Shown here: positions 1 to 46,488 of the stretch, piece after piece
Position numbering within the stretch: the first letter of the stretch is position 1
Layout: every line of letters starts with the position of its first letter
Assembly: GCA_012513515.1 (NCBI GenBank)
Contig: JAAZCA010000016.1
Span: 1-46,488, forward strand
Source of the DNA: Myxococcales bacterium
GTDB lineage: Bacteria; UBA10199; 2-02-FULL-44-16; JAAZCA01
Length of the DNA stretch: 46,488 nt
Reading direction: 5' to 3'
Program-made: the position numbers and the translations under genes
Notes under the pieces: generated by a model
Database searches by the model: none
The model's input: the letters and a program-made list of their open reading frames with translations, nothing else
What the model was told of the DNA's origin: nothing

Positions 1-32
1 GTTTCAATCCACGCGCCCGCACGGGGCGCGAC
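1..32 (-). CRISPR. Leader-proximal type I-C CRISPR repeat
   Basis: A 32-base unit starts at the window edge. Read on the minus strand it begins GTCGCGCC and ends GGATTGAAAC, the classic 3' end of type I-C repeats. It carries a 7-bp hairpin (CGCGCCC / GGGCGCG, loop CGTGC) of the kind cleaved by Cas5c. It lies next to cas2 with a 180-base AT-rich leader between, so this is the leader-proximal repeat and the array extends leftwards beyond the window. Only one repeat and no spacer is visible, so array length and spacer content are unknown. Confidence 0.9.
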
Positions 33-212
33 AGTTACGAGTTAATTAATTAGAATGCCTTGCGTTTATCGCCTTATAACGCGAACATTCAAAAAATGCC
101 CAATATATCTAAACATGTTCCTATAAAAAATCACCAAATATCCTTTAGTTTTAACGCTATAACGCAATTAGCGAACATCAACTTACAACCGCATCAGCTT
201 GGGATTCGCGAT
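33..212 (-). promoter_or_regulatory. CRISPR leader
   Basis: This is the AT-rich non-coding stretch between the cas2 stop and the first repeat, where type I-C leaders lie. On the minus strand a plausible promoter reads TTGAAT, 16 bases, GATAAA, ending roughly 30 bases before the repeat. TATAACGC occurs at 75-82 and 158-165, and GCGAACAT at 81-88 and 171-178, so a paired motif is repeated about 85-90 bases apart. These may be integration or promoter motifs; that is inference. The small plus-strand ORF here is not convincing. Confidence 0.65.
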
Positions 213-506
213 TCAAACTATAAGCGGGCCATCTGGATCATAAGCTTTTTTGGCGCCGACATGCTCGATCTTTTTTCGCCAATTGGCACCAAGAAAATAA
301 AATCTCAAGCTATCGCTATCTTCATCTATGACATCTAATAGTTGACTCTTAAGTTTCACCCATTGTCCAGGATCAACAACACATTCAAAAACAGAATACT
401 GAACGCGTTGCCCCCAGTTTTCACAAATTTTGGCAACTTTTCTCAGTCTTCTAGGACCAAGGCCATCTGCTGTTTTCGCAACATCATAGCTTACGAGAAC
501 TAACAT
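213..506 (-). CDS. cas2: CRISPR-associated endoribonuclease Cas2 (type I-C)
   Basis: Cas2 dimerises and bridges two Cas1 dimers in the spacer-integration complex. The 97-residue product has the family's length and ferredoxin-like pattern. An N-terminal hydrophobic strand ends in the conserved aspartate of SYDVAKT (D8), followed by the RRLRKVAKICENWGQRVQYSVFE segment in the usual Cas2 position. It starts 3 bases after the cas1 stop, is the last cas gene, and lies immediately upstream of the leader. The ATG start gives the expected N-terminus. Confidence 0.93.
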   Translation of the reverse strand: MLVLVSYDVAKTADGLGPRRLRKVAKICENWGQRVQYSVFECVVDPGQWVKLKSQLLDVIDEDSDSLRFYFLGANWRKKIEHVGAKKAYDPDGPLIV

Positions 507-509
507 CTC

Positions 510-1541
510 TCATCTCCAGAAAAATGGGGGATAATCATCTATATCTCCTCTTAGCAACCTCGCCAGCATCATCGCCTGAACATGGAAAAGAATCCCGATC
601 TTCACATTTTCTTTCAAAAATGGATGCATAATTTCTTCCTGTTTTCTCGCTTGATAGGCAGTGAGCAAATCCTTTCTTGTTTCATCGGTCATCAACACGG
701 CACCCGATTCCGACTTTTGAAAACCCTTCGGCGATACCTGTCCCCTATTGATAAGCGAAAGCAGCAGTCTGTCCGCAAAACATGGTCTGAATTCTTCCAT
801 TACATCCAAGGCAAGACTGGGCCGACCAGGCCTATCACGATGCATAAATCCAACATATGAATCCAGACCGACGCCTTCAAGGGCTGACCTCACATCGTGC
901 GCAAGCAGGGTGTACAAAAAAGAAAGAAGACAATTGACGTTATCCCTTGGAGGTCGCCTATTTCGCTGTTCAAACACAAAACTTTCCTTCTGATGAAGAA
1001 TCAGGTGGTCGAAGACATCAAAATATATCCTTGCCGCATCTCCTTCAATGCCTCGCAGGGTTTCCAAATCGCACTCCCTGCTTAGCATTGAAAGTATGCC
1101 AGCCAGCCTACTTACCGCAAATTTCACATCCCTTGAGCAAATCTTGTCCGAGTGATCGCGCAAGGCCCGCTGCAGAACTGTCTTAGCATTTGCCACCTTC
1201 CCGATTATAAAATTTCTAGAAAGCCTGGCACAAAATACCAAGTCGTCGGCCTTGCGATACTGTTCCCTTCTCAACAGAACATTCCCATGCGTTTTTCCAT
1301 GTACTCTTGCGAGAAATTTACCGTATTCCGTGAGAAAAGTTATCGTAACATCATTATCGGCGCAAAATCCCATCAGAAAGGGACTCATGGCTACGTTGCC
1401 AAAACAAACTATTCCTGAGATGGTGTGTATAGGAAGTTGCAACCTTACAGCCCCTTCAACGGACACCGCAACAGTGGATCCATCTTTGTTGAGATAGGCC
1501 CCCTGCGTTGTGACAAAAAGAGTGTTCAGATATTTCTTCGT
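510..1541 (-). CDS. cas1: CRISPR integrase Cas1 (type I-C), apparent ACG start
   Basis: Cas1 is the metal-dependent integrase that inserts new spacers with Cas2. The active-site residues are present (E166 in LRGIEGDAA, H234 in GFMHRDR, D246 in LALDVMEE, numbered from the ACG). The first standard start in this frame is GTG at 1466, but the sequence before it encodes the family's conserved N-terminus (KKYLNTLFVTTQGAYL). An in-frame TGA lies four codons before that segment. The only well-placed start is ACG at 1541-1539, five bases behind GAGGAG (1552-1547). From the ACG the protein is 343 residues, the usual I-C length; from GTG it lacks 25 residues. The 5' end overlaps cas4 by 16 bases. Either a rare ACG start is used or a point change from ATG weakens adaptation. 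Confidence 0.9.
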   Translation of the reverse strand, partial: TKKYLNTLFVTTQGAYLNKDGSTVAVSVEGAVRLQLPIHTISGIVCFGNVAMSPFLMGFCADNDVTITFLTEYGKFLARVHGKTHGNVLLRREQYRKADDLVFCARLSRNFIIGKVANAKTVLQRALRDHSDKICSRDVKFAVSRLAGILSMLSRECDLETLRGIEGDAARIYFDVFDHLILHQKESFVFEQRNRRPPRDNVNCLLSFLYTLLAHDVRSALEGVGLDSYVGFMHRDRPGRPSLALDVMEEFRPCFADRLLLSLINRGQVSPKGFQKSESGAVLMTDETRKDLLTAYQARKQEEIMHPFLKENVKIGILFHVQAMMLARLLRGDIDDYPPFFWR

Positions 1542-2155
1542 ATATACTCCTCAACATCTTGTTCCTGATCGAATGTCTTTGGCAGACATGCGTTTAACAG
1601 AGAACAGCTTTCACATTTCTTCGAATACACCGCCTTGGGTGTTTCGCCGGAAGCGATAAAACTATGGAGCTCATCAATTGTTCTTATGGTGTAACTCCTA
1701 AGTTCATCTCCAAAATCTACATCAAGTCGATGTCTTGTCTTGCCATAAAATATAGCACCATGAGGAACTTCAAGATTTAGAATCTCTTCAAGACATAGCG
1801 CCTGGGCACATAGCTGAACAAGGTCGCAGTTATTCTCCTTAGGTCTGCCGTGCTTATACTCAATGGGAAACGGAACCCACACACCATCGCAATTCTTTTG
1901 AAACTCCACCACATCCGCTTTCCCGTTCAGACCATATTTCTCAGAACGAAGAGGGATCCCCCTTTCTATGTGCAACTCGCCTCTCTTCTCAAAGCGCTCT
2001 TCATGCGCATTTTCATGCATCACGCCACCTGCAACAGTTAAGGCATTATCATCCCACACCTGTTCAATGTAGGACAATGCACACTGTCTTTTGCAAAAGA
2101 CAAAGTGCTGAAGCGCAGAGATATGGACAAATTCCTCTTCCTTGTACATTGGCAA
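1526..2155 (-). CDS. cas4: CRISPR-associated exonuclease Cas4 (type I-C)
   Basis: Cas4 trims prespacers and sets their PAM orientation together with Cas1. The 209-residue product has the RecB-like nuclease core: D81 in GKADVVEF, then E99 and K101 in PIEYKHGR. It also has the four cysteines of an iron-sulfur cluster: C21 in the N-terminal FCKRQC segment and C181, C184 and C190 near the C-terminus. The gene abuts cas7 and its end overlaps the proposed cas1 start, so the three are probably co-translated. A second in-frame ATG two codons on is an alternative start. Confidence 0.95.
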   Translation of the reverse strand: MPMYKEEEFVHISALQHFVFCKRQCALSYIEQVWDDNALTVAGGVMHENAHEERFEKRGELHIERGIPLRSEKYGLNGKADVVEFQKNCDGVWVPFPIEYKHGRPKENNCDLVQLCAQALCLEEILNLEVPHGAIFYGKTRHRLDVDFGDELRSYTIRTIDELHSFIASGETPKAVYSKKCESCSLLNACLPKTFDQEQDVEEYIRRNI

Positions 2156-3043
2156 CTATACCTTAATGGTCATAACCGCCTGTTTGACAGGTTCACCATT
2201 ATACAACAATTCATAGTCCGAAAATTTTCTTGCCGGTCCTTGTGCAATCTTGCGATGCTCAACTTTTTCAAATAGATCTGTTGCGTTGGCATTACCAAGC
2301 GGCGTGCCATGTTCGAAAATAATAAGCGAACGCATCGTCATGAGACCGCGTGCTGCCGAGCGATCGTGGTCGAACATTTTCTGGAGCGCCTCCCAGAAAA
2401 GTTCCAGATCCTCTTTGGAAAAACCGGTCTGCGCCGCGAGGTGCGCGGACACAAAACCATGAACGCGATACAGACCATATGGAATGGTAAATTTTCTACC
2501 CATTGTCCGGTTATCGCCCCCCTGTTTCTCCGCCTCGGCCTCTGTTGCAACCGCCATTCGCGTAATACTGTGCTCCATGGCAACAACCGGATCGACAGAA
2601 CGAGAAAATGTAAGCTGAATTGGTCCTCTAACCTGGCCGCAGTTAACTCCAAGGCTCATAACCGCACCGAAAGTTCTGATGTCGTAGTAGTTGTCACACA
2701 TCCACTTTCTTGCTTCATCGACTTTATCGCCACCTTTACGTTTTTTATCATCCGATTTTAAAAGTTCTTCGGCTCCAATTGACTTATATGCATCCTCGTG
2801 CATACGAATAAGAACAGCTTTCTCCTTTACATAAATATCGTACGGCTTTTCGGCATTCTTGATCATATGCACGTAGTTTCTGACCTTCCTTTTCAGGCAT
2901 ACATCCGTAATGAGACCCATTCCGGTCTCGGCATCGACGCGGGGAAGGTTGCCAGCATCCGGGTCACCATTTGGGTTGCCGTCCTGTACATCAAAGAACA
3001 TCACGAAATCATAGCGCCTGTCCAACGGTGTTCTGTTCATCAT
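2156..3043 (-). CDS. cas7: Cascade backbone protein Cas7 (Csd2, type I-C)
   Basis: Cas7 coats the crRNA spacer as the helical backbone of the I-C Cascade. The 295-residue product opens with [23 protein letters not shown], the Csd2/Csh2 signature, and has the later segment [13 protein letters not shown] strong AAAGGAG lies 5 bases before the first ATG of an ATGATG start. That Shine-Dalgarno sits inside the last codons of the BRO-N ORF, whose TGA overlaps the start, so cas7 can be translated with or without coupling to it. Confidence 0.95.
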
Positions 3044-3435
3044 AATCGCTCCTTTGTTATTATCTGGTTAATTTTTTGCGTTTCTTGGATATTAAAAATT
3101 TTGTTGAAACAACCGATTTTCCTAACACGATCGTAACCTACCTTGACGAGCCACCTTTTAAAGGGTTCAGCCTTCGGAGAGGGAATCGACTGGATTATGC
3201 GCAAGAGACCCACGGTGTTGGCACAGTCGGTCTCACGCATTTTACCGTCAGTGGCCGGTAACTTCAAACCGTGACAATTTATCACGACTTGGTTCCCCTC
3301 ACCGTTGAGGCGTTGTTTTAATTTTAGCCAATACGCTCTCGCATCCTGACTATCCACCACCGAAAACCACCACTCATTGTTGTGCATTACCCTTCGAATT
3401 TTACTCCCGTGAAATACTGCTATCTTTGTTTCCAC
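3040..3435 (-). CDS. BRO-N domain protein fragment inside the cas operon
   Basis: The reading frame encodes a BRO-N-like domain of the type found in phage antirepressors and DinD-related proteins: [20 protein letters not shown], then [36 protein letters not shown] and KVGYDRV. The best start is GTG at 3435 behind GGGAG; a TTG at 3480 overlapping the cas8c stop would add 15 residues. Compared with family members as I recall them, about ten residues appear missing after FSVVD. The protein also ends soon after the domain, with a tail unlike the family. It is not a known I-C subunit. It looks like a captured or decaying mobile-element gene, but the frame is open and ends on the cas7 start. Confidence 0.75.
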
Positions 3436-3476
3436 TGTCTTTTCTCCCAGTGGGTCTGGTTTACCTGCAACACAGC

Positions 3477-3830
3477 TCAATCTTTTTTCCTGAAAAAATC
3501 CTGCCGCTGATGATAATAACCGACGGCAAAGTGGGTCTGTTCATCCAAGGCCATATTTGCAGGGAGATCACCGGATATCCCATCAACGATTTCACCAATC
3601 TCCTTTTCCATATTAACCTGCCGCCCCGGGTTGAGTTTTGGCAGATGGTGGTTTTTGAGCTTCAACAATCGTGGAAATACGCTTGTAGGGGATGTTGAGG
3701 CAGCGCCATAAAAGCGATCCCTGATAGTGGCGTTAATACCCGGGTTCGCCTCCTCCTGAATTTTTTCAAGCACGGCAAACAGACGACCGAGTCGATACCC
3801 TACATTTACGTTATTTCTATCCAGAGACAT
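3477..3830 (-). CDS. cas11c: Cas11c small subunit from internal start within cas8c
   Basis: Type I-C Cascade contains a small subunit, Cas11c, made from an internal start in cas8c. In frame with cas8c, ATG at 3830-3828 (codon 463) is preceded by AAAGGGAGG with a 5-base gap, the kind of site expected for this product. It would give a 117-residue helical protein starting MSLDRNNVNVGYRLGRLFAV, matching the usual Cas11c extent. The function is established for the family; use of this particular start is inferred from the ribosome binding site. Confidence 0.75.
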   Translation of the reverse strand: MSLDRNNVNVGYRLGRLFAVLEKIQEEANPGINATIRDRFYGAASTSPTSVFPRLLKLKNHHLPKLNPGRQVNMEKEIGEIVDGISGDLPANMALDEQTHFAVGYYHQRQDFFRKKD

Positions 3831-5216
3831 TTGAACCTCCCTTTCGTTTCGATTATGAATTCTATTGAAGCGGTTGAGATATGCCTTCAGTATCGCTGCC
3901 CTAGCCCTATTGACGCTGCGTTCAGCACGTATTCTGCGGATACACTGCTGCATAAGAGTGGCAGGATAAGGCGAGCCGTCCAATATACTTTCAACTACCC
4001 TGCTGGCTAGATTTGGGGGGACATTGTCCATCTTATATTCTAGGGCAGTCGCGCTTAAAATTTGGTAAAGCGACAGGTAATCGGGCTCGTTTGATCCCCC
4101 ATCGATAGAAAAATCGTCGAAGTGGCTAACAATTTTTTCTGCAAAGCTATGAATGCTTCCGGTTTTCCAAAATCTCACTGAGATTCTGGCGCGATTTGGC
4201 GCCAACCCAAGTACATAAAAACGATGCCCTTCATCGGCAGGTATGCGTCCGCTATACATAGCCTCGTATAGCCCCTTAACAGCTTTGATGCCGCGATCTG
4301 GATCATCTTTGCTGTTCTTAAAATACCAAGAAAAATCAGCTTCGAAGTCAAAAATGTTGTCTGTCGTACCTTTTTGAGACCAAAAAAGTATTGTATCTTC
4401 ACCAACTCTAATCTGATTTTTATTTGAACTAATAAGATATTTGAGAGCTGTTGAGTATGATGCTTCAGCCTCACAACACACCGGCGAATTGAAGGCCTGT
4501 TCCTTTAAATAAGAGTCAAAACCTGAACTCTTTTGAAATGCTACAATCTTGGCGTTACTTCGCGCATTAATTATGGGCGTTGGGGTATGAAGTCGGGCAA
4601 CAACACCCCTCTTTCCTGTAATGAGGCATATAGATTCTACAGATGATGATCTACCATCATCTTCGGCCTGACTTTCAGTTTCGGCAGGCTTTGACAGCTG
4701 ATACATCTTCACCGCGTCCCTCTGTGGAATCAGATAATCGTCTCCTTCAAGTCGGAATGTTATATTGCATCCGGGAATTTTGATGCATTCGGTCCATAAC
4801 GGATGAACCATCACATTTTTCCACTCGTCATTTGAGTAAAATAAAACGACCGCATTAACACCGTCATCTTCACGAACTTGCTTCGGCAGTGTTTCTAGCG
4901 ACTTCAAAAACGTACCCATCTGTTTTTTTGCCAAATCAACCGACTTTGGAGTCTCGTCCTTTGGTTGAGCGAAGAGATAACCGTAATGGTCCCAAAGAAG
5001 ATTTACAGATTGCCATGAATTAGAACCGGAACGGATTACCGATTTCGGCAGCTGATATTTTTTGCCCCTCCTCCCCTCTCTCGTGTCTTGAAGATCGAGA
5101 AAAACACCTTTCTTATCTATTATTACAATGAATTTGATCTCTTGTTCTTGAAAACCGATAGCAGGCAAACTGTCTTTATTTCTCTGATAATACTCATACA
5201 GGGCCTGGAGTATCAT
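3477..5216 (-). CDS. cas8c: Cascade large subunit Cas8c (Csd1, type I-C)
   Basis: Cas8c recognises the PAM and recruits Cas3 in the I-C effector. The 579-residue product has the Csd1 hallmarks: an N-terminal LQALYEYYQRN segment, central CLITGKRG, then YYLxxxN-like helices and the C-terminal YRLGRLFAVLEKIQ and FAVGYYHQRQDFF segments. Length is normal. Its ATG overlaps the end of cas5c by 4 bases. Downstream comes the BRO-N ORF rather than cas7 directly. A strong internal ribosome site near codon 463 defines a nested cas11c. Confidence 0.95.
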   Translation of the reverse strand: MILQALYEYYQRNKDSLPAIGFQEQEIKFIVIIDKKGVFLDLQDTREGRRGKKYQLPKSVIRSGSNSWQSVNLLWDHYGYLFAQPKDETPKSVDLAKKQMGTFLKSLETLPKQVREDDGVNAVVLFYSNDEWKNVMVHPLWTECIKIPGCNITFRLEGDDYLIPQRDAVKMYQLSKPAETESQAEDDGRSSSVESICLITGKRGVVARLHTPTPIINARSNAKIVAFQKSSGFDSYLKEQAFNSPVCCEAEASYSTALKYLISSNKNQIRVGEDTILFWSQKGTTDNIFDFEADFSWYFKNSKDDPDRGIKAVKGLYEAMYSGRIPADEGHRFYVLGLAPNRARISVRFWKTGSIHSFAEKIVSHFDDFSIDGGSNEPDYLSLYQILSATALEYKMDNVPPNLASRVVESILDGSPYPATLMQQCIRRIRAERSVNRARAAILKAYLNRFNRIHNRNEREVQMSLDRNNVNVGYRLGRLFAVLEKIQEEANPGINATIRDRFYGAASTSPTSVFPRLLKLKNHHLPKLNPGRQVNMEKEIGEIVDGISGDLPANMALDEQTHFAVGYYHQRQDFFRKKD

Positions 5217-5938
5217 CTCTTCACCTCCTCGCTATCAAGGGAAGGAACGACGACAGCGCCATCATCAAGGCGAGCCCTAAAAAACATCGGCTTTGGGTCT
5301 TTTGGATCTGAAAAATCCATGTCATAGAGCATGAAACCCAATTCTCTGTTCTCGTTTATGGGTTGTAATTTTTCCGCGGATGGATCATCAATCAACTTGA
5401 AACCGCAGGAGAACTCCCTACAACCAAGATATGGCATGTTAAAACATTGACCTTTTTTTGCCCTGCGCTCAAACATGGCGTTGTATTTGCCTGGGTTTTC
5501 GTCTTTAGAATCTCTTTGAAACTCTATGGGCTCTTCTTTGCCTGCCAGATATTCGGGAACTGGGTTACAAACCTGACATCTCTTTCCAATGGGAATAAAA
5601 ACAAGCTCGGCATACAGCCTGTATCGAACATCCCGCAAGATGAGCCCGGCTCGCTGCAGCCTATTATCTTCGATCAATATTCCATCTGATCGTGGACTCA
5701 TCACGGCACTCACCTCGTTTCTGCGAACGGAAGCCCAGCTGATGGGAGAAAGAACTTCAATCTTTTTAATCTGCCATCTTATTGCAGGCTTCCAGAATAT
5801 CGACTCGAATATGGCTCGCGCTGCCGAAGGAGTCATCACATCGTAGCTTACGCGTTCAACCTTCATTTCAGGACGTGTAAAACAGGCATAATCTCCCCAT
5901 ACCTCCAAACAAAACTCCTTGTTGAAATAATCTCGCAT
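5213..5938 (-). CDS. cas5c: Cas5c, crRNA-processing Cascade subunit
   Basis: In type I-C systems, which lack Cas6, Cas5c (Cas5d) cuts the repeat hairpin and stays on the crRNA 5' handle. The 241-residue product shows the family N-terminus (CLEVWGDYACFTRPEMKVERVSYDVMTPSAARAIFESIFW) and a C-terminal region ending in an LDDGAVVVP segment. No cas6 is present in the locus, which agrees with this role. It begins 15 bases after cas3, behind AGGAGG, and overlaps the cas8c start by 4 bases. Confidence 0.94.
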   Translation of the reverse strand: MRDYFNKEFCLEVWGDYACFTRPEMKVERVSYDVMTPSAARAIFESIFWKPAIRWQIKKIEVLSPISWASVRRNEVSAVMSPRSDGILIEDNRLQRAGLILRDVRYRLYAELVFIPIGKRCQVCNPVPEYLAGKEEPIEFQRDSKDENPGKYNAMFERRAKKGQCFNMPYLGCREFSCGFKLIDDPSAEKLQPINENRELGFMLYDMDFSDPKDPKPMFFRARLDDGAVVVPSLDSEEVKR

Positions 5939-5953
5939 CAGCGGACCTCCTTT

Positions 5954-8266
5954 TCAGATTATAAACTGACCATTGTCCCAATCCGAGTCATCGGAGAGCA
6001 GACCATAGCCTGGCTTATAAAGACCAGAGCTCTTTTGAACCCAGTAGCCGTGAATTTCCTCAATATGATCTTTTCTTTGTAATTCATAAAAAAGACCATA
6101 AGGCACATTTACAATAAATCTTTGTAGCATTCGAAGAAGCCATCTCTCAGGGCCTTTTCTTCTGAGGGTTTCTATGAGCTCAAAGCTGTCATTCTTCCCT
6201 GACTTATATTTAACTATAATAGCCCTTTGTACCGTATCATCGATAAGCTTCACTGAATCAGCAAATGTCCTGAACTGAAATTTAAAATCGTCGGCATTAT
6301 CCAGCAACCTCTCTTTGAAATTTGGCTTATCGAAATTATTCAGACTTTTGTAGAATTCTTTGAAGTAGGTTGAAAACACCTCATCAGTTAGGTCAAGCCG
6401 ACCCGACTGACGCAAAATGCCGCGGGAAACGCTCTCGCCCTTGCGCAGCAAGCCTTGAGGCGATTGTGATGGGGGCGAAAATACGACAACTTTGCCGATC
6501 TTACCCTTCACATTAAGCTTGCCTTCTCTATTACACCTGCCGGCAGCCTGAGCTATTGAATCAATACCTGCAAGCGCCCTAAAAACCACCGGGAAGTCTA
6601 TGTCTACTCCGGCCTCGACAAGCTGAGTACTAACCACTCTTACCGCTTTTCCCTCTAAAAGAAGGCTCTTTACTATGGCTATGACATCACTTCTTTCTTC
6701 ACCGCACATATTTGCCGAAAGATGGATTGTACCCTCAGGCATGAGTTTATGAAGCTTTCGGCAATCTTTTCTGGTGTTAACCACGCACATAACTTGTTCA
6801 TGCTCCTGCAATTCCTTCGCAATATCAATCCATTCCTTTTTGATATCTAACCCGGCAAGTTGAATGTTCGTCCGTATTGGCAACGTTACATCGCCGATAT
6901 CCTTTGAGACGATATCGACGGCACCTGAAATGCCTACAAACTTGGCCCTTTCACTTCCGATTTCTCCACACAAGGCTGGCTGGGTAGCCGTACAAAAAAC
7001 GACAGTCACTCCGAAGTGATCAACAAGCCCATTAAGTACAGAAAGAATCGGTTTTAAATACTCCGGCGGAAGCATCTGAGCCTCATCGAGTATGATTATG
7101 CTGTTCACTATATTGTGCAATTTTCTGCAAGATGATGGACGACTAGCCAAGAGTGATTCAAAAAGCTGAACATTCGTTGTGACAATTATAGGGGCATCCC
7201 AATTCTCGGTTGCAAGTCGACTCTTTTTATCTTCTTCATCTGGATCGATATTACTGTGATGCTCGAGAAGGGCATCTTCGCCAAAAACATCCCTGAAAAC
7301 ATTCGCAGTCTGCTCTATAATGCTCGTATAAGGAATAGCCATAATGATACGACTTTTATTATGGAGAGCAGCATGACGAAGGGCAAAGGCCATCGAAGAT
7401 AGCGTCTTCCCGCCACCAGTGGGGACTGTAAGCGTAAAAAACCCAGGAGACATTTGTGCCTTTTTGACACAAGCATCATAAATCTTTTTTCGATAGATAT
7501 TTACAGGAGTATTCTCGCTTGAGGAAGATTTAACATCCATAAATTTACGAAAATGCTCTTGCATCGCTTCAAGGGATGGATAGCTACTTCTCAACTTAGA
7601 GATATCGGGATTGCAGAATCTTTCTGTATCAAGAAAATCTGCGTCAACTAGACAGGAAAAGAGCATTCTTACCCACAGGTGGGCATGTTCAAAATTGTTA
7701 TTATTCTTATTATTATCGACAAAAGCTGGCGGTGAGCTTGGACGACATTTTGTACTGATAATAGGTTGTGAACCTTCTAAAGCGCTAATCGCGAAAATCT
7801 CGTCCCTCTTTATTTCAATTGTTCCAGATGCTATACTCTCCATCGTATTAAATATTCGATTTTGAAGATCACCACCCGAGGAATCCGGCTGCCAATCCGG
7901 CAGACCCGCATGATGTCCAGCTATTATTGAGCCTAAAATCCTGGCAATGGGATGATTGTTTAACCTGTCAAAAACAAGCGCCGCGCCAGCTGTACTGTGG
8001 TTTGGCCTAGGAGCACCAGCACGCCTCGAATCGCCATAACCGGATACCCTTAAAAGATATTGCTGCCAAGCAGGAAGGTATTTACCAAGGTCGTGCAACA
8101 GGCCAGCGAGATAGGCCCAATCACCATTGGAAAAACTTTCTGCGAATTTCTTCGCAAGTTCAGCTACGTTGTTTAGATGGTCTTCCAAGAGTTGCCACTT
8201 GTCAGGAGGAGCCCCCTCGAGTGAGTGGGCGAAAAAACGATGAGACTTGATTACATCATCTTCCAT
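5954..8266 (-). CDS. cas3: CRISPR helicase-nuclease Cas3 (HD + DExD/H)
   Basis: Cas3 is recruited by Cascade to unwind and degrade target DNA. An N-terminal HD nuclease domain has an early histidine in FFAHSLEG and the HD pair in LLHDLGKY. The helicase follows: Walker A PTGGGKT, motif II ILDEAQML, and a C-terminal domain containing QAAGRCNREGK. The open frame reaches back to 8392, but that part overlaps larC and looks non-coding. ATG at 8266 (or 8275, three codons earlier) places the HD domain as usual, giving 770 residues. Only about 80 bases separate it from larC, and no clear promoter or terminator is visible there. Confidence 0.94.
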   Translation of the reverse strand: MEDDVIKSHRFFAHSLEGAPPDKWQLLEDHLNNVAELAKKFAESFSNGDWAYLAGLLHDLGKYLPAWQQYLLRVSGYGDSRRAGAPRPNHSTAGAALVFDRLNNHPIARILGSIIAGHHAGLPDWQPDSSGGDLQNRIFNTMESIASGTIEIKRDEIFAISALEGSQPIISTKCRPSSPPAFVDNNKNNNNFEHAHLWVRMLFSCLVDADFLDTERFCNPDISKLRSSYPSLEAMQEHFRKFMDVKSSSSENTPVNIYRKKIYDACVKKAQMSPGFFTLTVPTGGGKTLSSMAFALRHAALHNKSRIIMAIPYTSIIEQTANVFRDVFGEDALLEHHSNIDPDEEDKKSRLATENWDAPIIVTTNVQLFESLLASRPSSCRKLHNIVNSIIILDEAQMLPPEYLKPILSVLNGLVDHFGVTVVFCTATQPALCGEIGSERAKFVGISGAVDIVSKDIGDVTLPIRTNIQLAGLDIKKEWIDIAKELQEHEQVMCVVNTRKDCRKLHKLMPEGTIHLSANMCGEERSDVIAIVKSLLLEGKAVRVVSTQLVEAGVDIDFPVVFRALAGIDSIAQAAGRCNREGKLNVKGKIGKVVVFSPPSQSPQGLLRKGESVSRGILRQSGRLDLTDEVFSTYFKEFYKSLNNFDKPNFKERLLDNADDFKFQFRTFADSVKLIDDTVQRAIIVKYKSGKNDSFELIETLRRKGPERWLLRMLQRFIVNVPYGLFYELQRKDHIEEIHGYWVQKSSGLYKPGYGLLSDDSDWDNGQFII

Positions 8267-8348
8267 ATCTTCCATGCAGATTTTTCTAATGCCTATAGCG
8301 TTCACTATGCAAGACAAAATGCGCTTCTGAAATCCGCAACGAAAAAGA

Positions 8349-9512
8349 TTACCTTCCGATAGGGAAAAGCCTTCTCGCTTCGGCTTGGGCATCCAGATAA
8401 AGCTCGATCATCGGCTTTCGGGTTTTGGTGGCGAGTGCTTTCACGTGGTCGTACTCAGGAACTGCCTTGATGATGCGACCATCGTCATCAAGCCCAAGCT
8501 TGAACCGAAGTTTCCCGTGCCTGACTTTCTTTTCCACGATCTTCCTGCACAGAACCTTCCTGTCTACCGGCCAGTACTTAACGCCAAAGGTAGTGGTCTC
8601 GCGCAAGAAGATATCGATCGCATCATCCTTGAATCCCCATGGAACCAGTGCGGAGATCTTTACCGCCGGACGGTTCTTCTTCATCTGAACGGGGGCCATG
8701 TCGACATCGGCAGCGCCGATGGAAAATAGGGAGTCTATCACATAGTCGAATATCTGTGGATTCATATCGTCTATATTGGCCTGAATGACGATCATAGGAA
8801 AACCTTCTCCTACTATCATGCGGATGGCATTTGGCATCTCCTCGAAGACATTGTCACCGTATCCGTAGCCTACGCGCTCTATCTCTTGTATCGGAGACTC
8901 TCCGAAAAATTCACAGGTCGTTTTAAGAATAGCAGCGCCGGTAGGAGTGACGAGTTCGGCTTTGACCATCGCAGGTTCGGTGGGAATGCCTTTCAGAATC
9001 TCCATCGTGGCAGGAGCCGGCACAGGCAAAAATCCGTGCGCACATTTCACCTTTCCACGGGATATCGGAAGCGGTGACGCGGATATGGAATCGAAACCGA
9101 AATACTCGAAACCTATCGCCGCACCTACGATATCAACGATAGAATCAGTCGCGCCGACCTCATGAAAATGGACCTTGTCGACACTCACCCCGTGAACCTT
9201 TGCCTCAGCCCTTGCGATGGTATTGAATATCGCACGGGAAAGTTCCCTTACCGCACGAGAGAGCGAACTCTTCTCGATCGTCTTATCTATCCACGGATAT
9301 TCGCCGTGTCCCAGTTCCTTTTTGACCTCGACGCGTATATTCGTTCCCTTTATAGGCATGTGGCCGCTGACTTTGACTATCCTGTAATCCCCTACCTTCA
9401 ATCTCTTCAATTCAGAGAGAAGGTGTTTCATGGGCAATCCGGCATCAATCATCGCTCCGAGGAGCATGTCGCCCGCGACGCCTGAAAAACAGTCAAAATA
9501 ACATGAGGACAT
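8349..9512 (-). CDS. larC: LarC-type nickel-pincer cofactor insertion protein
   Basis: LarC inserts nickel into the pyridinium-bisthiocarboxylate cofactor used by lactate racemase and related enzymes. The 387-residue product starts with YFDCFSGVAGDMLLGAMIDAG, the family signature, and has VHFHEVGATDSIVDIVG and LVTPTGAAIL. It is one continuous frame, unlike lactobacilli where larC is split and joined by frameshifting. AAGGAGGGG, formed by the last codons of the preceding CNNM gene, precedes the ATG. No larA, larB or larE is in the window. The next gene on the strand is cas3. Confidence 0.92.
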   Translation of the reverse strand: MSSCYFDCFSGVAGDMLLGAMIDAGLPMKHLLSELKRLKVGDYRIVKVSGHMPIKGTNIRVEVKKELGHGEYPWIDKTIEKSSLSRAVRELSRAIFNTIARAEAKVHGVSVDKVHFHEVGATDSIVDIVGAAIGFEYFGFDSISASPLPISRGKVKCAHGFLPVPAPATMEILKGIPTEPAMVKAELVTPTGAAILKTTCEFFGESPIQEIERVGYGYGDNVFEEMPNAIRMIVGEGFPMIVIQANIDDMNPQIFDYVIDSLFSIGAADVDMAPVQMKKNRPAVKISALVPWGFKDDAIDIFLRETTTFGVKYWPVDRKVLCRKIVEKKVRHGKLRFKLGLDDDGRIIKAVPEYDHVKALATKTRKPMIELYLDAQAEARRLFPIGR

Positions 9513-9513
9513 T

Positions 9514-10737
9514 CTATCCCCTCCTTATAACTTCTACCTCTAGAACAGCTCTGTCGGTGGACCTCAGAACCTTGAATACAAATTTACCCGAAGTAAAACT
9601 CTCGCCGACCTTCGGTATATGTTCGCAATTGCTTATCACAAATCCAGCCACGGTTTCATAATCTCCGTAAGGAATTTCAAGTTTGAGCAGATGGTTGGCA
9701 TCTTCTATCTCCATCCTTCCGCTGACTACGTATCTGTGTTTTCCCATCCTAGTGAAGAGAGAGAGCTTGTCGTCATGTTCATCCCTTATTTCGCCGACGA
9801 CCTCTTCCAGAATATCCTCAACTGTAACAACGCCGGTAGCCGCGCCGTACTCATCTACCGCAACAGCTATCTCTTCCCCTTTGCGTTTCATGCTGACGAG
9901 AAGCTCGTCCAAAGGCATCTCCTCCGGAACGAAGTATGCCTTTCTCATAAGCTCGCGCACCGGCTTTTCCTCTTCATGGAATATAAAATCCGATCCAAAA
10001 AGGACGCCTACGATATTGAAAAATCTGTCTTCGTAAACGGGGACCCTTGAAAAAGCGTGCTCAGCAAGGGCCCTCTCCGCCTCTCTCCTAGCAACCGAAA
10101 CAGGGAGCGCTACCACATCGACAAGCGGGGTCATTATGTTTTCCACCTTTTTGTCTTCGAGGTCGAAGATACGCGATATCAGTGTTTTCTCTGATGGACG
10201 CACATCGCTCGCCCCCTCGGTCCCAGATTCTATAATTATCTCCAGATCATCCCTCGTCAGGCTGTCGGAAGTTTTTCTTGCCTGCCCAAGCAGAGAATCC
10301 GTGAATTTAGATAGAGGCCACACTACAGGATAAGCCAGAAATGAAAAAAACAGAAGCGGAGGCGCCATGTAGAGCACCATCCTGTCGGCATGCCTCTGAT
10401 ATATTGCCTTGGGAATTATCTCGCCAAAAATGAGAGCCGCAGGCCAGAAGAGCAGGGCAAAAGGAACGTAATCACGACCGTAGTTGTCTATGATATAAAA
10501 AGTTGAAACGACCGAACCGGCAACGGTAGATAAATTTGTACCCAACAACGTCGTCGAAAAAAATCTGGAAGGATGTTTCAAGACACGAAGGGCAAGCCTC
10601 GCCAGCTTCGAACCGGCGTCGGTCGAAATGGCGAGTTTGTACTTATCCGCGTTGACAAAAGCCATCTCGCTTCCGGAGAAAAAGCCTTCCACCAGCAGGC
10701 ACAAAATAAGAATTGGAATGACTATTGCCAAACTCAT
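9514..10737 (-). CDS. CNNM/CorC-family transporter with CBS pair (copy 1)
   Basis: This is a membrane protein of the CNNM/HlyC-CorC family, linked to magnesium or other divalent-cation export. The N-terminal DUF21 membrane domain (residues about 1-180) carries the FFSGSEMAF motif and several hydrophobic helices. A CBS pair follows (about 195-315; IMTPLVDVVALP and VVDEYGAATGVVTVEDILEEVVGEI), then the C-terminal CorC/HlyC domain (about 330-405). It abuts the second CNNM gene and larC. The specific ion is not deducible from sequence. Confidence 0.9.
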   Translation of the reverse strand: MSLAIVIPILILCLLVEGFFSGSEMAFVNADKYKLAISTDAGSKLARLALRVLKHPSRFFSTTLLGTNLSTVAGSVVSTFYIIDNYGRDYVPFALLFWPAALIFGEIIPKAIYQRHADRMVLYMAPPLLFFSFLAYPVVWPLSKFTDSLLGQARKTSDSLTRDDLEIIIESGTEGASDVRPSEKTLISRIFDLEDKKVENIMTPLVDVVALPVSVARREAERALAEHAFSRVPVYEDRFFNIVGVLFGSDFIFHEEEKPVRELMRKAYFVPEEMPLDELLVSMKRKGEEIAVAVDEYGAATGVVTVEDILEEVVGEIRDEHDDKLSLFTRMGKHRYVVSGRMEIEDANHLLKLEIPYGDYETVAGFVISNCEHIPKVGESFTSGKFVFKVLRSTDRAVLEVEVIRRG

Positions 10738-11730
10738 CTAGTCCTCTATTTCTCCGAACAGTTCCTCGAGCAGATCATCCATCGTCACCAGGCCCACAAT
10801 GTTCCCCGAGTCATCCTTGACTATTGCCATATGAAGTTGCGCCCTTTGAAATTCCCTGAGCAAATCCTCCAGCGGCATTTTTGAGGAAGCAAACAGAGCC
10901 GGATGGAGCCTGTTTTTTATTTCCGTCCGTTTTCCTGATTTTTTTTCGCTGTGGATCGACATCAAGTCCCTTACGTGAAAGATGCCGACTATGTTGCTTT
11001 TGTCGCCTTCATAAAAAGGAATTCTGGAAAACTGAGCTGTTCTTATTTTCTCCAACATACTTTCGTATTTTACATCCACAGGAAGTGAAAAAACTCTGTC
11101 AGCTGGCGTCAATATGTCGGCCACAACTTTGTCGGTAAATTCGAAAACGTTGTGTATCATTTCGCTTTCTTCGGAATCTATGGCGCCCTCGCGCTGACCC
11201 ATGTCAACCAGACGCCTGTAATCGGCTTCCATGAATGAATGACTCGTCGTGGCGGACTGGCCGCCAAAAAGATTGACTATAAAATCGGCGAACGATGAGA
11301 GAATGACCCTCAGCGGGCTCACGGCGTAGTGAAATATCCTCAGAGGCCAAATCACCACCTGCGAAACTGACATGGCATGCCTCAGGGAAATATTTTTGGG
11401 AAGTATCTCACCGAATATGAGCACCACAGGCGTTATCACCAGAACTGAAACGAAGGTCTCGATTTCCACCGAGGATCTGAACATCTTATTTATCAGAGAA
11501 GCTGCCACTATGGATATCGACACGTTTACAAATTCATTGCCCAGCAAAATCGTTACGATCGTCTCCCTGGGTTTTTTCAATGCCGCAATGAGATTTTTTG
11601 ATGATCTCGTTCCCGATTCCATGAGCCTGTGAAACTCGACCCTGGAAAGGGAAAATATCGCCGTCTCCGAACCGGAAAAAAATGCGGAACAGCAGAGCAG
11701 TACAAAAATTATCGTTATATCTGAAATCAT
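10738..11730 (-). CDS. CNNM/CorC-family transporter with CBS pair (copy 2)
   Basis: This is a second, divergent paralogue of the CNNM family directly upstream of copy 1. DUF21 membrane helices hold FFSGSETAIFSLSR and VFGEILPKNISLRHA, followed by a CBS pair (ILTPADRVFSLP and IVKDDSGNIVGLVTMDDLLEELFGEI). It stops there: the C-terminal CorC/HlyC domain of copy 1 is missing, giving 330 residues. ATG at 11730 overlaps the thiL stop as ATGA; a start 18 bases earlier is less likely. Two unequal tandem copies suggest a heteromeric transporter, which is inference. Confidence 0.88.
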   Translation of the reverse strand: MISDITIIFVLLCCSAFFSGSETAIFSLSRVEFHRLMESGTRSSKNLIAALKKPRETIVTILLGNEFVNVSISIVAASLINKMFRSSVEIETFVSVLVITPVVLIFGEILPKNISLRHAMSVSQVVIWPLRIFHYAVSPLRVILSSFADFIVNLFGGQSATTSHSFMEADYRRLVDMGQREGAIDSEESEMIHNVFEFTDKVVADILTPADRVFSLPVDVKYESMLEKIRTAQFSRIPFYEGDKSNIVGIFHVRDLMSIHSEKKSGKRTEIKNRLHPALFASSKMPLEDLLREFQRAQLHMAIVKDDSGNIVGLVTMDDLLEELFGEIED

Positions 11731-12749
11731 CCCGGTTCTTTCCTGCAATTTCTCTCTTTAAGGAAATGGTCGTACCCGCGACCGATCCCGCGCGCGACAA
11801 GATCCTCGGCGTTGAGAACAGATCGAACGCCGGGATCATCCAAAACGCGCCCTATTTCGGCAACGCCGAGCGCCTCGAGCGACGCGAGAGACTGATGAAT
11901 TCTACCAGAGTCCGCAGTAAAAACGAGCTCAAAATCTTCGCCGCCAGCGAGAAGGAGTTCCCTCGGGTCCACGCCTATCGCAGCTGATGCCATTCTGAAA
12001 TCATCCCCTGCCGGTATTCTATTCACATCTATTTCGAATCCTACGCCGCTAGATCGCGCGATATGCCCAAGATCCGCCAAGAGACCATCGCTTACGTCTA
12101 TCATCGAAGTCACACAACCCAACTTTAAAAGAGTCCTGCCAAGATCAGTTCGATGAAGAGGAGAGAGGTGCCTTTCGATAAAGGGCTCCATGCCGGATGA
12201 TGTGCCCATTTTCAAAGCGGCAAGGCCGAGAGCGGAGAGGCCAACGGCCCCTGAAATAAATATGGGGTCCCCGGGGCGCGCACCTTTGCGAAGGATGGCC
12301 CTGCCCTTCTCCACCTCTCCGATTGCCGTGATTGAGATTGAAATCTCTTTTTCAGATGAAGAGGTATCTCCTCCTACAAGCGCTGCACCGGATTCCCTGG
12401 CAACATCTGAAATGCCGGAATAGATTCCTTCTACAAAATCCAGATCGGAGTCTAAAGGTAGCGCGATGGAAACCAAAAAATATTTTGGAATTCCGCCCAT
12501 CGCAGCGATATCGCTCAGGTTGATCGCGAGCGCCTTTTTTCCGATATGAAACGGGGAGCTAAAGCGCAAATCGAAATCGATGCCTTCATAAATTGAATCG
12601 ACGGTGATCAGCATGTCGAAACGATCGTTCATGGGAATCACTGCGCAATCGTCGCCTATTCCACAAACTTCGTCAGGAAGTCTGCCGAATTTATCACAGA
12701 TTCGCGCTATCAGCCCGAATTCCCCTATATCTGAAAGATTCGGACTCAT
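11727..12749 (-). CDS. thiL: Thiamine-monophosphate kinase ThiL
   Basis: ThiL phosphorylates thiamine monophosphate to the active cofactor thiamine diphosphate. The 340-residue protein has the PurM-like signatures: GEFGLIARI near the start, GIGDDCAVI, AINLSDIAAMGG, GGDTSSS and MIDVSDGLLADLGHI, with LLAGGEDFELVF near the C-terminus. It overlaps both neighbours by 4 bases (ATGA), so it is co-translated with the LpoA-like and CNNM genes. thiE and thiD lie about 18 kb away in this window. Confidence 0.94.
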   Translation of the reverse strand: MSPNLSDIGEFGLIARICDKFGRLPDEVCGIGDDCAVIPMNDRFDMLITVDSIYEGIDFDLRFSSPFHIGKKALAINLSDIAAMGGIPKYFLVSIALPLDSDLDFVEGIYSGISDVARESGAALVGGDTSSSEKEISISITAIGEVEKGRAILRKGARPGDPIFISGAVGLSALGLAALKMGTSSGMEPFIERHLSPLHRTDLGRTLLKLGCVTSMIDVSDGLLADLGHIARSSGVGFEIDVNRIPAGDDFRMASAAIGVDPRELLLAGGEDFELVFTADSGRIHQSLASLEALGVAEIGRVLDDPGVRSVLNAEDLVARGIGRGYDHFLKERNCRKEPG

Positions 12750-14677
12750 TGCGCCTCTTGAATTCTTCCTTCCGAAACCGTAAGCACGAACAACCTTCTG
12801 GAAGCCTCACCTCCTGCATCAAAAGTTATCTTCCCAGCGACCCCATGAAAATCTACCATACCGAGAAGAGAATCTCTTACTCCGTCCCTGCCAGAAGATC
12901 CTATTCTCTGGACAGCAGTTGATATCATCCTCATAGCGTCATAGCCATTGGCCTCGAGCAGCGTGGGCTCTACCCCGTAGGCCTCCGTGAAATTTTTAAC
13001 GAACGACATGACGAAGGGGTCCTTCGAATCCTTGAAAAATGAATCGACAAAAAGGGCGCCCTCTACGAATTCACCGCCCCTTTCGAGAAGCCCCTTGTCG
13101 TTCCACCTCGAAATACCGAGGAGCTGTGTCTGCTTCACCCCCATCAGAGATAGCGTTGGTACGATGTAGCCAACAACTCCAAATGAGTCGGGAATAAACA
13201 GCGCATCGTAATATGGTCCTGAACCGACCATCCCTGCGGTGTTCTCCAGCATCCCCCTGCCCCTGAGCTCACCTGCAAACTCCATCTGATTAGGAGCGTA
13301 AGAGCTTGATCCCACAACCTTTCCACCGACAGCGGCCACGGCCGAGGCAAAGAGGTCCTTGTATTCAATCCCCTTCTTGTTGTCAGGATACAGGACGAAA
13401 AATTTCTTCATCCCGCTCTTTTTTGTGGTGAGATAGTCAACCAGAGTTGAAACCTCGGCAGATGGTGATACATAATTGCGGAAGACGTAGTCGCCAATAG
13501 CCGCCACTCCATCGCGCTGCGACAGGGTTATAAGCGGAACCTTGCGCTGCTGCGCCCTCGACGCCGCCTCGATGGCCGTGTTCGACATAAGCGGACCGAT
13601 TATCGCAACCACATTCTCATCGGCCAATTCGTCGATCATCGATGAGACGGATTTCCCCGGCGACATCTCATCTCTAACTATCAGTTTCGTTCCGCCCGGG
13701 CCGCTGCACGGCTGAAAAATTCCTGCCGCGCATTCTACGCCCTTGAGAACCGATTCGCCATAGACGGCGAACTTTCCCGAAAGCGGAAGTATGAGCCCGA
13801 CCTTTACCGAAGCCCCTTCGGCAACCTCGCCCCCGAAATCCGCAAGGAGGAGCCTCGCCGAAGCGTAGTACTCGTGTTTGGGATATGACGATATATACGA
13901 CCTGAGAATTTCCGCTGCGCGCTGCGAATCTCCGCGACGCACGAGCGTTTCCGCATACTTGTAGTCCGCGTACCCGCCGGAGCGCTTGCCTTTGAAATCC
14001 GCCAGTGGAAGGGATTCCACATCGGCAACGGTTACCGATTCATCTCCAAGCCAGGCTCGCACCGATGAAAGCGCCTCATCTTCCGATATGATATCGCCTG
14101 CGGGAACGCTTGAGCTCTTATGTCCGGCCCCTGCGGAGTAGTCATCCAGTATAGAAAGCATCCATCCTATGCACTTCCCGGGAGCGAGTCCGCTTCCGCG
14201 CGACGCTATGACTCCCAAAGAATCTATCCTCAGCCTGAGTATCGCGCTCTGCGACGACCTGTCTATCGGCTGCATCTCTTTCAATGCGCCGGACTCGTCT
14301 CCAAGCCTGTGGAGCGACAAGGCCGCCTTGAATCTTGCCATCGGAACTACTGCAGGAGACTGAATCTGCAAATACGCTGCTCTGTAAAAAGAGATCGCTG
14401 TTTTGTAATCCTCCCTCGAAAAGGCCATCTCGCCTCTGTAGAAGCGCGCCTTGTCGGTCAGCTCGGTATAGGGATAAGTCGATATGTAAGAAGCGAACAG
14501 ATCATCAGCCTCGCCGAATTTTCCGGCGGAATAGAGATCGTAGGCTGCGGTAAAAGCCAGCTTCATCTCGGAAGTTTCCGGATTCGGATATGCGGGGACC
14601 CCTCTGGAAATTCCGGCGCCGGCACACCCTGAAAAAATCGCCGCAATCCAGACGAGAACAAGAATTCTTTTCATCAT
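12746..14677 (-). CDS. LpoA-like lipoprotein: TPR plus periplasmic binding-protein fold
   Basis: The 643-residue product has a lipoprotein signal ending in FSGC (C18). Next comes a TPR-like helical region (about residues 30-280, with repeated AxxFYRAAY-type segments). Residues about 295-635 form a branched-chain amino-acid-receptor fold (VGLILPLSGKFAVYGESVLKG, VVAIIGPLMSNTAIEAA). This order matches LpoA, the outer-membrane activator of penicillin-binding protein 1A, and related proteins. Direct activation of a PBP here is inference. The start is at an ATGATG behind GGGGGA, overlapping the grpE stop. Confidence 0.85.
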   Translation of the reverse strand: MMKRILVLVWIAAIFSGCAGAGISRGVPAYPNPETSEMKLAFTAAYDLYSAGKFGEADDLFASYISTYPYTELTDKARFYRGEMAFSREDYKTAISFYRAAYLQIQSPAVVPMARFKAALSLHRLGDESGALKEMQPIDRSSQSAILRLRIDSLGVIASRGSGLAPGKCIGWMLSILDDYSAGAGHKSSSVPAGDIISEDEALSSVRAWLGDESVTVADVESLPLADFKGKRSGGYADYKYAETLVRRGDSQRAAEILRSYISSYPKHEYYASARLLLADFGGEVAEGASVKVGLILPLSGKFAVYGESVLKGVECAAGIFQPCSGPGGTKLIVRDEMSPGKSVSSMIDELADENVVAIIGPLMSNTAIEAASRAQQRKVPLITLSQRDGVAAIGDYVFRNYVSPSAEVSTLVDYLTTKKSGMKKFFVLYPDNKKGIEYKDLFASAVAAVGGKVVGSSSYAPNQMEFAGELRGRGMLENTAGMVGSGPYYDALFIPDSFGVVGYIVPTLSLMGVKQTQLLGISRWNDKGLLERGGEFVEGALFVDSFFKDSKDPFVMSFVKNFTEAYGVEPTLLEANGYDAMRMISTAVQRIGSSGRDGVRDSLLGMVDFHGVAGKITFDAGGEASRRLFVLTVSEGRIQEAQ

Positions 14678-15255
14678 TCCCCCTTAACCACTGAAACCAT
14701 AACGGGACGCAGGAGCCTGTCGGCCAACCAGTATCCCTTTCTATGGACCGATACGATGGTGCCGGGCTCCAGGTCATCGTCATCCACCACCGAAATCGCC
14801 TCGTGCACGGTCGGATCGAATTTTTCACCGAGCGCAGGAATCTCCTTCAACTCGTGTTTTTCAAGCGCGGTCAGAAGAGATTTTCTCACTAGTTCGACAC
14901 CATCGGCGATATTCTTCGCCTCTTCGCTGGCATCGGGAGAAACGTGGTCGAGCACCCTGTCAAGATCGTCCAGAGAAGGCAGAAGGCTTTCAAGCAGTTT
15001 CTCATTGCCGTATTTTACGATCCCCTCTTTTTCCCTCTGCATCCTCTTTTTGAAATTTTCAAACTCAGCCATGACCCGCAGCAGTTTGTCATGGTGAAGC
15101 TGAGCCTCATGCTCCGCGGACTCGATCTCGCGGGTGACATCATCTTCCGATGTAGCCTGATCGGAAGGCTGCCCGTCAGCCATCCCGCGAGGATTTTTTT
15201 TCCCCGCCGCCTTGACTGAATCTTTTTCGAAATTATTGGACTGTTTTTTGGTCAT
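14674..15255 (-). CDS. grpE: Nucleotide exchange factor GrpE
   Basis: GrpE releases ADP from DnaK in the Hsp70 cycle. The 193-residue product has a charged N-terminal extension and a long coiled coil (KLLRVMAEFENFKKRMQRE). Its beta domain includes GVELVRKSLLTALEKH, FDPTVHEAI and PGTIVSVHRKGYWLADRLLRPVMVSV. AGGAGG lies 9 bases before the ATG. It sits directly after hrcA, so the CIRCE operator upstream of hrcA should control it. dnaK and dnaJ are not downstream, unlike the common hrcA-grpE-dnaK order. Confidence 0.95.
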   Translation of the reverse strand: MTKKQSNNFEKDSVKAAGKKNPRGMADGQPSDQATSEDDVTREIESAEHEAQLHHDKLLRVMAEFENFKKRMQREKEGIVKYGNEKLLESLLPSLDDLDRVLDHVSPDASEEAKNIADGVELVRKSLLTALEKHELKEIPALGEKFDPTVHEAISVVDDDDLEPGTIVSVHRKGYWLADRLLRPVMVSVVKGE

Positions 15256-15300
15256 CTTAACGAACCTCCTGAATCACATTTTCAAAAGAACCTGCCGCGA

Positions 15301-16335
15301 TCATGCGTCGAGTATGTCGCCAAGAACTTTGGCCGTAAAATCGACTATCGGAACGACGCGCGAATAATCCATCCGCATCGGACCGATTACCCCGAGGGTT
15401 CCCACTGTACGACCCTCGCGTTTATAAGGGGCGCCGACTATCCCCACCAAGTCCAGCCCCCGCCCCTCAGGAGAATCGCTGCCTATAAAAATCCTGACCC
15501 CCTGACCTTCCCTGCAGCGCTCCAGCAGCTTCACGACCTTGTTCTTTTCCTCGAGCTCGCGAACCACCCTGCGAAATTCCTCTGAATTTGAAAATTCGGG
15601 AGTGTCCAGAAGCTGTATCTCGCCCCCGACCACCAGCTCTGATCCAGGAATGCACGATAGAACCTCTCGCGAAAAGAGCATCGCATGGCGGAGCATCTTG
15701 TCATACTTGGCATAGTCCGTTGCCAGCTCGCGCTCTATCTTATCCAGCGCATCCTCCAGCGTCATTCCATGAAAAGAGTTGTTGCAGTAATTGGATATCT
15801 TATCGATCTCGGAAAAATTGAAATCCTCTCCCGTTTCTATTAGCCTGTTCTGGACGATTCCATCCCTCGAAACGAATATCCCAAGCACCTTGTTTTTGGA
15901 CAACGGCATGAATTGGATCTGTTTGAAGATCATCTCCTCTGTGCTCGGCGTCATAACCAGCCCGACGTAATGAGAAACCTGCGCAAGGAGTTTGGAAGTA
16001 TTTTGGATGATGGACATGACCTCGCGTTCGTCTCCGGCGCAGCACTCGCGAATCGCCTCCATCTCCGCATCGGAAAGCTCGCGCTTTTTCAAAAGCGTAT
16101 CGACGAAGTAGCGCATTCCGGCGCCGGTTGGAACACGCCCAGCCGATGTGTGGGGCTGCGTAAGAAACCCCATCTCGGTCAGGTCGGAGAGGACATTTCT
16201 TATCGTTGCAGGAGAAAGATGCCCGGCGTATTTCTTTGCGATAGTTCTGGAACCTACCGGCTCGGCGCTCGCGATATAGTCTGAGATCAGTATCTCCAGT
16301 ATCCCCGCATGTCTTTCAAGTAGCTTTGGTTCCAT
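15301..16335 (-). CDS. hrcA: Heat-inducible transcription repressor HrcA
   Basis: HrcA binds CIRCE operators and represses chaperone genes until heat stress. From ATG at 16335 the protein is 344 residues, beginning MEPKLLERHAGILEILISDY. The winged helix is at the N-terminus (ASAEPVGSRTIAKKY, LSPATIRNVLSDLTEMGFL, PHTSAGRVPT), and the C-terminal segment GTLGVIGPMRMDYSRVVPIV is typical. The frame is open upstream to 16383 but that part is the CIRCE operator, so it is excluded. No strong ribosome site is visible. Autoregulation through CIRCE is expected. Confidence 0.95.
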   Translation of the reverse strand: MEPKLLERHAGILEILISDYIASAEPVGSRTIAKKYAGHLSPATIRNVLSDLTEMGFLTQPHTSAGRVPTGAGMRYFVDTLLKKRELSDAEMEAIRECCAGDEREVMSIIQNTSKLLAQVSHYVGLVMTPSTEEMIFKQIQFMPLSKNKVLGIFVSRDGIVQNRLIETGEDFNFSEIDKISNYCNNSFHGMTLEDALDKIERELATDYAKYDKMLRHAMLFSREVLSCIPGSELVVGGEIQLLDTPEFSNSEEFRRVVRELEEKNKVVKLLERCREGQGVRIFIGSDSPEGRGLDLVGIVGAPYKREGRTVGTLGVIGPMRMDYSRVVPIVDFTAKVLGDILDA

Positions 16336-16356
16336 AATATTAATAATTTCAACAAG

Positions 16357-16383
16357 TTGGCACTTAAGACGAATGAGTGCCAA
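16357..16383 (-). promoter_or_regulatory. CIRCE operator (HrcA binding site)
   Basis: TTGGCACTT, nine bases, GAGTGCCAA: the 9-9-9 inverted repeat of CIRCE, with one arm mismatch and TTGG/CCAA ends in place of the consensus TTAG/CTAA. It lies 22 bases upstream of the hrcA ATG, just downstream of the proposed promoter, where bound HrcA would block transcription. Confidence 0.92.
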
Positions 16384-16384
16384 C

Positions 16385-16413
16385 TAGCTATCAATAGCAT
16401 GCCCCCTTGTCAA
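16385..16413 (-). promoter_or_regulatory. Probable hrcA-grpE promoter
   Basis: On the minus strand a perfect TTGACA (16413-16408) is followed 17 bases later by a weak -10, TAGCTA (16390-16385), immediately before CIRCE. The -35 lies inside an 8-bp palindrome, CCCCTTGT/ACAAGGGG (16403-16420). That could be an extra operator; it has no T-run on either side and is a poor terminator. Confidence 0.5.
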
Positions 16414-16463
16414 CAAGGGGAATGCAAGCAAGATACTTGTTTTATATAACATTTTTATGACCG

Positions 16464-17849
16464 CTAGAGCTTCACGACGTCGAGATACTTAGGAATCTCC
16501 ACATTCCAATGAAGCTCATTCTCGATGCGCCGCTTCAAACCCAGGCAGGCATCGGGCTCCCCATGGACGAGGAAGGTCTTTTTCGGCGGCGATTCGAATC
16601 CGCGAAGCCACCTGAGGATGTCGTCGTAGTCGGCGTGCGCCGAGAGAGAGTCCATAAATTCGATCTGAGAGTTAACCACGACCGGCATGCCGTGGATCTT
16701 GATCGCTTTTGCGCCATCGAGGATTGAACGCCCGCGCGTTCCGGCCGCCTGAAATCCCGTCATCACAAGGGTACTCTTCGGATCGGGAAGGTAGGCCTTC
16801 AGATGATGCAGAATTCTCCCGCCTGTCATCATCCCCGATGATGAGAGGATTATCGCCGGTTCCTGAAGCACATTGAGCTGTTTGGACTCCTCGGGATCAT
16901 GCACCATGACGAGCTTCGATGGACGAAATGCCTTCTCCCCCTCGGCTTTTACCCTGTCGTTGAAGACGCTCTGCTCCGCAGCGTATTTCAGATAGATGTC
17001 GGTGGCATCGATGGCGAGCGGACTGTTGAGATATATAGGCACATCTGGAAGTCGGCCCTCTTCGTCCAGATGCCTGAGGATGAAAAGAACCTCTTGAGTC
17101 CTGCCGACGGCAAACGCTGGAATGACGACCTTTCCACCGCGCGCTACGGTAGTGTTTATTATCTTTTCAAACCTGTCGAAGACGTTCTCCTCAATGTGCA
17201 GTTTGTCACCGTATGTGGACTCCAGCACGAGATAATTCACCGACTTGACGTGTCCCGGATCCACTGAGATCAGGGAGTCGTAGGTTCCCAGGTCCCCTGC
17301 GAACATGATATTGAATTTGCGGTGTTTTTCCTTCACCGAAATGTTGATCATACGCGAACCCAGTATGTGCCCGGCGGGACGCAGCATCATCCTCACTTCG
17401 TCGGAAAGTTCGTGCCACTCCCTGTCCTCCACCCCTTTAAGCGAGGATAGAGAATTCACCGCGTCCTGGTACGTATAGAGGGCCATCGGGTGTTCGTGTT
17501 TTGAAAAGCCCTTCTTGGCGGCAAACTTCGCATCTTCCTCCTGTATGTAGCCGGCATCCGGCAGCAGGATCTTGCAAAGTTCGACGGTCGGCTCCGAAGC
17601 GAAGACATTTCCCTTGAATCCGTCACGAACGATTATGGGTATATAGCCGCTGTGATCTATATGGGCGTGGGTCAGCATCACCGCATTTAGCGCCTTGAGA
17701 TCGACGGGAAAGGGATGCCAGTTTCTCCTTCGCAGATCTTTCAGCCCCTGATAAAGACCGCAGTCGACCAGCCAGGAGTGGGTCTGGTTGGACAGATGAA
17801 ATTTTGAGCCTGTTACTGTTTCGGTCGCGCCTAGGAATTGTAGTTTCAC
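16464..17849 (-). CDS. Beta-CASP metallo-beta-lactamase-fold RNase
   Basis: This is a CPSF/Ysh1-like RNA nuclease. From GTG at 17849 it is 461 residues, beginning VKLQFLGATETVTGSKF, the standard start of the family. The zinc motif HAHIDH lies at about residues 61-66. LRPAGHILGSRMI, FAGDLGTYD, the beta-CASP insert (VVIPAFAVGRTQEVLFIL, SSGMMTGGRILHHL) and DSLSAHADYDDILRWL follow. The frame is open to 17972, but that would overlap hemW and adds unrelated sequence. GGGGGG lies 12 bases upstream of the GTG. Substrates are unknown. Confidence 0.9.
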   Translation of the reverse strand: MKLQFLGATETVTGSKFHLSNQTHSWLVDCGLYQGLKDLRRRNWHPFPVDLKALNAVMLTHAHIDHSGYIPIIVRDGFKGNVFASEPTVELCKILLPDAGYIQEEDAKFAAKKGFSKHEHPMALYTYQDAVNSLSSLKGVEDREWHELSDEVRMMLRPAGHILGSRMINISVKEKHRKFNIMFAGDLGTYDSLISVDPGHVKSVNYLVLESTYGDKLHIEENVFDRFEKIINTTVARGGKVVIPAFAVGRTQEVLFILRHLDEEGRLPDVPIYLNSPLAIDATDIYLKYAAEQSVFNDRVKAEGEKAFRPSKLVMVHDPEESKQLNVLQEPAIILSSSGMMTGGRILHHLKAYLPDPKSTLVMTGFQAAGTRGRSILDGAKAIKIHGMPVVVNSQIEFMDSLSAHADYDDILRWLRGFESPPKKTFLVHGEPDACLGLKRRIENELHWNVEIPKYLDVVKL

Positions 17850-17925
17850 TAAGTTTTCAAGCCCCCCTTCAAGCGGAATGGCACATTTTACGCCGCGATG
17901 GCATAAAAAAGCAAGATATCTAATT

Positions 17926-19080
17926 TTACATGGCGAACTCGGAAAAAATTTGGTCCGATATTTCGATTCCACGATCGGTCAGCGCTATCCTCTTTTCATC
18001 GCGCAGAATGAGCCCACGATCGGCCAGAGATGAGAGGGTTTCCGAATAAAAGTCATCAACGCTTCCGCCGAAAATCTCGCAAAAGCGCGAAAGCTCGATT
18101 CCGCGTGTCATGCGAAGCCCCATGAACATGAACTCGAGCGCTCCCTGTTTTTTATGTATAGATTCTTCTGAGGAGAGAAATTCCCCTTTCATATATTTTC
18201 CAATTTCACGCGAAACGCAACGTCTCACTCCGAATGAGTTTTTCACGCCCATAAGAAATGAAGCCGCAGATGGTCCGAGGCCCAGATATTCACCATATTC
18301 CCAGTAATTGACGTTGTGACGAGATTCCATTTCCGGCTTCGCGTAATTGGATATCTCGTAACGATTCCAACCTACACGCCGAAGCATCCGCGAAATCATC
18401 CTCATCTGTTTAAGCTGCTCCTCTTCCGATGGCAGCTTCAACTCGCCGGAAAGAACTTTTTTCTGGAGTTGGGTTCCCTCCTCCACGTTAAGGCAGTATG
18501 CGGAGACATGCGCAGGGAAAAACATCATGAGAAGGCGGAGGTCCTCCTCCAGATCAGCCATCGATGTTCCCGGAATCGAATATATGATATCGGTGCTCAG
18601 GTTTGAAAATCCGGCATCCTGCGCCTGTGCTATGGCGCGCATCGCATCCGAAGGGGTGTGAATCCTGCCCAGGATTTTCAGGTTTCTCTCGTTGAACGAC
18701 TGCACGCCGATGGAGACCCTGTTGATCCCGGCCGATCTGAGCTCGCTAAACCAGGCCGCTTCTGCCGTAGCCGGATTGACCTCGCATGATATCTCCGCCT
18801 CAGGAACGATATGAAATTTCTCGGCGAGTCCGTCGAGCATGGAACGAAAAAAATCCGGCGATAGCATCGACGGAGTCCCTCCCCCGAAATATATGCTGCC
18901 GACCTCGCGCCCCTCTATCGGAAAAATATCGAGCTCGCTCTCGAGCTGAGAGATAAGTGCCGAGGCATATCCTGATTCATCGACCGAACCGCGCGCCACA
19001 GGAATCGAAAAAAAGTCGCAGTAGCGGCACTTCGCCATGCAAAAAGGGATGTGAACGTAGATACCTATTTTATTCTTCAT
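17926..19080 (-). CDS. hemW: Radical SAM heme chaperone HemW
   Basis: HemW is a radical SAM protein related to HemN that acts as a heme chaperone, not as a coproporphyrinogen oxidase. From ATG at 19080 it has 384 residues. It starts MKNKIGIYVHIPFCMAKCRYC, with the CxxxCxxC cluster motif at C14, C18 and C21. IYFGGGTPSML, SCEVNPATA, NRVSIGVQSFNERNLKILGRIH and a C-terminal HemN-like domain follow. GGGGTGGG precedes the ATG. The longer frame to 19221 encodes an implausible extension and is not used. Confidence 0.92.
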   Translation of the reverse strand: MKNKIGIYVHIPFCMAKCRYCDFFSIPVARGSVDESGYASALISQLESELDIFPIEGREVGSIYFGGGTPSMLSPDFFRSMLDGLAEKFHIVPEAEISCEVNPATAEAAWFSELRSAGINRVSIGVQSFNERNLKILGRIHTPSDAMRAIAQAQDAGFSNLSTDIIYSIPGTSMADLEEDLRLLMMFFPAHVSAYCLNVEEGTQLQKKVLSGELKLPSEEEQLKQMRMISRMLRRVGWNRYEISNYAKPEMESRHNVNYWEYGEYLGLGPSAASFLMGVKNSFGVRRCVSREIGKYMKGEFLSSEESIHKKQGALEFMFMGLRMTRGIELSRFCEIFGGSVDDFYSETLSSLADRGLILRDEKRIALTDRGIEISDQIFSEFAM

Positions 19081-19270
19081 CCCACCCCGATTAGGCCAAA
19101 ATATATGGGCGAGCAAGGACCATCCCTGCCCGCCCATTATGGTGAAGAAAAAGCACGACAAAACCCTCGAAGCGATGAGGGCAAATATCATCGGCAAAAT
19201 TTTCTGCAAGAACTTTCGCAAAACCGGTCGATATTTTTATAACTTATTGAAATTATTATGAATATCTAAT

Positions 19271-19299
19271 TTGACTGTTCTATGATCAGAGTGTATAGC
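19271..19299 (+). promoter_or_regulatory. Probable promoter placing +1 at the next ATG
   Basis: TTGACT (19271-19276), 17 bases, TATAGC (19294-19299). The ATG at 19306 follows the -10 by exactly 6 bases and no Shine-Dalgarno is visible, so the transcript would be leaderless or nearly so. Confidence 0.45.
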
Positions 19300-19305
19300 C
19301 TCAGC

Positions 19306-20382
19306 ATGGCAAGGCCGCCGATAAATTCGGTTCCACTCGATGGAATAACGCTCAAGGGAGCGGTCGCCGCCCTCTGCGAAGACCGTGGATTCGTCTCAAT
19401 CGATCTTCCCTTTGCAGGCTCCGGAAAAAAGAGATTTACCGTCGTGGCTTCGATGCCGAAGAGCTGCTTCAGCATGGCTGGAGGCTTTATCACCATCGAC
19501 GGCCACGTCACCATCGACTCCCCCATAGAAGCGCTCAGGCGATTCACGGAAGGCTCCAGAGAAATAGCCGAAGATCCGCAGCTCCCATTTTCCGGCGGAA
19601 TAATAGGATACATAGGTTTCGAGGCGGCCAAGGCATTGCTCGGCTTTGCACCGGCAGAAGGATTTTCGAGACTGCCTCAATGTATGCTGGGTTTCTACGA
19701 CAACTTCCTGCTATTCGACCACATCGAAAATACGGTACGCGCAGTAAGCTCATCTGAAAATGATATATCCATAACAGCGCTTTCCGACAGGGCCCGCATC
19801 GCCTCAGCGACGTGGCAGATTCCCTCAGGGAGCCGGAGCACAAACGGGGACTTCAGGCTCTTACCAAAAGACTCATCCTTTGATCGCATCGCCAAAAACG
19901 CCTTCGACTGGCTTCGATCCGAAGCGCTGGAAAGATTTCATATGGTGAGACATGCCGAACGCCCCGCACCGAGTATGATGCTTCGTGATTTCATATGCTC
20001 TGGAAGCAAGTCCAGCATAAATTTTTCCTTCACACACGAGGGAGCGGCCTGCGAATTCTGTTCATCGGAAAATATAGCATTCTGCGGGGATGGGACCCAC
20101 AGCATAGGCGACATAATCTCCAGATTTCCGGCTCCATCGGCGACTGGCACCCCTCGCTCTGCGGCAATCGCGTGCATCGAGGCCGGGGAGCGTAACCACA
20201 GGACCTTCTATGGCGGAGGTTTTGGAACGATCAGCGGAAAGACCAGCTCCTTCTGGACGATAAGCAGCTCCTCATCTTTCGTGGATGGGACTATACGCAC
20301 GACCGCCGGCGCAGACATCCTGGCCGACTCGCATCCTGCAGCCGTAAAAAAAATTATGGATAAAAAACTTCTTGGGGTGTGA
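19306..20382 (+). CDS. Degenerate chorismate-binding (TrpE/PabB-like) protein
   Basis: The N-terminal half resembles component I of anthranilate or aminodeoxychorismate synthase (PFSGGIIGYIGFEAAKALLG, then LGFYDNFLLFDH). The last 100 residues follow the chorismate-binding domain: FPAPSATGTPRSAAIACIEA matches the SGTPK segment and FYGGGFGTISG the GGxxG turn, with ILADSHPAAVKK near the end. Between them the PIAGTxxRG and ERAEHxMLVDLxRND regions, which hold catalytic and magnesium-binding residues, are gone. At 358 residues it is about 100 shorter than active enzymes. Chorismate chemistry is unlikely. The start is taken at the probable leaderless ATG; ATG at 19282 would add 8 residues. It is convergent with the next gene, stops abutting. 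Confidence 0.6.
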   Translation: MARPPINSVPLDGITLKGAVAALCEDRGFVSIDLPFAGSGKKRFTVVASMPKSCFSMAGGFITIDGHVTIDSPIEALRRFTEGSREIAEDPQLPFSGGIIGYIGFEAAKALLGFAPAEGFSRLPQCMLGFYDNFLLFDHIENTVRAVSSSENDISITALSDRARIASATWQIPSGSRSTNGDFRLLPKDSSFDRIAKNAFDWLRSEALERFHMVRHAERPAPSMMLRDFICSGSKSSINFSFTHEGAACEFCSSENIAFCGDGTHSIGDIISRFPAPSATGTPRSAAIACIEAGERNHRTFYGGGFGTISGKTSSFWTISSSSSFVDGTIRTTAGADILADSHPAAVKKIMDKKLLGV

Positions 20383-22827
20383 TTATCTTCCGCCTGTGAC
20401 TATTCTTTCGAATACGTAATCCATCACGCGCTCGTTTCCTATCTTTTCGACCGCCCCCCAAAACTCATCTTCGTGGGAAGCGACGTCTATCTCGCGCAGC
20501 GGCGCAACCGTTATCTCGAAATTCACATCGGAAATCATCGCATTGATCGCGGAATTTTCCGAAGGAGAGAGGTTTTCCCTGAACTCACGACGGCTCACGA
20601 GGCTCCATGTGTCTCCGAATAGAAGCGCTTTTATCAACGTGCGCAACTCCGCTGATCTCCACCTCTGCACGACCCCTTCTCCATCGGAGGCGGACTCGTT
20701 CAGATCGGAATTGGCGAATATAAGCGCAAGCCCCATCGAGGCCTCTCGCCCCATCCCGGATTCAAAAAGATTCGACATGTACAGCTTTATTTCAGCAGCC
20801 CTGTATTCGGCATCTCCTACGCTCGAGAGCCTGGCTATATCCCATTCCAGCGCCCTCGCCGCGGCGAAGCCCTTTGCGGAAGGAGTGCCCCCTTCGGACG
20901 AAAAACCCTCCCGCGCGCGAATGGACAATCCATCTTCCAGATGCGGCATCAGCGCGGAGATGGCGGAATCATCCGCAGCCTCATCGTCGTCAAACATGTT
21001 GGACGATATCGTCTCAATGCCCAGATAATCTTCCCACGCGTAAAAACCGTTGACATCGATGCCGAGCATCGAAGCCATATCGTATTGCAGATCGACTATC
21101 CCTCTAGAACCTCCCCTGTCGAACAGGGGCGTAAACTGCGCGGCGAGTTTCATGGATTTGAAAATCAAGGTTCTCCATTGATCCGCACGGAGAGGAAGCA
21201 CGCCTTCGTAATAAAGCTTGAGATGCGCATTAAAACTTTCCATTATGAGACCGTTCTCCATCGATGACGGTCCCATTCGCAGCTGCGATATGATCATCGA
21301 AACCAGGCGGTCGCGAAGGCTGGAGCCCGGCATCTCGATGGGTATCTGCTTGTATGCGCTTTCGCCGCCCGGCATGCCAACTCCGAAGAGGCCGCGCTGA
21401 TTGTAAGTATGAACTCCGCGTCGCCACCCTTGCGAAACGGTTTCGGAAGGGGCGGTGATAAAGGCCCTATTAGTTCCAGACTCCTTCCATCCTGCAAAGA
21501 CGAGTTTTTCTCCGTCGCGGAAAAAATGTCGCTCAACGGGAATGCCGGATATCGTCCCTGAAACTATGACTTCATCTTTATCCCCTGAAATATCGCGCAC
21601 CGGCGCAAATTCGAGATCGGCATCTTCATCAGAGGCGATATCTTCAGAGGAAGCATACGGCCTGCCGGAAAGCGAAGAGATGGGTGAAAAAAGCTTACCG
21701 ACAGGGAATGCTGTCCGGGGTGCACTTCCTCTTGTTTTGCTTTCAACTTCCGCCCTCTTTGAAGCCCCGAGTTTCGTGGCCATTCGATTCGGATCGGCGG
21801 ATGATTTTGCAAACACGCTTCCGACACCCCTCCCTTTTTCAGGGAGCGATGCCGGGTCACTGATAAAATCCGCATCCGGGGCTGCTGGATAAGCTGCTAG
21901 TTCGCCCGCGGAGGATAGAGAAGCTTTGGACGCCTGATGTGCTTTTAATGAATGTTCCTTGAGGGCTCCGCCCAAAGGGGTCGATCGAAAATCGTCGGAG
22001 AAAAACTGCCAATGGGAACCTGATGCTACATCCCTAGCCGAAGCGAAATCATCAGAAAGATCGAGGGACTGCGATGACCCTGATGAAGATGCTGAAGGAG
22101 ACTCTCTCTCCGCCGATTTTTCGCCAGCCCCCTCGACCTCCATTCCTTCTGAAAGTTCCGCGCTCCGATAGGCTTCAACGGAGAATGGCTCAACGAAACC
22201 CGAAGCTGCTTTTACATCGTCCTTAGATTCCGAAGGGGATGAAGCTGTTATTTGCAGATCCAGAGATGGCCTAAGAATATTTTTTTTCGCAGCTGCTGCA
22301 ACATTCTGAAAAGTTGAAGTCAGAACCTCCGGGAAAATCTCATCGAGGGGGAGCTGCGCACCGACACCCGTCGCAAGCGCTCCGCCATTTTTAAGCGAGT
22401 CAGCGACTGAAAGGATGGAGAGCGCCCTCGAACCGGCGACTATCTCCTGCCTCTTGTCGTGCGTGACCGCTTCAGCCAAAAAAGGATTTACACTGGAAAT
22501 CACACTTTGGGACTGCTGCCAAAAGGCCCTAAATTGCGAAGAAGCCGAAAGCGCAAAAGTTCCCGATGCCGCAGTTGGTGTAAAAGCGGGCATAGAAAGG
22601 GGCACGGGCTGCAAAACAGGCAGACCGACGACCGGAAAAGCGCTTACAGGTGCTTTTGCTATCATTTCCCTGTGCGCGGGCGAAAAAACGCAAAGACCCG
22701 CAACCCTCCTCTGTACGATGTCGTTATCGGACAGCTTTTGCTCAAGTTGCTTAATTTTGAAAAAATTTTCACAGCCAATCATTAGAAAGAGTGAAAAGCA
22801 GATCAAATACTTTTCATGCCGAAGCAA
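20383..22827 (-). CDS. Large Ser/Ala-rich putative lipoprotein, unknown function
   Basis: I do not recognise this 814-residue protein. From TTG at 22827 it has a basic start, a hydrophobic stretch and Cys at LMIGC, a plausible though imperfect lipobox, so export is likely. The first half (to about residue 420) is low-complexity, rich in Ser, Ala, Pro and acidic residues, and probably disordered. The second half is ordered, starting near DEVIVSGTISGIPVERHFF, with helical segments (LRDRLVSMIISQL, LEWDIARLSSV). No catalytic motif is evident. The frame opens at another TTG (22881) that lacks a ribosome site. It is divergent from the AAA+-like gene and ends against the TrpE-like gene. Confidence 0.6.
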   Translation of the reverse strand: MLRHEKYLICFSLFLMIGCENFFKIKQLEQKLSDNDIVQRRVAGLCVFSPAHREMIAKAPVSAFPVVGLPVLQPVPLSMPAFTPTAASGTFALSASSQFRAFWQQSQSVISSVNPFLAEAVTHDKRQEIVAGSRALSILSVADSLKNGGALATGVGAQLPLDEIFPEVLTSTFQNVAAAAKKNILRPSLDLQITASSPSESKDDVKAASGFVEPFSVEAYRSAELSEGMEVEGAGEKSAERESPSASSSGSSQSLDLSDDFASARDVASGSHWQFFSDDFRSTPLGGALKEHSLKAHQASKASLSSAGELAAYPAAPDADFISDPASLPEKGRGVGSVFAKSSADPNRMATKLGASKRAEVESKTRGSAPRTAFPVGKLFSPISSLSGRPYASSEDIASDEDADLEFAPVRDISGDKDEVIVSGTISGIPVERHFFRDGEKLVFAGWKESGTNRAFITAPSETVSQGWRRGVHTYNQRGLFGVGMPGGESAYKQIPIEMPGSSLRDRLVSMIISQLRMGPSSMENGLIMESFNAHLKLYYEGVLPLRADQWRTLIFKSMKLAAQFTPLFDRGGSRGIVDLQYDMASMLGIDVNGFYAWEDYLGIETISSNMFDDDEAADDSAISALMPHLEDGLSIRAREGFSSEGGTPSAKGFAAARALEWDIARLSSVGDAEYRAAEIKLYMSNLFESGMGREASMGLALIFANSDLNESASDGEGVVQRWRSAELRTLIKALLFGDTWSLVSRREFRENLSPSENSAINAMISDVNFEITVAPLREIDVASHEDEFWGAVEKIGNERVMDYVFERIVTGGR

Positions 22828-22909
22828 CCTCGACCTTTTAGATCCGATAACTATGCAGAGGATAAACAATGGCGGTAACAATGACAGAGCTAATTGACAG
22901 AACTAATAC

Positions 22910-22955
22910 GCAACATTCCCATTTTTTCGCCGATAATAGCTATGAAGCCCGGGGG
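22910..22955 (+). promoter_or_regulatory. 46-bp conserved element, copy 1 (sigma-28-like box)
   Basis: This 46-bp stretch matches 25837-25882 with only two differences. It holds GCAACATT, 11 bases, GCCGATAA (22929-22936). The second half equals the FliA -10 consensus and the spacing is right, although the -35 matches TAAAGTTT at only 4 of 8 positions. Downstream, ATGAAGCCCGGGGG is also conserved; from ATG 22942 the frame is open into the following gene. It lies 53 bases before that gene's start. Confidence 0.75.
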
Positions 22956-23007
22956 CTGGCTTACATTCCTTTATTTTTCAATAGGTTCGGTTGAAAGGAG
23001 TTTTCCT

Positions 23008-25704
23008 ATGTTTTCAGGCGGAAAGACAGATATAGCTAGAACCGGTTTATCGCGCCGCGGTTGCGGACATAACGGCACCACCTGTGAAAGTAACGAGGAA
23101 TATCCGGTTTGCGCATCCGCAAGCCGGCAAGAATCGGAGATCCCTTCCACCTATGTCAGTGTAGGAAGCAATACAAGGCTCTTCGATATTCCGGGAAGGC
23201 TCCTCGGATTTGTGAATTTAAGGTCACTTACACCAAAGGAAACTGCCAAAGTACGCGTCGACGAGGATGGAAATGTAGGGTCCAGATACAATATTTCCGG
23301 CATAGCCGGGGTTTGCCGTTCGGATGAAGAGTTCATATTCGACGCCAAAGGCAATATCGTTCCGGAAGAAATCGTTCAGCTGCACAAGGAACAGTTAGGA
23401 GCACTCGCGGGTCTTTTGGAGCAGAACAAGCTAAACGACACTCAGACATCCTATCTGAGAGATCTAGCCGAAACTATGAAGGGCTACAGGAAGGACTACG
23501 CATTCTTCGGATATTCCGACGATATCGGCAAAGAGGGAGCGCTTGCGCTCTACAACCAGTTGAAGCCATTCGACCAAGGATACGACGAAGGCGGTATAAA
23601 GCTCACGGTAGAAGAGATGCGCACCGTCGCGCAGATCGCCGGAATGAACGAGGATGATTTCAGATGCGCTTCGGGAGAATGCCCCGGCCTCAATGAAGAT
23701 TTCGAATCGGAGGGGCTAAATGCGACGGGGAGGTACCTCTTCAAGGCTGTGGGGCCCGGTAGACCGGAGAGGATAGAAGATTTCATAAAACTAATTAAGG
23801 AGTCAGGGGATGCGATTGATCGGGAAAAAAAGGCAAAGATCATAGAATATCTGGAAACTGTCAAAAGCTTCCAGACTCAACAGTTTGACCAACAGATGGA
23901 AGCAAGCAAAAAAATGACTGAATCTCAGCTCGAGGTGGCCCGCGAACAGATGGACCAGATGGCCATGTGGCAAAAACTGGCGATCCTTCTTCAGCTGCTT
24001 TTCATAGGCATAATAGGATGGGACAGATTCGTGCAGGCCTACAAGAAAATTGCAGGCAAGGAGCTCGCCGTATCCGACTTCAGCAAAGTCGTCAAAGGGA
24101 TGCTTAAGATCAACCCTACCCTGGAAATGACAGGCAGAGTTGAAGAAGCGCACGAAGCATGGAGAAAAACGGACACCCCGGGATTCCGAGGCATAATGTT
24201 CGACGAGCTCCCTAGGGAGGGGAAAGACTCTGTAGCGCTTCAGATGCTCATATTGAAAGAAAAAAGGGATCCCTCCGTTCCCAAAGACATGCTAGATGCC
24301 CCTGTTTATAAAATAAACGCGGCTGAATTTCAGTCAGGCACAAAGTACAGAGGCACTGTGGCCGACAAAGTCGCAAAGATAAGAAAGCTAGCCGAGAGAG
24401 GACCGGTTGTAGTATACATTTCAGAAATCGATCTTATATTCGCCAGCGGCAGCACATCAGATGGGGCATCCGAACAGGTAGGAAAGCTGATGCTCGACCT
24501 TTTGGAAGATCCTAAAGTTCAAAAAAATCTCGTCATCATAGGGACTACGAGCAGAGGGGGAAGATTCACACCTAAGAGCGAAGAACGCCCTGACGGCATG
24601 AAAACGATGATAGAGACTTTTCCGGATTTAGACGGAAGGTTTAACTGGGTAAAGATTCATAGATATACCCTCGCCGAGGTCATCCAAATCGCTACGGGCG
24701 AAAACTCTTCTGTAAAAAAGAAATATTCCGACTTTTATCGAGTCGAAATCCCGAATGAAATCATGGATGCCTCTGCAAAGGCGGGAGAGCACTTCTATAG
24801 AGCTAATCATCCAACCCTTGCAAGATTCCCGGCATTCACCCAGGTGATAGAAAATGCCTGCCGAATGGCGAGGGATTCCGGCTCAGCAATCGTTACTATG
24901 GATCATGTTTCGAGAGCGATATCTGAAATTACAAAAACGTCAATCTCGCTAGAGGAATTGACTAAAGTCGCAAGTATGAGCATTGAGGAGGTGGAAAAGC
25001 CGCTATGGGATGGAACGGCAGAAGGGCTGAAGACCTTTAAAGTTGCGGCCGCCGAAAACCCAATGTTCGACGTTGATGCAAGGTTTGAAGAAATGATCAG
25101 AACCGATCCGATCTTTGGAGGAGAAGTGGAAAGCTATTCCAGACTTGAAGGGAATTTTGCCCGCATGGTCACCGACATGTCGGTCGCCTACTGGGAATCT
25201 TTGGGCAAAGAGGAAAAAATACGGTTCTTGCGAGCATCCGCCGTAAACGATCCTACAGGAAGACGCGTAATGAGAGAGGTAAACGGGATCCCGGCGATAA
25301 TAGTCGAGCAGTTCGTGAGAACAGCGACGGATGAATGTCCATCGTTGGAGAGACTGGATCTAATCGCATCCGGTAAAATCGTCGAAGCAGTTGGAGCCAG
25401 GGTTCAAGGTGGCAGAGTGGCCACTCGCCAGCTCTCGGAAGAAGAATTAAACATCCTTGAGGCTGACACCGAATATCAAAAAATGGACGCCAGAGGAAAA
25501 GAACAGGCAAAGCTCCAGTTGCGCATGATCTTGTCGAGCGCCGAACTTCAGAAGGTCAATGGCTTCAATAGGGCCGATGCCGCTTCCGTCGGAAAGTTCA
25601 CCAAACAATTTGTGGAGCGAAGAGGGGAGAGGATAGAGCAGCTCAAGCGGGATCGTAAACGAGGCGAACGCGGGAGAAGGATAGATCCGAGATTCGCATT
25701 CTGA
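23008..25704 (+). CDS. Membrane-anchored ClpA/B-like AAA+ protein with altered Walker motifs
   Basis: The 898-residue protein starts at ATG 23008 behind AAAGGAG. Residues 1-270 are unfamiliar and contain several cysteines. A coiled coil rich in Gln/Met (about 285-318) leads into one membrane segment (about 320-340, LAILLQLLFIGIIGW). Residues about 390-650 follow the first AAA+ domain of ClpA/ClpB: the pore-loop motif SGTKYRG, Walker B position VVVYISEID, sensor-1 NLVIIGTTS, arginine-finger region LDGRFNWVKI, and a helical lid. Walker A reads LPREGKDS instead of GxxGxGKT, and Walker B has Ser for the first Asp, so ATP hydrolysis is doubtful. The C-terminal 240 residues are unfamiliar, helical and highly charged. 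Function unknown. Confidence 0.7.
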   Translation: MFSGGKTDIARTGLSRRGCGHNGTTCESNEEYPVCASASRQESEIPSTYVSVGSNTRLFDIPGRLLGFVNLRSLTPKETAKVRVDEDGNVGSRYNISGIAGVCRSDEEFIFDAKGNIVPEEIVQLHKEQLGALAGLLEQNKLNDTQTSYLRDLAETMKGYRKDYAFFGYSDDIGKEGALALYNQLKPFDQGYDEGGIKLTVEEMRTVAQIAGMNEDDFRCASGECPGLNEDFESEGLNATGRYLFKAVGPGRPERIEDFIKLIKESGDAIDREKKAKIIEYLETVKSFQTQQFDQQMEASKKMTESQLEVAREQMDQMAMWQKLAILLQLLFIGIIGWDRFVQAYKKIAGKELAVSDFSKVVKGMLKINPTLEMTGRVEEAHEAWRKTDTPGFRGIMFDELPREGKDSVALQMLILKEKRDPSVPKDMLDAPVYKINAAEFQSGTKYRGTVADKVAKIRKLAERGPVVVYISEIDLIFASGSTSDGASEQVGKLMLDLLEDPKVQKNLVIIGTTSRGGRFTPKSEERPDGMKTMIETFPDLDGRFNWVKIHRYTLAEVIQIATGENSSVKKKYSDFYRVEIPNEIMDASAKAGEHFYRANHPTLARFPAFTQVIENACRMARDSGSAIVTMDHVSRAISEITKTSISLEELTKVASMSIEEVEKPLWDGTAEGLKTFKVAAAENPMFDVDARFEEMIRTDPIFGGEVESYSRLEGNFARMVTDMSVAYWESLGKEEKIRFLRASAVNDPTGRRVMREVNGIPAIIVEQFVRTATDECPSLERLDLIASGKIVEAVGARVQGGRVATRQLSEEELNILEADTEYQKMDARGKEQAKLQLRMILSSAELQKVNGFNRADAASVGKFTKQFVERRGERIEQLKRDRKRGERGRRIDPRFAF

Positions 25705-25728
25705 TTAAAACGATGAAGATTAGAACTC

Positions 25729-25763
25729 ATAAGGGAGGGGCATCCCTCTCCCTTATCTTTTTC
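25729..25763 (+). terminator. Rho-independent terminator after the AAA+-like gene
   Basis: ATAAGGGAG pairs with CTCCCTTAT, extended inside by GGG/CCC around a CAT loop, and is followed by CTTTTTC. It lies 25 bases past the stop. It separates this gene from the next, which therefore needs its own promoter. Confidence 0.85.
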
Positions 25764-25836
25764 ATCCGAGCCGGCCCATAGATTAAAGTAAATAAAATCA
25801 TATAGTTAAGAGCAAAAATGCTTTTTGTAAGATCAA

Positions 25837-25882
25837 GCAACATTCCCATTTTTTTGCCGATAATAGTTATGAAGCCCGGGGG
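25837..25882 (+). promoter_or_regulatory. 46-bp conserved element, copy 2 (sigma-28-like box)
   Basis: This is the second copy of the element at 22910-22955, with two substitutions. GCAACATT, 11 bases, GCCGATAA (25856-25863), TAGTT, ATGAAGCCCGGGGG. From ATG 25869 there is a 15-codon ORF (MKPGGAAVESVIFDM) ending at 25916, out of frame with the next gene. The element lies 51 bases before that gene's start, nearly the same distance as copy 1 (52). Confidence 0.75.
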
Positions 25883-25933
25883 GGCCGCTGTTGAATCTGT
25901 TATTTTCGACATGTAACGGCTCAAGGAGGCTTT

Positions 25934-26962
25934 ATGGTAGGAGCAGGTGAAACGCTAGTTCAGACCTTCAAACCCATCGAGCAGGTCGCAGCCGAAAACG
26001 GCATAACCATGGATGAACTTGAGACGACTCCCGCAACGAAGGCCGCGGTCGGACCATATACCGTAAATTACACAGAGGAAGAACGAATATTTGGAGTGGT
26101 CGCTGAAGGCCCCTACAAAGGGGAGGTTATAGGCCCTTGCAATCAGGGATCGGAAGGGATGCTCTTATCGGATGTATATCTGAGCGCCGATGAGGCTAAG
26201 GCGATAAGGGACACTGCCGGGATAGAGCGAAATATTCTATTCCTCGATATGGATTCCACAAAGGAAGGGATGTACTGCGTAAAGTCATCTCACGCCAAAC
26301 ACGTAGCAGCGACCATGGATTGCAACGACCTGGAAGAAAGCATAATGCCCGATTTCATAGAACACTTCTACGGCATCACCAGATATCTCCCCGTCCCTGG
26401 AAACAGCAGATGTGCTAAAATAATGGACTCGCTGGCGCCATCGATGCTAGTTGAGGGAGTCAAAATCGGTTCGGGATTCGTGGTCGCCGGCATAGCGGGC
26501 GAAAGGATAGTAAAACTCATAACCGGCAAATCCCTGATCAAGGGCCCCGCCAAAAAAGTCGTCCAAGAAAGCCCCTCACCACCTGTCAACGCGAGCGGAA
26601 GGCCGATCGTTCACACCGTGGAAAAGGGAGCAAAAAGAACTTCTAAACTCGCTAGAAGAGGAATCCACAAGGGTCTTAGAAGAGCTGCGAGCAAGGTTCC
26701 AGGATCGTTAAAGATCGTGGCCTTAGTGGCCGTCGGAGCTGGAATCGTGGTATTTTCATCAGAAAAGGCAAAGGCCTCCCCAAAACCCGGCCATTTCGTA
26801 CCACTTGAAGAGATCCGCAGACCGACGAATTTCTATGACATAGGAAACGGCAAGGTATCGCTCTATGATACCTGCAAAGCCTCGACAGGGTGCTATTTTC
26901 TGAATTGGATGATGTCCGGATTAGATTGGTACTTTGCACAAACGAGCAGCGAAGCGCATTAA
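25934..26962 (+). CDS. Unknown basic membrane-associated protein
   Basis: I do not recognise this 342-residue protein. ATG at 25934 follows AAGGAGG. Residues 1-175 form an acidic, mostly polar domain with cysteines near 69, 114, 130 and 160. A hydrophobic segment follows (GSGFVVAGIAGERIVKLI, about 178-195), then a Lys/Arg-rich linker (about 200-252). A clear membrane helix (IVALVAVGAGIVVF, about 257-270) precedes a C-terminal domain ending in a CKASTGCYFLNWMMSGLDWYF segment. There is no obvious signal peptide. It shares its upstream 46-bp element with the preceding AAA+-like gene, suggesting co-regulation and perhaps a joint role at the membrane; that is inference. Confidence 0.65.
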   Translation: MVGAGETLVQTFKPIEQVAAENGITMDELETTPATKAAVGPYTVNYTEEERIFGVVAEGPYKGEVIGPCNQGSEGMLLSDVYLSADEAKAIRDTAGIERNILFLDMDSTKEGMYCVKSSHAKHVAATMDCNDLEESIMPDFIEHFYGITRYLPVPGNSRCAKIMDSLAPSMLVEGVKIGSGFVVAGIAGERIVKLITGKSLIKGPAKKVVQESPSPPVNASGRPIVHTVEKGAKRTSKLARRGIHKGLRRAASKVPGSLKIVALVAVGAGIVVFSSEKAKASPKPGHFVPLEEIRRPTNFYDIGNGKVSLYDTCKASTGCYFLNWMMSGLDWYFAQTSSEAH

Positions 26963-26980
26963 AGGAATATAGATAATTGC

Positions 26981-27016
26981 AAAAACGCCCGAAGCCAATG
27001 GCCCCGGGCGTTTTTT
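26981..27016 (+). terminator. Rho-independent terminator
   Basis: AAAAACGCCCG pairs with CGGGCGTTTTT, with GCC/GGC pairing inside the loop, followed by a T-rich run. It lies about 20 bases after the stop of the small membrane protein. The near-symmetric A-run on the left could let it serve the minus-strand peptidase gene's transcript as well. Confidence 0.9.
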
Positions 27017-27143
27017 CTTTTTCAGTGCTTCGTACGAAAGGGCGGATTCAGGAAAATCCGGGGAGCACTATCGAAAGGCATCCCCGGATTCATTTTTATC
27101 TATAAAAACTGTTCGTATAGCTCTAATCTCGAATACTCAAGAT

Positions 27144-28223
27144 CTACACCAATATATCACCATCCTTTATCAGCGCATCGCGTTTGCCATCGGAGTAGAT
27201 GACCTCCAGAAGTTTGCATGATATCGGGCTGTCCTTGGCATACACTACATCCTGGTGGACGACATGCGAAGGAGATATGAAATCCTTCACGCCGGTCTTG
27301 CCGCCGAAGTGATCGCTGCGACCGTAGGCCCAGTGAAAGCCTGCCTTCTCGTCTTCCAGCACGATGCCGGTAACTTTTGCCTTGTCGTTGCAGCCGATTG
27401 CGAACTCCGCAATATTTTGCCAAGCGCGGTCCTTCGCGAATTCCTCGCGCAGCTTTTCGACCTCCGGCCCGCTGCCCTTTACATCGACGATGCGATTTCC
27501 CTTCACGACATAGACGACCGTCTGGTTACCTATTCGATGGGGAAGCTCTCCCGCAGTCTTGCTTCCGTCATTTTCGTTGGGAGTTACGAAGACTTCTCCG
27601 GCAGGCAGGTTGGATAGCGCGCCGTCTTTCCCCGCCTTGGAGGGATGAAGTATCCCGTCATCCCTGTGAACAGGAAGATTATTGGAAAGATCGAAATAGC
27701 ATTTGTGACCGGTGGAAAATTCCACTTCGCCTGCGACTGCCTTTTCGAAATACGGGGCGATACGTTTGCAACGTTCCGCTATCTTCGCATAGTCAGCAGA
27801 AAGGCCGGTCTCCTCCATGAACTTCTGACATCCCGGCATGCTGCCGACGCGAAGCCTGTCGAGCTTGCGCGCATAGTTGTAAAGGGGGGCCGTGGCTGAA
27901 AACTGCGGCATGACTATTATGATCGTTGAAGAAGAAATGAGCTCCTCAAAGTTAGCCTCGCGGTCGCCTATTCTGCAGATGGAGGGGAGATCCGCGTTGT
28001 TTCCGCCGGTAGCGAGATATGTGACGAGCGGATTCACGGTGACTCCGAATTTGCCAGCCAATTTCGAAAGGCCCTCCCTCCACTCGGCAGCCATCGCGCG
28101 TCGTTCCTTCCACCTCGACATATCGGAAATTCCGCCGTGAGGAAGGTCGTGAATTACTGTGACCACCTCCCCCTTTTCAGGGTTGAAGATATCGACAAAA
28201 AATTTCTCCAGATTGAATGCCAT
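27144..28223 (-). CDS. M29-like (aminopeptidase T family) metallopeptidase
   Basis: The 359-residue protein resembles M29 leucyl aminopeptidases in its C-terminal half. That half has IAEFAIGCNDKAKVTG, the acidic VLEDEKAGFHWAYGRSDHFGG segment and SPSHVVHQDVVY, which supply the Glu, His and Asp metal ligands of that family. The N-terminal half is less typical. AAGGAG lies 7 bases before the ATG. It follows the M20 peptidase by about 35 bases, so the two may act together in peptide turnover. Substrate unknown. Confidence 0.75.
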   Translation of the reverse strand: MAFNLEKFFVDIFNPEKGEVVTVIHDLPHGGISDMSRWKERRAMAAEWREGLSKLAGKFGVTVNPLVTYLATGGNNADLPSICRIGDREANFEELISSSTIIIVMPQFSATAPLYNYARKLDRLRVGSMPGCQKFMEETGLSADYAKIAERCKRIAPYFEKAVAGEVEFSTGHKCYFDLSNNLPVHRDDGILHPSKAGKDGALSNLPAGEVFVTPNENDGSKTAGELPHRIGNQTVVYVVKGNRIVDVKGSGPEVEKLREEFAKDRAWQNIAEFAIGCNDKAKVTGIVLEDEKAGFHWAYGRSDHFGGKTGVKDFISPSHVVHQDVVYAKDSPISCKLLEVIYSDGKRDALIKDGDILV

Positions 28224-28259
28224 AGCTCTCTCCTTTTTTTAAAATTTCGTGGCAAGAAA

Positions 28260-29492
28260 TCAGTTCACTCCGAGCAGATCGCAGGAAATGCAGGCGATGA
28301 GCTCTATAAACTGAAGCATCTCCTCTATATCCAAAGCCTCGTTGGCGACGTGAAAATCGTCGGCATCGCCAGGGCCAAAACCAACCGCGAGTATCCCGGC
28401 CAGATTAAAGGGCTTAGCAAAGGTCCCTCCCCCCATTCCGAACGGTTCAGGCTCGCGGCCGATGATCTCGCGCGCGTTCGACTGTATCGTTTTCACAAGG
28501 ATGTTGTCCGGATCGACCTGATGCGGCGGATTATTGTCGAGGATCTCGAACTCAAACCTCCCGTCCTTTATGCCTTCCGTGCAGCTCCTCATATCCGCTA
28601 CGATTCCCTCTGCACTCTGTCCGGGGACGTAGCGGATGTCGTAGATCGCCTCCGCGTAGTTGGCGACGTTATTCGCGGCGCTGCCACCCCGTATGATTCC
28701 TAGATTGACCGAAGGTTTTTTCAGGATGGGATGGTGCTCGTGTTTAAGTTCGAACTTCTCGACCTTGGCGATGAAGTGGGCGAGTTTCTCTATCGCGTTA
28801 ATTCCCAGCTCCGGCGTAGATCCATGGGCCTGCTTGCCGTGCGATTTTACCTTGATGACAGTGCGCCCCTTCTCAGCAATGTCTATCTTCATCATGTGCC
28901 CGCCGATATCGGGGATGATCGCGAAGGTCGGCTTCAGATATCCCTTGGACGTGACGAAGGCTATACCGGGATCGGGTTCATCCTTCTCGCGAAATTCCTC
29001 GCCAGCGAGCGCAGCTAGAACCAGTTCTCCTTTAAGCGAAACGCCGGCGTTTTTCAGGAGTTCCATCGCCATCACACAGGCAACCGACTGCCCCTTATTA
29101 TCCATGACGCCACGGCCGTAGACCTTGCCATCTTTTTCGGTCATGACCCACGGATCGCTCGCCCATTCAGCCCTCTCGCCCGCCGGAACGACATCGAGAT
29201 GGCAGCCTATACAGAGGGATTTTTCCCCCTCGCCGTAAGTAGCGATTATGTTGCCACGCCCTTCGATCATCTCGTAAACTTTGTAATCTATTCCGGCTGC
29301 GTCGAAATATCTTTTTAGGATATCTACCACCTTGGATTCCTCGCCGCTGATCTTGAGGTATGGGTGGTCGGATAGCTGCGCCTTGCCGCAGTTGACCGAC
29401 CTTACCGCCACCATCTCGGAGAGCAGCTTGAGCGACTTCTTCCTGATTTCATCTCTGTGCGCCTTGAAATACTCGCGGATCTTGGATTTCAT
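28260..29492 (-). CDS. M20-family metallopeptidase/deacylase (ArgE/DapE-like)
   Basis: This is a zinc-dependent peptidase or deacylase of the M20 family. The 410-residue protein shows LCIGCHLDVVPAG (first His and catalytic Asp), YGRGVMDNKGQ (bridging Asp), ALAGEEFREKDEPD (catalytic Glu), the dimerisation-domain segment KSHGKQAHGSTPELGINAI, and a C-terminal HVANEALDIEEM with the last His ligand. GGGAG lies 6 bases before the ATG. ArgE, DapE and dipeptidase functions cannot be told apart here. The adjacent M29-like gene favours peptide degradation. Confidence 0.85.
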   Translation of the reverse strand: MKSKIREYFKAHRDEIRKKSLKLLSEMVAVRSVNCGKAQLSDHPYLKISGEESKVVDILKRYFDAAGIDYKVYEMIEGRGNIIATYGEGEKSLCIGCHLDVVPAGERAEWASDPWVMTEKDGKVYGRGVMDNKGQSVACVMAMELLKNAGVSLKGELVLAALAGEEFREKDEPDPGIAFVTSKGYLKPTFAIIPDIGGHMMKIDIAEKGRTVIKVKSHGKQAHGSTPELGINAIEKLAHFIAKVEKFELKHEHHPILKKPSVNLGIIRGGSAANNVANYAEAIYDIRYVPGQSAEGIVADMRSCTEGIKDGRFEFEILDNNPPHQVDPDNILVKTIQSNAREIIGREPEPFGMGGGTFAKPFNLAGILAVGFGPGDADDFHVANEALDIEEMLQFIELIACISCDLLGVN

Positions 29493-29528
29493 GGAAGGCT
29501 CCCTTGTTTAAAAATGTTTTGATTGCAA

Positions 29529-30308
29529 TCATCCCCGCGGTTTTAAGCCGCCGGAGATATATCTGGTGAGATAGTCCTTGGCGGTTCTCACTGCATCGAT
29601 AAGATTTACGCCTTTTGCGAGGTTGGCAGCTATCGCAGATGCGAACCTGCAGCCGGTTCCGCGCGGGCTAACTCCTTCGATGCGGTTGGCCGTAAACGAA
29701 TGATATTCGTTTCCGTCGAAAAGGACGTCAACCGCATCACCCTCCAAGTGCCCCCCCTTAACTATGACGGCCATCTCCTTGCGCAATCCGCCGCCGAGTT
29801 TCATGTTCTCCCTGTGTATTATAGCTGCGGCAGTCCTCATCCCTTCAAGCCCTGAAATGTTCATGCCGGCGATGGCGCTCGCCTCCGAGAGGTTGGGAGT
29901 GATAACTGAGGCAAGCGGCAAAAGCCTTTGTCTCAGGAAGGTGTACCCATCCGGCTCTATCAGCGCCACACCTGAAGAGGAATGCAAAACGGGATCTATT
30001 ACCACATGATTCGGAGCCAGACTTCGAAGAAACCATGCCAGCGCCTGCGCATTGGATTTCGTTGCAATCATTCCGATTTTGACAGCGGCCACCTTTCGCC
30101 CTTTGCATGCGGTTGCCAGCTGCTGCGTCAAGAGATCTGCGGGGGTGGGATGAATTGAAAGAAGTTCTTCGTCGTTCTGCGCGGTAACGGCCGTGATCGC
30201 GAAGATGCCGCTGACTCCGTTATCCCTGAAGGTGTGTATATCGGCCTGGATTCCTGCCCCTCCAGAGGGATCGCTTCCGCCTATGGCAAGGACGACCTTA
30301 TTTTCCAC
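29529..30308 (-). CDS. thiD: Hydroxymethylpyrimidine (phosphate) kinase ThiD
   Basis: ThiD phosphorylates HMP and HMP-P to give HMP-PP for thiamine synthesis. The 259-residue protein carries IGGSDPSGGAGIQADI, AVTAQN, VIDPVLHSSSG, TPNLSEASAIAG and the anion-hole segment GVSPRGTGCRFASAIAANLA. The start is GTG behind GGGGG, overlapping the thiE end by 11 bases, so it is translationally coupled to thiE, its partner in the pathway. Confidence 0.94.
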   Translation of the reverse strand: MENKVVLAIGGSDPSGGAGIQADIHTFRDNGVSGIFAITAVTAQNDEELLSIHPTPADLLTQQLATACKGRKVAAVKIGMIATKSNAQALAWFLRSLAPNHVVIDPVLHSSSGVALIEPDGYTFLRQRLLPLASVITPNLSEASAIAGMNISGLEGMRTAAAIIHRENMKLGGGLRKEMAVIVKGGHLEGDAVDVLFDGNEYHSFTANRIEGVSPRGTGCRFASAIAANLAKGVNLIDAVRTAKDYLTRYISGGLKPRG

Positions 30309-31005
30309 ATTGCCCCCTTGAGCATCCCGGCGACAGCCCTTTCCCGGTTAAGGAACTGACGTCGTCGAACATCTTGGAATAATATGCGACTTCGCCGGAT
30401 ATATCGCTGGCCTGAGACAGGGCCGTAATCATGGCGACAGAATCGGCTCCTGCGGATATCACGTTGCGGATATTTTCACGGCATATTCCGCCTATAGCCA
30501 CCACCGGCAGGCTTACCGATGCGGCAAGTGCCCTTAGCTTCTCTATCCCCTGCACAGGATGACCGGGTCCCTTAGTCATCGTATGGAAAATAGCGCCGAA
30601 GGCTATGTAATCCGCTCCCGCCGACTGCGCCGAGTGCGCCTCATCTATCGAGTGCGAAGAATAACCGACGATCAGTCGCTCCCCATGCCTCTTTTTGATA
30701 TCCGCAACCGGCTCGTCATTTTCACCTACGTGAACTCCATCGGCACCGACCTCCGCCGCTATATCGGCATGGTCGTTCAGGATGAAGGTGAAATCGAAGT
30801 CTTTTTTCAGCGCGGCTATGAGCAGCGCATCACGCCTTACCTCGCCGGGAGATGAGTTCTTCATCCTGAGCTGAACGATCTTGGCACCGCCCTGCAGAAA
30901 TTTCAAGATCAGAGGTCGGAAACCCTGAAACGGATTCCACGCCTCGTCGGCTATCGCGTACAGGCCAGAGATCTGCGCTTTTTTTCTGGATGGCGAAGTC
31001 TTCAT
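30298..31005 (-). CDS. thiE: Thiamine-phosphate synthase ThiE
   Basis: ThiE couples HMP-PP and thiazole phosphate to thiamine phosphate. The 235-residue TIM-barrel protein shows KIVQLRMKNSS, FILNDHADIAAEVGADGVHVGEND, GYSSHSIDEA, YIAFGAIFHTMTKGPG and PVVAIGGICRENI, which are the substrate-binding loops of the family. Its ATG overlaps the stop of the Fis-type gene (ATGA) and its end overlaps thiD. No TPP riboswitch was recognised upstream. Confidence 0.94.
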   Translation of the reverse strand: MKTSPSRKKAQISGLYAIADEAWNPFQGFRPLILKFLQGGAKIVQLRMKNSSPGEVRRDALLIAALKKDFDFTFILNDHADIAAEVGADGVHVGENDEPVADIKKRHGERLIVGYSSHSIDEAHSAQSAGADYIAFGAIFHTMTKGPGHPVQGIEKLRALAASVSLPVVAIGGICRENIRNVISAGADSVAMITALSQASDISGEVAYYSKMFDDVSSLTGKGLSPGCSRGQCGK

Positions 31006-31496
31006 TCCAGGCCAAACTCCTTCATCTTCTTTCGAAGCGTATTTCTATTGATACCCAAAACCTGCGCGGCCTTCATCTGGTTGCCACCAGACCATTTGAG
31101 ACATTCCTCTATGAGCGGTCTTTCGACCTGTCGGATCACCGTCCTGTAAAGCCCGGTAGCGCTTACTTTTCCCAGCCTCTCAAAGAAGTGGGATATTTTT
31201 TCCTCCATGATCCTATCTATAGCCATCCGCTTGAAATCGAATTCAGCGAAAATTTCACCGTCCTTCCAGCGTCTCGGAGGGAAATGAACCGCCTCTATGG
31301 ACTCGGAGGGGGAGACGAGCGCGGCATAAAATATCGCTCGACGCATTTCCGCATCATCCTCCCAGCTGATCTTTCTTATCCACTCGCGGCCGCTTTTGGA
31401 AATCGCCTTCGGGGGAAGAGAAAGCATCTCGCAGCAGCTGGAAAGAATTTCCTCGGCCCTTCGAAGGACCTCTGCGCCTTTTCCCCATGGGAGCAT
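31002..31496 (-). CDS. Fis/NtrC-C-terminal-type DNA-binding protein
   Basis: The 164-residue product ends in a Fis-type helix-turn-helix (RPLIEECLKWSGGNQMKAAQ, then VLGINRNTLRKKMKEFGLE). Before it, LPPKAISKSGREWIRKISWEDDAEMRRAIFYAALVSP resembles the segment just after the sigma-54 ATPase core of NtrC-type activators (…WPGNVRELxNAI…VxLS). The core itself, with GAFTGA and Walker motifs, is absent. ATG at 31496 has GGAGG 5 bases upstream; the frame is open to 31718 but would overlap the divergent gene. It is coupled to thiE. It may be a freestanding remnant regulator of an NtrC-like protein. Confidence 0.72.
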   Translation of the reverse strand: MLPWGKGAEVLRRAEEILSSCCEMLSLPPKAISKSGREWIRKISWEDDAEMRRAIFYAALVSPSESIEAVHFPPRRWKDGEIFAEFDFKRMAIDRIMEEKISHFFERLGKVSATGLYRTVIRQVERPLIEECLKWSGGNQMKAAQVLGINRNTLRKKMKEFGLE

Positions 31497-31577
31497 CTTC
31501 CCCTCCTCACAAACCTGATATCTCGGCATATATGCGATTGCAAGCGCCAAGAAAACAGGGCAATCTCCCCCTCCAAG

Positions 31578-33011
31578 ATGTGGAAACTTCGCAAAAAATT
31601 GCAGGGGATTCTCGCGGGAGAAGAGGGCGCGATCGTCAAAGATCCGGGCGGAAAGGTATCGGTAGCCCTCGTCTATCCGAACAGGTACTCGGTAGGAATG
31701 GGAAATCTCGCGGTACACAGCCTATACAGGATAATCAACGAGCGCAGCGACATGCTCTGCGAGAGATTTTTCCTTCCAGACCCTTCGGATATGAAGGAGC
31801 ATCTGCGAAGCAAAACCGGGCTCCTTTCGCTCGAAAGCCAGCGACCTCTCTCGGAGTTCGACTGCATCGCATTTTCGGTATCATTCGAAAACGACCTGAT
31901 GAACATAATCCCTATTCTCTCGTTGGGCAGACTCGAACATCGAAGAGAGGCGCGAGCTTCAAACGCTCCGGTCCTTGTCGCGGGAGGTGCCGCAGCGACT
32001 ATAAATCAGTCCCCCTTCTCCCCCATCTTCGACTCGACAATTCCCGGAGAATTCGAGGCATTTGCCGATGAGCTCCCTGAAATAATTCTCAAAAAAGATT
32101 TTTCGCCGCGCAGAAGGCATCTCGAAAATCTCGACTCCTTCGATTGCGAAAGCGTCATAGAAGCGCCGAAGGCTCAGTTCGGAGAGATGCACCTGATGGA
32201 ACTCCAGCGAGGATGCCCCCGCGGATGCAAGTTTTGCGCAACACCCAGCATATACAGCCCGTTCAGGGAGAGGAGCGTCGAAAAGATAATATCGATGATC
32301 GAACGCGCAAAGACCCGAAAAAAGCGTTTCGGACTCATCGGCTCCGATGTGCTCAGCCACAGGAATTTTTCCGATATCGCTGCAAAAATTCATGAGATCG
32401 GAGGAAAATTTTCCCCATCATCGATACGCGCCGACGCGATCACCCCGGAGATCGCAGCGATACTCGCCAGATCCTCGCACAAGAGCTCCGCTATCGGCGT
32501 CGAAGCCGCGAGGGAAAGCCTGCGCAACACGCTTGGGAAGGGACTTTCCGATGCCATGATATTCTCCGCGGCCGAAAATCTGGCAAGCGCGGGAATAATG
32601 GGGATACGCCTGTACTTCATGATAGGGCTGCCCGGCGAAGATGACGGGGATATTCTAGCCATACCGGAATTTGCCAAAAGGATCCGCGATACGATGGCAA
32701 AGTTCCGCCCGAAGGCCCCTTCAGCGGGATCGGTTGAAGTTACAATATCCCCCTTCATACCAAAGCCTGGAACGAAGATGGCCTCTTCAAAATTCGAAGG
32801 AATCGCCGAAATAAAAAGACGCTTCAAGCTTCTCCGATCGGCGGCCGGAAGAATGCCGTGGTTAAAGCTCGGCTTTGACTCGCCGGAAAGCGCTGCGTGC
32901 GAGGCATTTCTTGCCACCGCAGGAAAGGAAGCGATCGAATTTCTGGAAACCGCATTTGAAACAGGAACTCCTAAGGCAGCTATAAAAAAGCATGCCCCGT
33001 GGCTCCTGTAA
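31578..33011 (+). CDS. Radical SAM protein with N-terminal B12-binding-like domain
   Basis: The 477-residue protein begins MWKLRKKLQGILAGEEGAIV, then VALVYPNRYSVGMGNLAVHSLY, a typical opening of B12-binding-domain radical SAM proteins. The cluster motif is CPRGCKFC within LMELQRGCPRGCKFCATPS. After it come the barrel segments SSIRADAITPEIAAIL, IGVEAARESLRNTLGKGLS, MGIRLYFMIGLPGE and VEVTISPFIPKPGTKM. The open frame extends 196 codons upstream, but that part is antisense to the Fis-type gene and non-conserved in character. No strong ribosome site is visible. The reaction cannot be assigned. Confidence 0.85.
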   Translation: MWKLRKKLQGILAGEEGAIVKDPGGKVSVALVYPNRYSVGMGNLAVHSLYRIINERSDMLCERFFLPDPSDMKEHLRSKTGLLSLESQRPLSEFDCIAFSVSFENDLMNIIPILSLGRLEHRREARASNAPVLVAGGAAATINQSPFSPIFDSTIPGEFEAFADELPEIILKKDFSPRRRHLENLDSFDCESVIEAPKAQFGEMHLMELQRGCPRGCKFCATPSIYSPFRERSVEKIISMIERAKTRKKRFGLIGSDVLSHRNFSDIAAKIHEIGGKFSPSSIRADAITPEIAAILARSSHKSSAIGVEAARESLRNTLGKGLSDAMIFSAAENLASAGIMGIRLYFMIGLPGEDDGDILAIPEFAKRIRDTMAKFRPKAPSAGSVEVTISPFIPKPGTKMASSKFEGIAEIKRRFKLLRSAAGRMPWLKLGFDSPESAACEAFLATAGKEAIEFLETAFETGTPKAAIKKHAPWLL

Positions 33012-33025
33012 AATCCAATGCAGGG

Positions 33026-33053
33026 TTGACGGTCGCATCGATGCAGTGATAGA
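33026..33053 (+). promoter_or_regulatory. Possible promoter
   Basis: TTGACG (33026-33031), 16 bases, GATAGA (33048-33053), 12 bases before the ATG of the phosphodiesterase gene. The resulting leader would be very short and has no Shine-Dalgarno. Confidence 0.4.
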
Positions 33054-33065
33054 GCTCCTTTCCCT

Positions 33066-35138
33066 ATGGACAAGAAAATATTCGCATTCATCATATTTTT
33101 TCTGATTTTTGCCGCTCTTTCAAACCCTCTTGAGGCCTCGAGACACCATCAGGGACGAAGCTCAGCCGGAAGGAGAGCTCTATCCCCACAGGCAGATGAA
33201 TCGGTGGAAAAGTCACCGGGTAGAATTAACGATGCCTACGTCATCCACTTCATCCTCGACGGCACCAACGCCGAGGCATTCGAAAACGCGCGCGAGAAAG
33301 GTCTTCTCCCGAATATATCGAATATGTTTTTCGAGAACGGCGCGGTATTTGAAAAAGGACTCTCACTCTTTCCGTCGACATCCACCACAGTCTATCAATC
33401 CTACGCGACCGGACTTCTACCCGGAAGATCCGGAATACCGCACCTGCAGAGAATGGACAGGAATACAATGGAGGTTGTCGATTATATGACGATCTCCGGA
33501 AACAGGATGATGAACTCAGACCTGATCAACACGCTGGCCCTCATAAACCCCGCGAGCGGGAACCTTGGTGAAAAAACCTCTATTTTCGAATTGCTGGAAG
33601 GCCATCCCAGCGCCGCAATCTATAGTAGTTTTTATCGCGGAGCCTCGTACGTCTATCCGAAGATTCCAATCAAGGCGCTCTGGTCGGCATATGTCAGCGG
33701 AAACCGGGAAAAGGTCGATGATCTTGCGCTCAAGCGCGTGATGAAAATATTTTCGAATGACGATGCTGGGAAAATCCCCAGATACACCTTGGTTGGGCTC
33801 TATTCTTCCGATATCGTCGGGCACCATTTCGGCCCCAAAAGCCCCGAGGTCGAAGGGGTGCTGGCCCGATTTGACCTCTTCCTGGCACAGTTCGACGAGC
33901 TGCTGGGAAAACGGGGCTTAAAGGAGAAGACCTACATCGTAGTTACAGCCGACCACGGAATGCACGAAAGCGGGCGTCTCTTCAAACTTCAGAAGGAGCT
34001 TGAAGAAAAGGGAGCCCACTTCAAGCCGAGAAGCCCGAAAGATAAAAAATTCATCATCTTCGCAGCGGATAGAGGCGTCGTATCGACGCATATCTACGTG
34101 AGGCACGACGGAGGATTCGAACCTCTGACAGATCCGGAAACGCTTCGAAGCCTTCCCAGCATACACGGAGGCGATCTGGACCTGATCAAATCGCTGCTCG
34201 AACTCGAGGCTACCGAATTCGTAATCGTCAGAAGGGGAGAGAGGAATTCCAGGATCTTTTCCAAGGATGGAAAATCCGCCGACATAGACTGCTTCAGGAT
34301 AGGACGCTCAGACTACTGCAGCTACGAATTCGACCGCTCGCTCGGAGATCCCTTCAACTATTCTTCCAACCCTGAACTTTCACACCTTCTCGACGGAAGC
34401 CCTCATTCATCTTTGGAATGGATGCACGCAACTGCCGACGAGATGTATCCCGATGCGATCATAAGCTCCTCACTGATTTTCGAAGACGGCCGCGGAGGCG
34501 ACATATATCTGACAACCTCTGATGGATACGGACTCAGAAAGGCGAAAGCCGGAAATCATGGCGGGCTCTCCTCGGAGGACATGCGCGTTCCCACAATGAT
34601 ATCCGGCCCCGACGTGCCTAAAGGAAAGTTCGGTACAATGCGCCAGACAGATCTCTATCCTCTGCTGATCGAGTGGTTCGGTCTCACCGCAGATGAGGGA
34701 AACTACGACGGAAGGAATCCGTTAAGTAAAAAGGCGGCCAAGAACGCTGAAGCGGCCAAGCTTGCTGAGATGGACAAAATATTTTCGAACAACCCGCCCG
34801 TTTTCAAAATAGTCGATATGGATCACTTCGTAAGAAACCAGATTGCCCCGAAGATACCGACATCCTCTTTCTCCATGTTGATACCTGCAGCAAGGGAAGA
34901 GCTGAAGGTGCGCTCAGGAAGGCTCGCAGCCGTCCAGAGCTACGTAAAAAAACTCCAGGCGATAAAGGAAAATCCGGAGGGGCATCCCGATTTCGACCAG
35001 AGATATCTTGAAGATCACATCAAAATCACGGAGCGCGCATTCAGAAGAACCTCGATGGAGCTTCAGCGCATCGAGGATATCATAAAAATTCTTGAATCCT
35101 GCAAAAATCCTTCAAGCTACGAGTGTAACGCGATCTAA
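33066..35138 (+). CDS. Secreted type I phosphodiesterase / nucleotide pyrophosphatase-like protein
   Basis: The 690-residue protein has a signal peptide (IFAFIIFFLIFAALSNPLEA). Its alkaline-phosphatase-superfamily metal sites are recognisable: FILDGTNAEAF (Asp ligand), SLFPSTSTTVYQSYATGLLP (Thr nucleophile), SSDIVGHHFGP (Asp and His), VVTADHGMHE (Asp, His) and KAGNHGGLS (His). A C-terminal region of about 100 residues is helical, probably coiled coil. Substrates could be nucleotides, phospholipids or sugar phosphates. It is followed 10 bases later by a small membrane protein, probably in the same operon. Confidence 0.85.
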   Translation: MDKKIFAFIIFFLIFAALSNPLEASRHHQGRSSAGRRALSPQADESVEKSPGRINDAYVIHFILDGTNAEAFENAREKGLLPNISNMFFENGAVFEKGLSLFPSTSTTVYQSYATGLLPGRSGIPHLQRMDRNTMEVVDYMTISGNRMMNSDLINTLALINPASGNLGEKTSIFELLEGHPSAAIYSSFYRGASYVYPKIPIKALWSAYVSGNREKVDDLALKRVMKIFSNDDAGKIPRYTLVGLYSSDIVGHHFGPKSPEVEGVLARFDLFLAQFDELLGKRGLKEKTYIVVTADHGMHESGRLFKLQKELEEKGAHFKPRSPKDKKFIIFAADRGVVSTHIYVRHDGGFEPLTDPETLRSLPSIHGGDLDLIKSLLELEATEFVIVRRGERNSRIFSKDGKSADIDCFRIGRSDYCSYEFDRSLGDPFNYSSNPELSHLLDGSPHSSLEWMHATADEMYPDAIISSSLIFEDGRGGDIYLTTSDGYGLRKAKAGNHGGLSSEDMRVPTMISGPDVPKGKFGTMRQTDLYPLLIEWFGLTADEGNYDGRNPLSKKAAKNAEAAKLAEMDKIFSNNPPVFKIVDMDHFVRNQIAPKIPTSSFSMLIPAAREELKVRSGRLAAVQSYVKKLQAIKENPEGHPDFDQRYLEDHIKITERAFRRTSMELQRIEDIIKILESCKNPSSYECNAI

Positions 35139-35148
35139 GGAAAGGCCG

Positions 35149-35574
35149 ATGCTAAAGTTCTTTTTCAACAGATTCAGCGTCATGGTAAAAATTTCAGAAA
35201 CTGCGGGATTCCTCCTGCTGCTTTGGCTTGGCAAAAAGATATTTTTCCTTGAAGCATCGGCATCATCGAAGGTCCTTTTTCTCTGCATAGCATTTCTCTA
35301 CCTCTTCATTCGGGCATGTGCGATGATCCATTGGCACAGGGACGCCAAGAGGTTTACCGGAATAGAGCTACAGTTCAAAAAGACGCTCGTCCCGGTTGCG
35401 TACATAATGACTATATTTAACGCTGCTGCGCTTGTCGCTGATCCTACGCCATTTCTCGCCGCAGAATTTCTGCTGTTGCTCTTCATGGCCCACGTGAACG
35501 CGATACTGCTCTGGCTTTTCTGGAAGGATGATGAAACCCTCCCTGTCGCTTCGCTCTCAAAACGTTCGAATTAA
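35149..35574 (+). CDS. Small multi-pass membrane protein
   Basis: I do not recognise this 141-residue protein. ATG at 35149 has AGGAAAGG just upstream. Four hydrophobic helices are visible: AGFLLLLWLGKKIFF, VLFLCIAFLYLFIRACAMI, LVPVAYIMTIFNAAALVA and FLAAEFLLLLFMAHVNAILLWLFW. It starts 10 bases after the phosphodiesterase gene, so the two may work together in the envelope. Confidence 0.65.
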   Translation: MLKFFFNRFSVMVKISETAGFLLLLWLGKKIFFLEASASSKVLFLCIAFLYLFIRACAMIHWHRDAKRFTGIELQFKKTLVPVAYIMTIFNAAALVADPTPFLAAEFLLLLFMAHVNAILLWLFWKDDETLPVASLSKRSN

Positions 35575-35619
35575 TGACGCGCGAGACCCTGCATCATTTT
35601 TAAATAAACACATAATTCA

Positions 35620-35648
35620 TTGTAATAATTGCCTATTTTAAGCATAGT
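35620..35648 (+). promoter_or_regulatory. Possible promoter
   Basis: TTGTAA (35620-35625), 17 bases, CATAGT (35643-35648), in an AT-rich stretch about 50 bases before the small 41-codon ORF. Both boxes match the sigma-70 consensus at four of six positions. Confidence 0.3.
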
Positions 35649-35697
35649 GCAAAATTTACTCTGGACAATCATGACGCAATATTGTTAGTTCTCGCCC

Positions 35698-35823
35698 ATG
35701 CCAACCATACGCGAATTTCTTGAAGGATTCGGTCTCCCGGAGATAACGCTCTTTCTCCTGACCACGGTCGTCATAGTCATGGCACGCGAAGGAAAGCGGA
35801 TCTTCAGAAGGAAACGGCAATGA
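35698..35823 (+). CDS. 41-residue single-pass membrane microprotein
   Basis: This is a short ORF encoding MPTIREFLEGFGLPEITL..., a hydrophobic helix (ITLFLLTTVVIVMA) and a basic tail (GKRIFRRKRQ). Its TGA overlaps the ATG of the next gene as ATGA, the same coupling seen throughout this window. No clear ribosome site precedes it. The amphipathic start, one membrane helix and positive C-terminus support a real microprotein, but conservation cannot be tested here. Confidence 0.5.
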   Translation: MPTIREFLEGFGLPEITLFLLTTVVIVMAREGKRIFRRKRQ

Positions 35824-36197
35824 AAAAGCCGAAAAGAACGTCCACCCGCAAGGCTTCTTACGACCAGGGAGATACGAAAAACCATGTGATGGCAGCCGGA
35901 AGGGAGATACTTCTCGCGGCCCGGGGAGCGCTGCGCTTCTGCAAGGACTACGTGGAAAACTCCCCCGACTCGGCGTCGAAACAGCATCTGGCCAGTTTCT
36001 TTTCGAAAGCCATGGCCGTGGCGGATGATCTGGGAAAAAGCATCCTGGAGATCTCCCCGGTCAAGCAAGCGGCGGAACATATAGCTAAAAGCTTCCTGAG
36101 CTCAGTTGGCGAAGAGATGAAAAACTCATCCGACAAAACACCGCGTTCTCACAAAAATCCAGTTCACAACCGCAAAAAAGGCGGTCGCAGAAAATAA
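35820..36197 (+). CDS. Small helical basic-ended protein next to PhaR-type gene
   Basis: I do not recognise this 125-residue protein. The middle (about residues 22-100) is predicted helical and amphipathic (REILLAARGALRFCKDYVEN, AAEHIAKSFLSSVGEEM); both ends are Lys/Arg-rich. The position before a PhaR-type regulator and the amphipathic helices would fit a phasin-like granule protein, but no motif proves it. ATG overlaps the stop of the preceding 41-codon ORF. Confidence 0.6.
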   Translation: MKKPKRTSTRKASYDQGDTKNHVMAAGREILLAARGALRFCKDYVENSPDSASKQHLASFFSKAMAVADDLGKSILEISPVKQAAEHIAKSFLSSVGEEMKNSSDKTPRSHKNPVHNRKKGGRRK

Positions 36198-36225
36198 GGT
36201 CTCACAAGTTAATATGGGAGGACAT

Positions 36226-36672
36226 ATGACTGAAAGAAAACCGAAAGTCATAAAGAGATATCAGAACAGAAAATTGTATGACACTTCAGATTCCTGCTAC
36301 GTCACGCTTGAGGATATCGGCGAGATGATAAAGCTCGGGGACGAAGTACAGGTCATAGACAACGCAACCAAGGAGGATCTTACCGCAATGACGCTCGCAC
36401 AGATCATCTTCGAAGAACAAAAGAAAAAGACAAACGTCCAGCCGCTCGGGACGTTCAGACAGATCATCCAGGGAAGCGGCGAGGCCCTCAAGGACCTGAT
36501 GTCGATCGGAGCGCGCGAGATAGGGCACGTAAAAGATTTCGTGGATGACAAGGTCCGCCCCGCAGTAAGCAATATACAGGAAATTCCACACGTGAAATCT
36601 GAGATCGAAAACATAAAACGCCGCATCGAATATCTCGAAAAATCATTCGCCCAGATGAGGAAATCTAGATGA
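36226..36672 (+). CDS. PhaR-type polyhydroxyalkanoate synthesis regulator
   Basis: The 148-residue protein starts at the ATG with GGGAGG upstream (36226, not 36214). Its first 65 residues are the PHB/PHA accumulation-regulator DNA-binding domain: VIKRYQNRKLYDTSDSCYVTLEDI and VIDNATKEDLTAMTLAQII. The C-terminal part is a helical region with a coiled coil (EIENIKRRIEYLEKSFAQM). In PHA producers PhaR binds granules and phasin promoters, but no PHA synthase is in this window, so the target here is unknown. It overlaps the next gene by 4 bases. Confidence 0.85.
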   Translation: MTERKPKVIKRYQNRKLYDTSDSCYVTLEDIGEMIKLGDEVQVIDNATKEDLTAMTLAQIIFEEQKKKTNVQPLGTFRQIIQGSGEALKDLMSIGAREIGHVKDFVDDKVRPAVSNIQEIPHVKSEIENIKRRIEYLEKSFAQMRKSR

Positions 36673-37418
36673 AAACATGCTGCATCTTTCGCTCGTTATT
36701 TTCTCTGACAGTCGTGTTGGTTCTGCTATTGCCGGCATCCGCAGCGTCGGCGTATCTGCTCCCTGTTCATCAAATGACGCAGGAGGATTTAGGGAGACCC
36801 GCGGAGGAAATCCTTTCCGATTATGAAACAAGGATGAGCGCCCTCGGCACGAGGTCGAGCCTTGAGAAAATCGAACGGTATTCCAGAAATAAAAAAATCA
36901 GGCTTTCATCTTCTGAAAAGACCGCCCTGCCCGAACATTCAAAGATAAAAGAAGAAATAAAATTCTGGCAGTACGTATCCGATTTAAAAAAGTCCTTACT
37001 GGAATTGTTGGGCCCATCCCCTTCTGAAAAGGCCACCTTGGAGGCCGATTTAATGGCCAAGGTCATAGTACAAAAGCTCTACGATATATCGCAGGAATAC
37101 CGAATCAAATTCACGGCGCTATTTCGAAATCTGCAGATCAACAGCGGAACGGCCAAGCGCGGCTTCTGCTACCACTACGTCATAGACTTGATATCCGAAC
37201 TCTCCAAAAGTCACTGGGAACATCTCGAGTACAGGTGGGGAGAAGCATACGCAAGGACATTTCGCGAGAACAACGCCCTTGTGATCACGGCGATTGGAGC
37301 CCCCTTCGAAAGCGGAATCGCAATAGACGCATGGCGCGCCGGCGGCCGACCTTTCTGGAGGAGAGTTTCACAGGACCGGTTCCCGTGGAAAGAAGCCCAG
37401 TGCAGCGCGTACGAATGA
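36669..37418 (+). CDS. Secreted protein, possible papain/transglutaminase-like fold
   Basis: The 249-residue protein has a signal peptide (LTVVLVLLLPASAASA). The first half of the mature part is helical and charged. The C-terminal half has RGFCYHYVIDLI, ENNALVITAIGAPFESGIAIDAWRAGG and FWRRVSQDRFPW, which look like the Cys and Asp regions of a transglutaminase-like cysteine fold. The expected histidine position reads Asn (REN-NALV), so activity is doubtful. The family call is tentative. It overlaps the PhaR-type gene as ATGA. Confidence 0.55.
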   Translation: MKTCCIFRSLFSLTVVLVLLLPASAASAYLLPVHQMTQEDLGRPAEEILSDYETRMSALGTRSSLEKIERYSRNKKIRLSSSEKTALPEHSKIKEEIKFWQYVSDLKKSLLELLGPSPSEKATLEADLMAKVIVQKLYDISQEYRIKFTALFRNLQINSGTAKRGFCYHYVIDLISELSKSHWEHLEYRWGEAYARTFRENNALVITAIGAPFESGIAIDAWRAGGRPFWRRVSQDRFPWKEAQCSAYE

Positions 37419-37447
37419 CGGACAATTCCCGAATTTAGGCCAGCGAT

Positions 37448-37795
37448 CTAAACCTTCAGGAATGCCCAGAGCCTCTTCATGGCAAGTTCGGAAAGCCCGA
37501 GGAAGCTTATCCCCAAACCTCCTCCCCTGCCGCCTCTCCCTTCGCTCCTTCTCACGACCTTTCCTGTAACCCGCACTGGACGCCTATGCCCAGGCAGCGC
37601 AAACGAGAGAAAGAGCATGGTCCCTATCTTCAGAGGTATATCCGACTCCAAAAAGAGCCCCCCCATGCTGATGTCCATCGAATAGACGTAAAACAGCCCC
37701 TCTCCGAATTCATCCTCGAAGACCACCTGAGTCCGGTGAGGTCTGCGCTGGTGGATCCTCTTTTCGGCGATCTTTGTGAGCGTACCCCTTGTCAT
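37448..37795 (-). CDS. PilZ-domain protein
   Basis: PilZ domains bind cyclic di-GMP. The 115-residue protein has the RxxxR-type arginines near the start (HQRRPHR) and the DxSxxG motif (MDISMGGLFLES), with the later GISFLGLSE strand. Both nucleotide-binding motifs are present, so binding is plausible. A glycine/arginine-rich loop (GRGGRGGG) interrupts the barrel near residue 90. It is translationally coupled to the pseudo-receiver upstream and convergent with the preceding secreted-protein gene. Confidence 0.85.
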   Translation of the reverse strand: MTRGTLTKIAEKRIHQRRPHRTQVVFEDEFGEGLFYVYSMDISMGGLFLESDIPLKIGTMLFLSFALPGHRRPVRVTGKVVRRSEGRGGRGGGLGISFLGLSELAMKRLWAFLKV

Positions 37796-38172
37796 GGCAG
37801 GAGCCTCCCGACAAGTTCGAAGAGTTCATCAGGATGAAATGGCCTACGCAAAAGCCAGCTTTTCTTTACCGAGGCCAGCATCCTCCCATGATTGCCGGAG
37901 ATTTCGTTCTCCTTGCATATGAATATCTTCGGCACGGCCCCGACCGGGATAGCCTCGACCATGCCCTGGACTATATCGTCAAATTTCTTGCCGAAAATAT
38001 TGGAATTGATGATGGCCATGTCACACTTTTCACGCCTGAAGAAATGAGGCCTGGCCTCTTCAAAGCGCTTCCTTATCACAAGCTCCGCCTCAAGTGGCTC
38101 TAGAAGCAAGCGGTACATATTTGCGGCGAGCTCTGAACGGTCCGCGATTATTATGCGCCTCTGTCTAGCCAT
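37792..38172 (-). CDS. Degenerate response-regulator receiver domain
   Basis: The 126-residue protein (ATG at 38172; the open frame continues to 38244) is a lone CheY-like domain: RRIIIADRSELAANMYRLLL, then CDMAIINSNIFG at the phosphorylation site and LLRRPFHPDELFELV at the end. The acceptor Asp is replaced by Asn and the conserved Lys by Arg, so phosphorylation is unlikely. The stop overlaps the PilZ start by 4 bases, suggesting a stable pair that may respond to c-di-GMP rather than phosphate. Confidence 0.72.
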   Translation of the reverse strand: MARQRRIIIADRSELAANMYRLLLEPLEAELVIRKRFEEARPHFFRREKCDMAIINSNIFGKKFDDIVQGMVEAIPVGAVPKIFICKENEISGNHGRMLASVKKSWLLRRPFHPDELFELVGRLLP

Positions 38173-38316
38173 GCCATCATCTATAGTTGAGCCCCCCGGC
38201 CGATGCAAGGAGGCACATCGCTTAAAAATAAAACCGCTAGACATTATGTTCCTTGACTTTTAGGGGGTGGTCACGTAAAAGCTACCCACATATATGCTCG
38301 TTTTCATAAGGTTTTT

Positions 38317-38345
38317 TTGACATCAAAATAACCGGCTGAAAATAC
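38317..38345 (+). promoter_or_regulatory. Probable pal promoter
   Basis: A perfect TTGACA (38317-38322) is followed 17 bases later by AAATAC, overlapping TACAAA, both weak -10 boxes. It lies 20 bases before the pal ATG, which has AAGGAGG. Confidence 0.4.
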
Positions 38346-38366
38346 AAAATTTTAAGGAGGGGTGTC

Positions 38367-38789
38367 ATGAGGAAATTGTCGTTGTTGGTGGTGGCGGTAC
38401 TTTGCACAGCTTTTCTGTTTGGGTGCGCACAGCACCAGAAGAAGCCTGCTGCAAAGGCGAGCGCTCTGCAGAGGGTTCATTTCGATTTCGACAGGTCGAA
38501 TATAAAGCCGGAATATGAACCGGTCCTCCGCGGAAACGCAGCGTGGTTGCAGTCAAATAGTAAGGCCAATGTTACTATCGAAGGTAATTGCGATGAACGC
38601 GGATCCATTGAGTACAACATCGCCCTCGGCGATCGCCGCGCGAAGTCAGCCAAGGATTATCTCGTAAATCTCGGAATACCTGCCAGCAGGATTCAGACCA
38701 TGAGCTACGGCAAGGAACGTCCTCTTTGTACGCAGCACGACGAGAGCTGCTGGTGGCAGAACAGGCGCGCTGATTTCGTAGCCCGCTGA
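38367..38789 (+). CDS. pal: Peptidoglycan-associated lipoprotein Pal
   Basis: Pal anchors the outer membrane to peptidoglycan as part of the Tol-Pal system. The 140-residue protein has a lipoprotein signal ending in LFGC (C20) and an OmpA-like domain: VHFDFDRSNIKPEY, GNCDERGSIEYNIALGDRRAKSAKDYL, IQTMSYGKERP and NRRADFV at the end. AAGGAGG precedes the ATG. cpoB follows after a terminator; tolQRAB are not in the window. Confidence 0.94.
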   Translation: MRKLSLLVVAVLCTAFLFGCAQHQKKPAAKASALQRVHFDFDRSNIKPEYEPVLRGNAAWLQSNSKANVTIEGNCDERGSIEYNIALGDRRAKSAKDYLVNLGIPASRIQTMSYGKERPLCTQHDESCWWQNRRADFVAR

Positions 38790-38820
38790 TTTTATCAAAA
38801 ATATTAAGATGCAAAATAGA

Positions 38821-38850
38821 CAGCGCGCCCATTGCAGGGCGCGCTGTTTT
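38821..38850 (+). terminator. Rho-independent terminator after pal
   Basis: CAGCGCGCCC pairs with GGGCGCGCTG around an ATTGCA loop and is followed by TTTTG, about 30 bases after the pal stop. The T-run is short, so termination may be partial, letting some transcripts reach cpoB. Confidence 0.8.
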
Positions 38851-38890
38851 GTTGTAGGTCTCGCTGCAGAATTTTTAAAAGGAGGATTCA

Positions 38891-39793
38891 ATGAGGAAAG
38901 TCGTGAGTTTTTTAGCGATCCCGGTCGCCGCGCTGATATCATCCGTATCATTTGCCGGGCCGCTGGATGACAAGATAAAATCCCTGGATGAGCAGCTGCA
39001 GAACATTCAGCGAACCTACACATCAAACAATCAGAATGTCGCATCGTCCATAGCTCAGGTCGAAGCGATACGCGAAGATTGGAATATGATGAAGGGGCAC
39101 GTCGATGCCAACCGACACCTCATAACCTCGCAGGGAGAGGAATTATCCAGAAGGATGGACTCTCTAGACCACAGGATTACTTCGATAGAAGACAGGATGT
39201 CCATATTTTCAAGCCAGCTTTCCAAAGCTCTGGCCAAGATAGCACCGGAGGCCGCAGCCGAAGGGGACCTGTACCAGACGGGACTCGATCTGGCTAATGA
39301 ATCAAAATATCTCGAAGCCGCCGCGTCATTCGAGCAGTTTTTGAAAAAATACCCAAAGAGCGAATTTGCACCCAGTGCGCTGATGTGGGTGGGAGAGTGC
39401 TTCTATTCCATGAGGGATTATCAGCGATCCATTCAGGAGTTCCAGAGATTCATCGAAAAATATCCACGCGACAAAAACACAGGACTCGCAATTTTCAAGC
39501 AGGGAAATTCATTCTATGAGCTGGGGATGACCGAAGAGGCAAAAGCATTTTTCAACAAGGTAATACAGAGAGAGCCAACCAGCGAAGTAGCGGCCATGGC
39601 AACTGAAAAATTGACGAAGATCAAAGAGCGCGAGGCGAAAGCATCGGGTATCGCTCCTGTAGGAGGAGGAACTGGCTCATATCCGGGCGAGACGATAGAG
39701 CAGCAGCGCTCCAGGATGATGGGGACGACCCCTGAACCGGAAAAAATTCCGGCGGCGAAGCCCGGCAAGACGGTACCTCCCGGAAAGTTCTAA
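38891..39793 (+). CDS. cpoB: Cell-division coordinator CpoB (YbgF)
   Basis: CpoB is a periplasmic partner of the Tol-Pal system that links peptidoglycan synthesis to outer-membrane constriction. The 300-residue protein has a signal peptide (about residues 1-22, VSFA-G), an N-terminal trimerising coiled coil (about 25-110), and three TPR repeats (about 125-235: AAASFEQFLKKYPKSEFA, QRSIQEFQRFIEKYPRD, AKAFFNKVIQREPTS). A Pro-rich tail follows. AAAAGGAGG precedes the ATG, and pal lies immediately upstream. Confidence 0.92.
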   Translation: MRKVVSFLAIPVAALISSVSFAGPLDDKIKSLDEQLQNIQRTYTSNNQNVASSIAQVEAIREDWNMMKGHVDANRHLITSQGEELSRRMDSLDHRITSIEDRMSIFSSQLSKALAKIAPEAAAEGDLYQTGLDLANESKYLEAAASFEQFLKKYPKSEFAPSALMWVGECFYSMRDYQRSIQEFQRFIEKYPRDKNTGLAIFKQGNSFYELGMTEEAKAFFNKVIQREPTSEVAAMATEKLTKIKEREAKASGIAPVGGGTGSYPGETIEQQRSRMMGTTPEPEKIPAAKPGKTVPPGKF

Positions 39794-39794
39794 T

Positions 39795-40832
39795 ATGATA
39801 GTGCTGGGAATAGAATCGTCGTGCGACGAAACCGCCGCCGCAGTCTTCGACTCGGGAAAGATACTCTCCAATGTCGTCGCCACGCAGCATGACGTTCATG
39901 AAAGATTCGGCGGCGTAGTTCCTGAGCTCGCATCAAGGCGCCATCTGGAAAATATCGTCCCTGTGATCGAAGGGGCATTGACCGGCGCCTCGATGACGCT
40001 TGATGACATTGAGGGTATCGCCGTTACAAACGCCCCCGGACTCGTCGGCTCTCTGCTAGTTGGAATCTCCGCCGCCAAGGGAATAGCCTACTCCAAAAAC
40101 CTGCCTCTTGTAGGCGTGAATCACCTCGAGGGACATCTTCATGCGGCATCGCTTCAGTTTGGAGAGATCGAGCACCCATACGCTGGGCTCGTCGTTTCGG
40201 GCGGTCATACCAGCATATATCTCGTAAGATCTTTTTCAGATTACGAACTGCTCGGAGCGACCAGGGACGACGCAGCCGGGGAGGCCTTTGACAAAGTCGC
40301 TAAATTGCTGAGACTGGGATATCCCGGCGGACCTGCGATAGATCGCGCCGCTGAAAAAGGAAATCCAAAGGCGTTCATTTTCAACAAGCCACACTTCTCG
40401 GAAAAAACCATGCGCGGAATCGTGCCGCGCCAATTCGATTTCAGTTTTTCTGGGATAAAAACCGCGGTTTTGAATCTGCACAGAAAACACTCCCAAAGCG
40501 AAGGGCTGTCGCAGGAGATGGCGGCCGACATCGCTGCCAGCTTTCAGGAATCCGTCGCAAGGATACTGACCCAAAGCCTTCTCGAAGCCGCCGAGATTTC
40601 ATCATGTAAATCGGTCGTGCTGGCCGGAGGAGTCGCAGCCAACAGAAGGCTCCGCGCCCTGCTAGCTGAAAAGTCCGATGAACGCGGAATCAGGTCGTTT
40701 ATTCCTGACATGAATCTATGCACGGATAATGCAGCCATGATCGCAAATGTAGGCCATGAAAAACTCATCCGAGGTGAAAGAAACGGCTTCGACCTGGCCG
40801 CGATTTCAAACCAGGAGATAGGAATCAATTGA
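39795..40832 (+). CDS. tsaD: tRNA t6A threonylcarbamoyltransferase TsaD
   Basis: TsaD transfers threonylcarbamoyl to A37 of ANN-decoding tRNAs. The 345-residue protein begins VLGIESSCDETAAAV and has the iron-binding pair H110 and H114 in VNHLEGHLHA. VSGGHTSIY, DDAAGEAFDKVAKLLRLGYPGGP, FSFSGIKTAV, VLAGGVAANRRLR and CTDNAAMIA complete the ASKHA core. It starts 2 bases after the cpoB stop and overlaps the rsmA start. Confidence 0.97.
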   Translation: MIVLGIESSCDETAAAVFDSGKILSNVVATQHDVHERFGGVVPELASRRHLENIVPVIEGALTGASMTLDDIEGIAVTNAPGLVGSLLVGISAAKGIAYSKNLPLVGVNHLEGHLHAASLQFGEIEHPYAGLVVSGGHTSIYLVRSFSDYELLGATRDDAAGEAFDKVAKLLRLGYPGGPAIDRAAEKGNPKAFIFNKPHFSEKTMRGIVPRQFDFSFSGIKTAVLNLHRKHSQSEGLSQEMAADIAASFQESVARILTQSLLEAAEISSCKSVVLAGGVAANRRLRALLAEKSDERGIRSFIPDMNLCTDNAAMIANVGHEKLIRGERNGFDLAAISNQEIGIN

Positions 40833-41668
40833 AAAAAAGCGAGTCTGTCCACTCCATCCTCAGGAACTTTGAGATAAGGCCTAAAAAAAAGCTCGGCCAG
40901 CATTTTCTTCACGCAACGCCAACGATCAAAAAAATAGTAGCCTCCTTGGCAATAACGAGGGGCGACACGGTCGTAGAGATAGGTCCTGGTCCAGGAGTCA
41001 TGACCCCTTTTATATCTGATGCGGCCAAAAGCGTAATAGCGATAGATGCCGATGCCGACATGATAGAGATATTAAAATCCAGGATGTCTGATAGAAAAAA
41101 TGTGAAGATCGTATATTCCGACATACTCAAGGTGAAACTGCCCGACCTGATAGAAAATAAAAAGCGCGTTAAGATAATAGGCAACCTTCCCTACAACATT
41201 TCATCTCAGATAGTATTTTGGATGATCGACTCGCGCAAAAATATCTCGAAGGCCGTGATAATGGTCCAAAAAGAGGTGGCGCAAAGACTCGCTGCAAAAC
41301 CCGGAGGAAAGGAATACGGAATACTTTCAGTGATACTTCAGGCCTTCGCGAGATGCTCCAAGCTCTTCGATGTATCTCCAAATAATTTTCTTCCGCCCCC
41401 AAAAGTCACCTCGTCGATCTTGATGATAGAATTCTCAGATCCCGAAGATAAAATAGGCAGCGAAGAAGTCTTTATAAAAACAGTCAAAGCGGCATTTGGA
41501 AAGCGCCGAAAGACCATAAGAAACTCTCTGTTGGAATCAAAAGATCAGTTGTTTTCGGCAGTAAAGATAGACTCCGCCCTCACAAATTTGGGAATCGACC
41601 CAAAGCGCCGGGCGGAAACCCTCTCCGTTAAAGAGTTTATCGCCCTCTCAAATCTGCTCACTCAATAA
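40829..41668 (+). CDS. rsmA: 16S rRNA dimethyladenosine transferase RsmA (KsgA)
   Basis: RsmA dimethylates A1518 and A1519 of 16S rRNA. The 279-residue protein has PKKKLGQHFL, SAM motif I VVEIGPGPGVMT, VIAIDADADM, VKIIGNLPYNISSQIVF (catalytic NLPY) and the C-terminal RRKTIRNSLL. The start is TTG overlapping the tsaD stop as TTGA; AGGAG is slightly far upstream (12 bases), so expression probably depends on coupling. Confidence 0.96.
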   Translation: MKKSESVHSILRNFEIRPKKKLGQHFLHATPTIKKIVASLAITRGDTVVEIGPGPGVMTPFISDAAKSVIAIDADADMIEILKSRMSDRKNVKIVYSDILKVKLPDLIENKKRVKIIGNLPYNISSQIVFWMIDSRKNISKAVIMVQKEVAQRLAAKPGGKEYGILSVILQAFARCSKLFDVSPNNFLPPPKVTSSILMIEFSDPEDKIGSEEVFIKTVKAAFGKRRKTIRNSLLESKDQLFSAVKIDSALTNLGIDPKRRAETLSVKEFIALSNLLTQ

Positions 41669-41725
41669 TCCTCCAGCCAGGCTATACGAGTCGCACACGG
41701 ACCCCTCCAAAATTTTTCTAGGTTC

Positions 41726-41754
41726 TAGACAAAGGCTCGGCCCTCTGTTATAGG
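41726..41754 (+). promoter_or_regulatory. Probable promoter of kinase-panBC operon, leaderless geometry
   Basis: TAGACA (41726-41731), 17 bases, TATAGG (41749-41754), then 6 bases and ATG. Transcription would begin at or next to the start codon. AGGG within the -10 region could otherwise serve as a weak ribosome site on a longer transcript. Confidence 0.5.
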
Positions 41755-41760
41755 GCGCGT

Positions 41761-42399
41761 ATGCCTGAGAAGGATGTGAAATATATCGCTGTTGACGGCC
41801 CCATAGGATCTGGCAAAACGACGCTGGCTAAGATGCTTGCAGAATCCCTCGGTGGGCATCTCTGTTTGGAACTTTCCGACAAAAACCCATTCCTCTCCGA
41901 CTTCTATAAGGACAGGAAGAAAAACGCCTTCAAAACACAGCTGTTCTTTCTCCTCTCGCGATACCAGCAGCAGATAGAGCTCAAGCAGCGCGATCTCTTT
42001 CAACAGACGATCCTTACGGATTACACCTTCGCGAAGGACTCGATATTTGCCGAGATAAATCTTTCCGAAGATGAGCTTGCTCTTTATAATACTATATTCG
42101 GTCTGCTCAAAGAAAGGTTGCCCAAACCCGAACTTGTGGTTTACCTGAGAGCGGACTCCAACGTGCTCTTGCAGAGAATAAGAAAACGCGGGATAGACTT
42201 TGAAAGATCGATCGACGAAAGTTATCTGGATAAACTCACCGAGGCCTATAATAGATACTTCGTAAACTACAACAACACCCCGCTTCTCGTGGTCGACACC
42301 ACGAATCAGAACTATATCGAAAACAGGGAGGATTTCGAGACGCTCAAAAAAGAAATCCTCGGACACAAGGGCGGAACCGTCCATCTCATCGCAAGGTAG
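41761..42399 (+). CDS. Deoxynucleoside kinase
   Basis: This is a dCK/dGK-family kinase for nucleoside salvage. The 212-residue protein has the P-loop GPIGSGKTT (residues 13-21), DYTFAKDSIFAEINLS, the VVYLRADSNVLLQRIRKRGI lid region and DESYLDKLTEAYNRYF. The usual ERS/DRS motif is DYT here, as in dAK/dGK-like relatives; base specificity cannot be told. It heads an operon with panB and panC, a known bacterial grouping with no proven functional link. Confidence 0.88.
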   Translation: MPEKDVKYIAVDGPIGSGKTTLAKMLAESLGGHLCLELSDKNPFLSDFYKDRKKNAFKTQLFFLLSRYQQQIELKQRDLFQQTILTDYTFAKDSIFAEINLSEDELALYNTIFGLLKERLPKPELVVYLRADSNVLLQRIRKRGIDFERSIDESYLDKLTEAYNRYFVNYNNTPLLVVDTTNQNYIENREDFETLKKEILGHKGGTVHLIAR

Positions 42400-42407
42400 C
42401 AAACAAA

Positions 42408-43217
42408 TTGAAGAAAACTATTCCACAGCTCGTAAAACGTTACAGGGGCGGCGAAAAACTGACTATGCTCACCGCATACGATGCCACCTTCGCCAAGATA
42501 CTGGATGAATCACAGATAGACATGATCCTCGTCGGCGATTCGCTGGGGATGGTCGTCCAGGGACATGAAACGACGATACCCGTCACGCTGGATGAAATAA
42601 TCTATCACACCAAATGCGTCAGCCGCGGAACCAAATCGGCGCTGGTAATAGCCGACCTTCCATTCATGAGCTACCAGGCATCCAGGACACAGGCCATGCT
42701 CGCAGCCGGTCGGATATTGAGAGAAGGAAACGCCGACGCGGTGAAACTAGAAGGTGGAATGGAAATGGTCGATACCGTCCGTCTGATGACGGCTGCGGGA
42801 ATACCGGTCATCGCACATATAGGGCTCAAGCCGCAAACGATCAGGATGATGGGGAACTACCGAATTCACGGAAAAAATAACGAGGAAGCGGAAGCCCTCC
42901 TTGCAGAAGCCTCAGCATTCGAAAATGCCGGCGCTTTCATGCTCCTGCTCGAAGGCGTCGCAACCGAAACAGCAGCCGATATCACCTCGCGCGTATCGAT
43001 TCCAACGATAGGAATCTCCTCCGGCCCTCACTGTTCGGGGCAAGTGCTTGTCATATACGATCTGCTGGGCTTTGACCCGTCATTCCATCCTAAATATCTG
43101 AAGGTCTATGCTGATGGAAAAAGTTTCATATCGGACGCCGTTACTAAGTACGCCTCCGAGGTCAAGACAGGGAAATTTCCATCCGAAGAACATAGCTTCG
43201 CCGCAAATAAAAAATAA
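42408..43217 (+). CDS. panB: 3-methyl-2-oxobutanoate hydroxymethyltransferase PanB
   Basis: PanB makes ketopantoate from 2-oxoisovalerate in pantothenate synthesis. The 269-residue protein has LTAYDATFAKILDES, LVGDSLGMVVQGHETTIPVTLDE, KLEGGMEMVDTVR, PVIAHIGLKPQ, LLLEGV and GISSGPHCSGQVLVIYDLLG. The start is TTG with AAGG 11 bases upstream, so initiation may be weak. It starts 8 bases after the kinase stop and 5 bases before panC. Confidence 0.96.
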   Translation: MKKTIPQLVKRYRGGEKLTMLTAYDATFAKILDESQIDMILVGDSLGMVVQGHETTIPVTLDEIIYHTKCVSRGTKSALVIADLPFMSYQASRTQAMLAAGRILREGNADAVKLEGGMEMVDTVRLMTAAGIPVIAHIGLKPQTIRMMGNYRIHGKNNEEAEALLAEASAFENAGAFMLLLEGVATETAADITSRVSIPTIGISSGPHCSGQVLVIYDLLGFDPSFHPKYLKVYADGKSFISDAVTKYASEVKTGKFPSEEHSFAANKK

Positions 43218-43222
43218 AACCC

Positions 43223-44062
43223 ATGAAAATAATCAAAACCGTAGAAGAGATGAAGGCGTGGTCCGCCTCGCGCCGCGCAGATGGAAAGAAGATATCATTC
43301 GTCCCGACGATGGGGGCGCTTCACCAGGGGCATCTTTCCCTTCTGAAAAAAGGCAAAGAGCTGGCGGACGATCTCGTCCTGTCGATATACGTAAACCCAG
43401 CACAGTTTGCGCCAACCGAGGATCTCTCCTCCTACCCAAGGGACTTGGATGGAGACCTCACAAAAGCCGAAACTTGTGGAGTAAGCGCAGTCTTTTTCCC
43501 CAGCGATGACACGATGTATCCGTGCGAATATCGAACGTACGTATCGGTAGAAAACCTTACCGAAAAACTATGCGGAATTTCCAGACCATCCCACTTCAGA
43601 GGGGTGACCACCGTAGTGGCAAAACTATTCAACATAGTCTCTCCAAACTTTGCCATCTTCGGTGAAAAAGACTACCAGCAGCTTATAGTCATAAAACGCA
43701 TGGTCGCGGACTTGAATATGAGTCTCGAAATAATAGCTTCCCCTATCGTAAGAGAAAGCGATGGCTTGGCGATGAGCTCCAGAAATGCCTATCTCACAAA
43801 GGAGGAAAGAACTGCTGCGCTCTCGATAAATGCCGGACTGAACAAAGCAAAAAAAGCTGCGATGGCAGGAGAAAAAAACTCTTCGAAGATCGTCGGAATA
43901 GTGGCGCAGGAAATAGAAAGCTCCGAGCTTGGCAAAATCGACTACATAAATCTCGTCGATGCAAAAAACCTAGATAATATCCCTTCCTGCGACCGTCCCG
44001 CCCGACTCTTAGTCGCTGCATTTTTTGGAAAGACCAGGTTGATAGATAATGTCTCGATCTAG
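43223..44062 (+). CDS. panC: Pantothenate synthetase PanC
   Basis: PanC joins pantoate and beta-alanine using ATP. The 279-residue protein shows FVPTMGALHQGHLSLLKKGK (HIGH-type motif), LSIYVNPAQFAPTEDLSSYPRDLDGDL, HFRGVTTVVAKLFNIVSPNFAIFGEKDYQQL, SDGLAMSSRNAYL and KIDYINLVDA. It directly follows panB. No aspartate decarboxylase (panD) is in the window. Confidence 0.97.
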   Translation: MKIIKTVEEMKAWSASRRADGKKISFVPTMGALHQGHLSLLKKGKELADDLVLSIYVNPAQFAPTEDLSSYPRDLDGDLTKAETCGVSAVFFPSDDTMYPCEYRTYVSVENLTEKLCGISRPSHFRGVTTVVAKLFNIVSPNFAIFGEKDYQQLIVIKRMVADLNMSLEIIASPIVRESDGLAMSSRNAYLTKEERTAALSINAGLNKAKKAAMAGEKNSSKIVGIVAQEIESSELGKIDYINLVDAKNLDNIPSCDRPARLLVAAFFGKTRLIDNVSI

Positions 44063-44120
44063 GGCCGAAATCCCGCCCGAGCGGTTGTATAACCCCCCCC
44101 TACAAATGAACAATTGCTCG

Positions 44121-44149
44121 TTGCCCCTGCATCATTCTTCTGCTAAATT
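44121..44149 (+). promoter_or_regulatory. Possible promoter
   Basis: TTGCCC (44121-44126), 17 bases, TAAATT (44144-44149), 44 bases before the amidohydrolase ATG, in the only non-coding gap between panC and that gene. Confidence 0.4.
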
Positions 44150-44193
44150 GAGCCGCATAAATAGAAAAATACATGAATCTGGAGCTATAACAT

Positions 44194-45468
44194 ATGGAAA
44201 TAATTAGCGCTTCTGTTGCTTTGCCTATGACGAGCGGGGCCCCAGTTTTGAAAAACGGAGCCGTCGCAATAGAGCTCGGAAAAATCTACGCATTCGGAAC
44301 CCTCGACGAAGTCAAATGGCAGTATCCGTCCGCCACCATAAAAAATTATGACGGATGCGTGCTGATGCCCGGGCTCGTAAACGCACACTGTCACCTAGAT
44401 CTGGTAAATTTTTACAACATCTCCGTGCCGCAGGACGACCCGCTAAATACAAGAGTTGATTTCATCGAGAGCCTTATTACCAGCATCGACTACAAGCAGG
44501 ATGCCGATTCAAAAGCCGTCATAGACGGGATTCAAAAGGGGATCTCAAGGCTAATCGAAACGGGGGTCACATGCGTAGGCGATATGACCCACTTCGAAGG
44601 CACCTTCAAGCTGCTGCGCGAGATGGGGCTGCGCGCGATAGTCTATCCCGAAATTCTTGCAGGCAGAGGGGAACACGCCCAGCAGCGCTTCGAAGTGGCC
44701 CTTGCGCTTCTGGAAAAATACACGGATGCGACGCACGACAGGATCAGAGTTGGCCTGGGTCCCTACGCACCATACCTGCTATCAAGAAACCTTCTAAAAA
44801 TCATAAGCCAGCATGCGAAGGAAAGTTCGATACCTCTCGTCATACACGCCGCCGAGTCATTCTCCGAGATGGAGTTTTTCTTTGATTCAGAAGGTCCTAT
44901 AGCGAATGAAGTTTTCCCAAGCCTTGGGTGGAAAGAGCTGCCTCCGGCGTTCAGGAAGACCCCGATATCTTTTCTATCCGAAATAGGGTTCTTCGATGCC
45001 CCCACGACCGTCATCGGAGCGCTCCACCTTTCCGACAGCGACCTCTCGCACATGGCCAGAAATCTGGTAAAGGTCGTCTACTGCCCAAGTTCAAACAGAA
45101 TCATGAAACACGGAAATTTCCCGTATGGAAAGTTGGCAGAGCACGGAATACCCGTAGGGATGGGAACCGACTGCTGGCAATCCAAACTTGGATTCAACAT
45201 GTGGCATGAGATGAGGACGGCCGTGGAATGCGCCTCCGATCCGCTTCCAACCTGCAAGGAAGCGCTGCAGATGGCCACCATAGGAAGCGCGCGCGCAATG
45301 GGACTCGACCACATAATCGGGACGCTCGAGCCGGGGAAAAAGGCCGACCTCATAGCCGTAGCGCTGCCCGATATTCCCTGCGACGATTCCATCTACGACA
45401 CGATGATAAAAAATATCGATCCGCAGCACGTAAAGCTGGTGCTTGTAGGCGGCAACGTCCTGAAGTGA
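44194..45468 (+). CDS. Amidohydrolase/aminohydrolase of the MtaD/SsnA/aminofutalosine deaminase type
   Basis: The 424-residue protein has the metal-dependent amidohydrolase architecture: MPGLVNAHCHLDL (HxH), VIHAAESFSEMEFF (His, Glu), GALHLSDSDLSHMAR (His), CPSSNRIMKHG and GIPVGMGTDCWQSK (Asp), then EPGKKADLIAVALPD. The HAAE/GTD pattern fits deaminases of 5'-methylthioadenosine, S-adenosylhomocysteine or aminofutalosine. The futalosine menaquinone pathway is one possibility; the substrate is not proven. GGAG lies 9 bases before the ATG. Confidence 0.82.
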   Translation: MEIISASVALPMTSGAPVLKNGAVAIELGKIYAFGTLDEVKWQYPSATIKNYDGCVLMPGLVNAHCHLDLVNFYNISVPQDDPLNTRVDFIESLITSIDYKQDADSKAVIDGIQKGISRLIETGVTCVGDMTHFEGTFKLLREMGLRAIVYPEILAGRGEHAQQRFEVALALLEKYTDATHDRIRVGLGPYAPYLLSRNLLKIISQHAKESSIPLVIHAAESFSEMEFFFDSEGPIANEVFPSLGWKELPPAFRKTPISFLSEIGFFDAPTTVIGALHLSDSDLSHMARNLVKVVYCPSSNRIMKHGNFPYGKLAEHGIPVGMGTDCWQSKLGFNMWHEMRTAVECASDPLPTCKEALQMATIGSARAMGLDHIIGTLEPGKKADLIAVALPDIPCDDSIYDTMIKNIDPQHVKLVLVGGNVLK

Positions 45469-45477
45469 GAATGGATC

Positions 45478-46110
45478 ATGAAAATTCTGAGCGGACTTAA
45501 GGAAATATTCAAAAAGTACATGCTGGCGGGAACCGCGGTGCTGGTCCCGCTAATCGCCACCTATCTCATACTGAAGCTCATCATCAACTCTTTCGATTCG
45601 ATGATGATGTCTTTTCTGCCAAGCAACTTGAGACCGCAAAGCATCTTCGGCGTGGACATCCCTGGATTCGGACTTGTCGCTACGATAGTCCTAATACTGA
45701 TCGTAGGAATCTTCACACGCCTGTACATAGGAAGATACATGGTGGTAATAGGCGACAGGATAATAGCCAAGATTCCACTCGGAAGAAGTATCTACAGCGG
45801 AATAAAAAAATTAATGGCAACCATTCTCGCCAACCATGAGGAGCGTTTCAAGAGCGTCGTGGCGGTAGAATATCCAAGGCGCGGATGCTGGGTGATAGGA
45901 TTTGTAACCAGCGACGCCTATAAGGAAACTAAAAAACTATCCCCGCAAGAGATGGTAAACGTATTCGTACCCACTACCCCCAACCCTACCTCGGGGTTCA
46001 TGATAATACTCCCAAAATCAGATGTGAAAACGATCGACATTGACATAGACGAGGCATTTAAACTGCTGATCAGCGGCGGGATCATAAACCAGCCGGAAAG
46101 TCAGGTTTGA
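45478..46110 (+). CDS. DUF502-family membrane protein
   Basis: The 210-residue protein has two membrane helices (YMLAGTAVLVPLIATYLILKLI; FGLVATIVLILIVGIFTRLYIGRY) followed by the family's cytosolic part: IPLGRSIYSGIKKLMATIL, VAVEYPRRGCWVIGFVTSD and VFVPTTPNPTSGFMIILP. Function is unknown in bacteria. It starts 9 bases after the amidohydrolase stop and probably shares its transcript. Confidence 0.88.
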   Translation: MKILSGLKEIFKKYMLAGTAVLVPLIATYLILKLIINSFDSMMMSFLPSNLRPQSIFGVDIPGFGLVATIVLILIVGIFTRLYIGRYMVVIGDRIIAKIPLGRSIYSGIKKLMATILANHEERFKSVVAVEYPRRGCWVIGFVTSDAYKETKKLSPQEMVNVFVPTTPNPTSGFMIILPKSDVKTIDIDIDEAFKLLISGGIINQPESQV

Positions 46111-46186
46111 CGGTAATCCAGTAAACCCATCCGACAAAAATTATTGAACTGTGGTTTACAGGGCCTCTTTCAGATATGGAGAAGAT

Positions 46187-46488
46187 ATGAAAAGCTTTTT
46201 AGATCTCGCCACAAACAGGAGGAGCGTCAGAAAATATAAAAGCGAGCCGGTGCCGGAAGAAGTTCTCATGAGAATTCTGACTGCGGGACAGATGGCGCCT
46301 TCCGGCAATAACTCGCAGCCGTGGCGTTTCATAATAGTAAACGATGCTAAGACAAAAGAAGAGCTCTTCAAGGTAGCTGGCAGGCAGGAATGGATACTTT
46401 CCGCCCCATTGACGATAGCAATAGTCGCCGATCTTAAAGCCAAACTTCCCCAAAACAGGATGGATGAGGAGATCTCCATCGACGACAA
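46187..46488 (+). CDS. Nitroreductase-family protein (truncated by window edge)
   Basis: The first 100 residues of an FMN-dependent nitroreductase are present: MKSFLDLATNRRSVRKYKSE carries the RRSxRxY flavin-phosphate motif, followed by ILTAGQMAPSGNNSQPWRFIIVND and APLTIAIVADLKAK. GGAGAAG lies 2 bases before the ATG. The frame is still open at the right edge, so the 3' half is outside the window. Confidence 0.88.
   Translation, partial: MKSFLDLATNRRSVRKYKSEPVPEEVLMRILTAGQMAPSGNNSQPWRFIIVNDAKTKEELFKVAGRQEWILSAPLTIAIVADLKAKLPQNRMDEEISIDD

What the first reader, a model, noticed from the sequence alone, without database searches (positions are those of the whole stretch)
22910..25882. Two near-identical 46-bp elements with a sigma-28-like box control two orphan genes
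Seen: 22910-22955 and 25837-25882 differ at 2 of 46 positions, on the same strand and at almost the same distance (52 and 51 bases) from the starts of two genes that do not resemble each other. A terminator separates the genes, so both carry an independent copy. Known: GCCGATAA with an upstream box 11 bases away is the FliA promoter layout. Odd: conservation runs past the -10 into ATGAAGCCCGGGGG, which a plain promoter would not need. Inference: a lineage-specific regulon, possibly motility-timed, with an extra leader function such as an RNA or protein site or a leaderless MKPGG mini-ORF.
Basis: partly seen in the sequence, partly recalled or inferred. Interest (0 to 1): 0.72.

Follow-up and report, generated by a model that had tools for sequence, protein, structure and literature searches.

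The report
Phylum-wide promoter of a secretion-system regulon
The repeated DNA element is a real promoter of a kind used dozens of times per genome across a whole group of uncultured bacteria, probably read by a flagella-type sigma factor that sits inside a type III (needle-type) protein-secretion gene cluster rather than serving swimming, which would give a way to list the proteins co-regulated with, and perhaps exported by, that machine.

Summary
Observation confirmed: 22910-22955 and 25837-25882 match at 44/46 positions, 52 and 51 nt before two unrelated genes. The 46-mer occurs only twice in the genome, but its core, GCAAC-N14-GCCGATAA, is a promoter class: 36 sites in this 1.79-Mb genome (2 in the reversed control), 5-112 sites in each of 46 class genomes, almost none in 72 outgroup genomes. 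Sites lie just upstream of genes; orthologues keep the boxes while spacers diverge. The layout equals the FliA (sigma-28) promoter with a changed -35. This genome has no flagellin; one of its three detected sigma-70-family factors is FliA/WhiG-like and encoded inside a non-flagellar type III secretion operon, as in most relatives (42 of 46 have it). The operons encoding it carry the same boxes with a 2-bp longer spacer. Dispersed regulon genes encode lipoproteins and orphan proteins with type III-substrate-like N-termini. Best reading: a sigma-28-derived, injectisome-embedded regulon, functionally like HrpL/hrp box; the two window genes belong to it. Motility timing and a leader RNA are not supported; conservation past the -10 is partly a general start-site consensus, partly recent copying. 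The sigma assignment is inferred; four genomes lack the factor but keep the motif.

The parts
22910..22936 (+). core promoter of gene 1: -35 GCAAC (22910-22914), 14-nt spacer with T tract, -10 GCCGATAA (22929-22936)
   Evidence: logo of 60 sites
22937..22955 (+). start-site region and beginning of the leader of gene 1 (TAGCTATGAAGCCCGGGGG); 18 of 19 identical to copy 2
   Evidence: start-site consensus TAnnnRTGRRRGG
23008..25704 (+). gene 1, 898 aa: putative transmembrane segment (by eye) followed by an AAA+ ATPase domain (PF00004, residues 429-523, E 1e-8); candidate regulon member
   Evidence: homologues with the same promoter in G002
25729..25756 (+). intrinsic terminator between gene 1 and gene 2
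25837..25863 (+). core promoter of gene 2: -35 GCAAC (25837-25841), -10 GCCGATAA (25856-25863)
25864..25882 (+). start-site region and beginning of the leader of gene 2
25869..25916 (+). possible 15-codon mini-ORF MKPGGAAVESVIFDM, out of frame with gene 2; judged not conserved
25934..26962 (+). gene 2, 342 aa orphan protein with hydrophobic segments (by eye) and four Cys invariant among four homologues (C69, C115, C130, C160)
22824..22850 (+). second, tandem core-motif site (1 mismatch) upstream of gene 1; function uncertain
22724..22750 (-). core-motif site (1 mismatch) for the divergent gene, 58 nt before its ATG
20383..22665 (-). divergent gene, about 760 aa, no Pfam match, uncharged S/T/P/A-rich N-terminus (MIAKAPVSAFPVVGLPVLQPVPLSMPAFTPTAASG...); candidate type III-type substrate

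Best explanation
The core of the 46-mer is a promoter of a sigma-28-type class, (A/C)GCAACTTTTT-N9-GCCGATAA, specific to this bacterial class. It is most likely recognised by an orphan FliA/WhiG-like sigma factor encoded inside a non-flagellar type III secretion (T3SS) operon (G000:C17:45899-46780, minus strand). In this factor the -10-reading part resembles FliA, while the -35-reading helix has changed to a near-invariant SKSWTSRLHARAL. The T3SS operons, including the one that holds the sigma gene (so probable autoregulation), use the same boxes with a spacer 2 bp longer. Dispersed genes use the 14-nt spacer. Their products are large lipoproteins and orphan proteins whose N-termini look like type III substrates. 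The AAA+ ATPase gene, its neighbour gene 2 and the divergent 760-aa gene of the window are co-regulated members of this regulon. Shown by sequence: the motif class, its phylogenetic range, position before genes, box conservation in orthologues, sigma clade and operon, N-terminal bias. Inferred: that this sigma reads the motif, that transcription starts about 6-8 nt after the -10, and that the products are secreted.
For: Motif: 36 sites vs 2 control in own genome, 46/46 class genomes, near zero in 72 outgroups. Spacing: in 471 kb of own DNA not chosen by the motif, 14 sites at spacing 14, 2 at 16, 0-2 at each other spacing. Position: 60 of 78 sites have an ORF of at least 60 aa starting 2-100 nt downstream, with a strong logo including an unrequested A/C before GCAAC and a T tract after it; strict test (ORF of at least 100 aa, SD, 2-90 nt): own genome, 0 mismatches, 6 of 7 vs 10% of random positions. 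Orthologues 43-57% identical keep boxes but not spacers. Sigma: only three PF04542 proteins in the genome, FliA_WhiG best family, one clade at 99/98 support, closest solved chains include WhiG and FliA, in an operon with SctJ, SctL, SctN, SctQ, SctR, SctS, SctT and LcrH/SycD-type chaperones. Flagellin only in the 4 of 46 genomes that also hold a true FliA. Boxes at spacing 16 before the T3SS/sigma operons in many relatives. N-termini: 20/51 vs 8/68 with at most 10% charged residues, p 8e-4, not seen at residues 100-130. Shared 72-aa N-terminus on two proteins that differ afterwards, one with a SET domain.
Against: Four genomes (G006, G024, G025, G041) show no orphan sigma and no non-flagellar SctJ yet keep the motif. 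About 3.7 losses are expected from summed assembly incompleteness (my sum of the completeness column), but three of the four are rated 95-99% complete. In G025 a true FliA might read it. A few 1-mismatch sites lie inside genes (for example dnaG, L085). The background for the N-terminal test is only 82 ORFs with crude start choice. Gene 1 and gene 2 themselves do not have the typical N-terminus. No expression data exist.
Confidence: 0.76

Rival explanations
1. The promoter class is real but is read by another sigma factor present in all genomes (the RpoH-like 302-aa protein or RpoD with an activator), so the link to the secretion system is only partial.
For: G006, G024 and G041 keep the motif without a detected FliA-like factor; the RpoH-like and RpoD genes occur throughout. 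GATAAT resembles a sigma-70 -10.
Against: All eight bases GCCGATAA plus the exact sigma-28 spacing are conserved, and no sigma-70 -35 is seen. T3SS operons that hold the FliA-like gene carry the boxes. G006 regulon proteins still have substrate-like N-termini, which suggests the T3SS is missing from its assembly.
Confidence: 0.17
2. Flagellar late-gene promoter: the genes are motility genes timed by FliA.
For: Exact FliA layout and -10 box.
Against: No flagellin in the genome; no true FliA; own operon has lipoprotein SctJ and LcrH/SycD chaperones; flagellin loci of flagellated relatives lack the GCAAC promoter.
Confidence: 0.02
3. The 46-mer is a functional leader element (RNA structure, protein site or leaderless MKPGG peptide) beyond the promoter.
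For: 19 nt past the -10 match at 18 positions; in G002 two leaders of the same gene families share about 30 nt to the Shine-Dalgarno; one G002 leader folds well (z -2.05).
Against: Other leaders fold no better than shuffles (z +0.86, -0.86, +0.25, +1.64); the peptide is not conserved; the regulon-wide logo shows only weak RTGRRRGG past the -10. Recent copying or gene conversion between the neighbouring co-regulated genes explains it.
Confidence: 0.08
4. Dispersed repeat or mobile element.
For: Many core copies.
Against: Only the boxes are conserved, spacers differ, fixed spacing, one orientation before genes, class-wide.
Confidence: 0.01

Closest known systems
FliA / sigma-28 (SigD, WhiG) promoters
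   Same: -10 GCCGATAA, 11 nt between an 8-nt -35 box and the -10, FliA/WhiG-family sigma
   Different: -35 is GCAACTTT instead of TAAAGTTT, region-4.2 helix SKSWTSRLHARAL instead of the FliA type ESR..QIH, no flagellum, gene set is secretion-linked
HrpL / hrp box regulon of Pseudomonas syringae (PMC3879358)
   Same: An alternative sigma drives T3SS genes, effectors and non-effector genes through one promoter box
   Different: HrpL is an ECF-type sigma with a different box (general knowledge); here the factor is sigma-28-type and T3SS operons and dispersed genes differ by 2 bp of spacer
Chlamydia trachomatis sigma-28 (PMC10597470)
   Same: FliA homologue kept by a T3SS-bearing bacterium; the authors speculate on a link to T3SS assembly
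   Different: Its measured regulon is two genes, hctB and tsp; here tens of genes, and the sigma gene lies in the T3SS operon
Myxococcus-type early-branching non-flagellar T3SS (PMC3459982)
   Same: Non-flagellar T3SS with flagellum-like parts (here separate FliM-like and FliN-like SctQ genes)
   Different: That paper does not mention a sigma factor; here LcrH/SycD-type chaperones are encoded in the cluster; secretin and needle were not examined here

Membership tests
sigma-28 (FliA-type) promoter | -10 GCCGATAA | tested here: met
   8/8 in both copies; logo of 60 sites
sigma-28 (FliA-type) promoter | -35 TAAAGTTT at 11 nt from the -10 | tested here: inconclusive
   spacing met; box is GCAACTTT-type, 5 of 8 to the consensus
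sigma-28 (FliA-type) promoter | cognate FliA-family sigma in the genome | tested here: met
   TIGR02479 hit at 132 bits, below the curated cut-off 189.6
sigma-28 (FliA-type) promoter | transcription by that sigma | not testable with these tools
   needs in vitro transcription or 5'-end mapping
FliA equivalog (flagellar sigma) | score above the TIGR02479 cut-off and flagellar genes | tested here: not met
   below cut-off; no flagellin
Non-flagellar T3SS gene cluster | SctJ lipoprotein plus export apparatus and ATPase without flagellin | tested here: met
   TIGR02544 best but below cut-off; SctN above the cut-off of both FliI_clade2 and SctN models; SctR, SctS, SctT, SctL, SctQ
HrpL-type (ECF) T3SS regulon | ECF sigma | tested here: not met
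   no ECF among three PF04542 hits; the factor is FliA/WhiG-like
T3SS effector (gene 1, gene 2) | N-terminal secretion signal and T3SS-dependent export | not testable with these tools
   regulon-level N-terminal bias only
FlgM-type anti-sigma control | FlgM homologue next to the sigma gene | tested here: not met
   small neighbouring proteins poorly conserved, no FlgM match

The most novel reading that the evidence does not exclude
A whole phylum-level lineage has turned the flagellar sigma-28 into the master sigma of an injection machine: machine operons use GCAAC-N16-[N]CCGATAA, substrate genes use GCAAC-N14-GCCGATAA, and the 2-bp difference times machine before substrates. The promoter thus reads out a catalogue of new secreted proteins, including the window's three genes.
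Probability: 0.4. Interest if true: 0.85.

Novelty: new variant of a known kind. Interest (0 to 1): 0.72.

Why it matters
If right, a short DNA pattern lists the secretion-linked gene set of an uncultured lineage, as the hrp box did for Pseudomonas syringae effectors. It would also show how flagellar regulation was carried over to a non-flagellar secretion system, since both the export machine and its sigma factor belong to flagellum-related families.

Tried and rejected
Whole 46-mer as a regulon marker (only 2 copies). Rfam match (none). Leader hairpin. Conserved MKPGG peptide. Dispersed repeat. Flagellar regulon. FlgM-like anti-sigma next to the sigma gene. Known fold for gene 2 (no PDB match better than E 0.3). 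A search of named genome contigs with gene 1 gave one distant Gemmatimonadetes AAA protein, so it did not name the lineage. Literature searches found no report of a FliA-like sigma inside a T3SS operon in this library.

Full report
Observation. Chance is excluded. As a 46-mer the element occurs only twice in the 1.79-Mb genome and in none of 59 other genomes.

From pair to promoter class. Homologues of gene 1 (AAA+ ATPase) and gene 2 exist in three other genera; in G006 the two lie side by side, and in G002 a gene-2 homologue follows the ATPase gene. Upstream of the G002 copies the same boxes recur with other spacers: GCAAC-N14-GCCGATAA. Searching this core with at most one mismatch gave 36 sites in the own genome against 2 for the reversed pattern, and 5 to 112 in each of 46 genomes of the class against 0 to 5. 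With GCAACTT the 72 genomes outside the class have 0 to 2 each, class genomes 2 to 93. In 471 kb of own sequence not chosen by the motif, spacing 14 has 14 sites and every other spacing 0-2.

Shape. The logo of 60 sites from three genomes shows (A/C)GCAACTTTTTY, about 8 free positions, then GCCGATAA with a T preference after it and a purine-rich start region; the A/C before GCAAC and the T tract were not part of the search pattern. This is the sigma-28 layout (8-nt -35, 11 nt, GCCGATAA) with a changed -35. Sixteen of 60 start codons lie 2-10 nt after the -10, so part of the regulon may be leaderless.

Sites precede genes. In the own genome 6 of 7 perfect sites and 15 of 29 one-mismatch sites have an ORF of at least 100 aa with a Shine-Dalgarno 2-90 nt downstream, against 10% of random positions. 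Orthologous genes keep the boxes but not the spacer: own L056 and G006 L159 (43% identity), own L065, G006 L158 and G007 L169 (51-57%), own L023 and G007 L164 (48%), the window ATPase and two G002 copies (41-43%), gene 2 and G002 (25%).

The sigma factor. The genome has three detected sigma-70-family proteins: RpoD, an RpoH-like factor and a FliA/WhiG-like factor; no ECF was found. The FliA-like gene lies between sctJ and sctL in a cluster with SctJ, SctL, SctN, split SctQ, SctR, SctS, SctT and LcrH/SycD-type chaperones. SctJ matches the non-flagellar model at 129 bits against 38 for FliF. A sigma-54-type activator and a protein resembling a kinase by its N-terminus lie nearby; the kinase is by eye only. 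Flagellin is absent here and present in only 4 of 46 genomes, the same four that also have a true FliA above the curated cut-off. The orphan factor is found in 42 of 46 genomes (39 at more than 110 bits, G007 and G037 as contig-end fragments, G035 as a short solo gene). It forms one clade (99/98), though only one true FliA row entered the tree and that row is long. The region that reads the -10 in FliA is recognisably conserved (RIKGAIYDGLR..GW.PR), while the region-4.2 helix is a near-invariant SKSWTSRLHARAL, not the FliA ESR..QIH. That fits a kept -10 and a changed -35; the residue-to-base link is inference.

The secretion operons carry the same boxes. In loci chosen by sctJ or sigma, not by the motif, GCAAC-N16-[N]CCGATAA occurs 27 times (21 distinct) and no such site at spacing 15 or 17; two conserved places are before the first gene of the sctJ operon and before the small gene that leads the sigma operon. 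In the own genome these are C17:49703(-) and C17:47507(-), the only two spacing-16 sites in the 471 kb. So the sigma gene probably lies under its own promoter family. The meaning of the 2-bp difference is open; a different activator need or timing is a guess.

Regulon content. Most downstream proteins have no Pfam match. Recognisable ones include a SET-domain protein, a RelA/SpoT domain behind a substrate-like N-terminus, subtilases, thrombospondin type 3 repeats, a GGDEF sensor and a glycosyltransferase. Leaving out signal-peptide-like ones, N-termini are richer in S/T/P and poorer in charge than 68 background ORFs (20/51 against 8/68 with at most 10% charged in residues 2-31, p 8e-4); residues 100-130 do not differ in charge. 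The C17:1543 and C17:3883 proteins share 57% identity over 72 residues, at their N-termini by reading, with the same leader, then differ; the second carries the SET domain. A shared N-terminus with an exchanged body is typical of type III effectors (general knowledge). Gene 1 and gene 2 are regulon members on promoter evidence only.

The odd conservation past the -10. Part is general: both promoter classes prefer TAnnnRTGRRRGG there, strongest in the spacing-16 class. The rest, from about AAGCCCGGGGG, is special to this gene pair. G002 also shares leader sequence between its gene-2 homologue and a second ATPase homologue. Recent copying or gene conversion between co-regulated neighbours is the simplest reading. 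RNA structure is not supported.

Limits. Four genomes without the factor keep the motif; my sum of the incompleteness values gives about 3.7 expected losses of any universal locus, but three of the four are rated 95% or more. N-terminal statistics rest on three genomes and simple ORF calling. Nothing here measures transcription or secretion.

Known relatives. HrpL regulons are the functional analogue (PMC3879358), but with an ECF-type factor. In Chlamydia sigma-28 controls only hctB and tsp in knock-down data, and the authors speculate on a T3SS link (PMC10597470). The standard account of T3SS origin from the flagellum (PMC3459982) does not mention sigma factors. I found no report of this arrangement in the library.

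Noticed in passing
L080:11204(-) and L080:9008(-), and T3SS loci L106-L143, L183: Same boxes with a spacer 2 bp longer precede T3SS/sigma operons; spacer often starts TTNGGGT. Two spacing classes of one promoter family.
   Followed up: partly
L144:1543-3639 and L144:3883-4722 (G000:C17): Two regulon genes share promoter leader and a 72-aa N-terminus but differ afterwards; the second is a SET-domain protein.
   Followed up: partly
L082:3-1490(-): RelA/SpoT domain protein with a substrate-like uncharged N-terminus under the motif.
   Followed up: no
own, G006 and G007 motif sites: Start codons often lie 2-10 nt after the -10, suggesting leaderless mRNAs in part of the regulon.
   Followed up: partly
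L163:1007-1633(-) (G035): Short 208-aa FliA-like factor without most of the middle region, alone outside any T3SS operon, in a genome without detected SctJ.
   Followed up: partly
L145:8916-13153 (G000:C17): A kinase-like protein (by eye) and a sigma-54-type activator near the T3SS cluster, recalling the sigma-54 to sigma-28 cascade of flagella.
   Followed up: no
window:25934-26962 and homologues L014:5977, L016:2020, L017:1882: Gene 2 family has four invariant cysteines and neighbours the ATPase gene in at least three genera.
   Followed up: partly
L198:2978(-) (G000:C36): A single GCAACTT/ACCGATAA site with spacing 15 and a typical start region but no long ORF close by.
   Followed up: no
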